A stretch of DNA of 64,000 nucleotides from positions 1-64,000 of the forward strand of contig CBDUXP010000013.1 of the NCBI GenBank assembly GCA_965371225.1. The letters are read 5' to 3'. The translations under genes were made by a program, and so were the position numbers. The DNA is from CBDUXP01 sp965371225 [NCBI: uncultured bacterium]. Lineage in GTDB: Bacteria > Abyssobacteria > SURF-5 > CBDUXP01. How positions within the stretch are numbered: position 1 is the stretch's first letter; each line of letters starts with the position of its first letter. The notes beneath the pieces were generated by a model that saw nothing but the letters and a program-made list of their open reading frames with translations, was not told the DNA's origin and searched no databases. Below, piece after piece: positions 1 to 64,000 of this stretch.

Positions 1-2
1 AT

Positions 3-185
3 GAGAAGGGGGGGCGGTGGAGCGGCTTGCAGGTGAAGCGCGATCCGGGCATTCCCATTGTGTACACGGGCTTCGGATTCATGTTCCTCGGCGTGTTTTT
101 CCTCTTCTACGTGCGGCCCTGGCGGGAAGCGCGGCGCAAGGGTGGCCCCCTGGTTCCCGAAGCCGGCACGGACAATCGTTTTTGA
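3..185 (+). CDS. resB: ResB-family cytochrome c biogenesis protein, C-terminal end (5' partial)
   Basis: Only the last 60 residues are in the window. They show the motif GLQVKRDPG, a hydrophobic membrane segment with the reading VYTGFGFMFLGVFFLFYV, and a short basic cytoplasmic tail. This is the usual end of ResB/Ccs1, the membrane protein that works with CcsA to deliver and attach haem to apocytochromes c on the outer face of the inner membrane. The next gene on the same strand is the CcsA partner, which supports the call. The reading frame is open to the left edge, so the start is outside the window. Confidence 0.8.
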   Translation, partial: EKGGRWSGLQVKRDPGIPIVYTGFGFMFLGVFFLFYVRPWREARRKGGPLVPEAGTDNRF

Positions 186-189
186 ACGC

Positions 190-220
190 GCCCCCCGCCG
201 GCGCGCGTATCGCGGGGGGC
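190..220 (+). terminator. Perfect hairpin between resB and ccsA (terminator-like)
   Basis: The arms GCCCCCCGC (190-198) and GCGGGGGGC (212-220) are perfectly complementary with a 13-base loop, five bases after the resB stop codon. No run of T follows directly, only GGTTTGTT about seven bases later. It could be a weak intrinsic terminator, a processing signal or a 3'-end stabiliser between two genes of one pathway. Confidence 0.45.
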
Positions 221-300
221 GGAAAGGTTTGTTAAACTAGGCGCAGATGCGCGAATGCCGCGGTTCCGCCGCGCTCCGCATCGCGGGAGGTGCTCGTCCC

Positions 301-1140
301 ATGCAAGCCGTGCTCATCAACTCGACGCTCGCCACCATGGTCGCCGCCTGTGGCACCTACACCGGCTTCGCCGTGTCCAAGCGCCGCTGGGTCGGGCAGC
401 TCGGCACCGGCCTGTTCTCCCTCGCGTACCTGCTGTTGACGGCGTTCCTGATCGATCGGTGGCTCCTCGTGGGCCGCGCGCCGTGGAGCAACATGTTCGA
501 ATCCATCACCATGGTGCTCTGGACGGCGTGCGGCCTCTACGTGGTGCTCGAACAGGTGTACCGCACGCGCGCGCTCGGGCTCATGATGACCCTGATGATC
601 GTGCTGGGCATGATGGTGGCGTCCACCTTCGATCAGACGCCCGGCAAACTCGTGCCGGCGCTGCAGAGCTACTGGATCACCATTCACGTGAGCGTGATCC
701 TGGCCAGCTACGCCGCGTTCACCGTCGCGTTCGCCGCGAGCGTCTACTACCTCATCGCGCGGCGCGCGCGCGTCCACGAGGCGGCCGCCGCAGGGGCGAC
801 GGGCGCCGGCGGCTTGGAGGAGATCGCGGTCTACCAAGCCTTCAGCACCGCCGCCATGCGGTTCGGCTTCTTCGCCCTGATCATCGGCATCTTTCTCGGC
901 GGCGTCTGGGCGCAGGAGGCGTGGGGCCGGTTCTGGGGCTGGGACCCGAAGGAGACCTGGGCGCTCATCACGTGGCTGGTCTACCTCTTCGGCCTGCACG
1001 TGAAGTACGTTCCCGGGCGCCTCGGCATCAAGGACATGAACGTGTTCAACGCCTGGCTCGCCGTCGTCGGCTTCGCGGTCACCATGTTCTGCTACTTCGC
1101 CGTGAACCTGGTCATCAGCGGCCTGCACAGCTACGCGTAA
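301..1140 (+). CDS. ccsA: CcsA/ResC-type cytochrome c biogenesis protein (haem handling)
   Basis: The 279-residue multi-pass membrane protein carries the haem-handling tryptophan-rich signature of the CcmC/CcmF/CcsA family at residues 208-220 (W-G-x-F-W-G-W-D-P-K-E-T-W), followed by the usual ALITWLVY helix. With ResB it forms the system II synthase that exports haem and ligates it to CXXCH motifs of c-type cytochromes. I start it at 301 because GGAGGT lies nine bases upstream. The frame is open from an ATG at 247, which would add 18 residues with no hydrophobic or conserved features. It follows resB after 115 bases containing a hairpin, so the two may be transcribed together or separately. 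Confidence 0.9.
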   Translation: MQAVLINSTLATMVAACGTYTGFAVSKRRWVGQLGTGLFSLAYLLLTAFLIDRWLLVGRAPWSNMFESITMVLWTACGLYVVLEQVYRTRALGLMMTLMIVLGMMVASTFDQTPGKLVPALQSYWITIHVSVILASYAAFTVAFAASVYYLIARRARVHEAAAAGATGAGGLEEIAVYQAFSTAAMRFGFFALIIGIFLGGVWAQEAWGRFWGWDPKETWALITWLVYLFGLHVKYVPGRLGIKDMNVFNAWLAVVGFAVTMFCYFAVNLVISGLHSYA

Positions 1141-1150
1141 CGCTTCCCCC

Positions 1151-1441
1151 ATGGCGCCGTCGCAGACCACGATGGGCGCGGTTCAGGCCGGCGCTCCCGC
1201 ATCAGCCACGTCCCGCTCCCGCACCCCGATCGTGGCGGCCCTGATCGCCTGGGGCGTGCTCGGCGCCGCGATATTCGGCATCATCGTGTTCGGCGGGTTC
1301 GATGGCCGGCCCGTCGACGACCTCAGTATCGCGAATCCGCTCCGGCACCACACCTACTTCGGGCCCGCCTTCCTCGCGTGGCTCGCCCTCAGCGCCCTCG
1401 GCGTGCCCCGCGCCCTGCAGGTTATTTCGCGGCGCGACTGA
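1151..1441 (+). CDS. Small two-helix membrane protein of unknown function
   Basis: The product has 96 residues, a Ser/Thr/Ala-rich N-terminus and two predicted hydrophobic helices, roughly residues 27-47 and 70-86, joined by a polar segment containing DGRPVDDLS. It starts 10 bases after ccsA on the same strand, so it probably belongs to that operon. I do not recognise the family. An internal ATG at 1172 is an alternative start; neither has a clear ribosome-binding site. A role in the cytochrome pathway is only suggested by position. Confidence 0.55.
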   Translation: MAPSQTTMGAVQAGAPASATSRSRTPIVAALIAWGVLGAAIFGIIVFGGFDGRPVDDLSIANPLRHHTYFGPAFLAWLALSALGVPRALQVISRRD

Positions 1442-1451
1442 CGCCCGCGCG

Positions 1452-4400
1452 TTAGCGCAGCTGCCCGAGGTACGCCACGAGCGCCTGCGCGTCCGGGGAG
1501 TCCGGCGTGCGGCGGAGCGCCTCGGCGGCGGCCGCGCGCGCTTCCGTTCCGCGCCCCTGCCCCGCACACGCCAGCGCGAGCAGGCGATACCACTCGGGAT
1601 CCTGCGCGGCGTCCGGGTCGGCCCGCAGCAGGCGCTCGCCCGCCGCGAAGTCCCCGCGTCGCATGCGCAGTCGTGCGAGCGCGTACCTCCCGGGCCGATA
1701 GGTTGCGTGCGCGGTCACCAGCGCCTCCAATCCCGCCGCCGCCTCCGCTGACCGCCCGGCGATCTGATCCAGGAGGACGGCACTGTACTGCCACGTGGGA
1801 TCGTCCGGATGGCGCGCGAGGATCCGGTCGATGACCGCGTCGGCGGGCGCCGGGTCTGCGGCCGCGATCGCGCCGACCACCAGCAGCTCTTCCGCGGCCG
1901 CATCGCCCGGGACCCGCTGGAGCAACCGCTGCACGGCGCGCACCGCTTCCGCGGGACGGCCGCCGCGCCAGTAGGCCTCGGTGAGTTCGCGCAACTGGGT
2001 GGGATCCGTCGTGCCGTGGGGTACCCGGGCTTCCATCCGCCGCACCCCGTCGCGCATCCGCGCCAGCGTGTACCGCGCGCCGCGGTGCGCCGGCTGGAGG
2101 GCCAGGGTCCGCTCGTACCCCTTGCGCGCCTCGAACGGATGGTTGCGCAATTGCTGCACGAGAGCGCCGAGGAAGACCGCGTTAGCGTTGCGCTCCCGGC
2201 GAAGGTCCGCCACCAGGTCCGCCCGGTCGGATGCGCGGGGAGACAGCACGGCGTCCATGGGGGGACAGTGGGCGACGATCGCGGTCAGGTTCTCGGCCCA
2301 CCGGCTATTGTAGCCCTGGGCGTTGAACGGCGCGTATTCGAGCCGGGGCGCATCGTGCGTATTCAGGGGGGCGCCCGCCGCCAGCGCGCGGCATCCGGCC
2401 GTGTCCAACCGGAGGTAGCCGGCGAGGACGGCCGCTTCGGCGATGCGGATCTCGTGCAAGTCCCGGTGCACGTCCGGCTGCGCCAGCCGCCGCTCCCAGG
2501 CGGCCAGGTCGAGGCGGAGCGGCGCCCGCGAGGCGACCAGCAGCGCGTTTTTGTTATCGCAGTTCGTCCCCAACCAGAGTTGCGTGTACGGAAACACGTC
2601 GGTGAGCGACGCGAGAATCATGCGGAAGGTGGCGGGCGTGACGTCTAGGGGCACCCAGCAGGAAAAGATCCCGCCGGGGTTCAGCCGGGCGGCGCACGCG
2701 GCAAAGTGGTCGCGCGTGTACAGCGCCGAACTGCCCGCCAGACCCGGGAAGGTGGCATCGTTGAGAATCAAGTCGTACGTGCGCTCGGTCAGCCGGGCGT
2801 AGTTCACGGCGTCCATAATGGTGAGTTGAAAGCGCCCGTTGTCGGCCGCCCGCCCGTTCAAGACGGCAAAGTAAATGCCCGCCGCGATCACCTCCGGCGA
2901 GATTTCGATCCCGTGCACGGTGCGCACCCCGTGCTGCAGCAGGACCTTCGCGGTCTCGCCACTCCCGAACCCAATCTGCATGGCCGTACGGGCGTGGCCA
3001 TGGAGCAGCGCGGGGAGATGGCCCTGCAGCTTCTGCGTCGTCCGCAACGGGAGTGTGGTGCCGGCGACGTTGCAGCCATTGATGCTCAGGACGCGCACCC
3101 CCGTTTCCACATACCGGTGAATCGTGACCGTGCCGGTCACCCCTTCGTCCTGGTATTCCACGACGCTGCCGAACTCCGCGGCCGTGAACAACGGGGTCAA
3201 GTCCGCCCCCCGGAGCCCGACCGCCGCCACGAGCACCGTCGCTCCGACGCCGAGGAGCAGCGGACTCCGCCGGCGCCGCCCGGGATGCCCCGCGACCACC
3301 AGGAGCGCGGCCAGGGCGGCGTTCGTCCCGATCCCGACACGCAGCATGGCGACGGTCCCGAGCGCGGGAATGAGGGCGAAACCGGCCAGCCCCGCCCCGC
3401 ACACCCCGCCGACCGTGTTCCATGCGTACAACCGCCCCACCGCTCGGGCGGCTCGCCCGCGTGCCGGCGCGAGCAGGTCCACCGCCAGGGGAAAGGTGGC
3501 GCCCAGGAAGAGCGTGGGCAGGAGCATGACGAGGAAACACTCCGCGAATCGAAACGCGTAGAATCCCCACGCCGACGTGAGCACTACCGAGGCGTTGACC
3601 GCGCGGCCGAACGCCGGCAACTGCTGCAAGGCCAGCAACGACAGGGCGATGGACACCCCCACGCCGAGCTGCATCCACGCAAGCTGCGCGAACGTCGCCC
3701 GCCGCCGGCGCACCGCGCGTGCGCCCAGAAGTCCCCCCCACGCCAGCCCCACCAGGTACGTCACCAGCATGACGGTGAAGGCGTAGGCCGTGGTGCCGAG
3801 TGCGTACACACTCAGTCGCGTCCACGTCACCTCGTAGGCCAGCGCCAGCGCGCCGGACACGGCCATCACGCCAAGGACCACGCGGCGGTCGCCGCGCGAC
3901 GCGGGCGCTGGAGGAGGCGCGTCCGAGTGGGGGCGCGAGTCCGTCGCTGGCGACGCGCGCCAGGCGAGCGCCAGCGCCGCCAACCCGATGGCTACGCTGG
4001 TCGCGGCGCCGAGCCAGATGGTGCGGGTCACGCCGACGGTGCCGAGGAACACGAAACCGGTCAGTAGCGTCCCTGCCGCGGCCCCCGCCGTGTTCCACCC
4101 GTACAGCCGCCCGATGCGCGCGCTGAGTCCGTCGGTCCGGCGCGCGAGCCCGGCGCTCAAGACGGGGAGCGTGGCCCCCATCAGCGCGGTGGGTGGCAAC
4201 AGGACCAGCACGCAGAGGCCCACCTGTGCGCCGAGGAGTAGCGCAGACTCCGCCGGCCAGGCGCGATACACCGCCCGGTAGAGCGGCAGGGCGGCGTCGA
4301 ACGCCCACGGCGTGGCGGCCGCATACAGGCCCAGCACCAGTTCGAGGCAGCCATACACCTGCAGGGGCCGGCGCAAGCGACGGCTGGCGCGCGCCGCGAC

Positions 4401-4589
4401 GGCCGCTCCCAACGCCAGGCCAAGGAAGAAAATGGCCAGCGTGACGCTGGCGGCCTGTGTGGTGTTGCCAAAGACCAGGGTCAGCCGGCGGACCCACGCG
4501 ACTTCGTACAGCAGACCAGTCGCACCGGAGAGGGTGAACAGCGCGACGACGCGCCAGTTGCCCGCACCGGGCACAGAACGAATGGGCAT
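1452..4589 (-). CDS. Fused membrane transporter-like / spermidine-synthase-like / TPR protein
   Basis: This 1045-residue protein has three parts. Residues about 10-450 form two similar sets of membrane helices; each begins with a sequence of the type SGxxGLxYEVxWxR (GATGLLYEVAWVRR near 25, GALALAYEVTWTRL near 245). Residues about 480-700 are a spermidine-synthase-like Rossmann methyltransferase fold with the SAM-type motif IGFGSGE near 541 and the acidic motif YDLILNDAT. Residues about 800-1045 look like tetratricopeptide repeats. Such fused MFS/spermidine-synthase proteins are widespread in GC-rich bacteria, but the substrate is generally unknown, so polyamine synthesis should not be assumed. 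It runs convergent to the ccsA group, ending 10 bases from the small membrane gene. Confidence 0.75.
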   Translation of the reverse strand: MPIRSVPGAGNWRVVALFTLSGATGLLYEVAWVRRLTLVFGNTTQAASVTLAIFFLGLALGAAVAARASRRLRRPLQVYGCLELVLGLYAAATPWAFDAALPLYRAVYRAWPAESALLLGAQVGLCVLVLLPPTALMGATLPVLSAGLARRTDGLSARIGRLYGWNTAGAAAGTLLTGFVFLGTVGVTRTIWLGAATSVAIGLAALALAWRASPATDSRPHSDAPPPAPASRGDRRVVLGVMAVSGALALAYEVTWTRLSVYALGTTAYAFTVMLVTYLVGLAWGGLLGARAVRRRRATFAQLAWMQLGVGVSIALSLLALQQLPAFGRAVNASVVLTSAWGFYAFRFAECFLVMLLPTLFLGATFPLAVDLLAPARGRAARAVGRLYAWNTVGGVCGAGLAGFALIPALGTVAMLRVGIGTNAALAALLVVAGHPGRRRRSPLLLGVGATVLVAAVGLRGADLTPLFTAAEFGSVVEYQDEGVTGTVTIHRYVETGVRVLSINGCNVAGTTLPLRTTQKLQGHLPALLHGHARTAMQIGFGSGETAKVLLQHGVRTVHGIEISPEVIAAGIYFAVLNGRAADNGRFQLTIMDAVNYARLTERTYDLILNDATFPGLAGSSALYTRDHFAACAARLNPGGIFSCWVPLDVTPATFRMILASLTDVFPYTQLWLGTNCDNKNALLVASRAPLRLDLAAWERRLAQPDVHRDLHEIRIAEAAVLAGYLRLDTAGCRALAAGAPLNTHDAPRLEYAPFNAQGYNSRWAENLTAIVAHCPPMDAVLSPRASDRADLVADLRRERNANAVFLGALVQQLRNHPFEARKGYERTLALQPAHRGARYTLARMRDGVRRMEARVPHGTTDPTQLRELTEAYWRGGRPAEAVRAVQRLLQRVPGDAAAEELLVVGAIAAADPAPADAVIDRILARHPDDPTWQYSAVLLDQIAGRSAEAAAGLEALVTAHATYRPGRYALARLRMRRGDFAAGERLLRADPDAAQDPEWYRLLALACAGQGRGTEARAAAAEALRRTPDSPDAQALVAYLGQLR

Positions 4590-4615
4590 TCCCGAAGAAC
4601 CTCAGCGCGATACTA

Positions 4616-4645
4616 GATATACACAGGTGGATATCCTGAAAGCAA
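4616..4645 (-). promoter_or_regulatory. Possible sigma-70 promoter for the fused spermidine-synthase-like gene
   Basis: On the minus strand TTGCTT (4645-4640) and TATATC (4621-4616) are separated by 18 bases, in an AT-rich patch of an otherwise GC-rich gap. Transcription would start near 4609, about 20 bases before the ATG at 4589. Both hexamers differ from consensus, so this is a moderate candidate. Confidence 0.4.
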
Positions 4646-4763
4646 GCGGAAGTGGCAAGAGCGCCCGGTACCACTGGGTGCGGGCATCCCCGCCGGCGCG
4701 CCTTCCGCCCGGCCGGGACGGCGACCATGCGGGCCTTTGGTACCATGTGAGAGGACACGCCGC

Positions 4764-5825
4764 ATGACTGCCGAAGCTGAAGCCGCGCCGGCGCCCATTG
4801 ACTGGCCAGACCGGCTGGCGGGCACCCTCCTGGGGACGGCGCTGGGCGACGCGCTGGGGCTGCCCATGGAAGGGCTCAAGGCCGCGAGCATCGCGTGGCG
4901 CTTCGGGGCTGTGGACCGATTCCATCTGCTGGGCCGCACGGGGTTCGTGTCCGACGATACGGAACAGTCCGCCCTCATGGCGCAGAGCCTGGCGCGGCAT
5001 CCCGACGACGCGGCGGCGTGCACCCGCGCCTTCCGGCGCGCGCTGCTCGGCTGGTTCCTGCGGCTCCCGTGGGGCATCGGCTTCGGCACTCTGCGCGCGT
5101 GCCTCAAGATTGCGATAGGGATTTCGCCCAGCGGCGTGAACTCCGCGGGCAATGGCGCGGCTATGCGCGCGGCGGTGGTGGGCGCATTCTTCCGCGATGA
5201 CGCCGCCGCGCGCCGCACGTTCGGCACCGCGCTCGCGGAGGTCACGCACCGGGACCCGCGGGCGGTGGAAGGCGCGCTCTTCGTCGCCGAGCTGGCCGCC
5301 GCGTGCGCGGGCGACGCGGCCGCAGTGCCGGACGCGTGTTTCAAGGCCGCCCGCCACGTGGTCGCGAATGCAGAACTGGGCGCGGCGCTGGATCGCGCGC
5401 GGGAGCTGGCCCTGGCCGAAGCGGCGACGGCCACGGCGGCGGACGCGTTGCGGACCACCGGCTTCGTCATCTGTAGCGTGCCGTTCGCCGCGTTCTGTTT
5501 CCTGCGATACGGCACCGACCCGTTCACCGCCATCACGGAGTGCGTCGAAGCGGGCGGCGACACGGATACGAACGCGGCTATGGTAGGCGCGTGGGTGGGC
5601 GCGTTGCACGGGGCCACAGCCCTGCCTGCGCACCTGGTGGAGCGCATTCATGATGGGCCGTTCGGCCCGACGCATCTGCGCGCGCTGGCGGATAACCTCG
5701 CCACCGCTGGCGCCGGCAGGCCGTACACCGTCGTACGCTACTCCGCGGTCGTGGCCCTGGCCCGGAATCTCGCGCTGTATCCCGTGATTCTGCTGCACGG
5801 GCTCCGGCGACTCCTACCCTTCTGA
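4764..5825 (+). CDS. ADP-ribosylglycohydrolase family protein
   Basis: The 353-residue protein has the metal-binding elements of the DraG/ADP-ribosylglycohydrolase fold: an N-terminal GTLLGTALGDALGLPMEG, the acidic motif SDDTE (the first position of the usual T/S-DDT motif is Ser), and a late AGGDTDTNAAMVGAWVGALHG that supplies the last two magnesium ligands. Members remove ADP-ribose from modified proteins, DNA or small molecules. No ADP-ribosyltransferase (DraT-like) gene is visible nearby, so the substrate is open. The ATG at 4764 is preferred because GAGAGG lies nine bases upstream; the frame extends further only to a TTG at 4737. Confidence 0.8.
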   Translation: MTAEAEAAPAPIDWPDRLAGTLLGTALGDALGLPMEGLKAASIAWRFGAVDRFHLLGRTGFVSDDTEQSALMAQSLARHPDDAAACTRAFRRALLGWFLRLPWGIGFGTLRACLKIAIGISPSGVNSAGNGAAMRAAVVGAFFRDDAAARRTFGTALAEVTHRDPRAVEGALFVAELAAACAGDAAAVPDACFKAARHVVANAELGAALDRARELALAEAATATAADALRTTGFVICSVPFAAFCFLRYGTDPFTAITECVEAGGDTDTNAAMVGAWVGALHGATALPAHLVERIHDGPFGPTHLRALADNLATAGAGRPYTVVRYSAVVALARNLALYPVILLHGLRRLLPF

Positions 5826-5830
5826 AGAGG

Positions 5831-7438
5831 TCAGATCGGCCGCCTCAGGTCAAATCGTTTCACGCGTGACGCGAGGGTGGTGGGCTTGATCCCGAGCAGT
5901 TCCGCGGCGCCGCCCGCCCCGTAAATCTTCCAGTCCGTCCGGCGCAACGCAACCAGGATGTTGTCGCGCTCGCGACGCTTCATCTCCCCGTCCGGCACCA
6001 CCTCCAGCTTCCCGGTCGGGGCGGCCGGGGCGGAAGGCACGCCGTCCGCCGGCAGATCAAAGTTGAGCACGTCCCCGCGCGAGGTAATGATGGCGCGCTC
6101 GAGCACGTTCTGCAGTTCGCGCACGTTGCCCGGCCAGTCATAACCCTGAAGCTGCAGGACGTTTGCCTGCGTCAGGCGCGCCCGCGGGCCCTTCATCCGC
6201 TTAGCGGCCGATTCGAGAAAGTGCTCCGCCAGCAGAGGGATGTCCTCCGGCCGCTCCCGCAGGGCCGGCGTCACCAGGGGGAACACGTTTAAGCGGTAGT
6301 AGAGATCCTGCCGGAAGTGGCCGGCCGCCACGTCGTTCTTGAGCTCCCGGTTGGTGGCGGCGATGATCCGCACGTCCACTCGCCGCGTCACGTCGTCGCC
6401 CACCCGCTCGTATTGGCCCTCCTGCAACACGCGCAGCAGCTTGCTCTGCAGCTCGATCGGGATTTCGCCCACCTCGTCCAGAAACAGGGTGCCGCCGTCG
6501 GCCAACTCGAACCGGCCGACGCGATCGCGCACCGCGCCGGTGAACGCCCCCTTCACGTGGCCGAAAAACTCACTCTCATACAGCTCGCGGGGAATCGAGG
6601 CGCAGTTCACGCGGACCATGGGCCGGGCGGCGCGAGCACTGCGCGCGTGGATCTCGCGCGCCACCAGCTCCTTGCCGGTGCCCGACTCGCCCAGGATGAG
6701 CACCGTGGCGTCGGTCGGCGCCACGAGTTCGATCTGCCGCTCGATGGTGCGCAGAGCAGCACTGTGGCCCACGATCGCGCCAAAGTCTTGCGCCTGGAGC
6801 ACTTCTTCGCGCAAGTACTCGTTCTCCAGCTCCACCTGCCGCTTCAGTCGCTCGATCTCTTCGAACGCGCGCGCATTCGCGATCGCCGCCGCGGCGTGGT
6901 CGGCCACGAGCCGTTGCCACGCGAACCGCTCGGCCGGAATCGGCCGGCGGCGAAACACCGCAAGCACGCCGAGCACGTCGCCCTTGAACACGAGGGGCTG
7001 GCCGCAGAAGGCCCGAATGCCCTCGCGTCTAGCCCACGCCGGGTCCGCGAGCCAGCTCGATTCGGCGGCCAGATCCGGCACGCCGATGGCCTCGCCCGTG
7101 GCGCCAATCCGGCCGACCTTGCGGATGCCGAGCGGAAAGCGGCGAAACGACCCGTCCACGCGCGACCAGTCGGCGTCGGGCTCGGCCTGCGGATTGCCGG
7201 CACTCGCGACCAGGTGCAGGCAGGCGGTCCGGTCCGGACAGTCCCGCCGCATGCGGCAGGTGGAGCAGATGTCGCCCGGCCGCACGAGCCAGATGCGGGC
7301 GAGGGCGACCTCCGGGTTCGCGGCGAGGCGATTCACGATCAGGTGGAGAACCGCGTCGCAGGTGCGCTGCTGGCCCATGTCCAACAGCAACTGTTTCAGC
7401 CCGTCGAATTCCGGGTCGCCCCACGAATCTCCATGCAT
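5831..7438 (-). CDS. Sigma-54-dependent activator with GAF sensor and N-terminal Cys cluster
   Basis: The product has 535 residues. Residues about 12-190 form a GAF-like sensor containing four cysteines at C58, C61, C67 and C73 (CX2CX5CX5C). A coiled linker near 200-220 leads to the AAA+ domain, with Walker A GESGTGKE near 249, the sigma-54-contacting GAFTGA loop near 296 and Walker [13 protein letters not shown]. The C-terminus ([26 protein letters not shown]) is a Fis-type helix-turn-helix. The layout matches NorR/FhlA-like bacterial enhancer-binding proteins. The cysteines suggest sensing of redox state, metal or electrophiles, which is inference. It faces a thioredoxin/oxidoreductase set across a gap with palindromes and a sigma-54 promoter. 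The frame extends to an ATG at 7486, but that start would overlap the palindrome at 7451-7468, so 7438 is preferred. Confidence 0.85.
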
Positions 7439-7450
7439 TGGGTTCCATGG

Positions 7451-7468
7451 TACACGAGATTTCGTGTA
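7451..7468. promoter_or_regulatory. Perfect palindrome, probable upstream activator site 1
   Basis: TACACGA-GATT-TCGTGTA is a perfect inverted repeat with 7-base arms and a 4-base spacer. It lies 13 bases upstream of the activator start and about 140 bases upstream of the likely thioredoxin transcription start. That is a typical enhancer distance for a sigma-54 activator, and the position would also allow autoregulation. It shares the core ACGA-N4-TCGT with a second site 38 bases away. Confidence 0.65.
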
Positions 7469-7491
7469 TAGGCAACGTATTCGCATGATTC

Positions 7492-7503
7492 ACGAAATAT
7501 CGT
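7492..7503. promoter_or_regulatory. Second ACGA-N4-TCGT palindrome, probable upstream activator site 2
   Basis: ACGA-AATA-TCGT repeats the core of the palindrome at 7451-7468. Centre-to-centre spacing is 38 bases. The outer bases match less well than in site 1, so it may be the weaker site. Paired sites are usual for hexamer-forming enhancer-binding proteins. Confidence 0.55.
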
Positions 7504-7574
7504 TTCTGTATCGCGGAAGCGCATGAACAGTGGAACCCCATGATAAAAACCGACTTCTGTCACGTGGCGCGGAT

Positions 7575-7589
7575 GGGCACGGGCCATGC
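7575..7589 (+). promoter_or_regulatory. Sigma-54 promoter (-24/-12) of the thioredoxin set
   Basis: GGGCACGGGCCATGC matches the sigma-54 consensus TGGCACGN4TTGC at 13 of 15 positions counting the four free bases. It has the invariant GG (7576-7577) and GC (7588-7589) at exactly 10 bases spacing. Transcription would start near 7601, about 30 bases before the thioredoxin ATG. The facing sigma-54 activator and paired upstream palindromes make the call stronger than sequence alone. Confidence 0.7.
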
Positions 7590-7631
7590 CCTAGTGCAGT
7601 CCCAACAGCAAGACAAGCAAAGGAGCTGAAC

Positions 7632-7985
7632 ATGACAAGCACAACGCAGACAGAGCACGCCACTGTGGCCGTTACCGACGCCGATTTTGCGGTCGAGGTG
7701 CTGGGCAGCGACGTGCCCGTGCTGGTGGACTTTTGGGCCGTCTGGTGCGGTCCCTGCCGCGTCTTGGGCCCGGTGATTGAAGAGTTGGCCGCCCACTACG
7801 ACGGCGCGGTCAAGGTAGTGAAGCTCAACGTGGACGAGAACCCGGAAACGGCGCAGGCCTACGGCGTCACCTCCATCCCGACCGTAGTGTTGTTCCATGA
7901 CGGCGATGTGGTGACCTCACTGGTAGGCGTGCAACCGAAGCAGCAATACCAGCGCGCGCTGGACACCCTCATCGCGGTCGCCTAA
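7632..7985 (+). CDS. trxA: Thioredoxin
   Basis: The 117-residue protein has the thioredoxin active site W38-C39-G40-P41-C42 in the context DFWAVWCGPCRVLGP, the cis-proline loop VTSIPTVVLFHDG, and normal family length plus a short polar N-terminal extension. It reduces protein disulfides in the cytoplasm. AGGAG at 7621-7625 sets the ATG at 7632. It is the first gene after the sigma-54 promoter. The following genes encode oxidoreductases, so this looks like a stress-inducible rather than the housekeeping thioredoxin. Confidence 0.93.
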   Translation: MTSTTQTEHATVAVTDADFAVEVLGSDVPVLVDFWAVWCGPCRVLGPVIEELAAHYDGAVKVVKLNVDENPETAQAYGVTSIPTVVLFHDGDVVTSLVGVQPKQQYQRALDTLIAVA

Positions 7986-8031
7986 CCGCGCGGGTGTCCA
8001 CGCCGCACCAACCACACAGGAGACGAGAGTC

Positions 8032-9066
8032 ATGAAAGCAACAATCTTCCACGAGTTTGGAGATGTTGACGTCCTGAAGTACGAAGACGTGACCACCCCC
8101 ACCCCGAAACCCGGCAACGTCGTTGTGCGGGTGCTGGCCGCCGGCGTGAACCGGCTGGACCATTACATCCGGGAAGGATCGGTGGCGCCGGACCTGGCCT
8201 TTCCCCACACCCTGGGCATGGACGCGGTCGGCGAAGTCGCCGCCGTGGGCGCAGGTGTGACGGAGGTGGTCGAGGGCGACCGCGTGGTGCCCTTCCCGGG
8301 CTATCCGGCCAACGGGGAGGAATCCCACGTTCACCCGCCCAGCGCCGCGGCCAGCTTCACGCTGCTCGGTCTGGCGGCGCCCGGCACGTACGCGCAGTAC
8401 GTGGAAGTTCCCGCGCCGTGGGTGATGCAGGATGAAAGCGCGCTGCCCGCCGAGCAAATTGCCACCCTGCCCGTGGTGCTCCCCACCGCGGTGCGGGCCG
8501 TCAAGCACGTCGGCGAGGTGCAGGCGGGTGACAAGGTGCTGGTGCACGCCGCCGGTTCCGGCGTCGGCAGCATGCAAGTGCAGGTGGCCAAGGCGCTCGG
8601 CGCCGACGTGGCGGCTACTGTCCGCAGCGCGGCCAAGGCCGAGTTCATCGAGGCACTCGGCGCGGATGTGGTCATCAATACGCGCGAGGACGACTTCCTT
8701 GCGCGCACCCGCGATTGGACCGATGGACGCGGCGTGGACGTGGTCCTCGACAACATCGGCGGTCCCGAATTCCAGCGGAGCGTGGAAGCTGTACGGACGC
8801 AAGGTATCCTCGTGTCCGTCGGGTTTGTGGCCGGCCCCGAGGCCACGTTCAACATTCCCGACTTCTTCTTCGGCCACAAGCAGATTCGCGGCACGCTGCT
8901 GGGCGCCCCCACGGATTACCAGTGGGGCATTGAGCAGGTGCGTGCCGGGCACATTACGCCCACCGTGGCTCGCACACTGCCACTCAGCGAGGCCGCGGAA
9001 GCTCACCGGCTCATCGCAGACAACACCGTGGCCGGCAACCTCGTGTTGCTCCCCTGGGCGGACTAG
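8032..9066 (+). CDS. Zinc-independent MDR oxidoreductase, quinone-oxidoreductase type
   Basis: This 344-residue medium-chain dehydrogenase/reductase has an N-terminal GroES-like domain (VVRVLAAGVNRLDHYIREG) and a nucleotide-binding domain with VHAAGSGVGSMQVQVAKALGA, the A-x-x-G-x-G-x-x-A pattern of NADPH:quinone reductases, near residues 170-190. The structural zinc cysteines of alcohol dehydrogenases are not seen. It probably reduces quinones or alpha,beta-unsaturated carbonyls with NADPH. A good ribosome-binding site (AGGAGACGAGAGTC) precedes the ATG, 46 bases after thioredoxin, consistent with one transcript. Confidence 0.85.
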   Translation: MKATIFHEFGDVDVLKYEDVTTPTPKPGNVVVRVLAAGVNRLDHYIREGSVAPDLAFPHTLGMDAVGEVAAVGAGVTEVVEGDRVVPFPGYPANGEESHVHPPSAAASFTLLGLAAPGTYAQYVEVPAPWVMQDESALPAEQIATLPVVLPTAVRAVKHVGEVQAGDKVLVHAAGSGVGSMQVQVAKALGADVAATVRSAAKAEFIEALGADVVINTREDDFLARTRDWTDGRGVDVVLDNIGGPEFQRSVEAVRTQGILVSVGFVAGPEATFNIPDFFFGHKQIRGTLLGAPTDYQWGIEQVRAGHITPTVARTLPLSEAAEAHRLIADNTVAGNLVLLPWAD

Positions 9067-9110
9067 CGCGCAGGCGCGGGTCCGACACCCCAAACGAAAG
9101 TGAGTATCCC

Positions 9111-9656
9111 ATGCCACGCATCGAACCCATCAATCCTGAAATCGCAACCGGCAGGGCCAAGGACCTGCTCGACGGGGTGCAACAGAAATTGGGCATGGCG
9201 CCCAACCTCATGCGCACCATGGCGCAGTCGCCAGCCGTGCTGGAAGCCTACTTGGGCATCATCGGCGCGCTAGGCCGCGGCACGCTGCCGGCGAAGCTGC
9301 GCGAGCAGATCGCGCTCGCCGTCAGCGACGCGAACGGCTGTGGCTACTGCCTCGCGGCGCACTGCGCGGTCGGTAGGATGGTCGGCCTCAGCGAGGAGGC
9401 CATCTTGGACAGCCGGGCCGGCGCCTCCGCCGACAGCAAGTCCGCCGCGGCGCTCGCGTTCTCCCGCACCCTGGTGGACAAGCGGGGGTGGGTGAGCGAC
9501 GAGGAGCTGGCGCGGGTGCGCGCGGCGGGTTTCGGCGACGGGGAAGTCGCCGAGATCGTCGCGAACGTTGCCCAGTCGATCTTCAGCAACTACTTCAACC
9601 ACGTGGCGCAGACCGAGGTGGACTTCCCGCCCGCGCCCGTGGCGGCGGAGCGCTAA
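9111..9656 (+). CDS. AhpD-like carboxymuconolactone decarboxylase family protein (peroxidase-related)
   Basis: The 181-residue helical protein has the AhpD-type active site C77-G-Y-C80-L-A-A-H84 within AVSDANGCGYCLAAHCAVG. In AhpD the two cysteines are a redox pair and the histidine relays a proton, linking peroxide reduction to a thiol donor. The neighbouring thioredoxin is a plausible electron donor, which is inference. It follows the MDR gene after 44 bases and shares its direction, so it is probably co-transcribed. Confidence 0.82.
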   Translation: MPRIEPINPEIATGRAKDLLDGVQQKLGMAPNLMRTMAQSPAVLEAYLGIIGALGRGTLPAKLREQIALAVSDANGCGYCLAAHCAVGRMVGLSEEAILDSRAGASADSKSAAALAFSRTLVDKRGWVSDEELARVRAAGFGDGEVAEIVANVAQSIFSNYFNHVAQTEVDFPPAPVAAER

Positions 9657-9736
9657 AAAGTGCGCCCACTCCGCCAGGCTGTCGGTCGGGCGCAGTCCGG
9701 CCCGACCGGCGGCCACCCCCGACAGGAGCGCGTGTC

Positions 9737-10354
9737 GTGACCCAGCCTGTGAGCGACATCGCCTTTACTCCGAGTGTGAAGGCCGTCCAAGAACGACTCG
9801 GCTCGCGCAGCGGGTACGTGAAGATGGAACAACGCGGCGGGTGGACCGATACGGTCACGCCCGATTTGGCGGCGTTCATCGCCGAACGGGATTCGTTCTA
9901 TCTCGGCACGGCCAGCGGCGACGGACGGCCCTACATTCAGCACCGGGGCGGATCGAAGGGGTTCCTGCGGGTCATCGATGAACATACGCTGGCCTTCGCC
10001 GATTTTCGCGGGAACCGCCAGTACATCTCCACAGGCAACTTGAGTGAGAACGATCGGGCGTTCATTTTCCTGATGGACTACCCCAACCGGCGCCGCATCA
10101 AGATCTGGGGTCGGGCCGAAGTCGTGGAGGATGATCCCGCGCTGCTCGCGGCACTCGCGGACCCAGACTACAGTGGGGTTCCGGAGCGGGCGTTCCGCTT
10201 CCGGGTGGAAGCGTGGGACGTGAATTGCCCCCAGCACATCGTTCCCCGGTTCACGGCCGAGGAAGTGGAGGACACGGTGCGCGATCTGAAGGTGCGCATC
10301 GCGGGGCTGGAGGCGGAGAACGCGCGGCTACGGGCCGAGATGCAGCAGAGCTAG
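9737..10354 (+). CDS. Pyridoxamine-5'-phosphate oxidase-fold (flavin-binding) protein
   Basis: The 205-residue protein shows the split-barrel flavin-binding fold: IAERDSFYLGTASGDGRPYIQHRGG, then a beta strand pattern ending in RRIKIWGRAEVVEDD, and CPQHIVPRF near residue 175. The last 25 residues (VRDLKVRIAGLEAENARLRAEMQQ) form a short coiled coil. Proteins of this type bind FMN or F420 and reduce small organic compounds, and often sit in stress operons. GTG at 9737 is chosen because AGGAG lies eight bases upstream; no better start exists before the conserved region. It follows the AhpD-like gene after 80 bases. Confidence 0.75.
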   Translation: MTQPVSDIAFTPSVKAVQERLGSRSGYVKMEQRGGWTDTVTPDLAAFIAERDSFYLGTASGDGRPYIQHRGGSKGFLRVIDEHTLAFADFRGNRQYISTGNLSENDRAFIFLMDYPNRRRIKIWGRAEVVEDDPALLAALADPDYSGVPERAFRFRVEAWDVNCPQHIVPRFTAEEVEDTVRDLKVRIAGLEAENARLRAEMQQS

Positions 10355-10368
10355 ACGGGGGAATCCTG

Positions 10369-10689
10369 ATGCCCGACTACACGTTGGTCAGTTTTGACAT
10401 TTGCCCCTTTGTCCAGCGCAGCGCGATCACCCTGGAAGAGCGGCAGGTACCCCATGAACTCGAGTACATCGAACTCGCGAACCCACCCGACTGGTTCTCT
10501 GCAGCCTCCCCCCTGGGCAAAGTGCCTATCCTGTTGACGGGGGGAGCGGCGCTGCTCGGGCGTGAAAGCGTGCGGCGTTCGACCGTGCCCGATATCCGCG
10601 AACGCTATCTGGGCTACCTGCAAGGCCGGCGCCATCGGGGCGGTGATCGGGAGCCGAGCTGGCTTGGTCGGCTGGCCCCGGTGAGCTGA
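10369..10689 (+). pseudogene. Truncated glutathione S-transferase, N-terminal domain only
   Basis: The first 60 residues are a good thioredoxin-like GST domain: VSFDICPFVQRSAITLEERQ (with a C-P-F-x-Q-R active-site pattern) and SPLGKVPILLTGG with the cis-proline. After GGAALLGRE the family pattern (normally x-E-S-x-x-I-x-x-Y-L) is lost, and the frame continues as arginine/glycine-rich sequence to a stop at 10689. The total is 106 residues instead of about 200-230, with no helical C-terminal domain. It starts 14 bases after the flavin-binding gene. It is most simply a decayed last gene of the redox set, cut short about 100 bases before a tRNA gene. Confidence 0.65.
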
Positions 10690-10721
10690 GCGACGGGCGC
10701 GAGGGCTGCACCGCCCCGTGG

Positions 10722-10751
10722 TTGGCGGGTCCGGGGCCGGCACGGTAAAAT
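10722..10751 (+). promoter_or_regulatory. Probable promoter of tRNA-Ser(CGA)
   Basis: TTGGCG (10722-10727) and TAAAAT (10746-10751) are 18 bases apart. Transcription would begin near 10758, about 35 bases upstream of the tRNA. Confidence 0.5.
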
Positions 10752-10792
10752 ACTCGCGCGCCGGGCCGATGGGTCCGGCGTCCGACACGTTT

Positions 10793-10884
10793 GGAGAGGT
10801 GGCAGAGCCCGGTTGAATGCGCCTGACTCGAAATCAGGTGTCGGGGCAACCCGACCGGGGGTTCGAATCCCTCCCTCTCCGCCA
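10793..10884 (+). tRNA. tRNA-Ser, anticodon CGA
   Basis: The acceptor arms GGAGAGG (10793-10799) and CCTCTCC (10874-10880) pair fully, followed by discriminator G and encoded CCA (10882-10884). The anticodon stem CCTGA/TCAGG encloses the loop CTCGAAA with anticodon CGA, which reads UCG. A long variable arm and the T-loop GTTCGAATC are present, as expected for a class II serine tRNA. Confidence 0.95.
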
Positions 10885-11209
10885 TGGACTGGCGCGGCCG
10901 CGTGCGCACGCGGGTGATCCATCCGCGGACATTCCTTGCGCCTGGCACCCCCCGTTTGGGTGGGCGGGATGACGACGCCTCGGCGTGCGCGTCGCCAGAT
11001 ATCGTTGACCGCGAACCGTGACCCTTGGCAGAAAGTGTGCGTTCGGCTACTATGGTGGAGTTTCCACGGACAAACAGTCTGACAGGACAAAGTGGGCCCC
11101 ACGCTGACCGCCTCTTCTAGCGTTGTGGAGTATGCCTGCTCGACTGAGCGTGTGCGGCCTGCCCGTGGGTGCGCACAATCCCGCGTGGCCCCAACCCCGA
11201 CCGGAACCC
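10885..11209 (+). other. Intergenic region between tRNA-Ser and the HDOD gene
   Basis: About 325 bases with no convincing gene. The first half is GC-rich with a small CACCC...GGGTG hairpin and no T-run. The second half contains the promoter listed at 11025-11053. The HDOD frame is open back to 11123, and an ATG at 11132 with GGAG five bases upstream could shorten this gap. Confidence 0.5.
11025..11053 (+). promoter_or_regulatory. Sigma-70-type promoter upstream of the HDOD gene
   Basis: TTGGCA (11025-11030) and TACTAT (11048-11053) are separated by the ideal 17 bases, each differing from consensus at two positions. Transcription would start near 11060. Confidence 0.6.
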
Positions 11210-12091
11210 ATGGCTGACTTCCCCGCTCCCGGCGACTTGCGCCGGCAGGTCGAAGCGATCCGGGAACTGGCCACGCTGCCGCATGTCATGAGCCGGTTGC
11301 TGGAGATCGTCGTTGGCGACGACGCGTCGGCCACGGACGTGAGCGAACTGATCGCGACGGACACCAGCCTGACGGCGCGGATTCTGAAGATCGTGAACAG
11401 TGCATTCTACGGTTTCCCGCGCCGGATCGGCCTCATCAGCGAAGCGGTGGTGATCCTCGGGTTCAACGAAGTGCAGCGCATCAGCTTGGCGGCGACGGTG
11501 GTGGGCATGTTCGGCCCCGGCGGAGCCCAGAACACGCGACGCATGCACTTCTGGACGCACTCCTTCGACACGGCCGCCATGGCGGAGCTGCTGGAGCGGA
11601 GCTTGGGCCGGGGCGAGCAGGGCGCGTTCACCGCCGGCATCCTGCACGACCTGGGCCGCGCGACCATGGACCAGTACTTTCCGGAATTCTACCAGGCAGT
11701 GTGGCAGAACGAACGCGAGACGCAGCGGCCCGCGGTGGTGGTGGAACAGGAGCTGCTGCGGTGCACGCACGCCGACATCGGTTCATGGCTGGCGGAATGC
11801 TGGCACCTGCCGGAAACTTTGGTGGAGGCGATTCGCAATCACCACGCCCCGGACCGAAGCCACAATAATCTGCTTCCGGCTGCCGTCCATGTGGCGGACG
11901 CCCTCGTGCATCGCCTGAATGATGCGGATAGCGAGGAGATCGCCCGGCGGCCGGTGAGCCCGGCGGCGCTCGAACTCCTGCACATGGACCCCGTGGACCT
12001 GGATCCCCTCATGGCTGAATTTTCCAGCCGATTCGCAGGTGAAGATCCGCTCATTGGGGACCTCCTCAGCCCCACGCCGCCAGCCGCCTAG
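11210..12091 (+). CDS. HDOD-domain signalling protein
   Basis: The 293-residue protein is nearly all HDOD domain (a degenerate HD-GYP/HD relative). It begins with LATLPHVMSRLLEIVVGDDASATDVSELIATDTSLTARILKIVNSAFYG, a typical HDOD start, and keeps the isolated ILHDLGR and the later ADIGSWLAECWHLPETLVEAIRNHH. Stand-alone HDOD proteins take part in stress, motility and second-messenger signalling, usually without hydrolase activity. I use the ATG at 11210, just before the domain. The ATG at 11132 has a better ribosome-binding site and would add 26 residues without recognised features. It is a single-gene unit with its own promoter. Confidence 0.82.
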   Translation: MADFPAPGDLRRQVEAIRELATLPHVMSRLLEIVVGDDASATDVSELIATDTSLTARILKIVNSAFYGFPRRIGLISEAVVILGFNEVQRISLAATVVGMFGPGGAQNTRRMHFWTHSFDTAAMAELLERSLGRGEQGAFTAGILHDLGRATMDQYFPEFYQAVWQNERETQRPAVVVEQELLRCTHADIGSWLAECWHLPETLVEAIRNHHAPDRSHNNLLPAAVHVADALVHRLNDADSEEIARRPVSPAALELLHMDPVDLDPLMAEFSSRFAGEDPLIGDLLSPTPPAA

Positions 12092-12248
12092 CCGCCGCCC
12101 TCCCCACGGCGCCCGGCCGCGATGCATCCGTCGCGGAAAAATTCTCTCCCCGCCTGGATGTGACGTGAATATCCCGGCCCGCGCGGCGTCAAAGGGAGCA
12201 GAACGCAACCGACTCCGGCCGCAGGGCGGGGGCAGAGGGAGAGAGATC

Positions 12249-12596
12249 ATGCGCTCGACGACACTTGCACTCGCCTCGGTGATCGGACTGGGCACGCTGG
12301 TTGGTGCGCCCGGGGCTGCTTCCGCAGACCGGATCGAGGTCTACAGTTCCCCCGTGCACGAGACCGTCACGGTCTACGCGACGCCCCACCGCGTCCACAC
12401 GCGCGCTTACCACGGCCACACCCATCACCGGATGGCGCGCACGCACGTGGAAGTCCACCCCCGGCCCGTGTTCACGAACTACTACACCGGCTCGCGGCAG
12501 TTCCACACGTGGCCGGCCGTGACGCACGAGGTGTACGCGTACGGCGCGCCGACCACACGCGTGGTTTCGCACGAGGTCTATCGATTGTACCGGTGA
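12249..12596 (+). CDS. Small secreted His/Tyr/Val-rich protein of unknown function
   Basis: The 115-residue product has a clear signal peptide (MRSTTLALASVIGLGTLVG then APGAASA) followed by a mature part of about 90 residues unusually rich in His, Tyr, Thr, Val and Arg, with repeats of the kind HEVY/HTRAYHGHTHH. The spacing of His residues suggests metal binding at the cell surface or in the periplasm, which is inference. GGGAGAGAG directly upstream supports the ATG at 12249. I do not recognise a family. A strong hairpin lies 60 bases downstream. Confidence 0.65.
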   Translation: MRSTTLALASVIGLGTLVGAPGAASADRIEVYSSPVHETVTVYATPHRVHTRAYHGHTHHRMARTHVEVHPRPVFTNYYTGSRQFHTWPAVTHEVYAYGAPTTRVVSHEVYRLYR

Positions 12597-12655
12597 GCGG
12601 CACTGCCGCTGTCTCCTGGTACCCCGCGCCGGCGCCCTGGCTCCCGTCTCCCACA

Positions 12656-12688
12656 GGCCGCCGGCGCCCCCTTTTGGGGCCGGCGGCC
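12656..12688 (+). terminator. Strong GC-rich hairpin after the His-rich secreted protein gene
   Basis: GGCCGCCGGC (12656-12665) pairs perfectly with GCCGGCGGCC (12679-12688), with three further C-G pairs inside a bulged stem and a T-rich loop. It sits between two plus-strand genes. No T-run follows, so it is terminator-like rather than a textbook intrinsic terminator. Confidence 0.5.
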
Positions 12689-12804
12689 GCTATACTGAGG
12701 CCGGAGCTTCCCCGCGATGCCGCACACGTGACCACGCACACCGCTCATCGCACAGCGGCCTGACCGCGCACGGCCGCACGCCGCGCCCGGGGCGGAGGTG
12801 ACCC

Positions 12805-13974
12805 ATGCCTGACGCCGCCCGCGGCCTCCGCTCGTTTCTGTGGCGCTATTACGCGTACCACTTCTGCAACGGTTTCGTGCTGGTGTACCCCGTGTACGCC
12901 ATCCTCTTCGTGCGCGCGGGCTTGTCCGTCGCGAGTATTTCCGTGTTGCTCGCCATCTGGAGCGGTAGCGCGGTCATCTCGGAACTCCCGTCCGGCGCCT
13001 TAGCGGACCGGTGGCATCGCCCGCGGATGCTGGTGCTCTCCATGGTGGGCAAGGGCGCAGGCTTCACCTGCTGGCTGATGGCGCCGAGCTTCGCGACGTT
13101 CGCCCTCGGCTTCGTGTGCTGGGGCGTGGCGGGCAGCCTGCGTTCGGGAACGCTCGAGTCATTGCTGTTCGATACGTTGCAGGCGCACGGCGCGACGCAA
13201 GAGTACGAGCGCGTCGCAGGCCGCGCCATGTTCTACTACCTGGCCGCCATCACGGCCGCTTTCCTGCTCGGCGCTGCAGTGGCCACGTACAGCTTTGCCC
13301 TCACGGTCTGGTGCTCGGTGGCGGTGATGGGCATTGGCGCGGTGCTCGCCGCCGGGTTCCGCGACGTCCGGCCCACCCCGGCGATCCCGCCGACGCACGG
13401 GCTCATGGCCCAAATCTCCGGCGCGACGCGGCAGGCCATGGTCCAGCCTGGGCTGCGCCGGTTGATGCTCTTCGCCATGGGGGCGCTCGCGGTGTACGGC
13501 ACGCTGGAGGAGTACGACCAGTTATACCGCGACTGGATCGGGATGCCGCTCGCGTGGTTCGGCGTCTGGAGCGCGCTCCTGATGGGTGGCGAGGGCCTGA
13601 GCGCGCGGCTCGCGCACCGCGTCGGTGGCCGCGGCCGGCCTCGCGTGAAATACGCGTGCGCGCTGGCGGCCGGTGCGTGCTTGCTGGCCGCGGCGCTGTT
13701 TCCGTCCTTCGCGGTCCTGCCGCTGTACGCCTTGACGTACTGGATCATGGCACTCGCGCACGTGCTGGTGGAGGGCGAGCTGCAGCGGGAGATCGCCTCG
13801 GCCGAGCGCGCCACGATCATCTCGCTGCACCGGCTCGTCATGAACCTCGCCGGAATCGGACTGGCGCTGCTGTTTGGCGCGTGCTCCCGATTCGGCGGCC
13901 TGGGGCCGGGGTTACTGCTCTTTGCCGGGCTGATGCTGGCCACCGGCCTGGCGGGCCTCGTCCGGCGCCGGTAG
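12805..13974 (+). CDS. Major facilitator superfamily transporter
   Basis: The 389-residue protein has about 12 hydrophobic segments and the MFS loop 2-3 motif in the form GALADRWHRPRML (residues about 66-78), between helices starting YYAYHFCNGFVLVYPVYAILFVRAG and LGFVCWGVAGSLRSGTLESLLFDTL. The latter sequence is typical of a drug/metabolite exporter-like subgroup seen mostly as unannotated MFS proteins. The substrate cannot be inferred. GGAGGTGACCC before the ATG fixes the start. It appears to be transcribed alone. Confidence 0.8.
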   Translation: MPDAARGLRSFLWRYYAYHFCNGFVLVYPVYAILFVRAGLSVASISVLLAIWSGSAVISELPSGALADRWHRPRMLVLSMVGKGAGFTCWLMAPSFATFALGFVCWGVAGSLRSGTLESLLFDTLQAHGATQEYERVAGRAMFYYLAAITAAFLLGAAVATYSFALTVWCSVAVMGIGAVLAAGFRDVRPTPAIPPTHGLMAQISGATRQAMVQPGLRRLMLFAMGALAVYGTLEEYDQLYRDWIGMPLAWFGVWSALLMGGEGLSARLAHRVGGRGRPRVKYACALAAGACLLAAALFPSFAVLPLYALTYWIMALAHVLVEGELQREIASAERATIISLHRLVMNLAGIGLALLFGACSRFGGLGPGLLLFAGLMLATGLAGLVRRR

Positions 13975-14067
13975 CGGCAGGCCTGCAGTCCGCGCCGCGC
14001 GGATGCGTTGCATTCGGCCGGGGGCGGCTCTAGGCTACGGGCGCGCGTAGGGCGCCGGGAGGTGGAC

Positions 14068-15267
14068 ATGAGCAGTACGAACGGTGAGGGGCCGCTGGCG
14101 GGAATCCGGGTGGTGGACCTGACGGCCATGATCAGCGGGCCGCTGGGCACCATGATCCTCGGGGACCAAGGGGCGGACGTGATCAAGATTGAACCGCCCG
14201 GGTTGGGGGATCCCATGCGCATGTTCGGCGCCATGCGCGGCGGGGTCGCGTCCACGTACGTGACCAACAACCGGAGTAAGCGCGGTGTCGTGCTGAACCT
14301 GCGGACCGACGAGGGGAAAGAGGTGCTGCGCCGGCTCGTGCGCACCGCGGACGTGTTCGTGCAGAACTTCCGGCCGGGCGCCATTGACCGCATGGGATTC
14401 GGGTACGACGACGTGGCGGCGCTTGCCCCGGACGTGATTTACGTGTCTATTTCCGGGTTCGGCGAGACCGGCCCCCTTGCGGATCGGCCGGTGTACGACA
14501 ACATCGTGCAAGGCATCTCCGGCATGGCTGCAGCACAGGCTGATCCGGAGACGGGCGCGCCCGAGCTGGTGCGCAACCTCTCCCTCGACAAGGCCACGGC
14601 CTACACCGTCGCGCAAGCGGTGACGGCCGCGTTGTTCGCCCGCGAACGCGGCCGGGGCGGCCAGCACGTGCGCCTGGCCATGCTCGACGTGGGGCTCGCG
14701 TTCCTTTGGCCGGACGGCATGATGAACCACACGTTTCTCGGAGACGACGTGATGCGCATCCCGCCGTTCGGCGTCATCTACAGCGTGCTGCCCACGGCGG
14801 ACGGCGCGATCACGGTGACGGCGCTCACGGACGAGCAGTGGGCGAATGCGTGCCGCGCCGGCGGCCGCGAGGATCTCATCACGGATCCCCGCTACGCCTC
14901 CATCTTCGGCCGCATGAGCCATATGGATGAGCTGCGGTCCACTTTGCGCGAGATGATCGGGACGCGCACGACGGCGGAGTGGTGCGCGCTTTTCGAACAG
15001 CATGACGTGCCGCATGCGCCCATCCTGTCGCTGGACGAGGTGCCCGAGCATCCGCAGGTGCAGGCGAACGGCACCCTGGTGGAATCGGAGCACCCGCAGG
15101 CGGGTCGGATGCGCGAACCCCGGCCCGCCGCGCGGTTCGCGGGCACCCCCGCCACTCCGCAGCGGCATGCCCCGATCCACGGGGAACATACGGACGAGGT
15201 GCTGGCGGAGCTTGGCTATTCCGCTGACGACATCGCGAGCCTTCGTACCTCGGGCGCGCTCGGATAG
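14068..15267 (+). CDS. CaiB/BaiF family (class III) CoA-transferase
   Basis: The 399-residue protein has the family N-terminus GIRVVDLTAMISGPLGTMILGDQGADVIKIEPPG, the substrate-region sequence VQNFRPGAIDRMGFGYDDV, and the catalytic aspartate in LSLDKATAYT near residue 178. Class III enzymes move CoA between carboxylic acids through a mixed anhydride on that aspartate. The acyl substrate is not evident because no dehydrogenase, hydratase or ligase gene is adjacent. GGAGGTGGAC places the start at 14068. The gap of 93 bases from the MFS gene allows co-transcription but does not show it. Confidence 0.9.
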   Translation: MSSTNGEGPLAGIRVVDLTAMISGPLGTMILGDQGADVIKIEPPGLGDPMRMFGAMRGGVASTYVTNNRSKRGVVLNLRTDEGKEVLRRLVRTADVFVQNFRPGAIDRMGFGYDDVAALAPDVIYVSISGFGETGPLADRPVYDNIVQGISGMAAAQADPETGAPELVRNLSLDKATAYTVAQAVTAALFARERGRGGQHVRLAMLDVGLAFLWPDGMMNHTFLGDDVMRIPPFGVIYSVLPTADGAITVTALTDEQWANACRAGGREDLITDPRYASIFGRMSHMDELRSTLREMIGTRTTAEWCALFEQHDVPHAPILSLDEVPEHPQVQANGTLVESEHPQAGRMREPRPAARFAGTPATPQRHAPIHGEHTDEVLAELGYSADDIASLRTSGALG

Positions 15268-15430
15268 TCAGAAGCGCGCCGCCAGGGGTCCAGACGCACG
15301 ACGCGTCGTCTGAGCGCCCCGCACTTTCCCCGCACGTAACTGAAACTTCCGTCCCGCCGGGCCCGTATGACGGGGGACGCACGAAGGACCGGGCCGCCCT
15401 GCGGCCGTGTGGAACGTGGAGGAGATACGC

Positions 15431-16549
15431 ATGACCGATGCGAAACGCCTGTTTACGCCCGCAATCTGGGGCTTCTACCTGTTGATCGTCTTCGAAATCC
15501 TGTACATGATCAGCCCGTTCGCGCTCTATTTCTATTCGACCTACGGCCCGGTGCTCAACGTGTGGCACCAGTCCGCCGCCACGGCTTGGCTCACCACTTT
15601 TTTCCTGCCCCACTTCTCGCACACGACCAACCCCATCCTGAACGTGCTGCCGCTGGTCGGCCGGGCGGCGATCTTTGTCGGCATCGCCACGTTTGTCATC
15701 GGCTTCATCCAGATTTACGGAGCGAAGCTGCTGCGCCGCAGCGAAGTGACCGGCGGCCTGTACCGGTTCGTCCGCCACCCGCAGTACGCGGCCCTCGCCG
15801 TGCTCGGCCTGGGCACCACCCTGGTGTGGCCCCGTTTCCTCGTGCTCTTGGCCTACGTGACCATGCTGTTCTTGTACGTGTTCCTCGCGCGATGGGAAGA
15901 GGAACTCTGCATCGCGAAGTTCGGCGACGGCTACCGCGACTACGCCGCGCGCACGGGCATGTTTTTCCCGCGGGTGCTGTATCGCGGTGGCGGACCGTGG
16001 TTGCCGGCCGCCGGTGCGCCGCGCGTGTTCGCCAACATTGGACTCTACGTCGCGCTCATGCTGATCACCGTTGCCCTCGGCCGCGGCGTGCAAGCGTACG
16101 CTCTCACCCAGGTCTCGGCCTCGTTCAGCGACGACGTAGCCATCTTGTCGCCCGCCGTGCTCAGCGAACAGGAGTTGGCCGCCGCCCATCGCGTCGCCCT
16201 CGGTGACGCGACCGTGCAGCAGGCGCTCCGCGACGCTGGGCCCGACGCGCGGCTGCTGGTCTACGTGGTGCCGCGGGAGTGGAGCCTGGCCGACCTGCCG
16301 ATGGACCGCGAGCACCGGCCGGGGGGCCACCACGTGCCGGCCGACTTCGACCGGCGCTACTACAAGGTGCTGTTTACCAAGGTGCGCACCCACGCCGCGC
16401 ACACGCGCGGCGCGGAGATCGTGACCCGTGCGTACGGGCGCGAGCCGCTCATCCTCGCCCACGTCGATGTGGAACGGGGTACGGTCACCGCGACGGAGAC
16501 GCCTCCGGTCCACGTCCGCTGGGGCGACATTCCCACGCCCATGTTCTAG
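15431..16549 (+). CDS. Isoprenylcysteine methyltransferase-like (ICMT/PEMT) membrane protein with C-terminal extension
   Basis: The 372-residue protein has several membrane helices and the ICMT/PEMT SAM-binding pattern GGLYRFVRHPQYAALAVLGLGTTLVWPRFLVLL (about residues 108-140), then RWEEELCIAKFGDGYRDYAARTGMFFPR (about 154-181). Enzymes with this fold methylate small or lipid-like acceptors at the membrane. After about residue 190 there is one more membrane helix and a soluble domain of about 150 residues that I do not recognise, ending EIVTRAYGREPLILAHVDVE. That part is extra to the usual 180-220 residue family. GGAGATACGC sets the start at 15431. Confidence 0.72.
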   Translation: MTDAKRLFTPAIWGFYLLIVFEILYMISPFALYFYSTYGPVLNVWHQSAATAWLTTFFLPHFSHTTNPILNVLPLVGRAAIFVGIATFVIGFIQIYGAKLLRRSEVTGGLYRFVRHPQYAALAVLGLGTTLVWPRFLVLLAYVTMLFLYVFLARWEEELCIAKFGDGYRDYAARTGMFFPRVLYRGGGPWLPAAGAPRVFANIGLYVALMLITVALGRGVQAYALTQVSASFSDDVAILSPAVLSEQELAAAHRVALGDATVQQALRDAGPDARLLVYVVPREWSLADLPMDREHRPGGHHVPADFDRRYYKVLFTKVRTHAAHTRGAEIVTRAYGREPLILAHVDVERGTVTATETPPVHVRWGDIPTPMF

Positions 16550-16626
16550 CGCCGCGCCTGCGCACCCGTCCGCCGCCTGCGGGGGACGCGGGACGACTTG
16601 TACCATAGGGGCCTGGTCCGGTCTCC

Positions 16627-18531
16627 ATGAGCGACTCCCATACGCCCCCCCCGCCGGATGTGGTCCCGCCCGCCGCCGCGGCGGGGAACGCCGCCCGCGA
16701 CTCCCGCCGTCCCGGCGCGTTCGCGGCGCTGTTTCTGCCCGCCGTCGTGTTCCTGGGCGCGCCCAACTCCATTGTGTTCGCCAACCTCGCTGATTTGCCG
16801 TACCGGTGGTCCACCACTGTCGTATTTGCTATCGGCCTAGTGGCGAGCGTGGGGCTGCTCTTGCCCGCATTCCTCGCCTGCGGCCGCTCGCGCGCCGCGG
16901 CGGTGGCGGTACGCTGCAGCCTCGGCCTCGGGCTCGCGATTCTGTTGTTCGACGCGGTCGACGCCGCCACCGCCACGCGCGTGCGATGGTTCGTGCAGAT
17001 GTTGGCGATCGACGCGGCGGCCGCGATCGGGGTCGCGCTCCTCATGCGCCTCGCGCCCCTGCCCGCCCTGGTGCGGGTGTTTGCGGTCATCGGTCCAGTG
17101 CTGGTGTTCCACGGACTCGGCTTCCACGCCGTCCGGTACGGGCAGTACCGCGAAGCGCAAGCGGCGCGGTCGACGGCCGTGGCGGACTTCACCCGGGTCG
17201 CCCGGCCCACGGCGCCGCCCGACGTGGGCAACGTGTACCACATCGTGTTGGACGCGTTTCAGCCCGAGGCGTACACCGTGCTGGCCCGGGAGCGGCCCGA
17301 CCTGCGGCTGGCGGACTTCACCGAGTACACGCGCTTCGTCGCGAATTACGACTTCACGGTGAACGCGGTGCCGGGGTTGATCGCCGGCCGCTACTATCAG
17401 GCGGGCACCTCCGTGGTCACGTGGCGCCGGGATGCGACGCTCGTCGGGTTTTGGGGTGACTTGTACGCGCGCGGCATGCGCCTAGCCCTGTACCCCCAAT
17501 TTGCCTACCACGCATCGCCCCTCGCCGACACCCTGCGCTTCGGCCAGGACGTGGAGGAGCAGGCGGGCGTCAGCGGCGGCGGGCGCGCGCAACTGCGGGC
17601 GACGGTGGACCTCTGGTTCCTCCACGTGTTGCCGCGTTCGGCGCGCCTGGCGTTGAACCACGGGTGGGAGACGGTCACGCAGCGGCCCATTGAGGAACGG
17701 CGCCAGGTGTTGGACTGGTACTCGATTACGGATCGGCTCCTGCCCGCCGGCGCGCCGGGCGCTCGCGTGATCCGGCGCAATCACACGTCGGCGCACAGTC
17801 CGGCCCAATTGGACCAGATGCTGGCGGATGAGGAAGCGCGCCCAGGCACGGGGCAGTACGTGTTTCTGCACCTCATGCTGCCGCACTCGCCCTACGTTTT
17901 GGACTGCACGTGCCGTTACACGGGCCTGGACCCCGCGTGGCGCTTCGACCAGGATGACCTGGACGCGTATATGGAACAGGCCGCGTGCGCGCTCCGGTTG
18001 GTGCACACGCTGGTGGACCGGCTGCGGGCGCTCGGCCGCTACGACGACGCCCTGATCGTGCTGCATGCCGACCACGGGGCGTGGCCCACCATCGGCCTGC
18101 AGCTCGCCGCGCGCCATCCGTGGGCGGCGGCGCACCGGCCCGGCGCCGCGACCGATCCCGCCGCGGGCGCGCCCGGTCTACCGCGGGCCCTGCGCGAGTG
18201 GCGCACCGGGGTGAACGTCAAGCAGCGCAGCCGCACGTTGCTGCTCGTGAAGTATCCTGGCGCGCGGGAGGCGGCGCCGTCGCCCGTGCCCGCCCAGATG
18301 CTCGACGTGGGCCCGACCATTCTGGAACACGTGGGCGCGCCCACGGCGCACTATCCCGGCCGCCCCCTGCAGTCTGCCACCGGTCCGGCGCCGGCCGAGA
18401 CGTTTTACTTCACGGGCCGCCTCCCCAAGAGCGGCCCCCTGACCTTCCTCCCCCTCGGCGGCACCCTGTCCGCGTTCGCGCTTGCCGGCGACCGGTGGGA
18501 GTATCGCGGGGAGGTTCCGGTGGTGCCGTAG
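16627..18531 (+). CDS. Membrane-anchored sulfatase/alkaline-phosphatase-superfamily protein
   Basis: The 634-residue protein has an N-terminal block of about five membrane helices (residues 25-175) and then a large extracytoplasmic domain of the alkaline phosphatase superfamily. Visible metal-site elements are NVYHIVLDAFQPEAY (first Asp), FLHLMLPHSPYVLDC and YDDALIVLHADHGAW (Asp-His pair). The nucleophile segment reads NYDFTVNAVPGLIAGRYY, with Thr and no Cys-x-Pro-x-Arg sulfatase signature. It is therefore more likely a phosphotransferase or phosphodiesterase of the LtaS/EptA kind than a formylglycine sulfatase. The target may be a cell-envelope glycan or lipid. Confidence 0.7.
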   Translation: MSDSHTPPPPDVVPPAAAAGNAARDSRRPGAFAALFLPAVVFLGAPNSIVFANLADLPYRWSTTVVFAIGLVASVGLLLPAFLACGRSRAAAVAVRCSLGLGLAILLFDAVDAATATRVRWFVQMLAIDAAAAIGVALLMRLAPLPALVRVFAVIGPVLVFHGLGFHAVRYGQYREAQAARSTAVADFTRVARPTAPPDVGNVYHIVLDAFQPEAYTVLARERPDLRLADFTEYTRFVANYDFTVNAVPGLIAGRYYQAGTSVVTWRRDATLVGFWGDLYARGMRLALYPQFAYHASPLADTLRFGQDVEEQAGVSGGGRAQLRATVDLWFLHVLPRSARLALNHGWETVTQRPIEERRQVLDWYSITDRLLPAGAPGARVIRRNHTSAHSPAQLDQMLADEEARPGTGQYVFLHLMLPHSPYVLDCTCRYTGLDPAWRFDQDDLDAYMEQAACALRLVHTLVDRLRALGRYDDALIVLHADHGAWPTIGLQLAARHPWAAAHRPGAATDPAAGAPGLPRALREWRTGVNVKQRSRTLLLVKYPGAREAAPSPVPAQMLDVGPTILEHVGAPTAHYPGRPLQSATGPAPAETFYFTGRLPKSGPLTFLPLGGTLSAFALAGDRWEYRGEVPVVP

Positions 18532-18596
18532 GGGCCCGCATCGGCGCGGGTGAGGTATCCTGCCCGTCCCCGCTGGCACGGGGGAGAGGGGGCTCG

Positions 18597-19382
18597 GTGG
18601 AACTCAAAGGTGGCGTGACGATCGTGACCGGCGCGAGCCGGGGCTTGGGTGCGGCGGCGGCGACGCAACTCGCGGCCAAGGGCTGCAACGTGGTGATCAA
18701 CTACCGCGCGAGCGACGCGGAAGCCCGGGCCACCGCCGCGGCCTGCGAAGCGCACGGGGTGGAGGCGCTCGTGTGTCAGGCGAACGTGGCCGAGGATGCC
18801 GATTGCCGGCGGCTGGCGCAGGCCGCCGTCGACCGCTGGGGCCGTATCGATGCGCTCGTGAACAACGCCGGTACGACGGTGTTCCGGAACATGGCCGATC
18901 TGGAGGGGCTCACCGCGGAGGATTTTCAGCAGGTGTACGCCGTGAACGTCATCGGGCCGTTTCAGATGGTCCGCGCCGTGGTGCCGCACATGCAAGCCGC
19001 GGGCCACGGGGCCATCGTCAACGTATCGTCCGTCGCGGCCGTCATGGGCATCGGCAGTTCCCTGGCATACGCCGCCTCGAAAGGTGCGCTCAATACGCTC
19101 ACCCTGTCGCTGGCGCGGGTGCTGGGCCCGGCGATCCGCGTGAACGCTGTCTGCCCCGGATTCATCCAGGGCCGGTGGCTGCGCGAAGGCCTCGGCGCGG
19201 ACCGGTACGATGCGACGAAGGCGCACATCGAACGCACGACGCCGCTCCAAAAGGCCGGCACGCCGGAGGAGATCGCCGAGGCCGTGGTGTGGCTCCTCGA
19301 AGCGGGCAAGCTGGTGACGGGCGAAACCCTGCTCGTGGACGCCGGCCTTCACCTGGGGTACGCCCCCCTGGTCGCCCGGTAG
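18597..19382 (+). CDS. Short-chain dehydrogenase/reductase
   Basis: The 261-residue SDR has the cofactor motif TGASRGLG (residues about 11-18), NNAG, the catalytic serine in NVSSVAAV, and the YAASK catalytic pair, with the usual C-terminal MLVDAG-type ending TLLVDAGLHLGY. It is closest in form to FabG-like 3-oxoacyl reductases, but the substrate is not defined by context. I use the GTG at 18597, preceded by a GGGGAGAGGGGG stretch; the frame is open upstream but shows no family sequence there. Confidence 0.87.
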   Translation: MELKGGVTIVTGASRGLGAAAATQLAAKGCNVVINYRASDAEARATAAACEAHGVEALVCQANVAEDADCRRLAQAAVDRWGRIDALVNNAGTTVFRNMADLEGLTAEDFQQVYAVNVIGPFQMVRAVVPHMQAAGHGAIVNVSSVAAVMGIGSSLAYAASKGALNTLTLSLARVLGPAIRVNAVCPGFIQGRWLREGLGADRYDATKAHIERTTPLQKAGTPEEIAEAVVWLLEAGKLVTGETLLVDAGLHLGYAPLVAR

Positions 19383-19395
19383 GCCCGCGCGAGGG

Positions 19396-20346
19396 TTACG
19401 CGCCGGCGGCGGCCGCGGGTCGGCGGATCAGGCGCGCGAGCACGGTCCCGTAGCCCGCCGTGGGAGCCCATGCCGGCTCGGTGTCGGCGCGCGCCCGTGT
19501 CACGGCGGGCAGGTGATAGTAGGGCACGTTCGCGTCCAAGTGATGCGCGGCGTGGTCGTCGAACCCGTACATGCCGAAGACGTACCACGTGACCCGGTTA
19601 CACCGCAGATTGCGGATCGCGGCGTGCCCCTCCACCGCAATCTCGCCGGCACCGATCTGATGCTCCGCGATGCCACGCAACGCGGCGAGGAAATTCGTGA
19701 GCGCAGCGCCGCTATAGAAGTACACGCCGAAGTACACGAGGGCGACGGTGCCTACAATGGCCAGAGCGTCGTTCGGGTGGTGCACCTGGGCCGCCGCCGC
19801 CATGCCGCCGACGATGAGCATGTGGGCCGGCACGGCGCGCCACATCCACGCCGGGAGCCCGGCCGGCCGCGCCTGCGCGCGTGCGCCCTGCCCGACCTGC
19901 ATGCGAATTTTGCCCCACGCTTCCGTTAGCAGGACGGAGCGCAGCAGCAAGGTGACTACGCGGAACCCGCGAATGTTGAGCAGGTAGATTTCCTTCGTGT
20001 CGCGCTCCGTGCCCAGATACGCGTGGTGTCCCCAGTGGCGCTCGCGATAAGCGTCGAAGTCGGCGGACAGGATGGGGCCTAGCACCCAGCGGCCCAGCAC
20101 TTCCGAGGCCCATTGGGGTTGAAACGTGAGGTAGTGCGACGTCTCATGCATGAGCGAGACCAGACCGTTCAGCGTCACCCCGGTCCACACCCAAATCGCG
20201 AGCCACCACCAGCCTGCGCCCCAGACGATGCCCACGTACATCGGGCCTAACGCCGCGGCGATGTGGCTCACCACCACGGCCAGCGACACCAGGTCGGAGC
20301 GTTTCCCGGTGTCCAGCCCGAGTTGTTGTGCGGGGGACTGCGGCAT
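19396..20346 (-). CDS. Membrane fatty-acid desaturase family protein
   Basis: The 316-residue protein has three histidine boxes that bind the di-iron centre: HETSH (about residue 68), HWGHH (about 104) and DDHAAHH (about 268), separated by membrane helices. This order and spacing fit acyl-lipid desaturases and related hydroxylases. Electron donors are not encoded nearby. The gene converges with the SDR gene (13-base gap) and diverges from RNase Z across about 210 bases that include an AT-rich stretch with TATATA near 20462, probably part of the promoters. Confidence 0.87.
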   Translation of the reverse strand: MPQSPAQQLGLDTGKRSDLVSLAVVVSHIAAALGPMYVGIVWGAGWWWLAIWVWTGVTLNGLVSLMHETSHYLTFQPQWASEVLGRWVLGPILSADFDAYRERHWGHHAYLGTERDTKEIYLLNIRGFRVVTLLLRSVLLTEAWGKIRMQVGQGARAQARPAGLPAWMWRAVPAHMLIVGGMAAAAQVHHPNDALAIVGTVALVYFGVYFYSGAALTNFLAALRGIAEHQIGAGEIAVEGHAAIRNLRCNRVTWYVFGMYGFDDHAAHHLDANVPYYHLPAVTRARADTEPAWAPTAGYGTVLARLIRRPAAAAGA

Positions 20347-20560
20347 GCCCTAGCCCGGCCCGCGCGTGCGGCCGGTCAGCGGCGCGGCCGCGCCCTTCGC
20401 GGACGGAAGGCGTGTACGTTTCTGGTGAATCTCAAACCCCCTGCAAGACGCCGCAACACAAACTATATACCACATACCACCAGCCGGGCGCCCGGAAGCC
20501 GTTGATCGTGCTACGGTGCGCTCCGAGGAGCACGATGGGCGACCGACGGAGCGGCGGCGC

Positions 20561-21475
20561 ATGAGTGTCCGCGAACTGGTCGTGCTGGGGACGGCGAGTC
20601 GCGTCCCCACGCGGCACCGCAATCACAACGGCTACCTGTTGCGCTGGGATGGCCGCAGCATCCTCTTCGATCCCGGTGAGGGGATGCAGCGGCAGTTCAC
20701 GTTCGCCGGCATCTCGCCCGCGGCGGTCACCGACATGTGCATCACGCACTTTCATGGCGATCACTGTCTGGGCCTCGCCGGCATGATCCAGCGCTTGGCC
20801 CACGAACAGGTGACGCGGCCCGTGCACGTCGCGTTCCCCGCCTCCGGCGCAGAGTACGTGCAGCGTCTGCGCACCAGTAGTATCTTTCACGACACCACGA
20901 CTCTCACCCTGCGGCCGCTGGCGGAAGCCCCGCAACAGTGGGAGCGGGACGGGTTGCGGTTTGACGCCCTGCCGCTGGACCACAAGGTGCCGACCATGGG
21001 ATACCGCGTGAGTGAGCCGGACGGCGTGCGATTCCTTCCGGACCAGCTCGCGGCCGCGGGCGTGCGCGGCCCGGACGTCGCGCGATTGCAGGCAGCGGGG
21101 GAGATCCGTATCGAGGACCGCACGGTGCGGCTTGCCGAGGTAAGCGTTCCCCACCCCGGCGCAAGCTTCGCGTTCGTGATGGATACGCGCCCATGCGCGA
21201 ACGCCGTGGCACTCGCGCGCGGTGCGAGCCTCGCCGTCATCGAGGCCACGTTCCTGGAGTGCCACGCGGACCTTGCCGACAAGTACGGCCACACCACCGC
21301 GGCGGGCGCGGCGCGGCTGGCTCAGGAGGCCGGCGTGGACCGGCTCGTGCTCTCCCATTTCAGTCAACGGTATGCGGAGCCGCAGCAGTTCCTCGACGAG
21401 GCCGTGCCGATCCATCCGGACACCGTCCTGGCCAACGACCTGGATCGGATTCCCGTGCCCAAGCGGGCGCCCTAG
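20561..21475 (+). CDS. rnz: Ribonuclease Z (tRNA 3' processing endonuclease) family
   Basis: The 304-residue metallo-beta-lactamase-fold protein has the zinc motif H63-F-H-G-D-H68 in ITHFHGDHCLGLAGMI, a late HTTAAGAARLAQEAGVDRLVLSHFSQRY, and the RNase Z opening VLGTASRVPTRHRNHNGYLL. RNase Z cuts the 3' trailer from tRNA precursors. Both tRNA genes in this window encode CCA, where RNase Z is less needed, so the physiological substrate may be other RNAs. The start at 20561 is preferred over the in-frame ATG at 20516, which adds charged residues without homology. Confidence 0.87.
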   Translation: MSVRELVVLGTASRVPTRHRNHNGYLLRWDGRSILFDPGEGMQRQFTFAGISPAAVTDMCITHFHGDHCLGLAGMIQRLAHEQVTRPVHVAFPASGAEYVQRLRTSSIFHDTTTLTLRPLAEAPQQWERDGLRFDALPLDHKVPTMGYRVSEPDGVRFLPDQLAAAGVRGPDVARLQAAGEIRIEDRTVRLAEVSVPHPGASFAFVMDTRPCANAVALARGASLAVIEATFLECHADLADKYGHTTAAGAARLAQEAGVDRLVLSHFSQRYAEPQQFLDEAVPIHPDTVLANDLDRIPVPKRAP

Positions 21476-21481
21476 CCGCAC

Positions 21482-22375
21482 ATGGCCCGCGACCAGCGGC
21501 TTGCCCTCTTCGCGCTCGTGTTCGCGAACGTGCTGTGGGGCAGCGCGTTCGTGGCGGCAAAATACCTCTTGGACACCCTGTCGCCGCCCCTGGTCGCGTT
21601 CATGCGGGTAGCCCCGGCCGTGCCGTTCATGTTCGCGGTGCTGGTGTGGCGCCGCATCCCGCTGCGGCTGTCGGTGCGCGACGCGGCCGCCTTCGCCCTG
21701 TTGGGCCTTTTCGGCTTCGCCGGGGCGAAGTACTTGCAGTACTCGGGGCTCGCAATGTCGACCGCCGTGGACGGGGCGCTGTTGGTGTCCATCGAAGCGA
21801 TTCTCACGATGCTCGCCGCCGTGGTGTTCCTGCGCGAGGCGCTCACGCGCCGCAAGCTCGCCAGCGCGGCGCTGGGCTTCGTCGGCGTATGCGTGCTCTC
21901 CCGCGTGCGGCCGTGGCAGGGGTTCGCCGTCCTCGCGGATCAACACGTGCTCGGCAACGCGATCATGGTGCTGTCCCTGTGCTGCGAGGCGGGGTACACG
22001 GTCTGGGGCGCGCGCCTCATGCGCACGCACGATCCGTACCGCGCCATGACCTGGTCCGTCTGCTTCGGTGCCCTGTTGCTGCTGCCGGTCCTGCCGGGCG
22101 GGGCGCTGGACGAACTGCGGCAGGCGACCCCCGGCGTGTGGGCCGCCGTCCTGTTCCTCGGGCTCGGGCCCACGGCGCTGGCGTACACCATCTGGCTGGT
22201 GGCGGCGCGCGTGCTGGAGGCAAGCCACATGGCGATCACGCTCTACGTGCAGCCGCTGAGCGGCAGCGTCATCGCGATCCTGCTGCTCCGCGAGCGCGTG
22301 TCGTGGGCCACCGCCCTCGGCGGGGCGCTCCTGCTGCTCGCCGTGCGGATCGCCGCGCAGGGGCGGCGGGCGTGA
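21482..22375 (+). CDS. EamA/DMT-family transporter
   Basis: The 297-residue protein has ten hydrophobic segments in two EamA repeats: LWGSAFVAAKYLLDTLSPPLVAFMR begins the first, CEAGYTVWGARLMRTHDPYRAMTWS the second. The C-terminus YVQPLSGSVIAILLLRERVSWATALGGALLL is typical of drug/metabolite exporters. The substrate is unknown. It begins six bases after the RNase Z stop codon, so the two are probably co-transcribed. Confidence 0.85.
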   Translation: MARDQRLALFALVFANVLWGSAFVAAKYLLDTLSPPLVAFMRVAPAVPFMFAVLVWRRIPLRLSVRDAAAFALLGLFGFAGAKYLQYSGLAMSTAVDGALLVSIEAILTMLAAVVFLREALTRRKLASAALGFVGVCVLSRVRPWQGFAVLADQHVLGNAIMVLSLCCEAGYTVWGARLMRTHDPYRAMTWSVCFGALLLLPVLPGGALDELRQATPGVWAAVLFLGLGPTALAYTIWLVAARVLEASHMAITLYVQPLSGSVIAILLLRERVSWATALGGALLLLAVRIAAQGRRA

Positions 22376-22382
22376 CGGGTTT

Positions 22383-22411
22383 TTGACCCGCGCCCGGGAC
22401 CTGCCTACACT
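22383..22411 (+). promoter_or_regulatory. Sigma-70-type promoter giving a near-leaderless transcript
   Basis: TTGACC (22383-22388) and TACACT (22406-22411) are exactly 17 bases apart. The transcription start would fall near 22418, only one to three bases before the ATG at 22420. No ribosome-binding site is present in that interval, so the mRNA is predicted to have almost no 5' leader. Confidence 0.6.
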
Positions 22412-22419
22412 GGTTCCGT

Positions 22420-24285
22420 ATGTGCGCGCTGCAACGCTCCGACTTTGAACGGGCGCTTCGCGGAGAGGCGTCGCTCGGGGGGACGGAGGATGTGCTGCGC
22501 GAGTTCGAGGCGCGGGTGGAGCGGGTGGAGCGCGACCTGCGCGGCGCGCTCGAGCGCCGCCAGCAACATGCCGACGCCGCGCGGGAGGCGCGCCAGCGCA
22601 TCGCGGACCTGACGGCGCGGGCGGGGACGGCGCGGGATGCGGCAGCGACGAAGAAGCTGCGCGCGCAGCGAAAACGGAAGCAGGCCGCTCTCACAGACGC
22701 GGAACAGGGCTTCGCGACCCAGAATGCGTGGTGCGAGAAGCTGCACCGCGAGAAACTCCAATTGGAGAAGGCCCTGGCGAAGTTGGTGCGGCTGCGGAAG
22801 CGCGCGCGCTGGCGGCGCTTCCTCGGACGGCTCCGCGGGCTGCGCGATGAGGACGACAGCGGCGCGGCGGCCAACACCCAGATTCCCGCGCCGGTGCTCG
22901 CCCTGGGGGGCGTGCTGCTGGTGGTGCTCGTTGTGGGCGTAGTCGGGGTTGGCGCATTCTCCACGGACGCGGACGGCGCGGCGGCAAATCCTGTCGCGCG
23001 CCTCATCGCTTGGGTCCGCGGCGAGCCCGAAGTCGATCCCACCACGAGCGAGAACGTGACCGCGGGCCGGGCGGCGGCCGAACGTTTCGGCTACATCCGC
23101 GGCCAGGCGGCGCAAGCACCGGCGCCACCCGAGCGGCCGCCGCCCCCACCACGCCTCCGGGTCCGGACGGGTGGCCCACTGACTCGCTTGAACGGTGCGC
23201 TGTGGCGCGCGGCCCTCGAGGCGCCGGTGGTGTACGAACGGCCGGGGAAAACCTGGCGCACGCCCTTTGCCGACCTGGATGGGGATGGACGCGCTGAATG
23301 GTTGTTCTACGACAAACCGGGGCAGCGCATTCTGGTGTACGCCCAAGGCCGCCGCGGCGGCGATTACGCGTTTCAGCGCCAGCTTCTCACGGAACCGTTT
23401 CCGCAGACGTTGCACATTGCAGATATCAATGCCGACAGCGCACCGGACTTGCTGATTCCGCACGCGACGCGTGACTCCCCATTTTGGTATTTGCGCAACC
23501 GCGGCGATGGTACGTTCGAGCAGCGGGTGATCGGCCAAGGCCAGGCCTACTGGCGGGTCGCGACAGCGGACATGAACGGGGACGGTGCAGTCGACATTGC
23601 GACGGCAGGTTATCGGGGTGCCTGGATCTTCCGTGGCGTCGGCGACGGCGACTTCGCCCCGCCGCAGCGCGCACACGATCACGGGAAACAAACCTTCATC
23701 GCGGTGGCGGACTTCAACGGCGACGGCGTGATGGATGTGGCGACGGCGGACGCATATAGCTGGGATACGCCGCAGGCGACTGCGGTGGTGACTGTGGCGC
23801 TGATGACGTCGGCCCTGCAGCCCGCAGGGCCCGTGAAACGGACGCAGGTGTCTCCGGCCATTCTCGCACTGGCGCCAATTGATCTGGACGGTAAGGACGG
23901 CATGGATCTGGTGGCGTTGCGCTACGCGGGCAAGCGCAAGAACGCCAACGGGGACGCCGTCTACGACGTGGTGCTCCTGTGGAATAGCGGCACCGGCCGG
24001 TTCGACGTGGTGGAGTGCGGGCGCACGCTGGCCGGCAACGCGCTGGTCGTGCTCGATGTGAACCATGATGGCCGTGAAGACGTGCTCGCCGGGAATCGCG
24101 TGTTCCTCAACACCGGCCGCGCACTCAAACCGCACGCGGACACCCTGCACTCCGGCTACCCCTGGTGGTACCAACTCGCGGACATCGACGGCGACGGCAC
24201 GCAGGACCTGGTGTGCAACACATGGGGGGCCAGGTCGCGGTGTATGCGCTCCGTCGCCCGTCCGCGTTTTGATCGGCGGAATTGA
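22420..24285 (+). CDS. Membrane-anchored FG-GAP/VCBS repeat protein with N-terminal coiled coil
   Basis: In this 621-residue protein, residues about 1-145 are strongly charged heptad-like coiled coil. Residues about 158-182 are a single membrane helix (PVLALGGVLLVVLVVGVVGVG), followed by a Pro-rich linker. Residues about 275-605 hold FG-GAP repeats with calcium-binding DxDGDG-type loops (DLDGDGRAEW, DINADSAPDL, DMNGDGAVDI, DFNGDGVMDV, DVNHDGREDV, DIDGDGTQDL). The arrangement suggests a cytoplasmic coiled coil and an external beta-propeller that binds a ligand or partner. The partner is unknown. The gene has its own promoter directly before the ATG. Confidence 0.78.
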   Translation: MCALQRSDFERALRGEASLGGTEDVLREFEARVERVERDLRGALERRQQHADAAREARQRIADLTARAGTARDAAATKKLRAQRKRKQAALTDAEQGFATQNAWCEKLHREKLQLEKALAKLVRLRKRARWRRFLGRLRGLRDEDDSGAAANTQIPAPVLALGGVLLVVLVVGVVGVGAFSTDADGAAANPVARLIAWVRGEPEVDPTTSENVTAGRAAAERFGYIRGQAAQAPAPPERPPPPPRLRVRTGGPLTRLNGALWRAALEAPVVYERPGKTWRTPFADLDGDGRAEWLFYDKPGQRILVYAQGRRGGDYAFQRQLLTEPFPQTLHIADINADSAPDLLIPHATRDSPFWYLRNRGDGTFEQRVIGQGQAYWRVATADMNGDGAVDIATAGYRGAWIFRGVGDGDFAPPQRAHDHGKQTFIAVADFNGDGVMDVATADAYSWDTPQATAVVTVALMTSALQPAGPVKRTQVSPAILALAPIDLDGKDGMDLVALRYAGKRKNANGDAVYDVVLLWNSGTGRFDVVECGRTLAGNALVVLDVNHDGREDVLAGNRVFLNTGRALKPHADTLHSGYPWWYQLADIDGDGTQDLVCNTWGARSRCMRSVARPRFDRRN

Positions 24286-24310
24286 CCGCGCTTAGGGCCT
24301 CTGCCATACT
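24282..24310 (+). promoter_or_regulatory. Promoter of tRNA-Ser(GGA), overlapping the upstream stop codon
   Basis: TTGACC (24282-24287) and CATACT (24305-24310) are 17 bases apart. The stop codon TGA of the FG-GAP gene (24283-24285) lies inside the -35 element. Transcription would start near 24317, ten bases before the mature tRNA. Confidence 0.65.
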
Positions 24311-24326
24311 GGCGCCGCGTTTCCTT

Positions 24327-24414
24327 GGAGCGGTGTCCGAGCGGTCGAAGGAGCACGCTTGGAAAGCGTGTGTGGTGCAAGCCACCGTGGGTTCGAATCC
24401 CACCCGCTCCGCCA
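24327..24414 (+). tRNA. tRNA-Ser, anticodon GGA
   Basis: GGAGCGG (24327-24333) pairs with CCGCTCC (24404-24410), followed by discriminator G and encoded CCA (24412-24414). The stem CACGC/GCGTG encloses TTGGAAA with anticodon GGA, which reads UCC and UCU. It has the long variable arm of serine tRNAs and the T-loop GTTCGAATC. Confidence 0.95.
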
Positions 24415-24535
24415 CGTTCTCCGCCCCAGCCGCTAGCCCCGCACCCCGCGTGAGATCGGTTCCCCCCCCATCCCCCCCGGCGCGGCTTCCGATCCGCCGT
24501 GGCCGATTCGCGCACCGCCGCCCCGTAAGGTCCTG

Positions 24536-26416
24536 ATGGCGCATCCCGAACCGACGCTGGTAATCGCACTCGCGCTAGGGGTCGGCGTGCTCGCTCAGGT
24601 CGTGGCGAGTCACCTGCGGTTGCCGAGCATCGTGCTGCTGTTCGCGCTCGGCGTCGCACTCGGTCCGGACGGGGCCGGCTGGATCGTGCCCGCCGCGCTC
24701 GGCGACGGCCTGTTCGGCATCGTGGAGCTGGCGGTCGCGATCATTCTGTTCGAAGGCGGCCTGAACTTGGACCTGCGGCAATTGCGGCGGCAGAGCGCGC
24801 CCATCCGCGGGCTGGTAACCGTCGGCGTCGCCGTGACCGCCGTCGGGGGCGCGACGGCAGCCGCGCTGCTCATGGACTGGTCGCCGCCGCAGGCCGTACT
24901 GTTCGGAACCTTGGTGGTGGTCACGGGGCCCACTGTCGTCCGCCCAATCTTGCGCAACGTGCCGCTGGCCCCGCGGCTCGCCACCGTGGTGGAAGCCGAA
25001 GGCGTGCTCATCGATCCGATCGGGGCGATCCTGGCCACGGTCACGCTCCAGATCGTGCTGCACGCGACGCTCGAGTCCGTGGCGTTCGGCATCGCCGGCC
25101 TGTTCCTGCGGTTGGGGTTCGGCACGGCGGTCGGGCTCGCGTTCGGCTACGTGCTCGCCCGCGGCCTCAGCACGCCGCGCATCGTCCCTCGCGACTTGGT
25201 GAACATCGTCACGCTCGGGCTCGTGCTGGCGTTGTTCGCGCTCTGTGAGCACACGCTGTCCGAAACCGGTATCCTGGCCGTGACGCTCGCGGGCATCGTC
25301 GTGGCGAACTTCGGCGCGCACGTGACCGAGGACTTGCGCGAGTTCAAGGAGCACCTGACCGTCGGCTTCGTCGGGATGCTGTTCGTGCTGCTGGCGGCGG
25401 ACGTGCGCGTCGCGGAGGTGATGGAGCTGGGCCGCGGCGGCATCCTGACCGTCGCCGCCCTGGCGTTCATCGTCCGCCCCGTGGCGGTCGCGGTGAGTAC
25501 CATCACTTCCGACCTGTCCGTGCGCGAGAAGCTCTTTCTCGCGTGGATGGGCCCGCGGGGTATCGTCGCCGCGGCAATCGCGTCCATCGCCGCCGGGTTC
25601 ATGGAGGCGCAGGGCGTGCCCGGCGGCCGGGAGCTGCGCGCGCTGCTGTTCCTGACCATCGCGTTGACCGTGGTGGTGCAGGGCGGCACGGCACCGCTGC
25701 TGGCGCGCGCGCTCCGCGTGCGGCGCCCAGGCCGCGACGGGGTGGTGATCCTCGGCGCCGGCGAGCTGGGCCTGGCGCTGGCCCGCGCCGTCCGCAGCGA
25801 TGCGACGCGTGTCCTGTTGCTCGATACGAATCCCGGCCACATCCACGGGGCGCAGGAGGAGGGCTTCCCGTGCGTGTACGGGAACGCGCTGGCGGAGCGC
25901 ACGCTCGCACAGGCAGGCTTGGACCAGGCGAAGCTGGCCGTCGCGGTCACCTCGAACGAAGAGGTCAACAGCCTCTTCGCGCGCGAGGTGGCCGAGCAGT
26001 TCGACGTGCCCGCGACGCTCGCCGCGATCGACAGCAGCACGAGCGGCATCACGCCGGACATGCTCGCCCGCCAGGGCACGGGGGTGCTGTTCGACGGGCC
26101 GACGGATGTGGAGCGCTGGAACGTGCGATTCCGGCACGACATGGTCCGCGTGCGGCCCTTCCGCTACGCCGGTGCGCCGGTCCCGGCCCAGGAAGCTGAG
26201 GCTACACCGCCCGCCGACGTGCATGCGCGGCCGTTTGTAATCCTCGCGGTCGGTGCGGACGACCGGCGCGACCCCATGTCTGCCGCATACGTGCCGCAGC
26301 CCGGGGACGACGCGACGATCGCGCTGTACACGCTGGAGGCCGAACGGGCGCACGAGGCGCTGCGAGTGCTTGGCTGGCATCCCGCTGAGGAGGAGCGGCC
26401 CGCGGTGGACGGTTAG
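24536..26416 (+). CDS. CPA1-type Na+(K+)/H+ antiporter with C-terminal TrkA-N domain
   Basis: The 626-residue protein has about 12 membrane helices over residues 5-395 of the NhaP/Na_H_Exchanger type, including VELAVAIILFEGGLNLDLRQL, VVTGPTVVRPILRNVPL, VEAEGVLIDPIGAI (the conserved acidic site) and WMGPRGIVAAAIAS. Residues about 400-530 are a Rossmann-type TrkA-N/RCK domain starting VVILGAGELGLALARAVRSD, expected to bind NAD(H) or another nucleotide and gate transport. A short C-terminal domain of about 90 residues follows. It likely exchanges monovalent cations for protons at the inner membrane. Confidence 0.88.
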   Translation: MAHPEPTLVIALALGVGVLAQVVASHLRLPSIVLLFALGVALGPDGAGWIVPAALGDGLFGIVELAVAIILFEGGLNLDLRQLRRQSAPIRGLVTVGVAVTAVGGATAAALLMDWSPPQAVLFGTLVVVTGPTVVRPILRNVPLAPRLATVVEAEGVLIDPIGAILATVTLQIVLHATLESVAFGIAGLFLRLGFGTAVGLAFGYVLARGLSTPRIVPRDLVNIVTLGLVLALFALCEHTLSETGILAVTLAGIVVANFGAHVTEDLREFKEHLTVGFVGMLFVLLAADVRVAEVMELGRGGILTVAALAFIVRPVAVAVSTITSDLSVREKLFLAWMGPRGIVAAAIASIAAGFMEAQGVPGGRELRALLFLTIALTVVVQGGTAPLLARALRVRRPGRDGVVILGAGELGLALARAVRSDATRVLLLDTNPGHIHGAQEEGFPCVYGNALAERTLAQAGLDQAKLAVAVTSNEEVNSLFAREVAEQFDVPATLAAIDSSTSGITPDMLARQGTGVLFDGPTDVERWNVRFRHDMVRVRPFRYAGAPVPAQEAEATPPADVHARPFVILAVGADDRRDPMSAAYVPQPGDDATIALYTLEAERAHEALRVLGWHPAEEERPAVDG

Positions 26417-26485
26417 GATGCGGGCGCGTCCCTTGCGGCGCGCGGGGGACCGGCGGATACTGGGGGCACGGGGGGACAGGGACGC

Positions 26486-28033
26486 ATGAGTCGCAACCGG
26501 GAGATTGCCGCGGCGTGGGAGTATCACCGGGCCACATGCCATTCCGAGGCGGGCCTGCGCACGGGCGACCACACGCTCGATTTCGCCAACCGGCCGCTGC
26601 CGTTCAAGGTCTACACCACGCTCGACGCGATCCCCCTCACACCGGACGTGGCCGTGTCCGGCATGCCCACTCTGGCGGCGCTGGCCGCGTCGGCCGCGGA
26701 TGCGGGGGTGGGCGGCGACGAGGAACGCATCCCGGACCTGGCGGCGCTCACGCGTGTGTTGTACCTGTCCGCCGGGGTTCTGCGGCGCATTGCACGGCCC
26801 GGCGGGGAGATGTACTTCCGCGCGTATGCGAACACGGGCGCGCTCTACCACATCGATCTGTACGTGGTGTGTGGCGCCCTGCCAGGCCTGGAGGCGGGTG
26901 TGTACCACTTCAGTCCGCACGACTTCGCGTTGCGGCGGCTGCGCGCCGGGGACTACCGTGGGGTGCTGGTGGAGGCCAGCGGCGTCGAGCCGGCGGTGGC
27001 GCACGCGCCCGTCATCCTTGCGAGCGCGTCCACCTACTGGCGCAACGCATGGAAGTACCGCGCGCGCGCCTACCGGCATTGCTTCTGGGACGCGGGCACT
27101 CTGCACGCGAACTTGCTGGCGGTGGCGGCGACCGCGCAACTTACGCCACGAGTCGTGGTGGGATTCGCGGACCGTCCTGTCGAGCAGCTGCTGGGGCTTG
27201 ACCCGCAGACGGAGGGCGCGCTGACGCTCGTGCCACTCGGCCGCACCGCGACCCCGCCACCGGCGCCGCCCCACGCGGCGGCATTGCAATACGACACCTT
27301 GCCCCTGTCGGACCATCCCATCGACTACCCGTTGATTCGGGAGATGCACGCCGCGTCATCGCTGGAGACGGGCGCCGACGCCGCGGCTTGGCGCGGCGGC
27401 ACGCCCGAGGCCGCTCAGCTACCGGCCGGGGACGGGCTCGTGCCGTTGCGTGCTCCTGCGCCGGAGGCGCTCCCCACGGACCCGGTGGAGCAGGTGATCA
27501 CGCGCCGCGGCTCCACGCGGCATTTCGATCCGCACCGGGCTATCACGTTCGAGCAGTTGTCGGCCGTGCTCAAGGCCGCGACCTGCGGGATGTCCGCCGA
27601 TTTTCTCGGTCCGGCGGCGTCGACGCTGCTCGATACGTACCTCATCGTGCAGAACGTGGAAGGGCTGGCTCCCGGCTCGTACCGCTACCGGCGCGGCGAC
27701 GGGGCGCTCGAACGGCTGGCGGAAGGCGACTTTCGCGCGCGCGCGGGGCGGCTCGGCCTGTTCCAAGCGTTGCCCGCCGACGCGGCGGTGAACATTTATA
27801 TGCTCACGGATTTGGACGCGGTGCTCGCGCGCTTCGGCAATCGGGGATATCGTGCGGCGCAATTGGAAGGCGGCATTGTTGGCGGGCGCATGTACCTGGC
27901 CGCGTACGCGCAACGCTTCGGGGCCACGGGCCTGACCTTCCTCGACGATGAGGTGACCGACTTCTTCTCGCCGCCCGCCGCCGGCAAGAGCGTCATGTTT
28001 CTCATGGCCCTGGGCCGCTCCCGGCGCCGCTGA
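26486..28033 (+). CDS. SagB/ThcOx-type tandem nitroreductase-fold oxidoreductase
   Basis: The 515-residue protein has two nitroreductase-like halves. Residues about 1-240 include TRVLYLSAGVLRR and GALYHIDLYVVCGALPGLEAGVYHF. Residues about 330-512 include VEQVITRRGSTRHFDPHRAITFEQLSAVL and GLAPGSYRYRRGDG, then QLEGGIVGGRMYLAAYAQRFGATGLTF, the FMN-binding ending of the SagB family. SagB enzymes oxidise azolines in peptide natural products, but many stand-alone homologues exist with unknown substrates. No YcaO, precursor peptide or transporter is adjacent, so a RiPP role is not supported here. Confidence 0.78.
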   Translation: MSRNREIAAAWEYHRATCHSEAGLRTGDHTLDFANRPLPFKVYTTLDAIPLTPDVAVSGMPTLAALAASAADAGVGGDEERIPDLAALTRVLYLSAGVLRRIARPGGEMYFRAYANTGALYHIDLYVVCGALPGLEAGVYHFSPHDFALRRLRAGDYRGVLVEASGVEPAVAHAPVILASASTYWRNAWKYRARAYRHCFWDAGTLHANLLAVAATAQLTPRVVVGFADRPVEQLLGLDPQTEGALTLVPLGRTATPPPAPPHAAALQYDTLPLSDHPIDYPLIREMHAASSLETGADAAAWRGGTPEAAQLPAGDGLVPLRAPAPEALPTDPVEQVITRRGSTRHFDPHRAITFEQLSAVLKAATCGMSADFLGPAASTLLDTYLIVQNVEGLAPGSYRYRRGDGALERLAEGDFRARAGRLGLFQALPADAAVNIYMLTDLDAVLARFGNRGYRAAQLEGGIVGGRMYLAAYAQRFGATGLTFLDDEVTDFFSPPAAGKSVMFLMALGRSRRR

Positions 28034-28092
28034 CGCTATCACTAACGGCATTCCCGCACCCGAAGTGCCGATTCGCGGCGCCCGGCGCCGCG

Positions 28093-28111
28093 GCGTGCAT
28101 AACATGCACGC
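28093..28111. promoter_or_regulatory. Perfect 8-base inverted repeat after the SagB-like gene
   Basis: GCGTGCAT-AAC-ATGCACGC is a perfect palindrome with a 3-base spacer, 60 bases after the SagB-like stop and about 200 bases before the FG-GAP lipoprotein. The 3-base spacer is short for a hairpin loop and suits a dimeric DNA-binding protein, so an operator is slightly more likely than a terminator. Confidence 0.4.
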
Positions 28112-28305
28112 AGTCGTGCACCCAATCCCGTAACACTTGTCAACCGACACACGGTAGTTCGGGTCATGCACCGCCGGATGTGATGTTCGGTGGTACGTTT
28201 CCTGTGGAAGACCAAACGGGGGCAGCGAGTACCTGTAGGGGGAGAGACGGCGCCACGGGAAGGGCGCCGGACCCCAGGGATGCTCGACCTCTCTTAGGAC
28301 GGATT

Positions 28306-29697
28306 ATGCAGTACATCAACGGTGTTTTTGGTTCACGCGCGAACCTGCGCGCGGCAGTCAAGGTTGGGGCGGGACGCCTCGCGCTCGCGGGCGCGCTGGT
28401 CGGCATGATCGGCTGCGATGGCGGCGGCGGAGGCGGCGGGATCATCCCACAACTGGATCCGCCTCCGCCGGGCGTCATCTCCATCGGGTTCGATAGTTCC
28501 CAGGCTTCGGGCGGCAGCACGGTGCTCGTCCTGGCGGCCGGAGTGCTGGACCCCGGCATCGGCGAACCCTTAGGCTCGGTCGACTTTGTGGCGATCACGG
28601 ACGGCGGCACGCCCGTGCTGCCGCAGTTGTTCGACGACACCGCGCCGGGGGGCACGTTCCCCTTCATGCTGCCGCTGGCGCCCGGCGGACCCTACGCCAG
28701 CGGGTTGACCGCGCCGGGCACTGTGGCGAATAAGGCGCCGGGCGCGCATCGCCCGGGCGGGGCGATCCTCGCGGACATGGACGGCGACGGGCGGAACGAC
28801 TTGGTGGTCGGCGACGGGACGACGGGCATGGGCCCGGACCTGGAAGTCGCCCTGAACGATGCCAACATGACGGGCAATGAGGGCGAGCTGGCCAGCACCG
28901 GTCTGACGGTGAGCTACGGGCCGCCCGGCGGGCAGCCGCGGCGCATCGCCATGGCCGACTTCGACGGCGACTTCGACGTGGACGTGGTCACGGCGAACGA
29001 AAAGAATGACAGTTTTACCATCCTCCTCAACACGCCGCCACCCGCGAACATTCTGGTGGACACTCCGCACCTGGTCGCGCCGGGCGCCGCTATCGATGTG
29101 GCCGTCGGCCGCTTCGATGACGACGCGGCCGCGGACATCATCGGCTTGGTGGGGACCGGCACAAATGTGCGCGTGGTTGTGTGGCTGGACGAGGGGCTTC
29201 CGTTTCCGCCGCCGCCGCAGAACCCGGACCTGACCTTCCCCATGGGCGGGCCGGCCGTGGGTTTCGCCGTGGCGAACTTCGACAACGATCCCGCGAGGCT
29301 GGCTGACGTTATCGTGCTCCGAACGGACGGCACCCTGGAGATTGCGATCAACGATCCGGCCAACCCGGGCACCCTGTTGCCGGCCATCTCGGTGGCGACG
29401 GGATTCGGTCCCGGCGAAGCGCACGACTTGGTCGCGGCGTCCTTCAGTGACCTGGGCCCCGCAGGCGTGGACTTGGTGGTTATCGGCGACGCCGCGGACG
29501 ACGGATTCGACATTCGGTTCTTCGCGAACAACGGCGTCGGCATGTTGTTCGGTTCCGCGAAGTTTTCCACATCCACCGGCGCGGCGCCGACGGCGGTCAT
29601 CGCCGGCGATTTCGATGGGGACGGGGACAACGACGTGGTGGTCGGCCTGGAGGATGGGACTCTGGAACTGTACGGAAACCTGCTGGTGGTTCCGTAG
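28306..29697 (+). CDS. FG-GAP/VCBS repeat lipoprotein
   Basis: The 463-residue protein begins with a basic segment, a hydrophobic stretch and the lipobox LVGMIGC near residues 36-42, followed by a poly-glycine spacer. It is therefore a likely lipoprotein. From about residue 150 there are FG-GAP-type repeats with calcium loops (DMDGDGRNDL, DFDGDFDVDV, RFDDDAAADI, FDNDPARLADV, DFDGDGDNDV). The fold would be a surface or periplasmic beta-propeller. AGGAC precedes the ATG at 28306; an upstream in-frame start at 28180 would bury the lipobox. It ends 8 bases from the convergent sortase-system kinase gene. Confidence 0.75.
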   Translation: MQYINGVFGSRANLRAAVKVGAGRLALAGALVGMIGCDGGGGGGGIIPQLDPPPPGVISIGFDSSQASGGSTVLVLAAGVLDPGIGEPLGSVDFVAITDGGTPVLPQLFDDTAPGGTFPFMLPLAPGGPYASGLTAPGTVANKAPGAHRPGGAILADMDGDGRNDLVVGDGTTGMGPDLEVALNDANMTGNEGELASTGLTVSYGPPGGQPRRIAMADFDGDFDVDVVTANEKNDSFTILLNTPPPANILVDTPHLVAPGAAIDVAVGRFDDDAAADIIGLVGTGTNVRVVVWLDEGLPFPPPPQNPDLTFPMGGPAVGFAVANFDNDPARLADVIVLRTDGTLEIAINDPANPGTLLPAISVATGFGPGEAHDLVAASFSDLGPAGVDLVVIGDAADDGFDIRFFANNGVGMLFGSAKFSTSTGAAPTAVIAGDFDGDGDNDVVVGLEDGTLELYGNLLVVP

Positions 29698-29705
29698 GCG
29701 TCCGC

Positions 29706-31877
29706 CTACGACGCCGCATCGGTGCGGCGATGGTCGAGCGGTAGCCGCACGGTGAAGATCGTGCCGGGCCGGTCGAGGCGGTCCGCAGCCTCCACGCGCC
29801 CGCCGTGGTGTTCAGCGATGACGCGCACCACGTAGAGCCCCATGCCAAGATGCGGCCGATCGTCGTGGCTCGGCGGCCGGCCGGACACGAGCGATTCGAA
29901 GACTTGCCCGCGGAGCGCGTCGGGCAGCGGTGGCCCATCGTTGAGCATGCTGAGATGCGCCTCGCCATTCGCCTGCGTCAGCCGGACGAGGATCGTGCTG
30001 TCGGCGGGGCTGAAGTCCACCGCGTTGTCTACGAGCTTGTCGAGCATCTGCTCGATCATGAAATCGGCCGCGCGCACGTGGAGCGGTCCCGCCGGCCCTT
30101 CGTACCGTAGCCGGCGCTGCGGCCGCGCGGCGGCGACGTTCTCCACGTAGCGCGCCACGAGGGCGTCCAGGTCCAGGTCCGCCCGCGTCTCCCGGCGCAG
30201 GGCTTCCTCGAGATTCGCCGCTTCCGTCAGGCTGTCCACGATCACCCCGAGCCGCTGCACGCCCCGCTCCGCCGCCGCCAGGTATTTGTCCTCGCGCCCG
30301 GCCGGAACCTGGGCCGCCAGGTGTTGCAGCGACGTACTGACCGTGTTCAGCGGGTTGTGCAGTTCGTGCTTCAGCGCCCGGGGAATCAGTTCCAGGTACC
30401 GCGTGTACTGCGCGAGCCGCTGCAACATGCCCGAGATGCCGCGCGCCAGATCGCCGATCTCGTCGCGCGCCTGCGCTTCGGCCGGCAGCCGGTCCAGGCG
30501 GACGCGCCCGTCCCGGTCGATGGCGGCCTCGCTGTCGTCCCGCAAGCGGCGGATGCGCAGGGTCAACCGCGTCGCGAACGCCAGCAACACCGCGGCGACC
30601 GCGGCGAACACCAGCAGGGTCGCGCCGGTGAGGTTTTCCATCGCGCGGCGCTGGACCCCGAGGACCTCCCGTTCGCTCTGCTCCACGACCACTGCGCCGA
30701 GCACGTCCTCGCCCGACCAGATGGGATGCGCCGCGGCGAGGATACGGGTGCCTCGCGCCGAGGTCAGGCGGCGGACCTCCGTCCGCCCGGCGAGCGCGCC
30801 CGCGACGAGTTGATCCCGGAGCGCGCTGGTTGTCGTCCGGGGATGCGATCCGTAGCCGATGCCGGATGCCGTCGTGCGGAAGAACACGTCCATGACGGCA
30901 TCGCGCACGCCGCCGGACGCTTCGGCCTCAGGGTCGTATGGCGGATCCGGTGAGCCCTTCACGGCGCGCACGCGCTGTTGCGTGTCCACCACCCAGATGC
31001 GTTCGCCGGGCCGGTCGAGGCCCGCGAGGATGCGCGCAATGTCGGGCGAGTGCACCAGGAGCCGGTTCAGGTCCTTCACCTGCGGAGTGGGCACCGTGCT
31101 CACCAGCGTATCCACCGTGCGCGCGTCGGGATCGTCCACGTCCGCCACCACCAGGGCCAGGCGCGCGTCGCGGCCCAGCAAGCGTTCGGGAAAGCGTATC
31201 TCCACGGCGTAGCCGTCCGGCGCCGGCTGCCACTCCGAACGGATCCGGCCTTCGGGTGCACCGCCCGCCGGCCGCGCCCAGTCGTCCCCCACCGCGTAGG
31301 TGGTGCCCGTGCCCGGCCCCTCGGCGAGGAGCACGTAGCGCTGCAGCCGGCCGTCCGCGTCCTGCACGTACAGCCGCAGGTGGTCGCAGTGGTCCAGGCG
31401 CAGGTAGCGCGCGTGGCGATACAACACGCGGTCGTCGCGCACCACGGCATACGCGTAGAGGAAGCCGCCGCGCAGGCCGAACACGAGGCGAAGTTCCAAG
31501 TCGGCCGGGTTGAATGGCTGCCGCGGTTGCAGCACGTGGCTGGCGCCGAACGTCTGTGCCTCGGCGGCCACGGGCCCCCAGTCGTTCGCGCGCCCGTCGA
31601 GCCGGATCGCCCGCGGCAGGAGGTGGGCGATCACTTCGTGTTCGTCCTTGAGCGGAAGCGGCAAGCCGAACGTGGGATCGAACAGGTCGGCGCGATCGTG
31701 CAGCACGGTGGCGATCGCCCCCGCCGCAAGCACCTGGGCGTTCGCCTGGCCCTCGAGCAGGAACGCCTGCATCTCGCGCGCGTAGTAGTGCCCGAGCAAG
31801 GGAATGAGGAGCAGGATCGAGGACACGAGCATGAGCCGCGCGCGGATGCCTACGCGCCGCGGCACGCGGAGGCGCAT
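29706..31877 (-). CDS. Dedicated-sortase-system histidine kinase
   Basis: The 723-residue sensor kinase has a first membrane helix near residues 16-35, a large extracytoplasmic sensor region (to about 405), a second helix (LLVFAAVAAVLLAFATRL), a HAMP-like segment, the dimerisation domain with phospho-acceptor His504 in ALKHELHNPLNTVS, and an HATPase domain containing NAVDFSPAD and GMGLYVVRVIAEHHGG. Position beside a matched response regulator, a VIT/vWA sorting target and a class GN sortase matches the proteobacterial dedicated sortase system. The ATG at 31877 overlaps the regulator stop codon (TGATG), which indicates translational coupling; the ATG at 31892 is less likely. Confidence 0.87.
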   Translation of the reverse strand: MRLRVPRRVGIRARLMLVSSILLLIPLLGHYYAREMQAFLLEGQANAQVLAAGAIATVLHDRADLFDPTFGLPLPLKDEHEVIAHLLPRAIRLDGRANDWGPVAAEAQTFGASHVLQPRQPFNPADLELRLVFGLRGGFLYAYAVVRDDRVLYRHARYLRLDHCDHLRLYVQDADGRLQRYVLLAEGPGTGTTYAVGDDWARPAGGAPEGRIRSEWQPAPDGYAVEIRFPERLLGRDARLALVVADVDDPDARTVDTLVSTVPTPQVKDLNRLLVHSPDIARILAGLDRPGERIWVVDTQQRVRAVKGSPDPPYDPEAEASGGVRDAVMDVFFRTTASGIGYGSHPRTTTSALRDQLVAGALAGRTEVRRLTSARGTRILAAAHPIWSGEDVLGAVVVEQSEREVLGVQRRAMENLTGATLLVFAAVAAVLLAFATRLTLRIRRLRDDSEAAIDRDGRVRLDRLPAEAQARDEIGDLARGISGMLQRLAQYTRYLELIPRALKHELHNPLNTVSTSLQHLAAQVPAGREDKYLAAAERGVQRLGVIVDSLTEAANLEEALRRETRADLDLDALVARYVENVAAARPQRRLRYEGPAGPLHVRAADFMIEQMLDKLVDNAVDFSPADSTILVRLTQANGEAHLSMLNDGPPLPDALRGQVFESLVSGRPPSHDDRPHLGMGLYVVRVIAEHHGGRVEAADRLDRPGTIFTVRLPLDHRRTDAAS

Positions 31878-32569
31878 CAGTCGGCGCTCCACCGGTAGCC
31901 GAGGCCGTACTCGTTCTCGATGCGCGCGAACGTGGGCTCGATGGCCGTGAATTTGTCGCGGATGCGGCGGATGTGCGTGGTGATCGTGTTCTTCGTCACG
32001 ATCATCTGCCGAGTCGCGTCCATGAGGGCGTCATAGGTCACCACGTGGCCGGGATGCTTGACCAGGCGCAGGAGTATCTCGAACTCCGTCACGGTCAGAC
32101 GCAGCCGGGCGCCCTGCCATTCCACCGTCACGCGCGCTTCGTCAATGACGAGTGGGCCGCGGCGGAGGATGGGGTCGCTGGAGGCCTGCTTCGTCTTCGT
32201 CTCGATGATCCGAAAGAGGGCGGCCACTTTCGCGGCGAGAAAATCCAGCGTGATGGGTTTCGGAACGTAATCCCACGCCAGCAGCAGGCCGGCGACTTTG
32301 TCGACTTCGCTCGAGCGGTCCGTTAGGAAGATGACGGGCAGGTGCGGCGCGAGCCGAAGGAGCGTACGGGACAGCTCGAAGCCGCCGTCCACCTCGTCGT
32401 GCAGGACGATGTCGAGGATCGCCAGGTCGGGCAGCCGCTCCGCGAACCCGGCCTCCGCTTCCGCGCGGCTACCGTACGTCTGCACCGCGTAGCCGCGCGT
32501 GCGGAGCGCGTCGGCGTAATTCTGCAACTGGTCCGCGTCATCTTCCACGATGGCGATGGTCTTCGGCAC
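31877..32569 (-). CDS. Dedicated-sortase-system response regulator (OmpR type)
   Basis: The 230-residue regulator has a receiver domain with the acidic pair E9-D10-D11, the phospho-acceptor D53 in LAILDIVLHDEVDGG, the switch Thr in VIFLTDRSS, and Lys in YVPKPIT. It is followed by a winged-helix DNA-binding domain (LTVTEFEILLRLVKHPGHVVTYDALMD ... TITTHIRRIRDKF). GTG at 32569 follows GGTGGAGGAG; the open frame continues to 32719 without family sequence. It probably controls the divergent target-sortase pair through the gap at 32570-32775, which is inference from arrangement. Confidence 0.88.
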   Translation of the reverse strand: MPKTIAIVEDDADQLQNYADALRTRGYAVQTYGSRAEAEAGFAERLPDLAILDIVLHDEVDGGFELSRTLLRLAPHLPVIFLTDRSSEVDKVAGLLLAWDYVPKPITLDFLAAKVAALFRIIETKTKQASSDPILRRGPLVIDEARVTVEWQGARLRLTVTEFEILLRLVKHPGHVVTYDALMDATRQMIVTKNTITTHIRRIRDKFTAIEPTFARIENEYGLGYRWSAD

Positions 32570-32655
32570 GGGCTCCTCCACCGGCAGGGTCGGGGGATGA
32601 CTCCACCATACTCCACCGCGCGAGCCGAGAGGTATGCCCACGGCGCGGGCCGACA

Positions 32656-32729
32656 CACATTCCATCGGTTCGTCATTATTCGGCGCCACATTGCCACGGT
32701 TCCGCCCCGGTAGACGCATTTTAATGTGG
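32656..32729. promoter_or_regulatory. CACATT/AATGTG repeats in the divergent sortase control region
   Basis: CACATT occurs at 32656-32661 and again at 32687-32692, 31 bases apart, and its complement AATGTGG at 32723-32729 mirrors CCACATT at 32686-32692. The repeats lie between the response regulator and its likely target gene, so they are candidate regulator-binding sites. No clear -35/-10 pair was identified. Confidence 0.35.
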
Positions 32730-32775
32730 CTTACTTATCGCTGGGGAACGCACCCCGTCACCAAGGAGCCTCCAT

Positions 32776-34872
32776 ATGTATGACCGTATTGCTGATCTGC
32801 GCCGCCTGCTGTGGTACGCCGCCGTCACCGGCACCCTGCTCGCGATCGTCGGGCCCGCCGTCAGCATCGCGCACGCCGCGCCCACGCCCGACCGCGACTC
32901 GCGTCCGGAGGCTGTCACCTGCGGCTCGTTGCTGCTGCGGGGCGACGATAACAAAGAAGTCAATCCCGCCCCGATGCTGCACACGGAAGTGAGCATCCAA
33001 GTCACCGGGATGTTGGCGCGGGCCACGGTCACCCAGCGGTTCCGCAATCCGAGCGACACCTGGGCCGAGGGGATCTACGTGTTCCCGCTGCCCGAGGGCG
33101 CGGCGGTGGATCACATGCGCATGCGCGTGGGCGCATTGGTGATCGAAGGGCAGATTCAGGAACGCGCTGAGGCGAAGCGGACCTACGATCGCGCCAAGAG
33201 GCAGGGTAAGCGCGCGAGCCTGGTAGAGCAGGAGCGGCCGAACATTTTCACCACGTCCGTGGCCAACATTGCGCCGCATGCCGAAATCGTCGTGGAGATC
33301 GAGTACCAGGAGACGCTGCGCTACGACCAAGGGCAGTACCGGCTCCGCTTCCCCATGGTGGTCGGGCCCCGGTACATACCGGGATCGGCGGCGGCAGCTC
33401 CCACGCCCAGCCCGGCCACCACGGGGCTCGGGTGGGCGCCGAACACGGATCAGGTGCCCGACGCGTCGCGCATCACGCCGCCCGTGCGACATCCCGACTT
33501 GGGCCACATCAACCCGGTCACCTTGCGCGTCGATCTGGAAGCCGGCCTGGCCCTCACGCGGTTGGAAAGCGCGTATCACCAGGTGGTGGTGAAGGACCTG
33601 GGCGGCGAGCGGTACGACATTCGTCTGGCGGGGCCCGTGCCCGCGGACCGCGATTTCGAGCTGATGTGGGAACCGGTACGGGAGGCCGCGCCCACCGCGG
33701 CGGTGTTTACCGAGCGGGGGGACGACGCAACGTACGCGCTCGTCATGGTCATGCCGCCGCAACCGTCCGCCACGGCGGCGTCCCGACAGCCGCGCGAGAT
33801 GATCATGGTCCTGGACACGTCGGGGTCCATGCACGGCCGGTCCATCGCGCAGGCGAAGCTGGCCATGACGCTCGCCATGCAAACCTTGACGCCGGAGGAT
33901 TACTTCAACGTGGTGCCCTTCAACAGCCGGACCGAATCAATGTTCCCGACTTCGGTGCCCGCGACCGCGGCCAATCTCCGGAATGCGGCGACGTATGTGA
34001 AGCGGCTGCAGGCCGGCGGGGGAACGGAGATGCTGGGCGCGCTGGAAGAAGCGCTCAACGTGCGCGACGATTCCGGCCGCCTGCGCCAGGTGCTCTTCAT
34101 TACGGACGGGGGCGTCGGCAACGAGTTGGAACTGTTCCGCATCATCAAGCAGCGTCTGGGCAACAGCCGCCTGTTCACCGTGGGTGCCGGGTCGGCGCCC
34201 AACAGTCATTTCATGACCAAGGCCGCCCAGTTCGGGCGCGGCACGTTCACGTACATCGGCAGCATCCAGGAGGTGCGGGAGAAGATGGCGGCCCTCTTCC
34301 GCAAGATGGAGCACCCCGCCCTGTCGGACATCTCGATCGACGCCGTCGGCGCCTCGGCGGCCGTGCTCTATCCCGAGTTTATTCCGGACCTGTACCTGGG
34401 TGAGCCGGTGGTGGTCGCGGCCCGGTTTCCGCGCCGGCCCCGGTCCCTGCGCATCCGGGGCCGCACGGGGGACGCGGCGTGGTCGAAGGACGTCAGCCTG
34501 ACGGACGAGGTGGACCGGCCCGGCGTGTCCGTGCTGTGGGCCCGGCGCAAGATCGCGGCGCTCATGGACCAGCGCGTGACAAGGTCCACGAAGCAGGCGG
34601 AGGTGCGTGAGGCGGTGATCCAAGTCGCGCTCGACCATCATCTGGTCAGCAAGTACACGAGCCTCGTCGCGGTGGACGTCACGCCGGTGCGCCCGGATGC
34701 GGACGCGCTCCGCACGCGCGCCATGAAAACCAACCTGCCCGCCGGGTGGAGTTACGAACACGTGTTCGGCATGCCGCGCACCGCCACGTGGGCTCCCGCG
34801 CATCTACTGTTGGGCACGCTGGCGCTGCTGCTGGCGGTGTGCCTGTGGCGGCCGTGGACGCGGTACGCGTGA
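32776..34872 (+). CDS. Sortase target protein with VIT and von Willebrand A domains
   Basis: The 698-residue protein has an N-terminal signal sequence (LLAIVGPAVSIAHAAP, about residues 20-36) and a VIT domain (about 50-190, with the typical VTQRFRNPSDTWAEGIYVFPLPEGAAVDHM). A vWA domain from about residue 340 keeps the metal-ion site DTSGSM. The C-terminus is a sorting signal: MPRTAT (666-671), a hydrophobic stretch, and a basic end RPWTRYA. MPRTAT takes the place of LPXTG. This fits the target family of the Gram-negative dedicated sortase system; after cleavage the protein would be joined to an unknown envelope acceptor. AGGAG at 32764 supports the start. Confidence 0.9.
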   Translation: MYDRIADLRRLLWYAAVTGTLLAIVGPAVSIAHAAPTPDRDSRPEAVTCGSLLLRGDDNKEVNPAPMLHTEVSIQVTGMLARATVTQRFRNPSDTWAEGIYVFPLPEGAAVDHMRMRVGALVIEGQIQERAEAKRTYDRAKRQGKRASLVEQERPNIFTTSVANIAPHAEIVVEIEYQETLRYDQGQYRLRFPMVVGPRYIPGSAAAAPTPSPATTGLGWAPNTDQVPDASRITPPVRHPDLGHINPVTLRVDLEAGLALTRLESAYHQVVVKDLGGERYDIRLAGPVPADRDFELMWEPVREAAPTAAVFTERGDDATYALVMVMPPQPSATAASRQPREMIMVLDTSGSMHGRSIAQAKLAMTLAMQTLTPEDYFNVVPFNSRTESMFPTSVPATAANLRNAATYVKRLQAGGGTEMLGALEEALNVRDDSGRLRQVLFITDGGVGNELELFRIIKQRLGNSRLFTVGAGSAPNSHFMTKAAQFGRGTFTYIGSIQEVREKMAALFRKMEHPALSDISIDAVGASAAVLYPEFIPDLYLGEPVVVAARFPRRPRSLRIRGRTGDAAWSKDVSLTDEVDRPGVSVLWARRKIAALMDQRVTRSTKQAEVREAVIQVALDHHLVSKYTSLVAVDVTPVRPDADALRTRAMKTNLPAGWSYEHVFGMPRTATWAPAHLLLGTLALLLAVCLWRPWTRYA

Positions 34873-35540
34873 GCCGCCGTGCCACCGCGCTGTTGGCCGC
34901 GGCGTGTGCGTTGGTCGGCGTCGCGAACGTCGCCCGGGGCCTCTACATCCCCGCGAAGGCACTGCTCGCGCAACGGCTCATTCAACGCTCGTGGACGCAG
35001 GTCGAGGCGGGCCGGGCGTGGGCCCCGCCGTGGCCGTGGGCGGACACGCAACCGGTGGCGCGCATGCGCGTGCCCGCACACGGGGTGGACTTGTTTATCC
35101 TCGCGGGCGACAGCGGCCGCACCCTCGCGTTCGGCCCCGGACACGCCACGGAAAGCGCCCGGCCCGGGGAGCCGGGCACCGTGCTCGTGAGCGGGCACCG
35201 GGACACTCACTTCCGGTTCCTGCGCCGGGTGGCGCCGGGCGAGGTGGTCGTGCTCGAGACCCCCGACCGCGCGCAGCACCGGTATCGGGTGACGCGGGCC
35301 GAGGTTGTCGACAGCCGGGACGCGCTGATCGTGCACGACCCGGACGTGGAGCGGTTGGTGCTGGTGACGTGCTATCCGTTCGATACGCCGGTGCCCGGCG
35401 GGCCGCTGCGATACGTGGTCACCGCTTCCCCGGAACCGGATGCGCCGGTCACCGGGCTTGCGCTAACTCGTGCGGGGATCCAGGAGCACGCCCGGGTTCA
35501 GGATGCCCGCCGGGTCGAGTTCCGCCTTCGCGGCGCGTAG
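34869..35540 (+). CDS. Class GN sortase
   Basis: The 223-residue transpeptidase has an N-terminal membrane anchor (TALLAAACALVGVANVARGLY) and the sortase catalytic triad: His110 in VSGHRDTHFRFL, Cys168 in LVTCYPFD and Arg181 in GPLRYVV. It should cleave the MPRTAT signal of the preceding protein. The GTG at 34869 overlaps the target gene stop codon (GTGA), so the two are translationally coupled. The sortase domain ends near residue 188. The last 26 codons read through the 3' end of the convergent FAD-oxidase gene, an overlap of 78 bases. Confidence 0.9.
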   Translation: MSRRATALLAAACALVGVANVARGLYIPAKALLAQRLIQRSWTQVEAGRAWAPPWPWADTQPVARMRVPAHGVDLFILAGDSGRTLAFGPGHATESARPGEPGTVLVSGHRDTHFRFLRRVAPGEVVVLETPDRAQHRYRVTRAEVVDSRDALIVHDPDVERLVLVTCYPFDTPVPGGPLRYVVTASPEPDAPVTGLALTRAGIQEHARVQDARRVEFRLRGA

Positions 35541-37088
35541 CGCCCGGGCGAACGGTTCCGGCCGCTGCCGGTCGTACCACGGCCGGTGATCCCGGCCGAC
35601 GGCGTGGTGGTGCGTGATCGTCCCGCCGTTACTCAGGACCGCCTCGGCGGCCGCCTGTTTGATCTCGTCCCACTGTTCGATCTGGCTGCCCTTCTTCCCT
35701 TCGGCGAAGATGGTGAAGTACGGCGCCGGGCCGTCCGGGTACAGGTGCGTGAACCGGCAGGTCATGTCCCCCTGGCCGCATACGCCCTTGATCGCTGCCC
35801 GCCCCGCCTCCATCACTTCGTGGTAGAACGCTTCGAACGCGCTCCAGGGGATCGCGGTTTCGAACGTTTCGCACACGATGCCCATGCGAATGAGCGTGTC
35901 GCGCATGTACGGCGCCTGCAGGAACGCTTTGCGCCACGCGCCTGCCGCGCCGCCGCGCGTGGCGGCCGCATCCGTGCGCGTTTGGCCCGCGTCCTCGTCC
36001 GCCTCACCGCCCGCATCGCGGCAGCATTCCAGCGCGCGCGCCATCCACGGGTCCAGGGGATGGTCCGCCGATTCGAACCCGAGCACCAGGATGGCGTGCT
36101 CGCCGGTGCCCGCGCCGCTGTTGGCCGCTTCCGCTGCGTCGAGCAATCGACAGTTGGTCGGGTAGAGCCCGCTTTGGGCCAGCTGCCGCGCCGCCTCCGC
36201 TCCGCGGAGGAACCCGTCCTCGCCGGGAAACCGGACCGGGGCGGACGCGCGATAGACGGGCCGGTCCTGCAGGCGCATCCACGCTTCGGTGATGATGCCC
36301 AGGGTGCCCTCCGAGCCGGCGAGCAGGCGATCCGGGCTCGGCCCCGCGCCCGAGCCGGGCAACCGCCGACTTTCCAAGATGCCCGTGGGAGTTACGCACC
36401 GGAGCGATTCCACGAAGTCTTCGATGTGCGTATATAAGGTGGCATAGTGGCCCCCGGAGCGGGTGGCGATCCAGCCGCCGAGGGTCGAAAATTCGAACGA
36501 CTGCGGGAAGTGGCGCAGGGTCAGGCCGTGCGGCCGCAGCGCGTCTTCGAGTGCCGGGCCGAAGATGCCGGCCTGAATGCGCGCCGCCCGCGACATCTTG
36601 TCGATCTCGATCACCTGGTCCAGCTCGCGCAGGTCGATGGTGACGACGCCGGCGTAGCTGTCGTCCACGGCGCCTGGCTCCACGCCGCCCACCACGGAGG
36701 ACCCGCCGCCGTAGGGGATCGCGGCCGCGTTGGCGTCCGTGCACCAGTCCAGCAACGCCACCACGTCCCCTTCCGTGCGGGGTAGCGCAACCAGGTCCGG
36801 CGGCGCGTCGAACTCGCCCCGGGCGCCGCGCACCACGTCCCGAAAAGACTTGCCGTACGTGTGGGCGGCCCGTTCGTAGGGATCGGTGGTGCAGATGCCG
36901 GCCAGCGGCGCCGGCACGGTCAAGCGGGGGGCGCGGAGGTCGAGATCGTCCAGGCGCGGTTCCGGGTCGGGGGTGAGGTCGGCGCCGGGGAAATGGTGTT
37001 GGACCACGTAATCGACCATGACCTGCTGCATGGCATCGTCCGTCTGGTCCGCGTACCCCCAGCCCCAGAATTTGCGCTGCCGTCCCAT
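35463..37088 (-). CDS. FAD-binding oxidase, alkyldihydroxyacetonephosphate-synthase-like
   Basis: The 541-residue protein opens with RKFWGWGYADQ, typical of AGPS-like enzymes. It has a PCMH FAD-binding domain with IPYGGGSSVVGGVEP and LRHFPQSFEFSTLGGWIATRSGGHYATLYTHIEDFVESL (residues about 145-240), then LLAGSEGTLGIITEAWMRL and a C-terminal cap domain ending LDPAGILNPGVLLDP. The family includes ether-lipid synthase and D-2-hydroxyacid/D-lactate dehydrogenases. No ether-lipid genes are adjacent, so the substrate stays open. GGGGAG upstream supports the start. Its 3' end overlaps the sortase gene tail-to-tail. Confidence 0.85.
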   Translation of the reverse strand: MGRQRKFWGWGYADQTDDAMQQVMVDYVVQHHFPGADLTPDPEPRLDDLDLRAPRLTVPAPLAGICTTDPYERAAHTYGKSFRDVVRGARGEFDAPPDLVALPRTEGDVVALLDWCTDANAAAIPYGGGSSVVGGVEPGAVDDSYAGVVTIDLRELDQVIEIDKMSRAARIQAGIFGPALEDALRPHGLTLRHFPQSFEFSTLGGWIATRSGGHYATLYTHIEDFVESLRCVTPTGILESRRLPGSGAGPSPDRLLAGSEGTLGIITEAWMRLQDRPVYRASAPVRFPGEDGFLRGAEAARQLAQSGLYPTNCRLLDAAEAANSGAGTGEHAILVLGFESADHPLDPWMARALECCRDAGGEADEDAGQTRTDAAATRGGAAGAWRKAFLQAPYMRDTLIRMGIVCETFETAIPWSAFEAFYHEVMEAGRAAIKGVCGQGDMTCRFTHLYPDGPAPYFTIFAEGKKGSQIEQWDEIKQAAAEAVLSNGGTITHHHAVGRDHRPWYDRQRPEPFARALRAAKAELDPAGILNPGVLLDPRTS

Positions 37089-37244
37089 GTGATCCCGCTC
37101 CCCCAGGTGCCGGGCACCCCACCAGCGTGCACTCTAGCACGCGCCGGCTTGCCGGGCCGCGGCCGCGCGATGTCGCCGGGTCGGTGGTTGCGGTACAGTT
37201 GAAGGGCGTACGCGCAGGCCCGCCGCCGCCAGTACCACGCCGTT

Positions 37245-38108
37245 ATGCGCACCAGCACTGCTCCCGACACGTCGGGCCGGGCCGTCGGCACCAGCCGCAT
37301 CCTCGCGGATGCCCACGTGCATATCTACAGCTGCTTCGCCCTGGCCCGGTTCTTCGACGCCGCGTGGACCAATTTTTCCCGCGAGGCGGCCGGCGGGCCG
37401 TTTACCGGTGTGCTGCTGCTGGCGGAGACCGCGGAGGATGACTGGTTCGCCGCGTTGGGGGTTCGAGCCGATGCGGGCGAGTCCGTCGATGGGCAGGCCG
37501 CGACTCCCTGGCGCCCGCAGCGCACGGGGGAAGCGGAATCCTTGCGCATCGCGGGGCCGGAGTCGGAGAGCTTGTTGCTGATCGCGGGACGCCAACTCGT
37601 CACGCGCGAGCGGCTCGAGGTGTTGGCGCTGGGGACGGCGGCGCGGTTCGACGATGGGCTGCCCCTGTCGCAGGCGGTGGACCAAGTGCGCGCGGCGGGC
37701 GCCGTGCCGGTGCTGCCCTGGGGCTTCGGGAAGTGGTGGGGCCGGCGGGGCGCGGTGCTCCGGGCGTACCTGGAGACGGTGGCCGCCGGGGCGCTTTTCG
37801 TGGGGGACAACGGCAGCCGCCCGCAGTTTGCGCCCACCCCCGCCCCCTTCCGGCAGGCGGCCGCGCGTGGGGTCCGCATGTTGCCGGGGACGGATCCCCT
37901 GCCGCTGGCGGCGGAATGCACCCGGGTGGGGAGCTATGGCTTTTACGTGCGGGCGTCCCTGGACCCTGAACATCCCGCGCGCTCCGTGCGGGCGGCGCTG
38001 CAGGCTTCGGGCGTGGCCCCCGTGGCGTACGGTGCGCGCAAGACGCCGCCCCTGTTTGTCTGGCGGCAGGCGGCCCTACAGTTCCGGCAGGCGGGCAGGG
38101 CGACGTGA
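37245..38108 (+). CDS. PHP-like putative metal-dependent hydrolase at the start of the glycan locus
   Basis: The 287-residue protein begins its conserved part with ILADAHVHIYSCFALARFF, an H-x-H metal-binding pattern as in PHP or TIM-barrel amidohydrolase-like phosphoesterases. Later it has VLALGTAARFDDGLPLSQAVDQVRAAGAVPVLPWGFGKWWGRRG and GDNGSRPQFAPTP. The fold assignment is tentative and I know no function for this subgroup. Its stop overlaps the start of the next glycosyltransferase gene (GTGA), which ties it to the glycan locus. Confidence 0.55.
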   Translation: MRTSTAPDTSGRAVGTSRILADAHVHIYSCFALARFFDAAWTNFSREAAGGPFTGVLLLAETAEDDWFAALGVRADAGESVDGQAATPWRPQRTGEAESLRIAGPESESLLLIAGRQLVTRERLEVLALGTAARFDDGLPLSQAVDQVRAAGAVPVLPWGFGKWWGRRGAVLRAYLETVAAGALFVGDNGSRPQFAPTPAPFRQAAARGVRMLPGTDPLPLAAECTRVGSYGFYVRASLDPEHPARSVRAALQASGVAPVAYGARKTPPLFVWRQAALQFRQAGRAT

Positions 38109-39307
38109 GGCCGGGTATGCGCGCGCTGATGGTGGAACCGCAGCCGTTCTTCTCCCCGCGCGGGTCCCCGCTGCAGGTGTATTACCGCGTGCAGGTCTTG
38201 GCGGAGCTGGGCGTGAAAGTGGACCTGCTCACGTACGGGGAGGGGCAGGACGTGGACCTCCCGGGCGTGCGGATGATCCGCATCCCCCGCTTCGCGAGTC
38301 TCGGCCACGTGAAGACGGGCCCGTCCCTGCTCAAGGCGTTTCTGGACGTGTTTCTGGCGCTCTGGACGATCGGGCTGCTGTTGCGCCACCGGTACGATTT
38401 CGTACACGCGCACGAAGAGGCGGTGTTCTTCTGCCGCTTCTTGAAGCCGCTGTTCCGCTTCAAGCTCGTGTACGAGATGCACTCGCAGCTGCCGGAGCAA
38501 TTGCGCAATTTCGATTTCACCACGTCCCGCGCATTGATCTGGGCGTTCGAGCGGCTGGAAGCGACCGCGCTGCACGCTGCCGATGCCGTGATCACCATCT
38601 GCCCGGCGCTGGCCGATTACGCGACGGGGGTGCTCGCGCAGCCGGACAAGCACGTGCTGATCGAGAACTCGCTGTTCGAACCGGTCAAGCTGGCCGGGAC
38701 GGCGGGGGACGGCGCCTCGCCCCCGGCCGGGGCCAATGGGGATGCGGGCGTCGACTTGCCCGCCGGCCGCCCGCTCATCGTGTATGCGGGAACCCTGGAG
38801 GCGTACCAGGGCATCGAGTTGCTGTTGCGCGCGTTCCGGCTCTTGCGCGCGGACGAGCCGGCGGCGTTCCTGCTGGTGGCGGGCGGCACGGCGGATCACG
38901 TGGAGCACTACCGCGCCCTGGCGGCGGACCTGAAATTGCGCGACGACTGCGTGTTCACCGGCCGCGTGCCGCCGGCCGTGGCGAAGGCGTTCTGTGCGCG
39001 CGCCGACGTGCAGGTGTCGGCCCGCATCGAGGGCATGAACACGCCGCTCAAGGTCTACGAGCAGTTGGCCAGCGGGGTGCCGCTCGTGGCGACGGATATC
39101 TACGCGCACACCCAAGTGCTGGACGACGCCGTGGCTTTTCTCGTCCAGCCCACGCCCGAGGCTTTCAGCGCGGGCTTGGCCGCCGCGCTGGGAGACGCGC
39201 CTGCCGCGGCGCGCAAGGTGGACGCCGCCAAGCGCCTCTACGACCAAAAGTATGCACGGCACGCGTACGTGGCCAAGATGGAGGAGTTCCTCGGGAAGCT
39301 CGCGTGA
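38105..39307 (+). CDS. Glycosyltransferase family 4
   Basis: The 400-residue protein has a GT-B fold: the N-terminal domain shows EPQPFFSPRGSPLQVYYRVQVLAELG and DFVHAHEEAVFF; the C-terminal domain shows LIVYAGTLEAYQGIELLLRAFRLL and the donor-site ASGVPLVATDIYAHTQVLDDAVAFLVQP. It transfers a sugar from a nucleotide donor to a lipid-linked or growing glycan. The GTG at 38105 overlaps the preceding stop; an ATG at 38117 is possible. With the PHP-like gene it forms a two-gene unit before a 564-base gap. Confidence 0.85.
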   Translation: MRPGMRALMVEPQPFFSPRGSPLQVYYRVQVLAELGVKVDLLTYGEGQDVDLPGVRMIRIPRFASLGHVKTGPSLLKAFLDVFLALWTIGLLLRHRYDFVHAHEEAVFFCRFLKPLFRFKLVYEMHSQLPEQLRNFDFTTSRALIWAFERLEATALHAADAVITICPALADYATGVLAQPDKHVLIENSLFEPVKLAGTAGDGASPPAGANGDAGVDLPAGRPLIVYAGTLEAYQGIELLLRAFRLLRADEPAAFLLVAGGTADHVEHYRALAADLKLRDDCVFTGRVPPAVAKAFCARADVQVSARIEGMNTPLKVYEQLASGVPLVATDIYAHTQVLDDAVAFLVQPTPEAFSAGLAAALGDAPAAARKVDAAKRLYDQKYARHAYVAKMEEFLGKLA

Positions 39308-39871
39308 ACGCTGCCGGCGGCTGCCCTGCCGCCATCTTCGGTAGGGGCGGGCCGCTTCAGTGAGTCCCGGCCGGGGCCGATAGGTAATCGGGGTCGGTGC
39401 CGGAGGGGGGATAGTTTCAACGCAGTCGTAGAGGGAGTCCGTGTCCGGCGCAAGCCGCGGGGCCGGCGTTCCGGGAGAGCCGCAGGGGGGGCATCGTGCT
39501 CATAAGCTGTTGTAGGTCTGGTACTTCCGGTCGTAGGCTCTTTCGGGAACGTTGCCGGTGACGTCCCGGAAAACAGAACATTTAGTGACTAAACAGCGTC
39601 ATGGATAAATCGTTGCAAGACAGGAACTTGGCTCGTACGGGTGGTAGACTTGGGCACGCTGGAAGCGAGTCCGCGACCCGCCGCCCGGACCTGATCCCGC
39701 AGATCTGTCGTCGCGCGTCCCCCGTGCACAGCCCGGGCTGGTGCGCTGGAGGCCGGGGTGTCGGCGCGGATCGGCCGTTTGGGGCTTGGTCCGGCGGCTC
39801 CGGCTGCCGGGGGGTGGGGGCTCCCAGGCAATGGTAGGGTTCAGAAGGATTGCAGGATGGAGGAGGATGGT
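39308..39871 (+). other. Long intergenic region inside the glycan locus
   Basis: About 564 bases without a convincing gene. The left part is GC-rich with several short G-runs. Near 39570-39615 it becomes AT-richer and contains TTTAGT-G-ACTAAA (39581-39593), a perfect 6-base inverted repeat. At 39652-39666, GGGCACGCTGGAAGC keeps the sigma-54 GG-N10-GC spacing but matches the -12 box poorly. Its size and make-up suggest a regulatory leader for the seven-gene plus-strand set that follows. Confidence 0.45.
39652..39666 (+). promoter_or_regulatory. Weak sigma-54 promoter candidate before the epimerase gene
   Basis: GGGCACGCTGGAAGC has GG (39653-39654) and GC (39665-39666) 10 bases apart and a full GGCACG -24 box, but AAGC instead of TTGC at -12. 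The palindrome at 39581-39593 would lie about 90 bases upstream of the predicted start. In GC-rich DNA such matches arise by chance, so this is only a candidate. Confidence 0.28.
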
Positions 39872-40858
39872 ATGACCCCCACGGTGTTGGTGACGGGGGC
39901 CAACGGCTACACCGGCAAGTACATGTGCGAGTATTTGGCCCAGCAGGGCGTTGCCACGCGGGGCATGTACTGGCCGCCGGACGGGGAGCCGGATTACGCG
40001 CACGAGAACCTGGAGCTGGTGCCCGGGGACCTGCGCGATCGGGAAACCCTGAAGCCGGCGCTGGACGGTATAGAGGTGGTCTACAACATCGCGGCGCTCT
40101 ACCGCACCATGACCGTCTCGGAGCAGATGTACTTCGATGTGAACGCCGCCGGGGTGGGAAACTTGGTGGAACTCGCCGCCGAAGCCGGCGTGCGCCGGTT
40201 CGTCCAGTGTTCGACCATGGGGGTGCACGGTACGGTGGCCGACCCTCCCGGGACGGAAGAGGCGCCCATCCAGCCGGACGATTACTACCAGCTCACGAAA
40301 CTGAAGGGCGAAGAGATCGCCCGCGAACTGGGCCAGCAGTTGAACTTGCCCATGGCCATCGTGCGCCCGGCGGCCATCTACGGGCCGCGGGAGACGCGGT
40401 TCCGCAAGCTGGCGCAGCTGATCAGCCGCGGCCGGTTCGTCATGTTCGGCGATGGGGAGGTGCTGTACCACTTCGTCCACGTGCGGGACCTGTGCGACGG
40501 ATTCATCCTCTGCGCTGAGCTGGACCAGGCCGTGGGCGAAACCTACCTCATTGCCGACGACCACGCCGTGACGCTGAATACCGTGGTGCGGGTGCTAGCC
40601 GAGGCCACCGGCAAGAAGCCGCCGCGTCTGCACGTGCCCTTCGCCGTACTGCAAACCGCGAGCATCGCCTGCGAGTTTGCGTGTAAGCCTTTTGGGATTT
40701 CGCCGCCGCTGCACCGCCGCAGGGCCGCGTGGTTCCGCTCTACCCGGTCGTTCGATATCGGGAAGGCGCGGCGCGAGTTGGGGTACGAACCGAAAGTGAA
40801 GACGGAGCAAGGGCTCACGGAGATGGTGCAGTCATTCGCGGAGGCCGGCTGGTTATAA
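39872..40858 (+). CDS. NAD-dependent epimerase/dehydratase (extended SDR)
   Basis: The 328-residue extended SDR has the cofactor motif TGANGYTGKY at residues about 8-17, the catalytic serine/threonine region RFVQCSTMGVHG and the YYQLTK tyrosine-lysine pair. It also has RPAAIYGPRETRF and FVHVRDLCDGFILCAE, typical of sugar-nucleotide epimerases, dehydratases or reductases. It likely makes or modifies an activated sugar for the glycan. AGGAGG five bases before the ATG at 39872 fixes the start. It is the first gene of a plus-strand run to 47979. Confidence 0.85.
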   Translation: MTPTVLVTGANGYTGKYMCEYLAQQGVATRGMYWPPDGEPDYAHENLELVPGDLRDRETLKPALDGIEVVYNIAALYRTMTVSEQMYFDVNAAGVGNLVELAAEAGVRRFVQCSTMGVHGTVADPPGTEEAPIQPDDYYQLTKLKGEEIARELGQQLNLPMAIVRPAAIYGPRETRFRKLAQLISRGRFVMFGDGEVLYHFVHVRDLCDGFILCAELDQAVGETYLIADDHAVTLNTVVRVLAEATGKKPPRLHVPFAVLQTASIACEFACKPFGISPPLHRRRAAWFRSTRSFDIGKARRELGYEPKVKTEQGLTEMVQSFAEAGWL

Positions 40859-40901
40859 CGCCGCAGCCGGGCCGGGGGGCCCGGGGTGGAGGGACAGACG
40901 T

Positions 40902-41585
40902 ATGAGCCACAGCCCGGTTGCCGAGCACGAACTCGTGACGCGCGAACGGTTCGACGCGTGGTCGGATTCCTACATGTTCGACCACGTGCGCCCGTGGCTC
41001 GCGTACAACCAGCGGCAGGTGCTCGGGCGGATCGACTGGGCGCGGACGCGGCGGGTGCTGGACATCGCGTGCGGCAGCGGGTACGCGGTCTACGAAGCCG
41101 GCGCGCGTTTGCGCGCGACCCCCGGCGGCATGGCGTGCGGCTGCGACATTTCCGTCGCCATGCTCGGCCGGCGCACCCCGGCGGGGGACGGAGCACCGTC
41201 CCGCACCTATTTCCAGGCAGCGAGCGCGCAGGCCCTGCCCTACGCGACCGGCACGTTCGATGCCGTGCTTTGCACCACTGCGTTCCACCACTTTCCCGAC
41301 CCGGCGGCCGCGCTCACCGAAATCCGGCGGATCCTGCGGCCCGGGGGGCAGCTCCTCATCGGCGACATCTGCCGCAACCTGTCCCTGGGCACCTGGGTGT
41401 GGGACCGGTTGCACCGGTGGTTCGAGCGGGCCCACGTGCAGTACTACCGCACGGATGAACTGTTCGCGCTGTTCGCGGGAGCGGGATTCGAGGACGTGGC
41501 CCTGACGGAACTGGCGCCGTCGTACAGCGAAACCAAGAAGCTAGTGCGCAAGTTCGCGCTCTTCCGCGCGGTCGCGCCGGTGTAA
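40902..41585 (+). CDS. Class I SAM-dependent methyltransferase
   Basis: The 227-residue protein has motif I VLDIACGSGYAVYEAG, followed by FQAASAQALPYATGTFDAVLCTTAFHHFPDPAAALTEIRRILRPGGQLLIGDI, the classical Ubie/Methyltransf_11 pattern. It probably methylates a sugar or lipid intermediate. It lies 43 bases after the epimerase gene with GGAGGG upstream, consistent with one operon. Confidence 0.87.
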   Translation: MSHSPVAEHELVTRERFDAWSDSYMFDHVRPWLAYNQRQVLGRIDWARTRRVLDIACGSGYAVYEAGARLRATPGGMACGCDISVAMLGRRTPAGDGAPSRTYFQAASAQALPYATGTFDAVLCTTAFHHFPDPAAALTEIRRILRPGGQLLIGDICRNLSLGTWVWDRLHRWFERAHVQYYRTDELFALFAGAGFEDVALTELAPSYSETKKLVRKFALFRAVAPV

Positions 41586-41602
41586 GGGGGCGCCTGCGTC
41601 GC

Positions 41603-43384
41603 ATGCTCGTCCTGGGACTCACAGACGGTATCACCTGCGGCGCCGCGGTCATCGCGGACGGCGTGGTGCTCGCGGCGGTCAATGAGGAGCGCCTGACGCG
41701 GTTGAAGATGGCGTATGGCTTCCCGCGGCAAGCGATCGCCGAGGTGCTGCAGCTCGCCGGCGTGGAGCCGGCTGATATCGATCGCGTGGCGGCCGCGACG
41801 ATCAACAACCACTTCTTCGACGGCGTACGCCCCTTTGACGGGTGGATGGCCCAGGACAAGGGCTTCATCCGGAACGCGGTGTTCAATTCTGCCGGGCGCT
41901 TCAGTTTTCTCATCGATAGCGTGCCGGGACTCGAGGCGCTGTATTACACCGCCCGCAAGCCGGTATTCGCTGCGCGGCGCCGCGCCATTCGCCGCATCAT
42001 GGCGCAGGAGTTCGGGATCGCGGCACCGGTGCGGTTCGTGAACCACCACCTGGCGCACGCCACGAGCGCGTACTTCACCAGCGGCTTCGCGGACGCGACG
42101 GTGGTAAGCATGGACGGCGGCGGCGACGGCGCTTCCTCCCACATCTACGAGGTGCGGGACGGCCGGTTCCGCCGGATCGGGTACACGAGCGCCTTCAATT
42201 CCCTGGCGAATTACTACGCGTATATGACGCACATCTGCGGGTTCAAAGCGCAGAAGCATGAGGGCAAGATCACCGGTCTCGCCGCATACGGCGAGCCGCG
42301 GTACGTGGACCTGCTGGATACGTTCATCACGTTTCGGGACGGCGCGCTGCGGAACGTGGGGGGCGTGGTCTTCTCCGCGGCTGTGGAGGCGCTGCGCCGG
42401 CGCCTGCCCGCCGACTGGGCGAGGGAGGACGTGGCGGCCAGCATCCAACTGCATGCGGAGCGCTTGGCCGGGCAATACGTGCTGCACCACCTGGGGCTCG
42501 ACGCGCGCGCAAACGTCGCCTTGGCCGGCGGCCTCTTCGCTAACGTGCGCATCAACCAATGCATCGCGGAGTGCGACGGCGTGGACCGGCTGTTCGTGCA
42601 CCCCGGCATGACGGATGGCGGCCTCGCCGTCGGTGCCGCGCTGACCGCGTGCATGCGCGGCGGTGAAGACAGCCACATGCCGCGCGACCCGGGCGTGATC
42701 CCGGACGTGTATTACGGACGGGGGTACAGCACGGCGGAGATCGAGCGGGCGCTCACGAGCGACGGGCTCGCCTTCTCGCGGCCGGCGTGCATCGAGACGG
42801 AGATCGCGCGGCTGCTGGCGGAGGGCTACGTGGTCGCGCGGTTCGACGGGCGGATGGAATACGGACCGCGGGCGCTCGGCAACCGCTCCATCCTGTATCA
42901 GCCGGCCGATCCCAGCGTGAACGATTGGTTGAACGACCGCCTCCAGCGGACGGAGTTCATGCCGTTCGCCCCGTCAACGGTGATGGAATGTGCCGAGGAG
43001 TTTTACGAGAACGTGGAGGTGGCGCGTGAGGCCGCGCGGTTCATGACGGTGACGTACGGGTGTACCGCGCGCATGAAGGATACGTGTCCCGGGGTGGTGC
43101 ACGTGGACGGGACCGCCCGGCCCCAGCTCGTCCGCCGCGAGGACAATCCGAGCTACCACCGGATCATCGACGCGTTCGGCAAGCTCACGGGGGTGCCGAC
43201 GATCATCAACACGAGTTTCAACATGCACGAAGAGCCGATCGTATGTTCGCCGCAGGACGCGATTCGCGCGTTCCGGCTGGGCCACTTGGACTACCTCGCG
43301 ATTGGAAATTGCCTCGTGCCGTCTCCGACCCCCGTCACCCGTCCCCTCCGGCCCATGCCGGTGGACCGGGCGGCGATGACCTAG
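41603..43384 (+). CDS. Carbamoyltransferase, NodU/CmcH family
   Basis: The 593-residue protein has the Kae1-like N-terminal domain (GLTDGITCGAAVIADGVVLAAVNEERLTR, then metal-site NHHLAHATSAYF and SMDGGGDGASSH, and LAGGLFANVRIN). The C-terminal domain (DGRMEYGPRALGNRSIL, PTIINTSFNMHEEPIVCSPQDAI) fits the family. NodU/CmcH enzymes add a carbamoyl group from carbamoyl phosphate to a hydroxyl of a sugar or antibiotic through a carbamoyl-adenylate. Here a sugar of the surface glycan is the likely acceptor. It starts 17 bases after the methyltransferase gene. Confidence 0.92.
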   Translation: MLVLGLTDGITCGAAVIADGVVLAAVNEERLTRLKMAYGFPRQAIAEVLQLAGVEPADIDRVAAATINNHFFDGVRPFDGWMAQDKGFIRNAVFNSAGRFSFLIDSVPGLEALYYTARKPVFAARRRAIRRIMAQEFGIAAPVRFVNHHLAHATSAYFTSGFADATVVSMDGGGDGASSHIYEVRDGRFRRIGYTSAFNSLANYYAYMTHICGFKAQKHEGKITGLAAYGEPRYVDLLDTFITFRDGALRNVGGVVFSAAVEALRRRLPADWAREDVAASIQLHAERLAGQYVLHHLGLDARANVALAGGLFANVRINQCIAECDGVDRLFVHPGMTDGGLAVGAALTACMRGGEDSHMPRDPGVIPDVYYGRGYSTAEIERALTSDGLAFSRPACIETEIARLLAEGYVVARFDGRMEYGPRALGNRSILYQPADPSVNDWLNDRLQRTEFMPFAPSTVMECAEEFYENVEVAREAARFMTVTYGCTARMKDTCPGVVHVDGTARPQLVRREDNPSYHRIIDAFGKLTGVPTIINTSFNMHEEPIVCSPQDAIRAFRLGHLDYLAIGNCLVPSPTPVTRPLRPMPVDRAAMT

Positions 43385-43396
43385 AAGGACCCGCGC

Positions 43397-44422
43397 ATGA
43401 CGCAGATTCACACACCACAGCCGACCGGCCAGGACACGACGATCCAGGAGCAGGTCGTCGCCATGTACGAGCGCCATCCCTTCCCGGCGTACACGGACAA
43501 GTTCCGCAAAGCGTCCGAGGAGATGGTGCTGAAGATGCGGCTCCTGGGCTTGGCCGAGGCGGCGTACACGAACAAGCGGATTCTCGACTGCGGGTGCGGC
43601 ACGGGGGAGTTCACCTGCTGGTACGCGGCGCGCGGGAACGACGTGACGGCGGTGGACTTGTCCGGCCCCTCCATCGCGCACGCGAAGAAGTACGCGGCCA
43701 GTTACGAGCTGGAGGACCGCATCACGTTTCGGCAGCACTCCGTGCTCGAGTTGGACTTCCCGGACGACTCGTTCGATATCGTCTATTCCTACGGCGTCCT
43801 GCACCACACGCCGGATCCCTACAAAGGCTTCCAGAATATGGTGCGCGTGTGCAAACCGGGCGGTATCGTCATCGTAAGCGTCTACAGCCTGTACAGCCGG
43901 TTCATCCATCGGGAGAAGCAGCGGCTGATCGGTTGGCTGGCGGGGGACGACATCGAGGCGCGGTACCGGTGGGGCAAGCGGCTCTTCCCGCTGACGGCGC
44001 GTAAACTCAAGCTGCGCGCGCACGACGACAGCGACGCAGTGTTGTACGACCAGTTCAGCCAGCCGCACGAATCCCTGCACACGGCCGGGGAGATTCTCGG
44101 TTGGTATCGGGAGCATGGCCTGGAGTACCTGGGGGCGTTTGGGCCGCTGCGGATTCGCGATTACATCTACGCGGCGAGTTTGCCGGAGTACCAGGTGTTC
44201 GAGCGCACCTTCGACGGTTACGTGCTGTCGCGCTTGGCCAGCGGCTGTCTCAAGGGCCTGGCGTCGGTGATGGGCTACCGGCCGGAGGAGGCGCACCCGT
44301 TCCCGTATCCCTCAGGCGTGTCGCAGGTGATGAGTCAGCTCGGTTGGGCCGCCTTGGGCTTGCGTTTCAGTTGCTTCAGCATCGCCGGCCGGAAGCCGCC
44401 GTCCGAGGCGCCCGCCGGATGA
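43397..44422 (+). CDS. Class I SAM-dependent methyltransferase with extended C-terminus
   Basis: The 341-residue protein has YERHPFPAYTDKFRKASEE near residues 20-38, motif I ILDCGCGTGEFTCWYAARGNDVTAVDLSGPSIAHAKKYA, and LELDFPDDSFDIVYSYGVLHHTPDPYKGFQNMVRVCKPGGIVIVSVYS. After the core fold about 150 residues of helical sequence follow. The family commonly acts on complex glycans or lipids. It begins 12 bases after the carbamoyltransferase stop, in the same operon. Confidence 0.87.
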   Translation: MTQIHTPQPTGQDTTIQEQVVAMYERHPFPAYTDKFRKASEEMVLKMRLLGLAEAAYTNKRILDCGCGTGEFTCWYAARGNDVTAVDLSGPSIAHAKKYAASYELEDRITFRQHSVLELDFPDDSFDIVYSYGVLHHTPDPYKGFQNMVRVCKPGGIVIVSVYSLYSRFIHREKQRLIGWLAGDDIEARYRWGKRLFPLTARKLKLRAHDDSDAVLYDQFSQPHESLHTAGEILGWYREHGLEYLGAFGPLRIRDYIYAASLPEYQVFERTFDGYVLSRLASGCLKGLASVMGYRPEEAHPFPYPSGVSQVMSQLGWAALGLRFSCFSIAGRKPPSEAPAG

Positions 44423-44462
44423 CCCCAGGCTCCCGGCGCCCCGCGGATCTGTCGGCCACGTC

Positions 44463-45536
44463 ATGAACGCGGCGCACACCACCCCGTCGGCGTCCGGCGC
44501 CGCGCCCGCCACGCGCCATGGCATGCGGTTGCTGCGCGTGGCCATTAGCGTAGGGCTGCTGTACTACATCCTGCGCAGCACCTCCCTCCAGGACATCGGT
44601 GCCGTCTTTGCGCGTGCGCTCGACCGGTGGCCGCTGTTGCTGGTGGCCACCGTGCTGCCCGGCCTCGGCACGCTGGCGGCAGTCCTCCGGTGGCGGGTGC
44701 TGCTCCGGGGGCTGGGCGCGCGGCCGAGCCTGGGCAGTCTCGCGCACGCGTATCTCGTCGGCCACTTCTTCAACCAGTTTCTGCCGTCCACCATTGGTGG
44801 GGATATGGTGCGCGGCTGGTGGATGAAGCACACGGTCGACTCGCCCGTCCAAAGCTTGACGGTGGTGGGGCTGGACCGGGTGATCGGGATGGTGGGGATC
44901 TGCGCGGTGGGGCTGCTCGCCGCCGTGCTGAGGCCGGACACCATTCGCGAGCTGCCCGCCTTCTGGGCCGTGCTGGGCCTCGCTACCCTCGGCTTGGTGT
45001 TTCTCGCCTTGATGTCCCATCCGCGCACCGCCGCTCTCGGGCGTCGGCTGACCGTCATCCCGCTCTTTCGTCCCTTGCAGGAGACGGGCCGCACCGTGTA
45101 CGACGCGCTGCATACCTTTCGCCGCAAGCGGGCGCACCTCATGGCCGCGCTCCTATACTCCATGATCCTGCAGCTCATCATCATCGGGCAATTCGTCCTG
45201 TTGTCCGTGGCGTTCGACTTGCCCGTGTCTCGCACGGGACTTGCGGCAATCGTTCCCGTCGTCACGCTGGTCAGCCTGCTGCCGCTCGCGATTAACGGCA
45301 TCGGGTTGCGCGAGAGTGCCCTCGCCGTGCTCGGGGCGCCCCTCGGCCTCGCCGTGGGCGACGCCATCGCGCTCGCTTGGGCCTTCATCTTCTTTACGTT
45401 CTTGTACGCGTTGGTCGGCGGCGGGCTGTACCTCGTCGGTCGGCGAGATCGCGCCCCCGCGGCGCCGGCTTCCCCGGTCGGGCCCCAGGTAGGTGAGGTG
45501 CGCCACGGCAGCGCGCCCGCGGGAGGGCGCGTATGA
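44463..45536 (+). CDS. Flippase-like (LPG_synthase_TM / UPF0104) membrane protein
   Basis: The 357-residue protein has about eight membrane helices. It contains [70 protein letters not shown] and [24 protein letters not shown], the signature of the lysylphosphatidylglycerol-synthase membrane domain found without its catalytic domain. Such proteins occur in polysaccharide and lipid-glycan loci and are thought to move or bind lipid-linked intermediates. The stop overlaps the next gene by four bases (ATGA). Confidence 0.82.
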
Positions 45537-46339
45537 GCGGCGTTGCGGGGCACTTCGATGCCGCCCTGGCGGCGCCCGATCGGCATTCCGCGAAGCTGGC
45601 CCACGCGATCACGGATAAGTCCGTCTCCCTGCTGCAGCGGTATCGCGAGTTCGTGCTCGGTACCGAGGGCGGCTTGCGCGCATTGCTCACCTACGAGTTC
45701 GTCACCCTCTTCCTCACGCCGATGCCCGGGGCGCTGGGGCTGGCGCTCCGGCGGCTTTTCTTTCCGGCAATCCTCGGCCGAGTGGGCCGCGGGGTGGTCT
45801 TCGGGCGGAGCCTTACCGTGCGCCACGGCCGCAAGATCCGCCTGGACGACAACGTGGTCATCGACGACTACGCGGCGCTGGACGCCAAGGGGGCGCACAA
45901 CGACGGGATCGACATCGGCGCGCATGCGTTCATTAGCCGGAATGTCGTCCTGAGCTGCAAGGGCGCCAACATTCGCATCGGCCGCAACGTGACGATCGGT
46001 AACAACAGCCTGGTGCGTGCGCAGGATGACAGCCCGGTGACCATCGGGGACGACACGGTCATTGCGGCGTTCGTGGACATTGTGGGCGGCGGCAACTATC
46101 ACACGAACCGCTTCGACGTGCCCATGTGGCAGCAGGGGCAGTATTCCAAGGGCGGCATCACGATCGGTGAAGATGTGTGGATCGGTTCGCACGTCCAGGT
46201 GTTGGACGGTGTCCGCGTCGGTCGGGGCAGCATCCTGGCCGCCGGCGCGGTGGTGCATCGCGACGTGCCGGACTACGCCATCGTCGGCGGCGTACCCGCC
46301 AAGATCATCGGCACGCGCGGATCGCCCCCCGGAAGCTGA
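45533..46339 (+). CDS. Left-handed beta-helix acyltransferase (hexapeptide repeat)
   Basis: The 268-residue protein has an N-terminal helical part (residues 1-75) and then a series of hexapeptide repeats ([49 protein letters not shown]). The typical end is [54 protein letters not shown]. It likely transfers acetyl from acetyl-CoA to a glycan sugar. The ATG overlaps the stop of the flippase-like gene, so translation is coupled. Confidence 0.88.
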
Positions 46340-46425
46340 GCCCGTGGCGACGGCGCGCGCCCCCCATTTCGCAGTGCCGCGAACCCGGCGTCTCGAATCC
46401 CGCGGGGTGCGGGCGGAGGCGCGCC

Positions 46426-47979
46426 GTGCCGCTCCCTGAACGCGCGCCCGCCACCCTGGCCCTCGAACGCTTCGATCTCATCGTGGTCGGTGGCGGCATC
46501 TACGGCGTCATGCTGTGCCTCGAAGCCGTGCGCCGCCGGCTGCGTCCGCTCCTGGTGGAACGTGCGGACTTCGGCGGCGCCACCAGCCACAACAGCCAAC
46601 GCATCGTCCACGGCGGATTGCGATACCTGCAATCCGCCGACCTGCCGCGGTTTTACGAATCCGTGCAGGAGCGCCGGTGGTTCCTGCGGACGTTTCCGGA
46701 TTTCGTGCAGCCCCTGCCGTGCCTCATGCCGCTCTACGGCGCGGGGCTCCGCACGCCGGGGCTGCTGCGTCTCGCGCTGGCGCTGAACGATCTCGGGTCC
46801 GCGCGCCGGAACGTCGAGGTCCCGCGCGACCGGCATATTCCGCCGGGCCGCATCCTGGACGCGGCCGCGACGCGGGACCGGTTCCCCGGCGTGGACACCC
46901 GGGACCTGCGGGGCGGGGCGCTCTGGCATGACGCATTAATGCCCAGCGCGCCACTGCAGCTCATCGAGACGTTGCGCTGGGCCTGCGAGCGCGGCGCGGC
47001 AGCGCTTAACTATGTGGAAGCGCAGGGGCTGATCGAGACGGCCGGGCGCGTCGCCGGCATCCGCGCGCGGGACCTGGTGGATCAACAGGATCTGGAATTC
47101 CACGCCGACGCGGTCGTGAATGCCGCCGGCCCCTGGGCGCGGCAGTTTTCCGCGGCGTGTGGCCATGAACATCCTCCCCTGTTCGAACCCGCCTTGGCGT
47201 GGAACGTGGTGTTCCGCCGGGAGGCGCTGGCCGACGCGGCCCTCGCGGTGGCGCCGCGACGGCGGGCCGCACAAACGTATTTTCTCGTGCCGTGGAAGGG
47301 GGCGCTGCTGGCGGGCACAGGCCACGCCCCCTGGCGCGGCGGGCTCGACCGCCCCGGCCCGACACCCGAACAACTGCTGGAGTTCATCGCCGACTTGAAC
47401 GCCGCCGTGCCCGGCCTCGAGTTGACCCCGCACGACGTGCATCGCGTGTTCGCCGGTTTACTCCCCGCGACGCGGGCGGACACGAGCGAGCCCACCACGC
47501 GCGAAGTGATCGTGGACCACGGCGCACGCGGCGGGCCCGGGGGCTTCTTCAGCCTCAGCGGCGTCAAGCTCACCACCGCGCGCCGGATGGCCGACAAAGT
47601 GTTGCGGCGTGCATTTCCCGCCGCCGTGCCCCTCACCGCCGCCGCGTTCCCGCGTCCCGCTCCCGCCGTGACGGCGCCGGAGTACCCGTACTTCTGGATG
47701 CCGCCGCCCGGTGACGAGGCGTGGCAAGCGGACCTACGCCGTGCGGCGGCCGATGAGGCCGTGCAACATTTGAGCGACCTACTGCTGCGCCGGTCGAACC
47801 TGGGGGACAATCCCGACCGTGCATTCCACGTCGCGCCGGACGTGTGTCGCCTCCTGGGATGGGACGCGGGGCGTACCGCGCAGGAACTGGCGGACCTGGC
47901 GAATCAGCTCGGGCGGCCCGGCGGGGCAAGCGCGTCGGACCCGGCCACGGCGGCTGCGGCCGCCCGCCGACGCACGTAG
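46426..47979 (+). CDS. GlpD-like FAD-dependent oxidoreductase (glycerol-3-phosphate dehydrogenase family)
   Basis: The 517-residue protein has the FAD-binding LIVVGGGIYGVMLCLEAVRRRLRPLLVERADFGGATSHNSQRIVHGGLRYLQ signature of GlpD (starting near residue 17). It also has the DAO central fold (VVNAAGPWARQF) and a C-terminal DAO_C-type helical segment. GlpD oxidises sn-glycerol-3-phosphate to dihydroxyacetone phosphate and feeds quinone. Being in a glycan locus, it may act on glycerol phosphate or a related polyol linked to the polymer, which is inference. GTG at 46426 has GGAGG six bases upstream. Its last 76 bases overlap the convergent membrane hydrolase gene, and the tail there is low-complexity Ala/Arg. 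Confidence 0.8.
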   Translation: MPLPERAPATLALERFDLIVVGGGIYGVMLCLEAVRRRLRPLLVERADFGGATSHNSQRIVHGGLRYLQSADLPRFYESVQERRWFLRTFPDFVQPLPCLMPLYGAGLRTPGLLRLALALNDLGSARRNVEVPRDRHIPPGRILDAAATRDRFPGVDTRDLRGGALWHDALMPSAPLQLIETLRWACERGAAALNYVEAQGLIETAGRVAGIRARDLVDQQDLEFHADAVVNAAGPWARQFSAACGHEHPPLFEPALAWNVVFRREALADAALAVAPRRRAAQTYFLVPWKGALLAGTGHAPWRGGLDRPGPTPEQLLEFIADLNAAVPGLELTPHDVHRVFAGLLPATRADTSEPTTREVIVDHGARGGPGGFFSLSGVKLTTARRMADKVLRRAFPAAVPLTAAAFPRPAPAVTAPEYPYFWMPPPGDEAWQADLRRAAADEAVQHLSDLLLRRSNLGDNPDRAFHVAPDVCRLLGWDAGRTAQELADLANQLGRPGGASASDPATAAAAARRRT

Positions 47980-48509
47980 GCCGCGCCCAGCGCCACCGGC
48001 GCGAAAAGAACCACCTCCCGGCCCAGGGCCGCGAGGTTGTACCAACTCATCAGCCCGCCCATCCATGCGAGCAGGCCCGGCTCGACCGCGGGCGGCCGGC
48101 GGACGCCGAGCAGCAGTTGCACGGTAGAGAGGTAATGCGCTTGGCTGAACGGCGCGAACAGGGGCAGTCCGTGCGGAGCCACCACGTCGGGGCCGCAGAG
48201 GTCCAGGGCCAGGTGCGACGCGTACGCCACCGTGAACGCAACCCCGTCGCGCCACCAGCGCTCCGTCCCCCGGCTGCACCAGAGGGCGGCGGCCAGGCCG
48301 GCGAGCAGGGCCGCTGCCAGACTGTGGGTGAATTGTTGGTGATAGAGGTTCGGCTGGCCGAGCAGGGCGCCGGGAAGAAAGTCGAGGTCCGGACCGATCG
48401 CCAGCCCGACGCAGAGGCCCAGCCGGCGCTTGGCCGCGGCATCGCCCGGTCGGTCCGCAACCGCGAAAATCGCGTACCCGATCAAGCCATGGGCGAGTGG
48501 CGACGCCAC
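47904..48509 (-). CDS. YdjM/DUF457-like membrane-bound metal-dependent hydrolase
   Basis: The 201-residue protein has several hydrophobic helices and the family pattern MASPLAHGLIGYAIFAV, AIGPDLDFLPGALLG, YHQQFTHSLAAALLAGL and AYASHLALDLCG, whose His and Asp residues could bind metal. The family is called inner-membrane metal-dependent hydrolase; its reaction is not established. It is 19 bases downstream of the VanZ-like gene and probably co-transcribed with it. Its 3' end overlaps GlpD. Confidence 0.8.
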   Translation of the reverse strand: MASPLAHGLIGYAIFAVADRPGDAAAKRRLGLCVGLAIGPDLDFLPGALLGQPNLYHQQFTHSLAAALLAGLAAALWCSRGTERWWRDGVAFTVAYASHLALDLCGPDVVAPHGLPLFAPFSQAHYLSTVQLLLGVRRPPAVEPGLLAWMGGLMSWYNLAALGREVVLFAPVALGAAYVRRRAAAAAVAGSDALAPPGRPS

Positions 48510-48528
48510 ACCGGACTTCCTCTCTCCT

Positions 48529-49647
48529 TCACGCCGCGGCGTCCGCTTTGGCCCGGCGCCGCGCGTAGGCGAGAGCGCCCGCCCACGCGCCGACCGTGTT
48601 CAACAGGAGGTCCGTCGCGTCGCAGGTACGCGTCGGCAGAAACACTTGTCCGCTTTCGACGGCCGCGCTGAGACAGGCGGCGAGGACCACCGTCACCACC
48701 AGCCCGTGGCCGCGCTGCGTCAGCAGCCAACCGAACGGGAGGAACAGCAGCACGTTCAGGCTCCAGTCCACCCAAGGCCGACGCATTTGGTCGCTGTTGC
48801 GAAACGGCACGAGCGACCAGGGGGGGAGCAGCCGACCGCCTGCGACGTCCGCAACGTGCCCGTGCCATCCCTGGGGCTGCCGCCCGTCCGCCGCGGACAG
48901 GTCGAAGAGCGGAACGGCCTCCGGCCCGGGCTGCGCGCCCGGCGCGTCGGTCGGGGCCACCCCCGCTTCGGCCAGGATGCGTGCCGGCGGTGGGCCCGCC
49001 CCGAGTTCCACGCGCCGGAGGCGCCCGTGCCATCCGCGGTCGCCGATCGCTTCATTGCCCGCCACCAGGAAGCTGTTGCGCGACCACCGGACCGCGTGCA
49101 AGTCCGGCCCGGGATGCTCGCCGACTAGCGCGCCGTTGCGATAGACGCGCAACGTGCCGCCCGTGCCGATCAGCAGCAGCGCCTGCCACTCGCTGGAAGC
49201 CAGGACATCGGGAAAGCGCGTTTCGTACTCGCGGCTCCGGGGGGGGCGCACGGATCGCTGGCGCACCCGCACGATGAGGTGCGGCCCGTGCTGGCCAACC
49301 ATGATGGCATGGTTCGTCGGCGTGCGCGAGTACGCGAAGAGGCGGCTGGGGCCGTACTGGTCCGGACGGGCGGAGGACGCTTCCAGGTACACGTAGAACG
49401 CGCCCGCGTCCCGGATCGCGGCGCCGACCTCCGGGCTCGCGGCTCCCATGGAGTACCGGCCGATCCCGGCGAAGACCATGCCGTCCGTGGGGTGCCAGGC
49501 GGGCGGCGGCGCCGCGGCTTCGCGAAAGTAGTTCGGCGTGCCGTAACGCAGGGGGTACTGGGTCGCGAGCACGACGGCGGCCAGATACAACCACAGGGCT
49601 GCGGCAGCAGGGCGGTGCCGCATCTGATCGGGAGGCACGAGAGTCAT
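48529..49647 (-). CDS. VanZ-like membrane protein with a central LamG/concanavalin-like domain
   Basis: The 372-residue protein has one N-terminal membrane helix (AAALWLYLAAVVLATQYPL), and then a soluble domain (about residues 40-240) with repeating short beta-strand patterns such as WQALLLIGTGGTLRVYRNGALVGEHPGP, suggesting a LamG-type jelly roll. At the C-terminus is the VanZ signature NVLLFLPFGWLLTQRGHG ... ESGQVFLPTRTCDATDLLLNTVGAWAGAL. The family's function is unclear, but members are frequent in exopolysaccharide loci, and the lectin-like domain could bind the glycan. Confidence 0.75.
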   Translation of the reverse strand: MTLVPPDQMRHRPAAAALWLYLAAVVLATQYPLRYGTPNYFREAAAPPPAWHPTDGMVFAGIGRYSMGAASPEVGAAIRDAGAFYVYLEASSARPDQYGPSRLFAYSRTPTNHAIMVGQHGPHLIVRVRQRSVRPPRSREYETRFPDVLASSEWQALLLIGTGGTLRVYRNGALVGEHPGPDLHAVRWSRNSFLVAGNEAIGDRGWHGRLRRVELGAGPPPARILAEAGVAPTDAPGAQPGPEAVPLFDLSAADGRQPQGWHGHVADVAGGRLLPPWSLVPFRNSDQMRRPWVDWSLNVLLFLPFGWLLTQRGHGLVVTVVLAACLSAAVESGQVFLPTRTCDATDLLLNTVGAWAGALAYARRRAKADAAA

Positions 49648-49921
49648 GGTACATGCGGGGGGCGGGCCGCGTCGCGTCTGCGTCTCGCGCGTCCGAACCG
49701 GCGCACGCCGCTGCGCGCTGGCAGGGTTCTAGTGGATGGAGTATCGTGAGAGGTCGTGACGCGCAACGATGGACAACGGGCAACGCGCAGCGTCCGCGCG
49801 TGAGCCGCCCCGGGTGGTCCGGCCGCGCGCCGCGCGTGCCTGAACGCATGCGCGATGGGAGCGGCTGGCGCGGACTCCGTCAGGCGGCGCGGCCGACCGG
49901 CGCCCTATCCCGAAGACTCCT

Positions 49922-51397
49922 GTGAGCGGCGTCGGCCAGCGAATCGTCAAGCATTCGTTCGTGTACGGGATCCACGTGGTCCTGCGGCGGGTGGCGTCCA
50001 TCCTCATGCTGCCCGTCTACACGCGCTACCTGACACCGGCGGACTACGGCACCCTCGAGCTGCTGAGCATCACCACCGAGGTGGCGGCGCTGGTGTTGGG
50101 TATAGGCCTGAATGCCGCGCTGTTCAAGTTTTTCAGCGACGCGGAATCCGACGAGGAACGGTCGGCCGTCATCAGCACCATCCTCATCCTCGTGATCCTG
50201 TTGTTCCTGTCCGGCGCGGCGGTGGGTATCGCGTGTGCCGGCCCCCTCTCGGCCCTCGTCTTCGGGACGGTGGAGTACGCCGGGCTGTTCCGCGTTGTGT
50301 TCATGACCTTCTTTTTCCTGGCTGTGACGCAGGTCGGCTTGCGGCATCTCCAGGCGCACCAGCGGTCGGGGTTCTTCGTGCTCGTGGGCCTCGGTCTCGT
50401 GGCGCTGCAACTGTCGCTGAACGTGTACTTTCTCGTGGCGCGCGGCCTGGGCATCCGGGCGCTGCTCTACGGCAATCTCATCGCGCAGGCGGTGACGGCC
50501 ACGCTGCTGATGGGTGCGATGGTGCGCGAGGTCGGCGTGCGCTTCTCCGTCCCGCTCGTCCGCCCGCTCGTGCGGTACGGCGCGCCCCTGATCGTGGTGA
50601 ACCTCTGCGCGTTTGTCTACACGTTCGGCGATCGGTATTTCCTGAACCAGTTCGCGAGCACCGCGGACGTGGGCCTGTACTCGCTGGCGTACCGTTTCGG
50701 GTTTATGCTCACGTTCCTGCTCCAGCCGTTCAACCGCATGTGGGCGGCGGAGCGCTTCGAAGTCGCGAAGCGGCCTGAGGCGCCGCAGGTGTACCGCCGG
50801 GTGTTCAACTACTATCTGTTCTTCCTGTTGTGCGCCGCGTTGGGCATCGCGCTTTTCGCCCGGGATGCCATCTACATTCTGGCCACCCCGGAATTCCACC
50901 CGGCCTGGCGCGTGGTGTGGATCCTGGTGCTCGCGTACACGGTGTCCTCGGTCACCTCCTTCGGCTTGATCGGGGTGCTGGTTTCCGGCCGAACGGAACA
51001 GAACAGCGTGGCGACGTTCATCGCGGCCGTCGTGGCGCTCGCCGCGTACGCCCTGCTGATCCCGCGGTGGCACAGTACGGGCGCGGCGGTCGGCACCCTC
51101 CTCTGCTTCTGCGTGCGCCACGTGATCCTCATCCACTACTCCCAGCGGCACATCCGCATTCCGTACGATTGGAACGCGATCCTCCGCATGGCGGCGCTGG
51201 CGGCGGGGTTGCTCACCGTGTCGCTGCTCGCGCCGGTCGAGCGCCTGCCGTTGTCCCTCGGGCTCCACGCCGCGCTCTGGCTGGCGCTCCCGGTGGGCGT
51301 CTATTTCAGCGGCGCGTTCCCCGCTGCGGAGCGCGCGCAGTTCCTGGCCCTGCTGGCCAACCCGCGCCGGACCCTGCAGGGCATCCTCGCGGCGTGA
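49922..51397 (+). CDS. wzx: Oligosaccharide flippase (Wzx/MOP family)
   Basis: The 491-residue protein has about 12-14 membrane helices. It opens with SFVYGIHVVLRRVASILMLPVYTRYLTPADYGTLELLS, the common start of Wzx-type polysaccharide flippases, and has YSLAYRFGFMLTFLLQPFNRMWAAERFE later. It would move lipid-linked repeat units across the inner membrane for Wzy-type polymerisation. A 274-base divergent gap separates it from the VanZ-like gene. It converges with a glycosyltransferase gene (15-base gap). GTG at 49922 is the first codon of the conserved region. Confidence 0.87.
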   Translation: MSGVGQRIVKHSFVYGIHVVLRRVASILMLPVYTRYLTPADYGTLELLSITTEVAALVLGIGLNAALFKFFSDAESDEERSAVISTILILVILLFLSGAAVGIACAGPLSALVFGTVEYAGLFRVVFMTFFFLAVTQVGLRHLQAHQRSGFFVLVGLGLVALQLSLNVYFLVARGLGIRALLYGNLIAQAVTATLLMGAMVREVGVRFSVPLVRPLVRYGAPLIVVNLCAFVYTFGDRYFLNQFASTADVGLYSLAYRFGFMLTFLLQPFNRMWAAERFEVAKRPEAPQVYRRVFNYYLFFLLCAALGIALFARDAIYILATPEFHPAWRVVWILVLAYTVSSVTSFGLIGVLVSGRTEQNSVATFIAAVVALAAYALLIPRWHSTGAAVGTLLCFCVRHVILIHYSQRHIRIPYDWNAILRMAALAAGLLTVSLLAPVERLPLSLGLHAALWLALPVGVYFSGAFPAAERAQFLALLANPRRTLQGILAA

Positions 51398-51412
51398 CGG
51401 CGCGGCCGCGGC

Positions 51413-52558
51413 TCATGTGTCCCGCGCGGACGCCGGATCGCCGGCGACCTCGGTGTACAGCCGCTCGAGCGCGCGCACCATCGTCTGCTGGCTGAACCGT
51501 TCCGCCACGGTCCGCACACCCCGGCCAACCAGGCGTTCCCGCAGCGCCTCGTCGGCCAACAGGGCGAGGATGGTCTCGGCCAGCGCCGCCGGCTGTTGCA
51601 CGGGGGTCAGCAGCCCATTGACCTCAGGCTCGATGATCTCTTGGGAGGTGGGGATCGCCGTCGAGATCACGGGGACCCCGGCGGCCATGGCTTCGATGAT
51701 GACGAGACCGAACCCCTCATAGTGGGAAGACAGCACGAACACGTCGAAGGCGCGCAGGAGCGCAGGCACGTCTTGCCGAAAGCCGAGGAAGCGCACGCGG
51801 TCGCCGAGGCCCAATCCCGCCGCGCGCGCTTCCAGCGTCGCGCGTTCGCGGCCGTCGCCGGCCAGCACGAGCCGGGTGTCCGGCCGCTGTTGCACGACCT
51901 GGGCGAACGCGTCGAGCAGATCCCCGTAGCCTTTCTGCGGGTGCAGCCGGCCGACGGTGCCGATGACGGTCTCGCCCGCCGGGATGCCGAGCCGCTCCTT
52001 GGCCGCGCGCCGGTCCTCGGCGGACGCGTACGCCGCCGGATCGATCCCGTTGTAAATGACGGTGCACCGATCGGGGCGGATGCCCGGCTGCTCGCAGACG
52101 AAAGCCTTGACAGATTCGGAGACGCACCGGATGCGGGCCGTTCGTGGCGCCAGCAGGCAATCCCAGCGGACCTGCCACCGCGACTTCACAGCGGTGTTGT
52201 GCTCAGACGCGATAAGACGCCGGCGCCCGGCCATCAGCGCGGCGAGCCGCCCGACTGTGTTCGCATGCGGGAGGTGCGTTTCGACCACGTCGTATCCCCC
52301 CTGCCGCAAGAGCCGGGCGAGGCGGAGGATGGCCCGGACGTTGTAGCGAAACGGCAGAGGGCGGGTGTAGTCGAACACCTTGGCCACGTGGACAGTGTAG
52401 CCCGCCTCCTGAAACGCCGGGATCAACCGGTTGTCGTCATCGTACAGGCAGAAGAACGTGAGGTTGTATTTCGCGCGATCGATGGTTCTGGCTACGCGCA
52501 GGAGCAGGGCTTCCGCGCCGCCGATGCCGAGTCCGGTAATGATGACAGCGATTCGCAT
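51413..52558 (-). CDS. Glycosyltransferase family 4
   Basis: The 381-residue GT-B protein has the N-terminal ITGLGIGGAEALLLRVARTIDR, GYDVVETHLPHANTVGRLAALMAGRRRLIASEHN in the acceptor domain, then IYNGIDPAAY, IGTVGRLHPQKGYGDLLDAFA and the donor-site HYEGFGLVIIEAMAAGVPVISTAIPTSQEIIEPEVNGLL with the E-x7-E pair. It is the last gene of the minus-strand half-operon that starts with asnB. Confidence 0.9.
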   Translation of the reverse strand: MRIAVIITGLGIGGAEALLLRVARTIDRAKYNLTFFCLYDDDNRLIPAFQEAGYTVHVAKVFDYTRPLPFRYNVRAILRLARLLRQGGYDVVETHLPHANTVGRLAALMAGRRRLIASEHNTAVKSRWQVRWDCLLAPRTARIRCVSESVKAFVCEQPGIRPDRCTVIYNGIDPAAYASAEDRRAAKERLGIPAGETVIGTVGRLHPQKGYGDLLDAFAQVVQQRPDTRLVLAGDGRERATLEARAAGLGLGDRVRFLGFRQDVPALLRAFDVFVLSSHYEGFGLVIIEAMAAGVPVISTAIPTSQEIIEPEVNGLLTPVQQPAALAETILALLADEALRERLVGRGVRTVAERFSQQTMVRALERLYTEVAGDPASARDT

Positions 52559-52580
52559 GGACGGACGCGCGGCGGCGGGC

Positions 52581-53639
52581 CTACGCCCCCGCCCGCGCCG
52601 CCGGCCGGATCACCCAGCCGCGCACCCGTCGCAGTAGTTCCAGCAGGCCGCACAGTTCCGCTTCGAATTCGATGTCCGTCACGTTCTCGCCGTCCACGAA
52701 GCGCCGCAACTCCAAGCGTGGGGTGTCCCGGTAGTTCAAGCCGGGCTTCGTGGTGGTGGCGCTGACGATACCCAGCTCGGCCAGCCAGGGCCACTGCCGC
52801 GGATGGTACGCCCCGCTCGGATAACAGAGATGGGCGAGCGGCTCGCGCACGAACGGGCGCAAGGCGTCGCGGTTCTCCTGAATTTCGCGCTCGCACTCCA
52901 TCCGGTCGTCCTGCGGCAGCGCGTGCCGGTGCGTGTGCAGTTGGAGGTCGAGGCCCCCGTCCACCAGCGTCTGCATCTGCGGTGCCGTCAGCAGGAGGAA
53001 TAACGGCTGCCCATTCGTTCCGCACAGGCTCACATCGAGCGCCTCGGCGACCGCGACCGCCAGGTCCCACCGTTCCTCGGCGTTGAGGCGGGCTTCCCCG
53101 AATGCGAGCACGGCGTCGCACGCCCGCGCCCGCTCTGCGGCGCGGGACAGATCGAATGGTCCCGCCAGCGTCGCATCGCGATGTGGCAGCGCGAAGGTGG
53201 AGACCGTCGTCAATGCATATGCGTACCGCACGGCCACGTTGAAGACCGGGACTTCTTTCAGCGCGTAGTGCGTGGTGACGTACACGGTCGCGGGCATGTT
53301 GTGCTCGCGCAGGATGGGGAGGACGTCGCTGCACGTGCCGCTCCAGCCGTCGTCTACGGTGATGACCGTGGCGCACGGGGGCAGCTCGCCGCCGTCGAGT
53401 CCACGCACCGCCTCCGCGAGCGGCACCACGGGATACCCCCACGCCGCCAGTCGCGCCATGCGCCGGCGGAAGGTGGCGGGCTGCATGAAGAGCATGTCGT
53501 CGAACGTGTGTTCGTCCTTCTGGGAGATGCCGTGATAGCAGAGGATGCGTACGCCGCGCCGCGTGAGCCACCGGCAGAGAGGAAACGCTCCTACGCGCTT
53601 GAGAGCATGGAGGATCGCGACCTTGAACCCGTGTCGCAT
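52581..53639 (-). CDS. Polysaccharide deacetylase (NodB/CE4 family)
   Basis: The 352-residue protein has VRILCYHGIS near residue 25, the NodB metal/catalytic motif in TVITVDDGWSGTCSDVLPILREHNMPATVYVTTHYA, and a later LDLQLHTHRHALP with the H-x3-H metal ligands. The C-terminal part includes LCYPSGAYHPRQWPWL. It likely removes N-acetyl groups from a glycan. GGAGGGGGG directly before the ATG at 53639 fixes the start; upstream codons lack homology. Confidence 0.87.
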   Translation of the reverse strand: MRHGFKVAILHALKRVGAFPLCRWLTRRGVRILCYHGISQKDEHTFDDMLFMQPATFRRRMARLAAWGYPVVPLAEAVRGLDGGELPPCATVITVDDGWSGTCSDVLPILREHNMPATVYVTTHYALKEVPVFNVAVRYAYALTTVSTFALPHRDATLAGPFDLSRAAERARACDAVLAFGEARLNAEERWDLAVAVAEALDVSLCGTNGQPLFLLLTAPQMQTLVDGGLDLQLHTHRHALPQDDRMECEREIQENRDALRPFVREPLAHLCYPSGAYHPRQWPWLAELGIVSATTTKPGLNYRDTPRLELRRFVDGENVTDIEFEAELCGLLELLRRVRGWVIRPAARAGA

Positions 53640-53659
53640 CCCCCCCCTCCGGGGGCGCG

Positions 53660-54622
53660 CTACTGCCGCTTCGCCCATCGGAGCAGGGCGCTGCGCGACC
53701 AGACCATGAGGTAGCTGATGGGCGTGTAGCTGCCTTCCGCGTGCAGCCGCTGCCGCGTGGGCGACGTGGCGAGCGCGTTCCGGTTCGCTTCCTCCCCGGG
53801 TCCGCTGTAGAAAAACTGCGCGCCCCCCTCCTCCGGAATCTGCCGGATGTACCACAGCCGCGGACTGATGACGGCCACGTAGGGATCGTAGAACCAGCTA
53901 TCCCCAAACCACCCCTTCACGTGCGGGTTCAGCTCGAAGAACTCCGCCAACCGCAGGCAGAATCGGGTGAGCCCTTCGGGCGTGAACTCCGAAAAGTCGC
54001 GGCTGTCGCTGTGCGGTTCGCAGATGGTGCGGAACCCCCGGGTTTCGAACGTGAAGTACCACAGGCCTTTGAAGAACTGCCGCGGCCCGTGGCGCCAGAG
54101 CAGGCTGCGCGGGACGCCGGAATATTCCTGAATCAGCCGCATGCCCGCCGGAATCATCCGCTGGCTGCAAATGGCCACGTCCTTGCAGAAGTTCTCGTTC
54201 GGGTACAGGTAGAACCCAGGCGCGTTGGTGTCGAGGCTATCGACAATGCGCTGCAGGGCGAGGGAGTACTGTTCCGCGATGCTCAGGGGAAGGATCCGCC
54301 CGCGGATGCGTTCGCGAAACCGCGCGATGAGGGTCATGAAAACGAGTTGATGGTACTGCTCGAGCAGCGGCTCGCGGCCCCCCGCCGCGATGGCGTTGCA
54401 CATCTCCAGCGTCGCATCGCTGACAAAATGATAGGCCGCGTACCGGGGGCGCGCATCCAGGTGCTGGATATACGTGTCGATGGGATACCGCGCGAGCAGG
54501 TCGGCGTCCACGGCCGCAATCGCGTGCTGCAAGCGCTCCTGCTGCGCGCGCGTGTCCGGCACGACGACCGTCTGCCCGTTCTCGCGCACCTCCCCCGCGG
54601 CCACCACCGGCGCGCCGCTCAT
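53660..54622 (-). CDS. Conserved-looking protein of unknown function in the glycan locus
   Basis: The 320-residue soluble protein has no signal peptide or membrane helix. It has aromatic and charged sequence such as QRMIPAGMRLIQEYSGVPRSLLWRHGPRQFF, CEPHSDSRDFSEFTPEGLTRFCLRLAEFFELNPHVKGWFGDSWFYDPYVA and LWYIRQIPEEGGAQFFYSG. I do not recognise the family. Its ATG overlaps the stop of the upstream glycosyltransferase (ATGA), and it ends 20 bases before the deacetylase gene, so it is surely part of the glycan operon. An acyl- or GNAT-like transferase or a glycan-modifying enzyme is possible, but nothing in the sequence decides it. Confidence 0.7.
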   Translation of the reverse strand: MSGAPVVAAGEVRENGQTVVVPDTRAQQERLQHAIAAVDADLLARYPIDTYIQHLDARPRYAAYHFVSDATLEMCNAIAAGGREPLLEQYHQLVFMTLIARFRERIRGRILPLSIAEQYSLALQRIVDSLDTNAPGFYLYPNENFCKDVAICSQRMIPAGMRLIQEYSGVPRSLLWRHGPRQFFKGLWYFTFETRGFRTICEPHSDSRDFSEFTPEGLTRFCLRLAEFFELNPHVKGWFGDSWFYDPYVAVISPRLWYIRQIPEEGGAQFFYSGPGEEANRNALATSPTRQRLHAEGSYTPISYLMVWSRSALLRWAKRQ

Positions 54623-55863
54623 CGCGGCACCGCCGCGGGCTCTGGCACCAGTTCGGTGTAGAGGTCGAGCATCCCCTGCGCCAGTTGCGGCCATGCGAAT
54701 TCCTGCTCCACCCGCGCCCGGCCCGCGCACCCCAGTCGAAGCCGGCGCTCACGGTCGGCGAGCAAGGCGACCGCGGCCGCAGCGAACGCCTCCGGAGTAT
54801 CTGCGACGCACACGTCTCGCTCGGCCTCCGCATGCAGACCCTCACAGCCCACCGAGGTGGACAGCACAGCCTTCTGCATTGCCCACGCATCGAGAACCTT
54901 CAGGCGCGTGCCGCCGCCTACGAGCAACGGCACGAAGAAGACGGCCGCTGCCTGCACGAGCGGACGGATGTCCTCCACCAGGCCGGTGACCGTCACGTGC
55001 TCCGGGTCGGCCGCCGCCGCGGCCACGGCGCCCGCCGAGGGGTGGGACCCGACGAACGTCACCGTGGCGTCCGGCCGCTCCCGGCGAATGCGCGGCCAGA
55101 CGTCGCGGAGGAACCACGCGACGCCATCCCGGTTCGGGTACCACGACATCCCACCCACGAAAATCAGGTTCGGCGCCGATCCAGCGGGATCGGGGCCGGC
55201 ACGGAAGTACGCCGTGTCCGTCCCGTTCTCCACCACGTGCACGCGCGCGCCCGGCGCCATCGCCAGGAAATCCTCGCGGTCGCTTGGGGAAACGGCCACG
55301 TGCGCGCCGACGCGCTGAAAACACGCGATCTCATACCGCCGCACCTTGCGCGCCTGCACGCCGAGGTACCAGCGCGCGGCGGGATTCGCCTCCGCCTCCG
55401 CGCGCCGCGCCAGCAGCTTCGACTCCACATTCTGATGGATCAACACCTGCGGCAGCGCCGGAGCCAGCGCCCCGTAGGGCGCTAGGGCGAGAGTTTCGAA
55501 CTGCACCAGGTCGATCTGTTCCCGCCGCAACAGGTCCGCGGCCGCAGCGCGCAGCGGCGCCGATGCAAAACGGGGCACCAGGTACGGGTCGGCCGACAGG
55601 AGGTTGCGCGCGAGCAGTCCGGCATATGCGGCGCGGGACTGTTCCGTGGGAATGGGAAACACGCGGACTTCCGCGCAGAATTCTTCCAAATGACGGACGG
55701 AAGCCGCCAAGGGATCGCCGGATTTGAGCAGGACCGTTTGATTGAAGGCGTACAGGAAGATGCGGTGGTGGCGGGCCACTTCCCGGAGCAGGTTGTAGCA
55801 GCGGAGCAGCACCCCTGAGGTGAGCGGATACGGCACCAGGTTCGAGAAGAGGAGGATGTTCAT
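54619..55863 (-). CDS. Glycosyltransferase family 4
   Basis: The 414-residue protein starts ILLFSNLVPYPLTSGVLLRCYNLLREVARHHRIFLYAF, and has LVQFETLALAPYGALAPALPQVLIHQNVES, VENGTDTAYF, LIFVGGMSWYPNRDGVAWFLRDVWPRI and VPLLVGGGTRLKVLDAWAMQKAVLSTSVGCEGL, typical of GT4 enzymes found in exopolysaccharide loci. It is translationally coupled at both ends by ATGA overlaps, with asnB upstream and the unknown protein downstream. Confidence 0.88.
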   Translation of the reverse strand: MNILLFSNLVPYPLTSGVLLRCYNLLREVARHHRIFLYAFNQTVLLKSGDPLAASVRHLEEFCAEVRVFPIPTEQSRAAYAGLLARNLLSADPYLVPRFASAPLRAAAADLLRREQIDLVQFETLALAPYGALAPALPQVLIHQNVESKLLARRAEAEANPAARWYLGVQARKVRRYEIACFQRVGAHVAVSPSDREDFLAMAPGARVHVVENGTDTAYFRAGPDPAGSAPNLIFVGGMSWYPNRDGVAWFLRDVWPRIRRERPDATVTFVGSHPSAGAVAAAAADPEHVTVTGLVEDIRPLVQAAAVFFVPLLVGGGTRLKVLDAWAMQKAVLSTSVGCEGLHAEAERDVCVADTPEAFAAAAVALLADRERRLRLGCAGRARVEQEFAWPQLAQGMLDLYTELVPEPAAVPR

Positions 55864-57806
55864 GCGTACAGGGATCCGGGCTGGATGTCGTGTTGCGGCC
55901 CGGGCGCCGCCGCGCTGCCGAGGTACTCGCGATGCCACAGCATGAACGTCAGCAATCCCCAAATGTGATTCACGTAGTTCGCGCGCCGGGCGAAGTGGTC
56001 GTCCAGCAGCCGCCGCACCACGGGGTACTCGAACACCCCCGCCTGCTGCACCGCGGTCCGGGAAAGCACGTCCTCCAGAAACGGCCGCAGCTCGCCGCGG
56101 AACCACTCGGGTAGCGGCACGCTGAACCCCATCTTGCGGCGATTCAAGATGTGCGGCGGTAGCAGGTCCGCCACCGCCCGCTTCAGGATGTGCTTCCGCT
56201 CCAGGCCGCGCAATTTCAGCGCCGGGGGAATCGTGGCCGCGTATTCCAGCACGTGGTGATCCAGGAACGGCACGCGCACCTCCAGCGAGTGCGCCATGGA
56301 AATCCGATCGCTCAGGGTCAACAGGTCGCCGGGCAGATACAACTTCAAATCACAAAACAACGCGCGGTTCAGGGGCGCGGCGTCGGCCACCCCGTTCATG
56401 GACCGGCGACACAGGTCCCCCGGCTCGTCCAGGGTGACCTGTTCGCGCATGCCGGGGCTAAGCAGGTCCTGCCGCAGGGCGGTGCCGAAGGTGGAGATGA
56501 GCGCGAAGTACCGCGCGTCGAACTCCAGGTCGAGCCCATGCACGAAGCGTTTGGCGCGTCCGGTCCACTGGCCGCCCCGCCGGGAATCCGGCAACCGGTC
56601 CACCAGCGGCGCCAGTACTCCCTGCCGCAGCCACCGGGGCAGGCGGCGCAGGTGATTGCCCAGCAGCGCGCCCCGGTAGCGCTCGTACCCGGCCGCGACT
56701 TCATCGCCCCCCAGCCCGGAGAGCGCGACGGTCACGTGGCGGCGGGTCAACTCGCTCAGGTACCAATTCGGAATCGCGGAAGAGTCGGCGAACGGCTGGT
56801 CGAACGCCCGCACCAGATGGGGCACCACCTCCGTGAGGTCCGGGCGGACGACGAACTCGCGATGCTGCGTGGCGTACCGTTCAGCGATCTCCCGCGCGGC
56901 CGGCCGTTCGTCGTACAGCTCGCCACCGTCCTCGTAGCCGATGGAAAACGTGCGGACCGGCTCGGAGCTGTGCGCGGCCATGAGCGCCACCACGCTCGCC
57001 GAGTCGATGCCGCCCGAGAGAAACGCGCCGAGTGGCACGTCCGACATGAGGCGCACGCGCACCGCGTCCTCCAGGTGGGCGCGCAGGCCCTCCGCGGTCT
57101 CGTCCGGCGTCCGCGTCTCGTCCACGTCGTACCGCAGGTCCCAGTACTTGCGCACCTCGCAGGCGCCGTTCTCGGCGACCAGCACGTGGCCGGCCTCCAG
57201 TTCCTGGAGGTCCTGGAAAATGGTCAGCGGCGCGGGGACGTACAGGAAGGTGAGGAAGTGGTTGAGCGCTGCGGGACTCAAGCGGCGTTCAACCGCCGGG
57301 TGCTGCAGCAGGCATTTCAGTTCGGAGCCCCAGAGCAACTGGCCGTCGGCCACGGTGTAGAAGAGCTGCTTAATGCCGACGCGGTCGCGGGCGAGCAACA
57401 ACCGGCCGCGCGGCGCGTCCCACACGGCGAACGCGAACATGCCCCGCAGATGGGCGACGCAGTCCACCCCATACTCCTCGTAGGCGTGCACGATGACTTC
57501 CGTGTCGCAGCGGGTGCGAAACCGGTGGCCGCGCCCTTCCAGCTCGCGGCGCAACGCCTGGAAGTTGTAGATCTCCCCATTGAACACCACCCACACGGAC
57601 TCGTCTTCGTTCGCGATGGGCTGGGCGCCGCCGGCAAGATCGATGATGGCCAGGCGGCGCATGGCCAGCCCCACGCGGCCTGGATCCTCGTAGAAGCCCT
57701 CCCCGTCCGGGCCCCGGTGGGTGATGACCCGGTTCATGGCCTCCAACAGGCCCCGGTCGATGGGGAGGCCGCCCTCCAGGGAGTGGATTCCAGCGATGCC
57801 GCACAT
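55860..57806 (-). CDS. asnB: Asparagine synthase-like glutamine-dependent amidotransferase
   Basis: The 648-residue protein starts at MCGIAGIH, so Cys2 (Cys1 after Met removal) is the glutaminase nucleophile, followed by THRGPDGEGF and FNGEIYNFQALR of the class II domain. The synthetase domain has the PP-loop LSGGIDSASVVALMA near residue 262 and LSGLGGDEVAAGYERY. In glycan loci such AsnB-type enzymes amidate a carboxyl group, for example of a uronic acid, rather than make free asparagine; that choice is inference. The frame is open to 58031, but the conserved Met-Cys decides the start. It is the first gene of the minus-strand half. Confidence 0.92.
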   Translation of the reverse strand: MCGIAGIHSLEGGLPIDRGLLEAMNRVITHRGPDGEGFYEDPGRVGLAMRRLAIIDLAGGAQPIANEDESVWVVFNGEIYNFQALRRELEGRGHRFRTRCDTEVIVHAYEEYGVDCVAHLRGMFAFAVWDAPRGRLLLARDRVGIKQLFYTVADGQLLWGSELKCLLQHPAVERRLSPAALNHFLTFLYVPAPLTIFQDLQELEAGHVLVAENGACEVRKYWDLRYDVDETRTPDETAEGLRAHLEDAVRVRLMSDVPLGAFLSGGIDSASVVALMAAHSSEPVRTFSIGYEDGGELYDERPAAREIAERYATQHREFVVRPDLTEVVPHLVRAFDQPFADSSAIPNWYLSELTRRHVTVALSGLGGDEVAAGYERYRGALLGNHLRRLPRWLRQGVLAPLVDRLPDSRRGGQWTGRAKRFVHGLDLEFDARYFALISTFGTALRQDLLSPGMREQVTLDEPGDLCRRSMNGVADAAPLNRALFCDLKLYLPGDLLTLSDRISMAHSLEVRVPFLDHHVLEYAATIPPALKLRGLERKHILKRAVADLLPPHILNRRKMGFSVPLPEWFRGELRPFLEDVLSRTAVQQAGVFEYPVVRRLLDDHFARRANYVNHIWGLLTFMLWHREYLGSAAAPGPQHDIQPGSLYA

Positions 57807-58050
57807 CGTGTCTGGCCGTAGCAGGAGGCGTGCCGCGGTCCCGGTCGCGGGGGCGTGCGCCCCGATTCGCGCCGGTTGGGGTTCGTCGTGGCACAGCATC
57901 CGCCACGGGGTGCACCCGGCTGCCCGCTCCGTCTCAGCATACCGAATTCCGGCGAAAGGGACCACGCGAGGCCATTCGGCCGGGTCGGGAACCAGTGTTG
58001 TGCCAAGGGGTTCCGGCGCTGACCGCTCCACGGGACCCCGGCGATCTGTG

Positions 58051-58064
58051 TGTGAATAGTCACA
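58051..58064. promoter_or_regulatory. Palindrome TGTGA-N4-TCACA, possible activator site
   Basis: TGTGA-ATAG-TCACA is a perfect inverted repeat with a 4-base spacer, centred about 216 bases upstream of the predicted sigma-54 transcription start. The spacing differs from the 6 bases of a CRP site. Confidence 0.4.
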
Positions 58065-58091
58065 TGCCGGGAGCCCGAGTTTGGATCATTA

Positions 58092-58110
58092 CCCCCCTAT
58101 TAGAGGGGGG
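58092..58110. promoter_or_regulatory. Perfect palindrome CCCCCCT-ATTAG-AGGGGGG
   Basis: Seven-base arms with a 5-base spacer, centred about 173 bases upstream of the predicted sigma-54 start. It may be an enhancer-binding-protein site; as RNA it would form a stable hairpin, but it is not next to the end of any gene. Confidence 0.45.
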
Positions 58111-58197
58111 CCAGGTGTTGAAGCTCCGCAACGCGGTGATGCGCGACCGCAACCCCAGCGGGGTAGCTGGACCGCAGCGCATCCGGGTAACGGTACG

Positions 58198-58210
58198 TAA
58201 CATATTGATA
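58198..58210. promoter_or_regulatory. Integration host factor (IHF) consensus match
   Basis: TAACATATTGATA fits every fixed position of YAANNNNTTGATW, the complement of the IHF consensus. It sits about 70 bases upstream of the predicted sigma-54 start and between that promoter and the upstream palindromes, where IHF commonly bends DNA. The same AT-rich stretch contains CATATTG...CAATATG (58201-58231) as a wider inverted repeat. Confidence 0.55.
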
Positions 58211-58247
58211 TGACATAAGTTATGCAATATGGCAACCCGCCGCCGGC

Positions 58248-58262
58248 TGGCATTGGCCTTGC
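58248..58262 (+). promoter_or_regulatory. Sigma-54 promoter of the plus-strand glycan operon
   Basis: TGGCATTGGCCTTGC matches TGGCACGN4TTGC except for two positions, with GG (58249-58250) and GC (58261-58262) exactly 10 bases apart. Transcription would start near 58274, about 46 bases before the HTH gene. An alternative sigma-70 reading exists just upstream (TTGATA 58205-58210, 17 bases, TATGGC 58228-58233) but its -10 box is poor. Confidence 0.6.
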
Positions 58263-58281
58263 GAAAAGTGCGGGCAGGTTT

Positions 58282-58300
58282 GAACACGTGCGAACACGTG
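58282..58300 (+). repeat. Direct repeat GAACACGTG, possible autoregulatory operator
   Basis: GAACACGTG occurs at 58282-58290 and 58292-58300, a 10-base period that places both copies on the same face of the helix. Each contains the palindrome CACGTG. They lie between the predicted transcription start and the HTH start codon, a position where a bound repressor would block the promoter. Confidence 0.5.
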
Positions 58301-58319
58301 TGGAGGGGAATGAACGCGT

Positions 58320-58580
58320 ATGGCGAGCAGAGCAGGGGGGGAATCGCCGGTTCCGGCCGACGGGGAAATCCTGACGACGGAGGAGGCCTGCCGGTTCCTG
58401 AAGATCGGCCGCACCAAGCTGTGGCAACTCACGCAGGCCAATGAAGTCCCGGCCTACCGCGTCGGCAACAGTGCGCGCAGCGAGCTGCGGTACCTGCGCT
58501 CCGAGTTGCTGGCGTGGCTGTCGGGCAACCGGCTGACCGGGAAGCGGGCGCCCAAGGAAGCGCAGCCGGATCATGGGTAG
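58320..58580 (+). CDS. Small excisionase/MerR-like helix-turn-helix protein
   Basis: The 86-residue protein is almost wholly an HTH_17/excisionase-type winged helix: EILTTEEACRFLKIGRTKLWQLTQANEVPAYRVGNSARSELRYLRSELLAWLSGN (residues about 16-71). The helix EEACRFLKIGRTKLWQLTQ and the wing residues of SARSELRYLRSELLAWL fit DNA binding. Phage excisionases have this fold, but no integrase or attachment site is seen here, so a transcription regulator of the glycan operon is more likely. GGAGGGG lies about 12 bases upstream, slightly far. It is the first gene after the sigma-54 promoter. Confidence 0.75.
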   Translation: MASRAGGESPVPADGEILTTEEACRFLKIGRTKLWQLTQANEVPAYRVGNSARSELRYLRSELLAWLSGNRLTGKRAPKEAQPDHG

Positions 58581-58608
58581 CCGGCGCGCTCCGGCGCGGA
58601 GTGGCCCC

Positions 58609-59538
58609 ATGCGGCTGAGCATCGTCATTCCCGTCTACAACGAAGTTGAGAGCATCGGGGCCGTAATCCATGACTGCATCCGGGTGCTCGACGCGGAAAA
58701 ATTGCCGGGGGAGATCGTCGTGGCGGACGACGGCAGTACGGACGGCACGCCCGCCCTCCTGTACGACTTGGCGGCGGACCTGCCCCGGCTTCGGGTGATC
58801 TGCTTCCGGCGGAATCGCGGGCAGACGGCCGCCATGGCCGCCGCCATCCAGTCTTCTACAGGGGACGTGATCGTCGGGATGGATGGGGATGGGCAGAACG
58901 ATCCGCGCGACATCCCGCTGTTGCTGGCGAAGATGGCCGAGGGCTACGACGTGGTGAGCGGGTGGCGCCGGGAGCGGCAAGATCGGTGGCTGAGCCGCAC
59001 GTTCCCCTCACGCGTGGCGAACGCGATCATTCGTCTGGTCACCGGCGTGCCGCTGCACGACAACGGCTGCTCGCTGAAGGCCTACCGGGCGGCGGTGTTG
59101 CGCGCGCTGCCCCTGTACAGCGATATGCACCGCTTCTTGCCCGGGCTGTGCGCCGCGCGCGGGGCACGCGTGGCGGAAGTCGCGGTGCGGCACCACGCGC
59201 GAGAGCACGGCCAGTCGAAGTACGGCCTATCGCGCATCTGGAAGGTGTTGCTGGACATTCTCGGGCTGAAGATGCTCATGACCTTCTCCAGCCGGCCCGC
59301 GCAATGGTTCGCGCTGTGCGCGGTGCCGTGGCTCCTGGTGGCGGTGCTCGCGTTCGGCGCGTGGATCGTGGCGGCCTGGGCCGGGGAGAGCTTCGTGATC
59401 TTCCCCGCCATCAGTCTGCTCTGCGCGTACCTCGGCGTGCACCTGTTGGTTCTGGGGCTCGTGGGCGAGGCCTTCGTGCAGCACAGTCCGTACCGCGGCG
59501 TGGGTCTCATACTGCCCCTGGCGGAGGAAACGACATGA
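58609..59538 (+). CDS. Glycosyltransferase family 2 (polyprenyl-phosphate glycosyltransferase type), catalytically intact
   Basis: The 309-residue protein has a GT-A domain with SIVIPVYNE, the nucleotide-binding acidic pair D40-D41 in VADDGSTDGT and the metal-binding D92-G-D94 in VGMDGDGQNDP. HAREHGQSKYGLSRIWKV and two C-terminal membrane helices follow, as in DPM1/ArnC-like enzymes. It would charge undecaprenyl phosphate with a sugar. The ATG at 58609 has GGAG seven bases upstream and begins the family sequence; 58573 is open but less likely. Its stop overlaps the next gene (ATGA). Confidence 0.87.
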   Translation: MRLSIVIPVYNEVESIGAVIHDCIRVLDAEKLPGEIVVADDGSTDGTPALLYDLAADLPRLRVICFRRNRGQTAAMAAAIQSSTGDVIVGMDGDGQNDPRDIPLLLAKMAEGYDVVSGWRRERQDRWLSRTFPSRVANAIIRLVTGVPLHDNGCSLKAYRAAVLRALPLYSDMHRFLPGLCAARGARVAEVAVRHHAREHGQSKYGLSRIWKVLLDILGLKMLMTFSSRPAQWFALCAVPWLLVAVLAFGAWIVAAWAGESFVIFPAISLLCAYLGVHLLVLGLVGEAFVQHSPYRGVGLILPLAEETT

Positions 59539-60551
59539 CGACTATTGCCCAGGCATCCATCCCGCCGGTTGCGGGGCCCGACACTGCGGCCGACGCGCAC
59601 GACCCCGAGGCGGCGGCTGCGGCTCCTGCGGTGTCCCTCATCGTGCCGGTGGTGGAACGGGCCGGGGACCTCCGCGAAATCTACGCCGCCTATGCCGAGG
59701 CGCTGGAGGCCGCGGGCTACACGTTCGAATGTCTCTTCGTGATCAACGCCGGCTGGGACACGGTCGCGGCACAGGCGGAGGCGCTGGCGCAGGAAGACGA
59801 CCGCGTACACCTGCATCGCTTTCGGCGGAATTTCGGCGAGTCCGCCTCCTTGAGCTACGGCATTCGGCAGGCGCGCGGGGCCATTCTCTGCACCATCCCC
59901 GCGTACCTCCAGGTGGAACCGGCCGCACTGGTGCCGTTAATCCGGGCGGTGGAAGCCGGGTCGGACCTGGTCATCGCGCGCCGCTGGCCGCGCACCGACC
60001 CGGCCCTGAACCAGTTGCAGACGCGGCTGTTCGCGTGGCTCGTGGGGAAGACCGCGCACGTGCGCCTGCGCGACGTGAGCTGCGGTGTGCGCGCCATGCG
60101 CCGCGAAGTGGCGGAACGCCTGCCCCTGTACGGCGATCTGCACCGCTTCATCCCGGTGCTCGCGGACCGCGAAGGGTACCGGGTTACCGAGATCGACGCG
60201 CGCCAGAGCGCGCAGGACTCCACGCTGCGCATCTACGGCGGCACCACGTATCTGCGCCGGCTGTTGGACCTGCTGACGCTGGTGTTCCTCGTGCGCTTCA
60301 CGCACAAGCCCCTGCGCTTCTTCGGCATGATCGGTGCCGCACTCTTCGGCACGGGCGTGCTAGTGGACGGATATCTGACCTTGCAACGCCTGTTCGGGGA
60401 GACGGCCCTCGCGAACCGGCCCCTGCTGCTCCTGGGCACGCTGCTGATCGTGCTCGGCGTGCAGATCGTGTCGGTGGGGTTGCTCGGGGAAATCGTCGTG
60501 TACGTCAATGCGCGACAGGGATCTGATGACGTCTTCCGTCCCCAGCCCTAG
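59535..60551 (+). CDS. Family 2 glycosyltransferase-like protein lacking catalytic acidic residues
   Basis: The 338-residue protein has the same plan as the preceding gene: GT-A start SLIVPVVERAGDLREIYAAY, matching core helices, DVSCGVRAMRREVAERLPLYGDLHRFIPVL, and two membrane helices at the C-terminus. The usual DDGS position reads INAGW (residues 70-74) and the metal motif position reads IPAYLQ (121-126), so both acidic motifs are absent. It is probably a pseudoenzyme partner of the active copy, or binds lipid-linked sugar without catalysis. The ATG is coupled to the upstream stop by a 4-base overlap. Confidence 0.8.
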   Translation: MTTIAQASIPPVAGPDTAADAHDPEAAAAAPAVSLIVPVVERAGDLREIYAAYAEALEAAGYTFECLFVINAGWDTVAAQAEALAQEDDRVHLHRFRRNFGESASLSYGIRQARGAILCTIPAYLQVEPAALVPLIRAVEAGSDLVIARRWPRTDPALNQLQTRLFAWLVGKTAHVRLRDVSCGVRAMRREVAERLPLYGDLHRFIPVLADREGYRVTEIDARQSAQDSTLRIYGGTTYLRRLLDLLTLVFLVRFTHKPLRFFGMIGAALFGTGVLVDGYLTLQRLFGETALANRPLLLLGTLLIVLGVQIVSVGLLGEIVVYVNARQGSDDVFRPQP

Positions 60552-62031
60552 CCGCGCCGGACGCGGTTGGGATCGCCGCGACTGGATCTGCCTCGCGCTT
60601 CTGCTCGTGGGCGCGGCCGCGTTGCGCCTGCCTACGTTGGGGCGCTGGAGCATCTGGATGGATGAGGCGTTCACCATCCACGATGCGTTCGTGCCCCCGG
60701 GGGCCGCGTCCAGCGCCGCGATTGGGCTGTCGGGACCGCAACCGCTGAACTACTGGCTGGTGAGTTTCGCGCTCCGGTGGTGGGGCACGAGCGAAGTCAG
60801 CGTGCGCTTGCTGCCCTGCCTCACGGGCATCGCCGCGGTGGGCGTGCTGTACGCCGGCATGCGCCGGAATGTGGGGCGGGGGTGTGCGTTCCTGGCCGCC
60901 AGCTTCTTGGCGCTCTCCTCGTGGCACGTGTACTGGTCGCAGAACGCGCGGCATTACGCGCCCATGATGCTGGCCGCCACGGTGGCGGCCTTCGCCGGCT
61001 TCGAGGCGATTCATCGGCGCCGCATCGGGTGGGGGGTCGTGGCGCTCGCGGCGCTGGCGGTCGCCACGTTGACGCACCTGACCGCCGTGCTGTTGGCGGG
61101 CGCGCTGGGGCTCTTCGCGGTGTGGCGGTACGCCGGAGAGTGGCGGCGGCTGTCCGCGCGCGGGTGGATGGTCGTGGCGCTGCTGGTCGGGGGCTTGGGG
61201 ACGCTGTTCATGCTGCGCGCCTGGACCGTGTTCGAACAACTGGCGGCAAAAGTGCAACCCGGCGGCAGCCTGCCGTACTTCCTCGCCACAGTCCTCCAGT
61301 ATGTGGAAATTCCCTTGCTGGTGGCGGCCGGCGCGGGCCTCATCGCGGCGTGGAACGCCGACCGGGCGTGGGGCGCTTTTCTCGGCGCGTACGCGCTCGT
61401 ACCCCTGGCCGGCATCATGGCGTGTGCGCTGGTGTGGAACGTCAGCGCCTTGTATGCGTTCGCCGTGCTGCCCGGCGTGTGCGCCCTGGCAGCGCACGCG
61501 GCCACCGGGCTGGCGCGCGCGCCGCTTGGGGGACCGCTCGCGGGTGCGCTCGTGGCGCTGGTGGTCCTGGGCCATCAGGCGGGCGAGACGCTGCTGTACC
61601 ACACGCATCGGCATGGGAACCGCCCGCGCTGGCGGGAAGCGGCCGCGTACCTGCAGCAGCAGGGCGTGCCCCCCGCCGCGATCGCGAGCACCGGGGCGCC
61701 CGCCCTGGCGTACTACCTGGACTATGCGCCGACGGAGTTGCGCGCGCCCCAACCCATCACGTGGTTAGGGCCGCCGGAGAGCGTCGACCGCGTGATCCGT
61801 GCGCCGGGCCGGCAATGGCTCGTGGTGAAGGCCGATCGGCTGGCCCTGACGGACCCGGATGGCCGGTTGCGCGCGTGGCTGGCGGACCATGCGGTGATCG
61901 TGGCCGAGTACCCCGCATGGACGAACGTGAAAGACCGGACGATTCGGATTTATCGGTCGGACCCGGCCGCGCCCTCGCCCACGTCGCGCGCCCATGCGCC
62001 GGCGACCGCGCCGCCCCGGGAGGCCACATGA
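60526..62031 (+). CDS. GT39-like (ArnT/PMT superfamily) membrane glycosyltransferase
   Basis: The 501-residue protein has about 10-12 membrane helices. It contains RLPTLGRWSIWMDEAFTIHDAFV with the essential acidic pair of the first external loop, PQPLNYWLVSFALRWWGTSEVSVRLLPCLTGIAAVGVLYAG and LALSSWHVYWSQNARHYAPMMLAATVAAFAGF, characteristic of ArnT/PMT-like transferases. It uses a polyprenyl-phosphate sugar, which the preceding GT2 enzyme could supply. The C-terminal 120 residues are soluble. The ATG at 60526 overlaps the preceding gene by 26 bases; the frame is open 18 bases further. Confidence 0.82.
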   Translation: MTSSVPSPSRAGRGWDRRDWICLALLLVGAAALRLPTLGRWSIWMDEAFTIHDAFVPPGAASSAAIGLSGPQPLNYWLVSFALRWWGTSEVSVRLLPCLTGIAAVGVLYAGMRRNVGRGCAFLAASFLALSSWHVYWSQNARHYAPMMLAATVAAFAGFEAIHRRRIGWGVVALAALAVATLTHLTAVLLAGALGLFAVWRYAGEWRRLSARGWMVVALLVGGLGTLFMLRAWTVFEQLAAKVQPGGSLPYFLATVLQYVEIPLLVAAGAGLIAAWNADRAWGAFLGAYALVPLAGIMACALVWNVSALYAFAVLPGVCALAAHAATGLARAPLGGPLAGALVALVVLGHQAGETLLYHTHRHGNRPRWREAAAYLQQQGVPPAAIASTGAPALAYYLDYAPTELRAPQPITWLGPPESVDRVIRAPGRQWLVVKADRLALTDPDGRLRAWLADHAVIVAEYPAWTNVKDRTIRIYRSDPAAPSPTSRAHAPATAPPREAT

Positions 62032-63236
62032 CCGGGAGCGCGCGCGGGACGGCGATGGCGGGGCCGCCGCTTACTGCGAAGCCGGCCGCCGTGCCCGTGC
62101 TGTACGTGGACGCGAGTTTGACCGTGGGCGGTGCGCCCACGTCGCTCGCATTGCTGTTGCGCCACGTGCAGGGGGTCCGGCCTGTGGTGCAGTACAGCCT
62201 GCCCGAGTCGCAGGCCACGCCGTTTTCGGCATGGGACGCCACGTACGTGCCCCACTGGGATCCCCCCGTTACCGGCAAGGGCTGGCGTAAGGATGGCGCG
62301 CGCAATGGGGGCGTGCCGGCATTGCTGCACGTGGGACAGCGTCTGTGGCGCCAATTGCGCCCCGCGGCGCAACGGACGGCGGCGCTGGCGCGCGCTTCGG
62401 GTGCGCGGCTGATTCACTGCAACAACCAGATCAGCACGAACTTGCCCGCGATCCTGGCGGCGCGCTGGCTGGGCATTCCCTGCATCGTGCATCACCGGGG
62501 TTATGAGCGTGGCGCCCGGCTGCCCCGCGCCTTGTCGCGCTTCGTCGCCCACCACATCTGCGTGTCCCAGAGCATCGCGGACCACTTGATCGCGTGGGGC
62601 GTGCCGGCCGCCAAGGTCAGCGTGATCCACAACGGGATCGCCGTCGAAGCGGGACCACCGCCGCGGCCGTGCACGCCGACGGTGACCGTAGGAGCGGTGG
62701 GCCGGTTCGTGCGCTGGAAAGGTCTTCACGTGGCGGTCGAGGCGGCGTTGCGCGTCGCGGTGGATTGTCCCCAGGCGCGGTTCATGTTCGTCGGCGGCGT
62801 CCACCCGAACATCCCCGAGTATCACGCCGAGCTGGAAGCACTGGTGAAAGCCGGCCCGCAGGCGGACCGGATTGCGTTCCTCGGCCATCGGGCCGATGCG
62901 GCGGCGCTTATGCAGCAGATGGACATTCTCATGCACACGTCCATCGAGCCCGAACCGTGCGCGCGGGTGCTGCTCGAGGGCATGGCCGCCGGTTGCGCGG
63001 TGGTCACCACCGATGTGGGCGGATCGCCCGAGCTGGTGGCCGATGGCGCGGGCCGCGTGTTGCCTGCGGGGGATGTGGACGCCTTGGCGCGCGAACTGCG
63101 CGCGCTCATTACCGACCCGGCGGCGCGGCGGGCGTTGCAGGAGCGCGGGCTGGCCCAAGTGCAGGCCCGCTTCAGCGCCGCGCGCGTGGCGCGGCAAGTG
63201 GAGGGGTTGTATGCCGTCTGCCTCGGCACGGCGTGA
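62028..63236 (+). CDS. Glycosyltransferase family 4
   Basis: The 402-residue GT-B protein has VLYVDASLTVGGAPTSLALLLRHVQGVRPV, LIHCNNQISTNLPAILAARWLGIPCIVHHRGYERG, VIHNGIAVEAGPPPR, VGRFVRWKGLHVAVEAAL, and the donor site MHTSIEPEPCARVLLEGMAAGCAVVTTDVGGSPELV. The ATG at 62028 overlaps the upstream stop by four bases. It ends inside the start of the polymerase/ligase gene. Confidence 0.9.
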   Translation: MTGSARGTAMAGPPLTAKPAAVPVLYVDASLTVGGAPTSLALLLRHVQGVRPVVQYSLPESQATPFSAWDATYVPHWDPPVTGKGWRKDGARNGGVPALLHVGQRLWRQLRPAAQRTAALARASGARLIHCNNQISTNLPAILAARWLGIPCIVHHRGYERGARLPRALSRFVAHHICVSQSIADHLIAWGVPAAKVSVIHNGIAVEAGPPPRPCTPTVTVGAVGRFVRWKGLHVAVEAALRVAVDCPQARFMFVGGVHPNIPEYHAELEALVKAGPQADRIAFLGHRADAAALMQQMDILMHTSIEPEPCARVLLEGMAAGCAVVTTDVGGSPELVADGAGRVLPAGDVDALARELRALITDPAARRALQERGLAQVQARFSAARVARQVEGLYAVCLGTA

Positions 63237-64000
63237 GCGGGTAGCGGGCGGCACGTTCGCCCGCTTCGCGTGGGGGCTGCTGCTCGTCTTCGTCATTCTG
63301 TACTTCGCGCGCCCGCAGGACACGTACGGCTTCGCGTTTCCCGGCCTGCTGAAGATCGTGGCGCTGCCCATGTGCGGGTGTTGGGTGCTCGCCATCGTCG
63401 TGGAGGGGTGCTGGCCCCCGCTGCACGTCCGGCAGGTGCGCTGGCTGTTGGGCCTGCTCGCGCTGATGGCGTTCTCCACGGTATTCGCGCTCGTGTTCCG
63501 CTACGCCATCCTGAGCACCATCTACGTGGGGCAACACATCGTGTTGCCCGTCATCGTCGCGGCGACCTTGGTGTCCACCCGGGAGCGCTTCTATACGTTG
63601 ATGCACTGGTTCGCCGGCGCGGTAGCCCTGCTCGCGGTGGAGGGGGTGCGGATTTACGTGTTGCCGGGCGGCCGCCGCTGGGCGGGCGGCATCAGCGGAC
63701 ACTTCGTCGGCGGCCCGAACGAATTCGCGCTCTTCGTCGCCATGTTCCTGCCGCTGCTCGTGTTCATGGCGCTCACCCGGAAGACGGTGCGCTGGCGCCG
63801 GGTGTGGTGGGTGCTCAGCGCCTGCGCCCTCGCCGGTGCCGTCTTCACCTTTTCCCGCGGCGCGTTCCTCGCCCTCGCGGGCATGGGGTGCTACATGCTG
63901 TATCGGTCGTCGGGCCATCGTGGAGGCTTGGCCGCCATGGCGGTGGGCGTGCTGCTGGTGCTCTACCTGGCGCTGCCCGCGTCGTACTGGGAGAATCTGC
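63211..64000 (+). CDS. O-antigen ligase/polymerase family protein (3' partial)
   Basis: The reading frame starts at ATG 63211, six to seven bases after GGAGGGG, overlaps the preceding gene by 26 bases, and runs off the right edge after 263 codons. The sequence is hydrophobic with multiple membrane helices and begins with ARFAWGLLLVFVILYFARPQDTYGFAFPGLLKIVALP. It includes GISGHFVGGPNEFALFVAMFLPLLVFMAL and AGAVFTFSRGAFLALAGMGCYML, the FSRG motif of the O-antigen ligase/Wzy superfamily. With Wzx at 49922 it supports Wzx/Wzy-dependent assembly; a ligase function is also possible. Confidence 0.82.
   Translation, partial: MPSASARRERVAGGTFARFAWGLLLVFVILYFARPQDTYGFAFPGLLKIVALPMCGCWVLAIVVEGCWPPLHVRQVRWLLGLLALMAFSTVFALVFRYAILSTIYVGQHIVLPVIVAATLVSTRERFYTLMHWFAGAVALLAVEGVRIYVLPGGRRWAGGISGHFVGGPNEFALFVAMFLPLLVFMALTRKTVRWRRVWWVLSACALAGAVFTFSRGAFLALAGMGCYMLYRSSGHRGGLAAMAVGVLLVLYLALPASYWENL

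What the first reader, a model, noticed from the sequence alone, without database searches (positions are those of the whole stretch)
5831..7631. Self-contained sigma-54 redox switch: activator, paired palindromes and -24/-12 promoter
Seen: an activator gene with GAFTGA faces a thioredoxin gene. The 193-base gap holds two ACGA-N4-TCGT palindromes 38 bases apart and a sigma-54 promoter match with exact GG-N10-GC spacing. Known: enhancer-binding proteins act from such distances. Inference: the activator senses redox or electrophile stress and turns on thioredoxin, MDR reductase, AhpD-like and flavin-binding genes. I know of no described sigma-54 activator with this target set.
Basis: partly seen in the sequence, partly recalled or inferred. 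Interest (0 to 1): 0.72.

Follow-up and report, generated by a model that had tools for sequence, protein, structure and literature searches.

The report
Conserved sigma-54 switch for detoxification genes
A bacterial regulator gene and the detoxification genes it faces share a control region whose three binding sites and special promoter keep the same layout in relatives from several bacterial phyla, so this looks like a real, apparently undescribed stress switch.

Summary
The regulator (5831-7438, -) is a GAF/AAA+/HTH sigma-54 activator facing trxA, an MDR reductase, an AhpD-like gene and a PPOX-type flavoprotein gene. Alone, the promoter match is no better than chance. Among the window and 80 relatives (54-67% identical, several phyla) the architecture recurs: at least two ACGA-N4-TCGT sites precede the regulator in 55 of 78 loci (shuffles: mean 0.23, maximum 3), and three sites plus a divergent -24/-12 promoter 78-83 nt from the distal site in 48 of 75 (0 in 100 shuffles). 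The window also has a degenerate middle site at 7475-7486, so the layout resembles NorR's. It is not NorR: NorR iron-centre residues are missing, and the GAF instead carries four cysteines (each in 78-81 of 81). Divergent genes recur: CMD/AhpD-like (49 of 81 loci), PPOX, alpha/beta hydrolase, DUF1348, quinone reductase, thioredoxin, N-ethylmaleimide reductase, RclC-like. Best reading: a local sigma-54 activator sensing thiol-reactive oxidants or electrophiles through the cysteine GAF. Site and promoter logic is well supported; the signal is inferred. The window's organism is unknown; nothing was tested experimentally.

The parts
5831..7438 (-). sigma-54 enhancer-binding protein (535 aa): GAF 30-186, AAA+ 222-388, AAA lid 394-461, C-terminal HTH (by position and likeness to other activators); GAFTGA at 297-302
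   Evidence: the longer ATG start at 7486 would overlap the sites at 7454 and 7475, and 78 of 80 relatives align from residue 1-21 of the 7438 start
7220..7267 (-). codons 58-73 of the regulator: four-cysteine motif C58-X2-C61-X5-C67-X5-C73 in the GAF domain
   Evidence: C in 81, 78, 80 and 80 of 81 aligned proteins; exact spacing in 72 of 81; the model places it between two GAF strands in a confidently predicted stretch
7454..7465 (.). enhancer site 1, ACGAGATTTCGT (perfect ACGA-N4-TCGT)
7475..7486 (.). degenerate middle site, ACGTATTCGCAT (3 of 8 positions differ), at the conserved spacing 21/17
7492..7503 (.). enhancer site 3, ACGAAATATCGT (perfect)
7554..7559 (.). CTTCTG, a one-mismatch copy of the CTTAYG element found at -22..-19 before the promoter in relatives (role unknown; the partner element YAA at -43..-41 is absent in the window)
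7575..7590 (+). sigma-54 promoter GGGCACGGGCCATGCC (GG 7576-7577, GC 7588-7589), 83 nt from the start of the distal site
7632..7985 (+). thioredoxin (TrxA type, WCGPC)
   Evidence: PF00085 4.4e-29; TIGR01068 123.5 bits (cut-off 96.8)
8032..9066 (+). MDR / quinone-oxidoreductase-like reductase
   Evidence: PF08240, PF00107; PIG3 family 220.8 bits, below cut-off 296.8
9111..9656 (+). CMD/AhpD-like peroxidase-related protein with E-X11-C-X2-C-X3-H
   Evidence: PF02627; ahpD_dom 52.5 bits, cut-off 27.8; TIGR01926 68.0, below cut-off 81.8; motif in 38 of 49 cluster members of at least 140 aa
9737..10354 (+). PPOX-type flavoprotein (FMN binding inferred from the family)
   Evidence: PF01243; TIGR04025 48.8 bits, below cut-off 170; homologue on the divergent side in 32 of 81 loci, window included
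10369..10689 (+). short ORF with a glutathione S-transferase N-terminal domain only
   Evidence: close homologue on the divergent side in 1 of 81 loci, the window itself

Best explanation
A NorR-style sigma-54 divergon with a different sensor and cargo. The regulator binds three tandem inverted repeats (ACGA-N4-TCGT, spaced about 21 and 17-18) just upstream of its own gene, where it can assemble an AAA+ ring. From about 80 nt away it contacts RpoN polymerase at the fixed -24/-12 promoter of the divergent operon. In the resting state the GAF domain holds the AAA+ domain off. Reaction of a thiol-reactive oxidant or electrophile (quinones, maleimide-like compounds, reactive chlorine) with the four-cysteine GAF centre, either bare thiols or a bound Zn or Fe-S centre, releases it. 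The operon (thioredoxin, quinone/enal reductase, AhpD-like peroxidase, flavoprotein) then removes the agent and repairs thiols. Shown by comparison: sites, spacing, promoter position, conserved cysteines, recurrent cargo. Inferred: binding, activation, co-transcription, the identity of the signal, and the GAF repression mode (by analogy with NorR).
For: At least 2 sites (<=1 mismatch) in 55 of 78 loci against a shuffle mean of 0.23 (max 3 of 200 shuffles) and 0 of 334 control slices. Triple array plus promoter at the fixed offset in 48 of 75 loci, 0 in 100 shuffles. Of 39 genomes searched for perfect pairs (40 of 80 loci were given, one genome not held), 24 have any: 23 have them upstream of this regulator, and the 24th beside a second, frame-broken copy of it. 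RpoN in 6 of 6 genomes tested. Cys58/61/67/73 in 81/78/80/80 of 81. Divergent cargo by tblastn: CMD 49, PPOX 32, alpha/beta hydrolase 27, DUF1348 19, SDR 9, MDR 8, SnoaL-like 8, Trx 7, DsrE 7, N-ethylmaleimide reductase 6, RclC-like 5, FAD disulfide reductase 2 of 81 loci, window included (families named). In Pseudomonas aeruginosa the AhpD-family gene rclX is activated by the adjacent RclR on HOCl/HOSCN and protects against both (PMC7950407, passages).
Against: No binding, expression or redox data. The loci are related and not independent (10 Nitrospirota are close copies). 27 of 75 loci fail the triple-plus-promoter test: 6 of the 7 Verrucomicrobiota tested, 6 Phycisphaerae whose sites look like a variant (ACGC/ACGT...GCGT, by eye), and 15 others; 14 of the 27 still have the promoter at that offset. 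15 of 39 genomes have no perfect pair, and 4 have pairs elsewhere. 13 of 67 loci with at least 1500 nt upstream have none of the listed families on the divergent side. In L035 the first divergent gene encodes a sigma-70-like factor (L037: same cluster) rather than an enzyme. L029 and L080 lack Cys61 and L077 keeps only Cys58 of the four. Much of the cargo (hydrolase, SDR, SnoaL, isochorismatase) would also fit catabolism. AhpD motif absent in 11 of 49 CMD members, WCGPC in 4 of 7 Trx.
Confidence: 0.68

Rival explanations
1. The regulator is a catabolic activator: the GAF domain binds a small organic compound (aromatic, halogenated or carboxylic), and the operon degrades it. The cysteines are structural (zinc).
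For: Cargo includes haloalkane-dehalogenase-like alpha/beta hydrolase (27 of 81 loci), MDR and SDR dehydrogenases, CMD, SnoaL-like and isochorismatase-family proteins.
Against: No transporter or ring-cleavage enzyme among the representatives of the 14 recurrent clusters that I scanned (clusters c11, c21, c25 and 39 single proteins were not all scanned). Trx, AhpD-like with catalytic motif, DsrE, RclC-like and N-ethylmaleimide reductase are not one catabolic pathway. Gene content varies between loci while the switch stays the same.
Confidence: 0.17
2. A NorR-type nitric oxide sensor: same three-site divergon, with NO detected at a GAF iron or Fe-S centre.
For: Very similar architecture: the E. 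coli norR-norV gap is 186 bases with three GT-N7-AC sites (spacing 21 and 24) and a sigma-54 promoter; NorR model 383.8 bits. A four-Cys Fe-S centre could also react with NO.
Against: NorR cut-off is 476. NorR R75, R81, D99, H111 and C113 align with K, A, L, R, F in the window protein. No flavorubredoxin, NO reductase, flavohaemoglobin or Hcp among the scanned representatives of recurrent divergent clusters (no dedicated search was made). Binding-site sequence differs.
Confidence: 0.08
3. Chance: palindromes and a weak promoter match in an ordinary gap.
For: In the window alone the promoter match is below chance expectation and the palindrome count only borderline.
Against: Conservation with fixed spacing in relatives from several phyla.
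Confidence: 0.01

Closest known systems
NorR / norVW divergon (Escherichia coli)
   Same: GAF-AAA+-HTH activator, divergent target, three enhancer sites next to the regulator (first spacing 21), sigma-54 promoter less than 100 nt away, gap of 186 against 193 bases
   Different: Site is ACGA-N4-TCGT, not GT-N7-AC; second spacing 17-18 against 24; distal site to promoter 78-83 against 66 (start to start); NorR iron-centre residues absent, four cysteines instead; other cargo
VnfA / AnfA (Azotobacter vinelandii)
   Same: Sigma-54 activators with conserved cysteines in the N-terminal GAF region that are needed for activity; VnfA may hold a [3Fe-4S] cluster (PMC9542535, passages)
   Different: They control alternative nitrogenases; their cysteine layout was not compared here
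RclR with rclX / rclABC (Pseudomonas, E. coli)
   Same: Local activator switching on adjacent AhpD-family (rclX) or rclABC genes under HOCl or HOSCN (PMC7950407, passages); RclC-like and disulfide-reductase genes occur in the present cluster in 5 and 2 of 81 loci
   Different: RclR is an AraC-type activator (recalled), not sigma-54; homology of the window CMD protein to RclX not tested; the RclC-like protein scores 253 against a cut-off of 275
NemR / NemA
   Same: N-ethylmaleimide reductase on the divergent side in 6 of 81 loci; the L019 protein scores 422.3 bits against a cut-off of 403
   Different: NemR is a TetR-type repressor (recalled); the window itself has no such gene in the cluster

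Membership tests
sigma-54 enhancer-binding protein | Sigma54_activat AAA+ domain with GAFTGA loop | tested here: met
   PF00158 239.9 bits (cut-off 20.2); GAFTGA in window; 57 GAFTGA, 20 GSFTGA, 3 GAFSGA, 1 GAFNGA among 81
sigma-54 enhancer-binding protein | RpoN in the genome | tested here: inconclusive
   Window genome not held; 6 of 6 relatives' genomes tested have PF04552 over cut-off
NorR | Score over the curated NorR model cut-off | tested here: not met
   383.8 against 476 bits
NorR | Residues of the non-haem iron centre (R75, D99, H111, C113; Y98 not checked) | tested here: not met
   K, L, R, F in the window protein; in 9 of 80 relatives aligned: K or V, I/L/V, R/Q/A, F (residues from PMC2941729, passages)
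NorR | Three GT-N7-AC sites before the promoter (site pattern recalled; three sites in PMC2941729, passages) | tested here: not met
   Three sites, but ACGA-N4-TCGT with other spacing
NifA, FhlA | Score over curated cut-off | tested here: not met
   387.8 against 528.85; 402.2 against 830
Thiol or metal GAF sensor (as VnfA) | Conserved cysteines in the GAF domain | tested here: met
Thiol or metal GAF sensor (as VnfA) | Bound Fe-S or metal, loss of function on Cys change | not testable with these tools
   needs protein chemistry
AhpD-type peroxidase (CMD gene) | E-X11-C-X2-C-X3-H relay motif (recalled from AhpD) | tested here: met
   window protein has it; 38 of 49 cluster members of at least 140 aa

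The most novel reading that the evidence does not exclude
An undescribed, phylum-spanning sigma-54 family in which a four-cysteine (Fe-S, Zn or bare-thiol) GAF domain senses reactive chlorine or electrophiles directly and drives a fixed three-enhancer promoter. Evolution has kept the switch while exchanging the detoxification cargo, in two loci even for a sigma-70-like factor that would give a cascade.
Probability: 0.45. Interest if true: 0.75.

Novelty: new variant of a known kind. Interest (0 to 1): 0.6.

Why it matters
Thiol-oxidant and electrophile defence is known mainly from OxyR, RclR, NemR and MarR-type regulators (recalled). A conserved sigma-54, ATP-driven switch for it in Planctomycetota, Nitrospirota, Myxococcota and others would give those groups a predicted stress regulon, a ready binding motif (ACGA-N4-TCGT, spacings 21 and 17-18, promoter at about 80) and a testable new GAF sensor.

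Tried and rejected
Whole-genome search of the window's own assembly: not held. Chance explanation: rejected. NorR membership: rejected. Solved structures: 37 sequence matches, covering the AAA+ part (the best, a Nif regulator, from residue 152) and one weak GAF. Fold search of the GAF model: the 50 listed neighbours are GAF-type structures at 9-22% identity; their metal sites were not examined. Plasmid collection with the GAF domain: 4 weak cyanobacterial matches, none covering 80%. Literature: searches listed no paper whose title or abstract opening describes a sigma-54 activator of this gene set; three lists were capped (10 of 11, 12 of 46 and 8 of 80 papers), and the library is open-access only. 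Passages of PMC4641369 (Desulfovibrio sigma-54 regulome) showed 0 occurrences of 'thioredoxin', 'redox' and 'nitric oxide'. A greedy gene caller merged SDR with MDR and alpha/beta hydrolase with isochorismatase, so cargo counts come from tblastn; the first-gene tally is still from that caller. The spacer elements YAA at -43..-41 (53 of 65; mononucleotide-shuffle mean 8.8, max 20) and [CT]TTA[TC]G at -22..-19 (21 of 65; mean 0.4, max 4) are conserved but unexplained; an IHF-like core YAA-N4-TT (pattern recalled) fits 26 of 53 and the fuller YAA-N4-TTGAT 1 of 53, so IHF was not adopted. For those counts 11 of 81 loci gave no promoter row and 5 of the 70 rows (L003, L042, L056, L076, L077) were dropped because the promoter placement was unclear or wrong. 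The related-loci scan kept 80 of 458 relatives, so the statistics describe the closest relatives only.

Full report
What is there. [quoted passage not shown] it ends at 5831 and starts at 7438. A longer reading frame to 7486 exists, but 78 of 80 relatives align from residue 1-21 of the shorter one. Facing it, after 193 bases, are thioredoxin, an MDR-type quinone reductase, a CMD/AhpD-like protein, a PPOX-type flavoprotein and a GST N-terminal fragment. No whole genome is held for the window, and the regulator tree gives the window no supported home.

Is it more than chance? In the window alone the evidence is thin: 3 palindrome matches against 0.89 expected, and promoter-like matches at up to 3 mismatches are fewer than expected (83 against 114.7). 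So I fetched 80 relatives of the regulator (54-67% identity, the best 80 of 458) and looked at the DNA before each. Of 78 loci with enough upstream sequence, window included (78 of 81), 55 have at least two ACGA-N4-TCGT sites with at most one mismatch within 110 nt, and 31 have at least two perfect ones. Two hundred dinucleotide shuffles gave means of 0.23 and 0.005 (maxima 3 and 1), and 334 control slices of the same loci gave none. The spacings cluster at 21, 17-18 and their sum 38-39. Looking for three sites at spacings 20-22 and 17-19, 51 of 75 loci reach at most 6 mismatches of 24. Of these, 48 also have a divergent sigma-54 match (<=3 mismatches) starting 78-83 nt from the distal site; 100 shuffles gave 0 such loci, and shuffling the spacer alone gave 0.6 on average, 4 at most, of the 51. 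The window scores (0, 3, 0) for its three sites and has the promoter at 83. The 48 carry labels of seven phyla in the record titles and tree (Planctomycetota, Nitrospirota, Myxococcota, Pseudomonadota, Nitrospinota, Verrucomicrobiota, Hydrogenedentota), though some bins may be mislabelled: L007, titled Nitrosomonas, sits beside a Nitrospirota row. The loci are related, so these figures are not independent trials. Against: 27 of 75 loci fail the joint test, among them 6 of the 7 Verrucomicrobiota tested, 6 Phycisphaerae and 15 others; 14 of the 27 still have the promoter at that offset.

Are the sites this regulator's? I gave 40 of the 80 loci to a whole-genome search for perfect pairs; 39 genomes were held and 24 have a pair. 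In 23 of these it lies upstream of the regulator, and in the remaining genome (Desulfosarcina) it lies beside a second, frame-broken copy of the regulator that faces an isochorismatase-family gene. Four of the 24 also have pairs elsewhere: one extra place each in three, two in the fourth. Of these five places I fetched three, and none has a regulator relative within the 9-10 kb read. Fifteen of the 39 have no perfect pair. The reversed control pattern matched in 1 of 39. RpoN is present in 6 of 6 genomes tested.

The sensor. Across 81 aligned regulators, Cys58, 61, 67 and 73 are kept in 81, 78, 80 and 80, with the exact CX2CX5CX5C spacing in 72; L077 keeps only Cys58. The 50 fold neighbours listed are GAF-type structures. 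NorR is the nearest mechanistic relative: E. coli norR-norV has a 186-base gap, three sites spaced 21 and 24 and a sigma-54 promoter 66 nt from the distal one. But residues whose substitution disrupts the NorR iron centre (R75, D99, H111, C113) and the repression residue R81 (PMC2941729, passages) are K, L, R, F and A in the window protein, and its NorR model score is below cut-off. Cysteine-bearing GAF activators have a precedent in VnfA, where a [3Fe-4S] cluster is suspected (PMC9542535, passages).

The cargo. By tblastn on the divergent side, of 81 loci with the window included (67 with at least 1500 nt upstream): CMD/AhpD-like 49, PPOX 32, alpha/beta hydrolase 27, DUF1348 19, SDR 9, MDR 8, SnoaL-like 8, Trx 7, DsrE 7, N-ethylmaleimide reductase 6, RclC-like 5, YHS 4, DUF5069 4, FAD disulfide reductase 2. 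Co-transcription was not tested. The CMD gene lies within 1200 nt in 41 of 67; the window is not among these, because trxA and the MDR gene come first. CMD cluster members keep the AhpD relay motif in 38 of 49, and 4 of 7 Trx have WCGPC. The NemA-type protein of L019 passes its curated cut-off, while the RclC-like one falls short, 253 against 275. In Pseudomonas aeruginosa an AhpD-family gene, rclX, is switched on by its neighbour RclR under HOCl and HOSCN and is needed for resistance (PMC7950407, passages). These facts point to thiol-reactive oxidants or electrophiles as the signal, but they are association, not proof: 13 of the 67 loci have none of these families on the divergent side, and part of the cargo would suit catabolism.

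Verdict. A real, conserved, apparently undescribed (searches, in an open-access library, listings only) sigma-54 divergon. It works like NorR but is not NorR; the most likely signal is thiol stress.

Noticed in passing
window 7554-7559; the same place in relatives (one search lists 25 loci): Two short elements, YAA(G) at -43..-41 and CTTAYG at -22..-19 before the sigma-54 promoter, form an imperfect inverted repeat about two helical turns apart; 25 of 65 relatives have both, 53 of 65 the YAA. Role unknown: architectural protein, second regulator or the regulator's own promoter.
   Followed up: partly
L035:4293-5747 and L037: The same switch faces a gene for a sigma-70-like factor with an N-terminal HTH, suggesting a sigma cascade (Pfam for L035; L037 by cluster only).
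   Followed up: partly
L081:4471-5801: Desulfosarcina alkanivorans carries a second copy of the regulator split between two frames, with intact paired sites and an isochorismatase-family gene opposite.
   Followed up: partly
L084:4382-4411: A perfect site pair away from any regulator relative, with a weakly thioredoxin-like frame (32% identity) at 2573-2809 about 1.6 kb away; a possible second target or chance.
   Followed up: no
window 10369-10689: GST N-terminal domain ORF without the C-terminal domain, just before tRNA-Ser(cga) at 10793-10884; in L071 the first divergent gene is a full GST.
   Followed up: no
window 4737-5825: ADP-ribosylglycohydrolase gene (PF03747, 190.5 bits) converging on the regulator gene; no close homologue near the regulator in the other 80 loci.
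   Followed up: no
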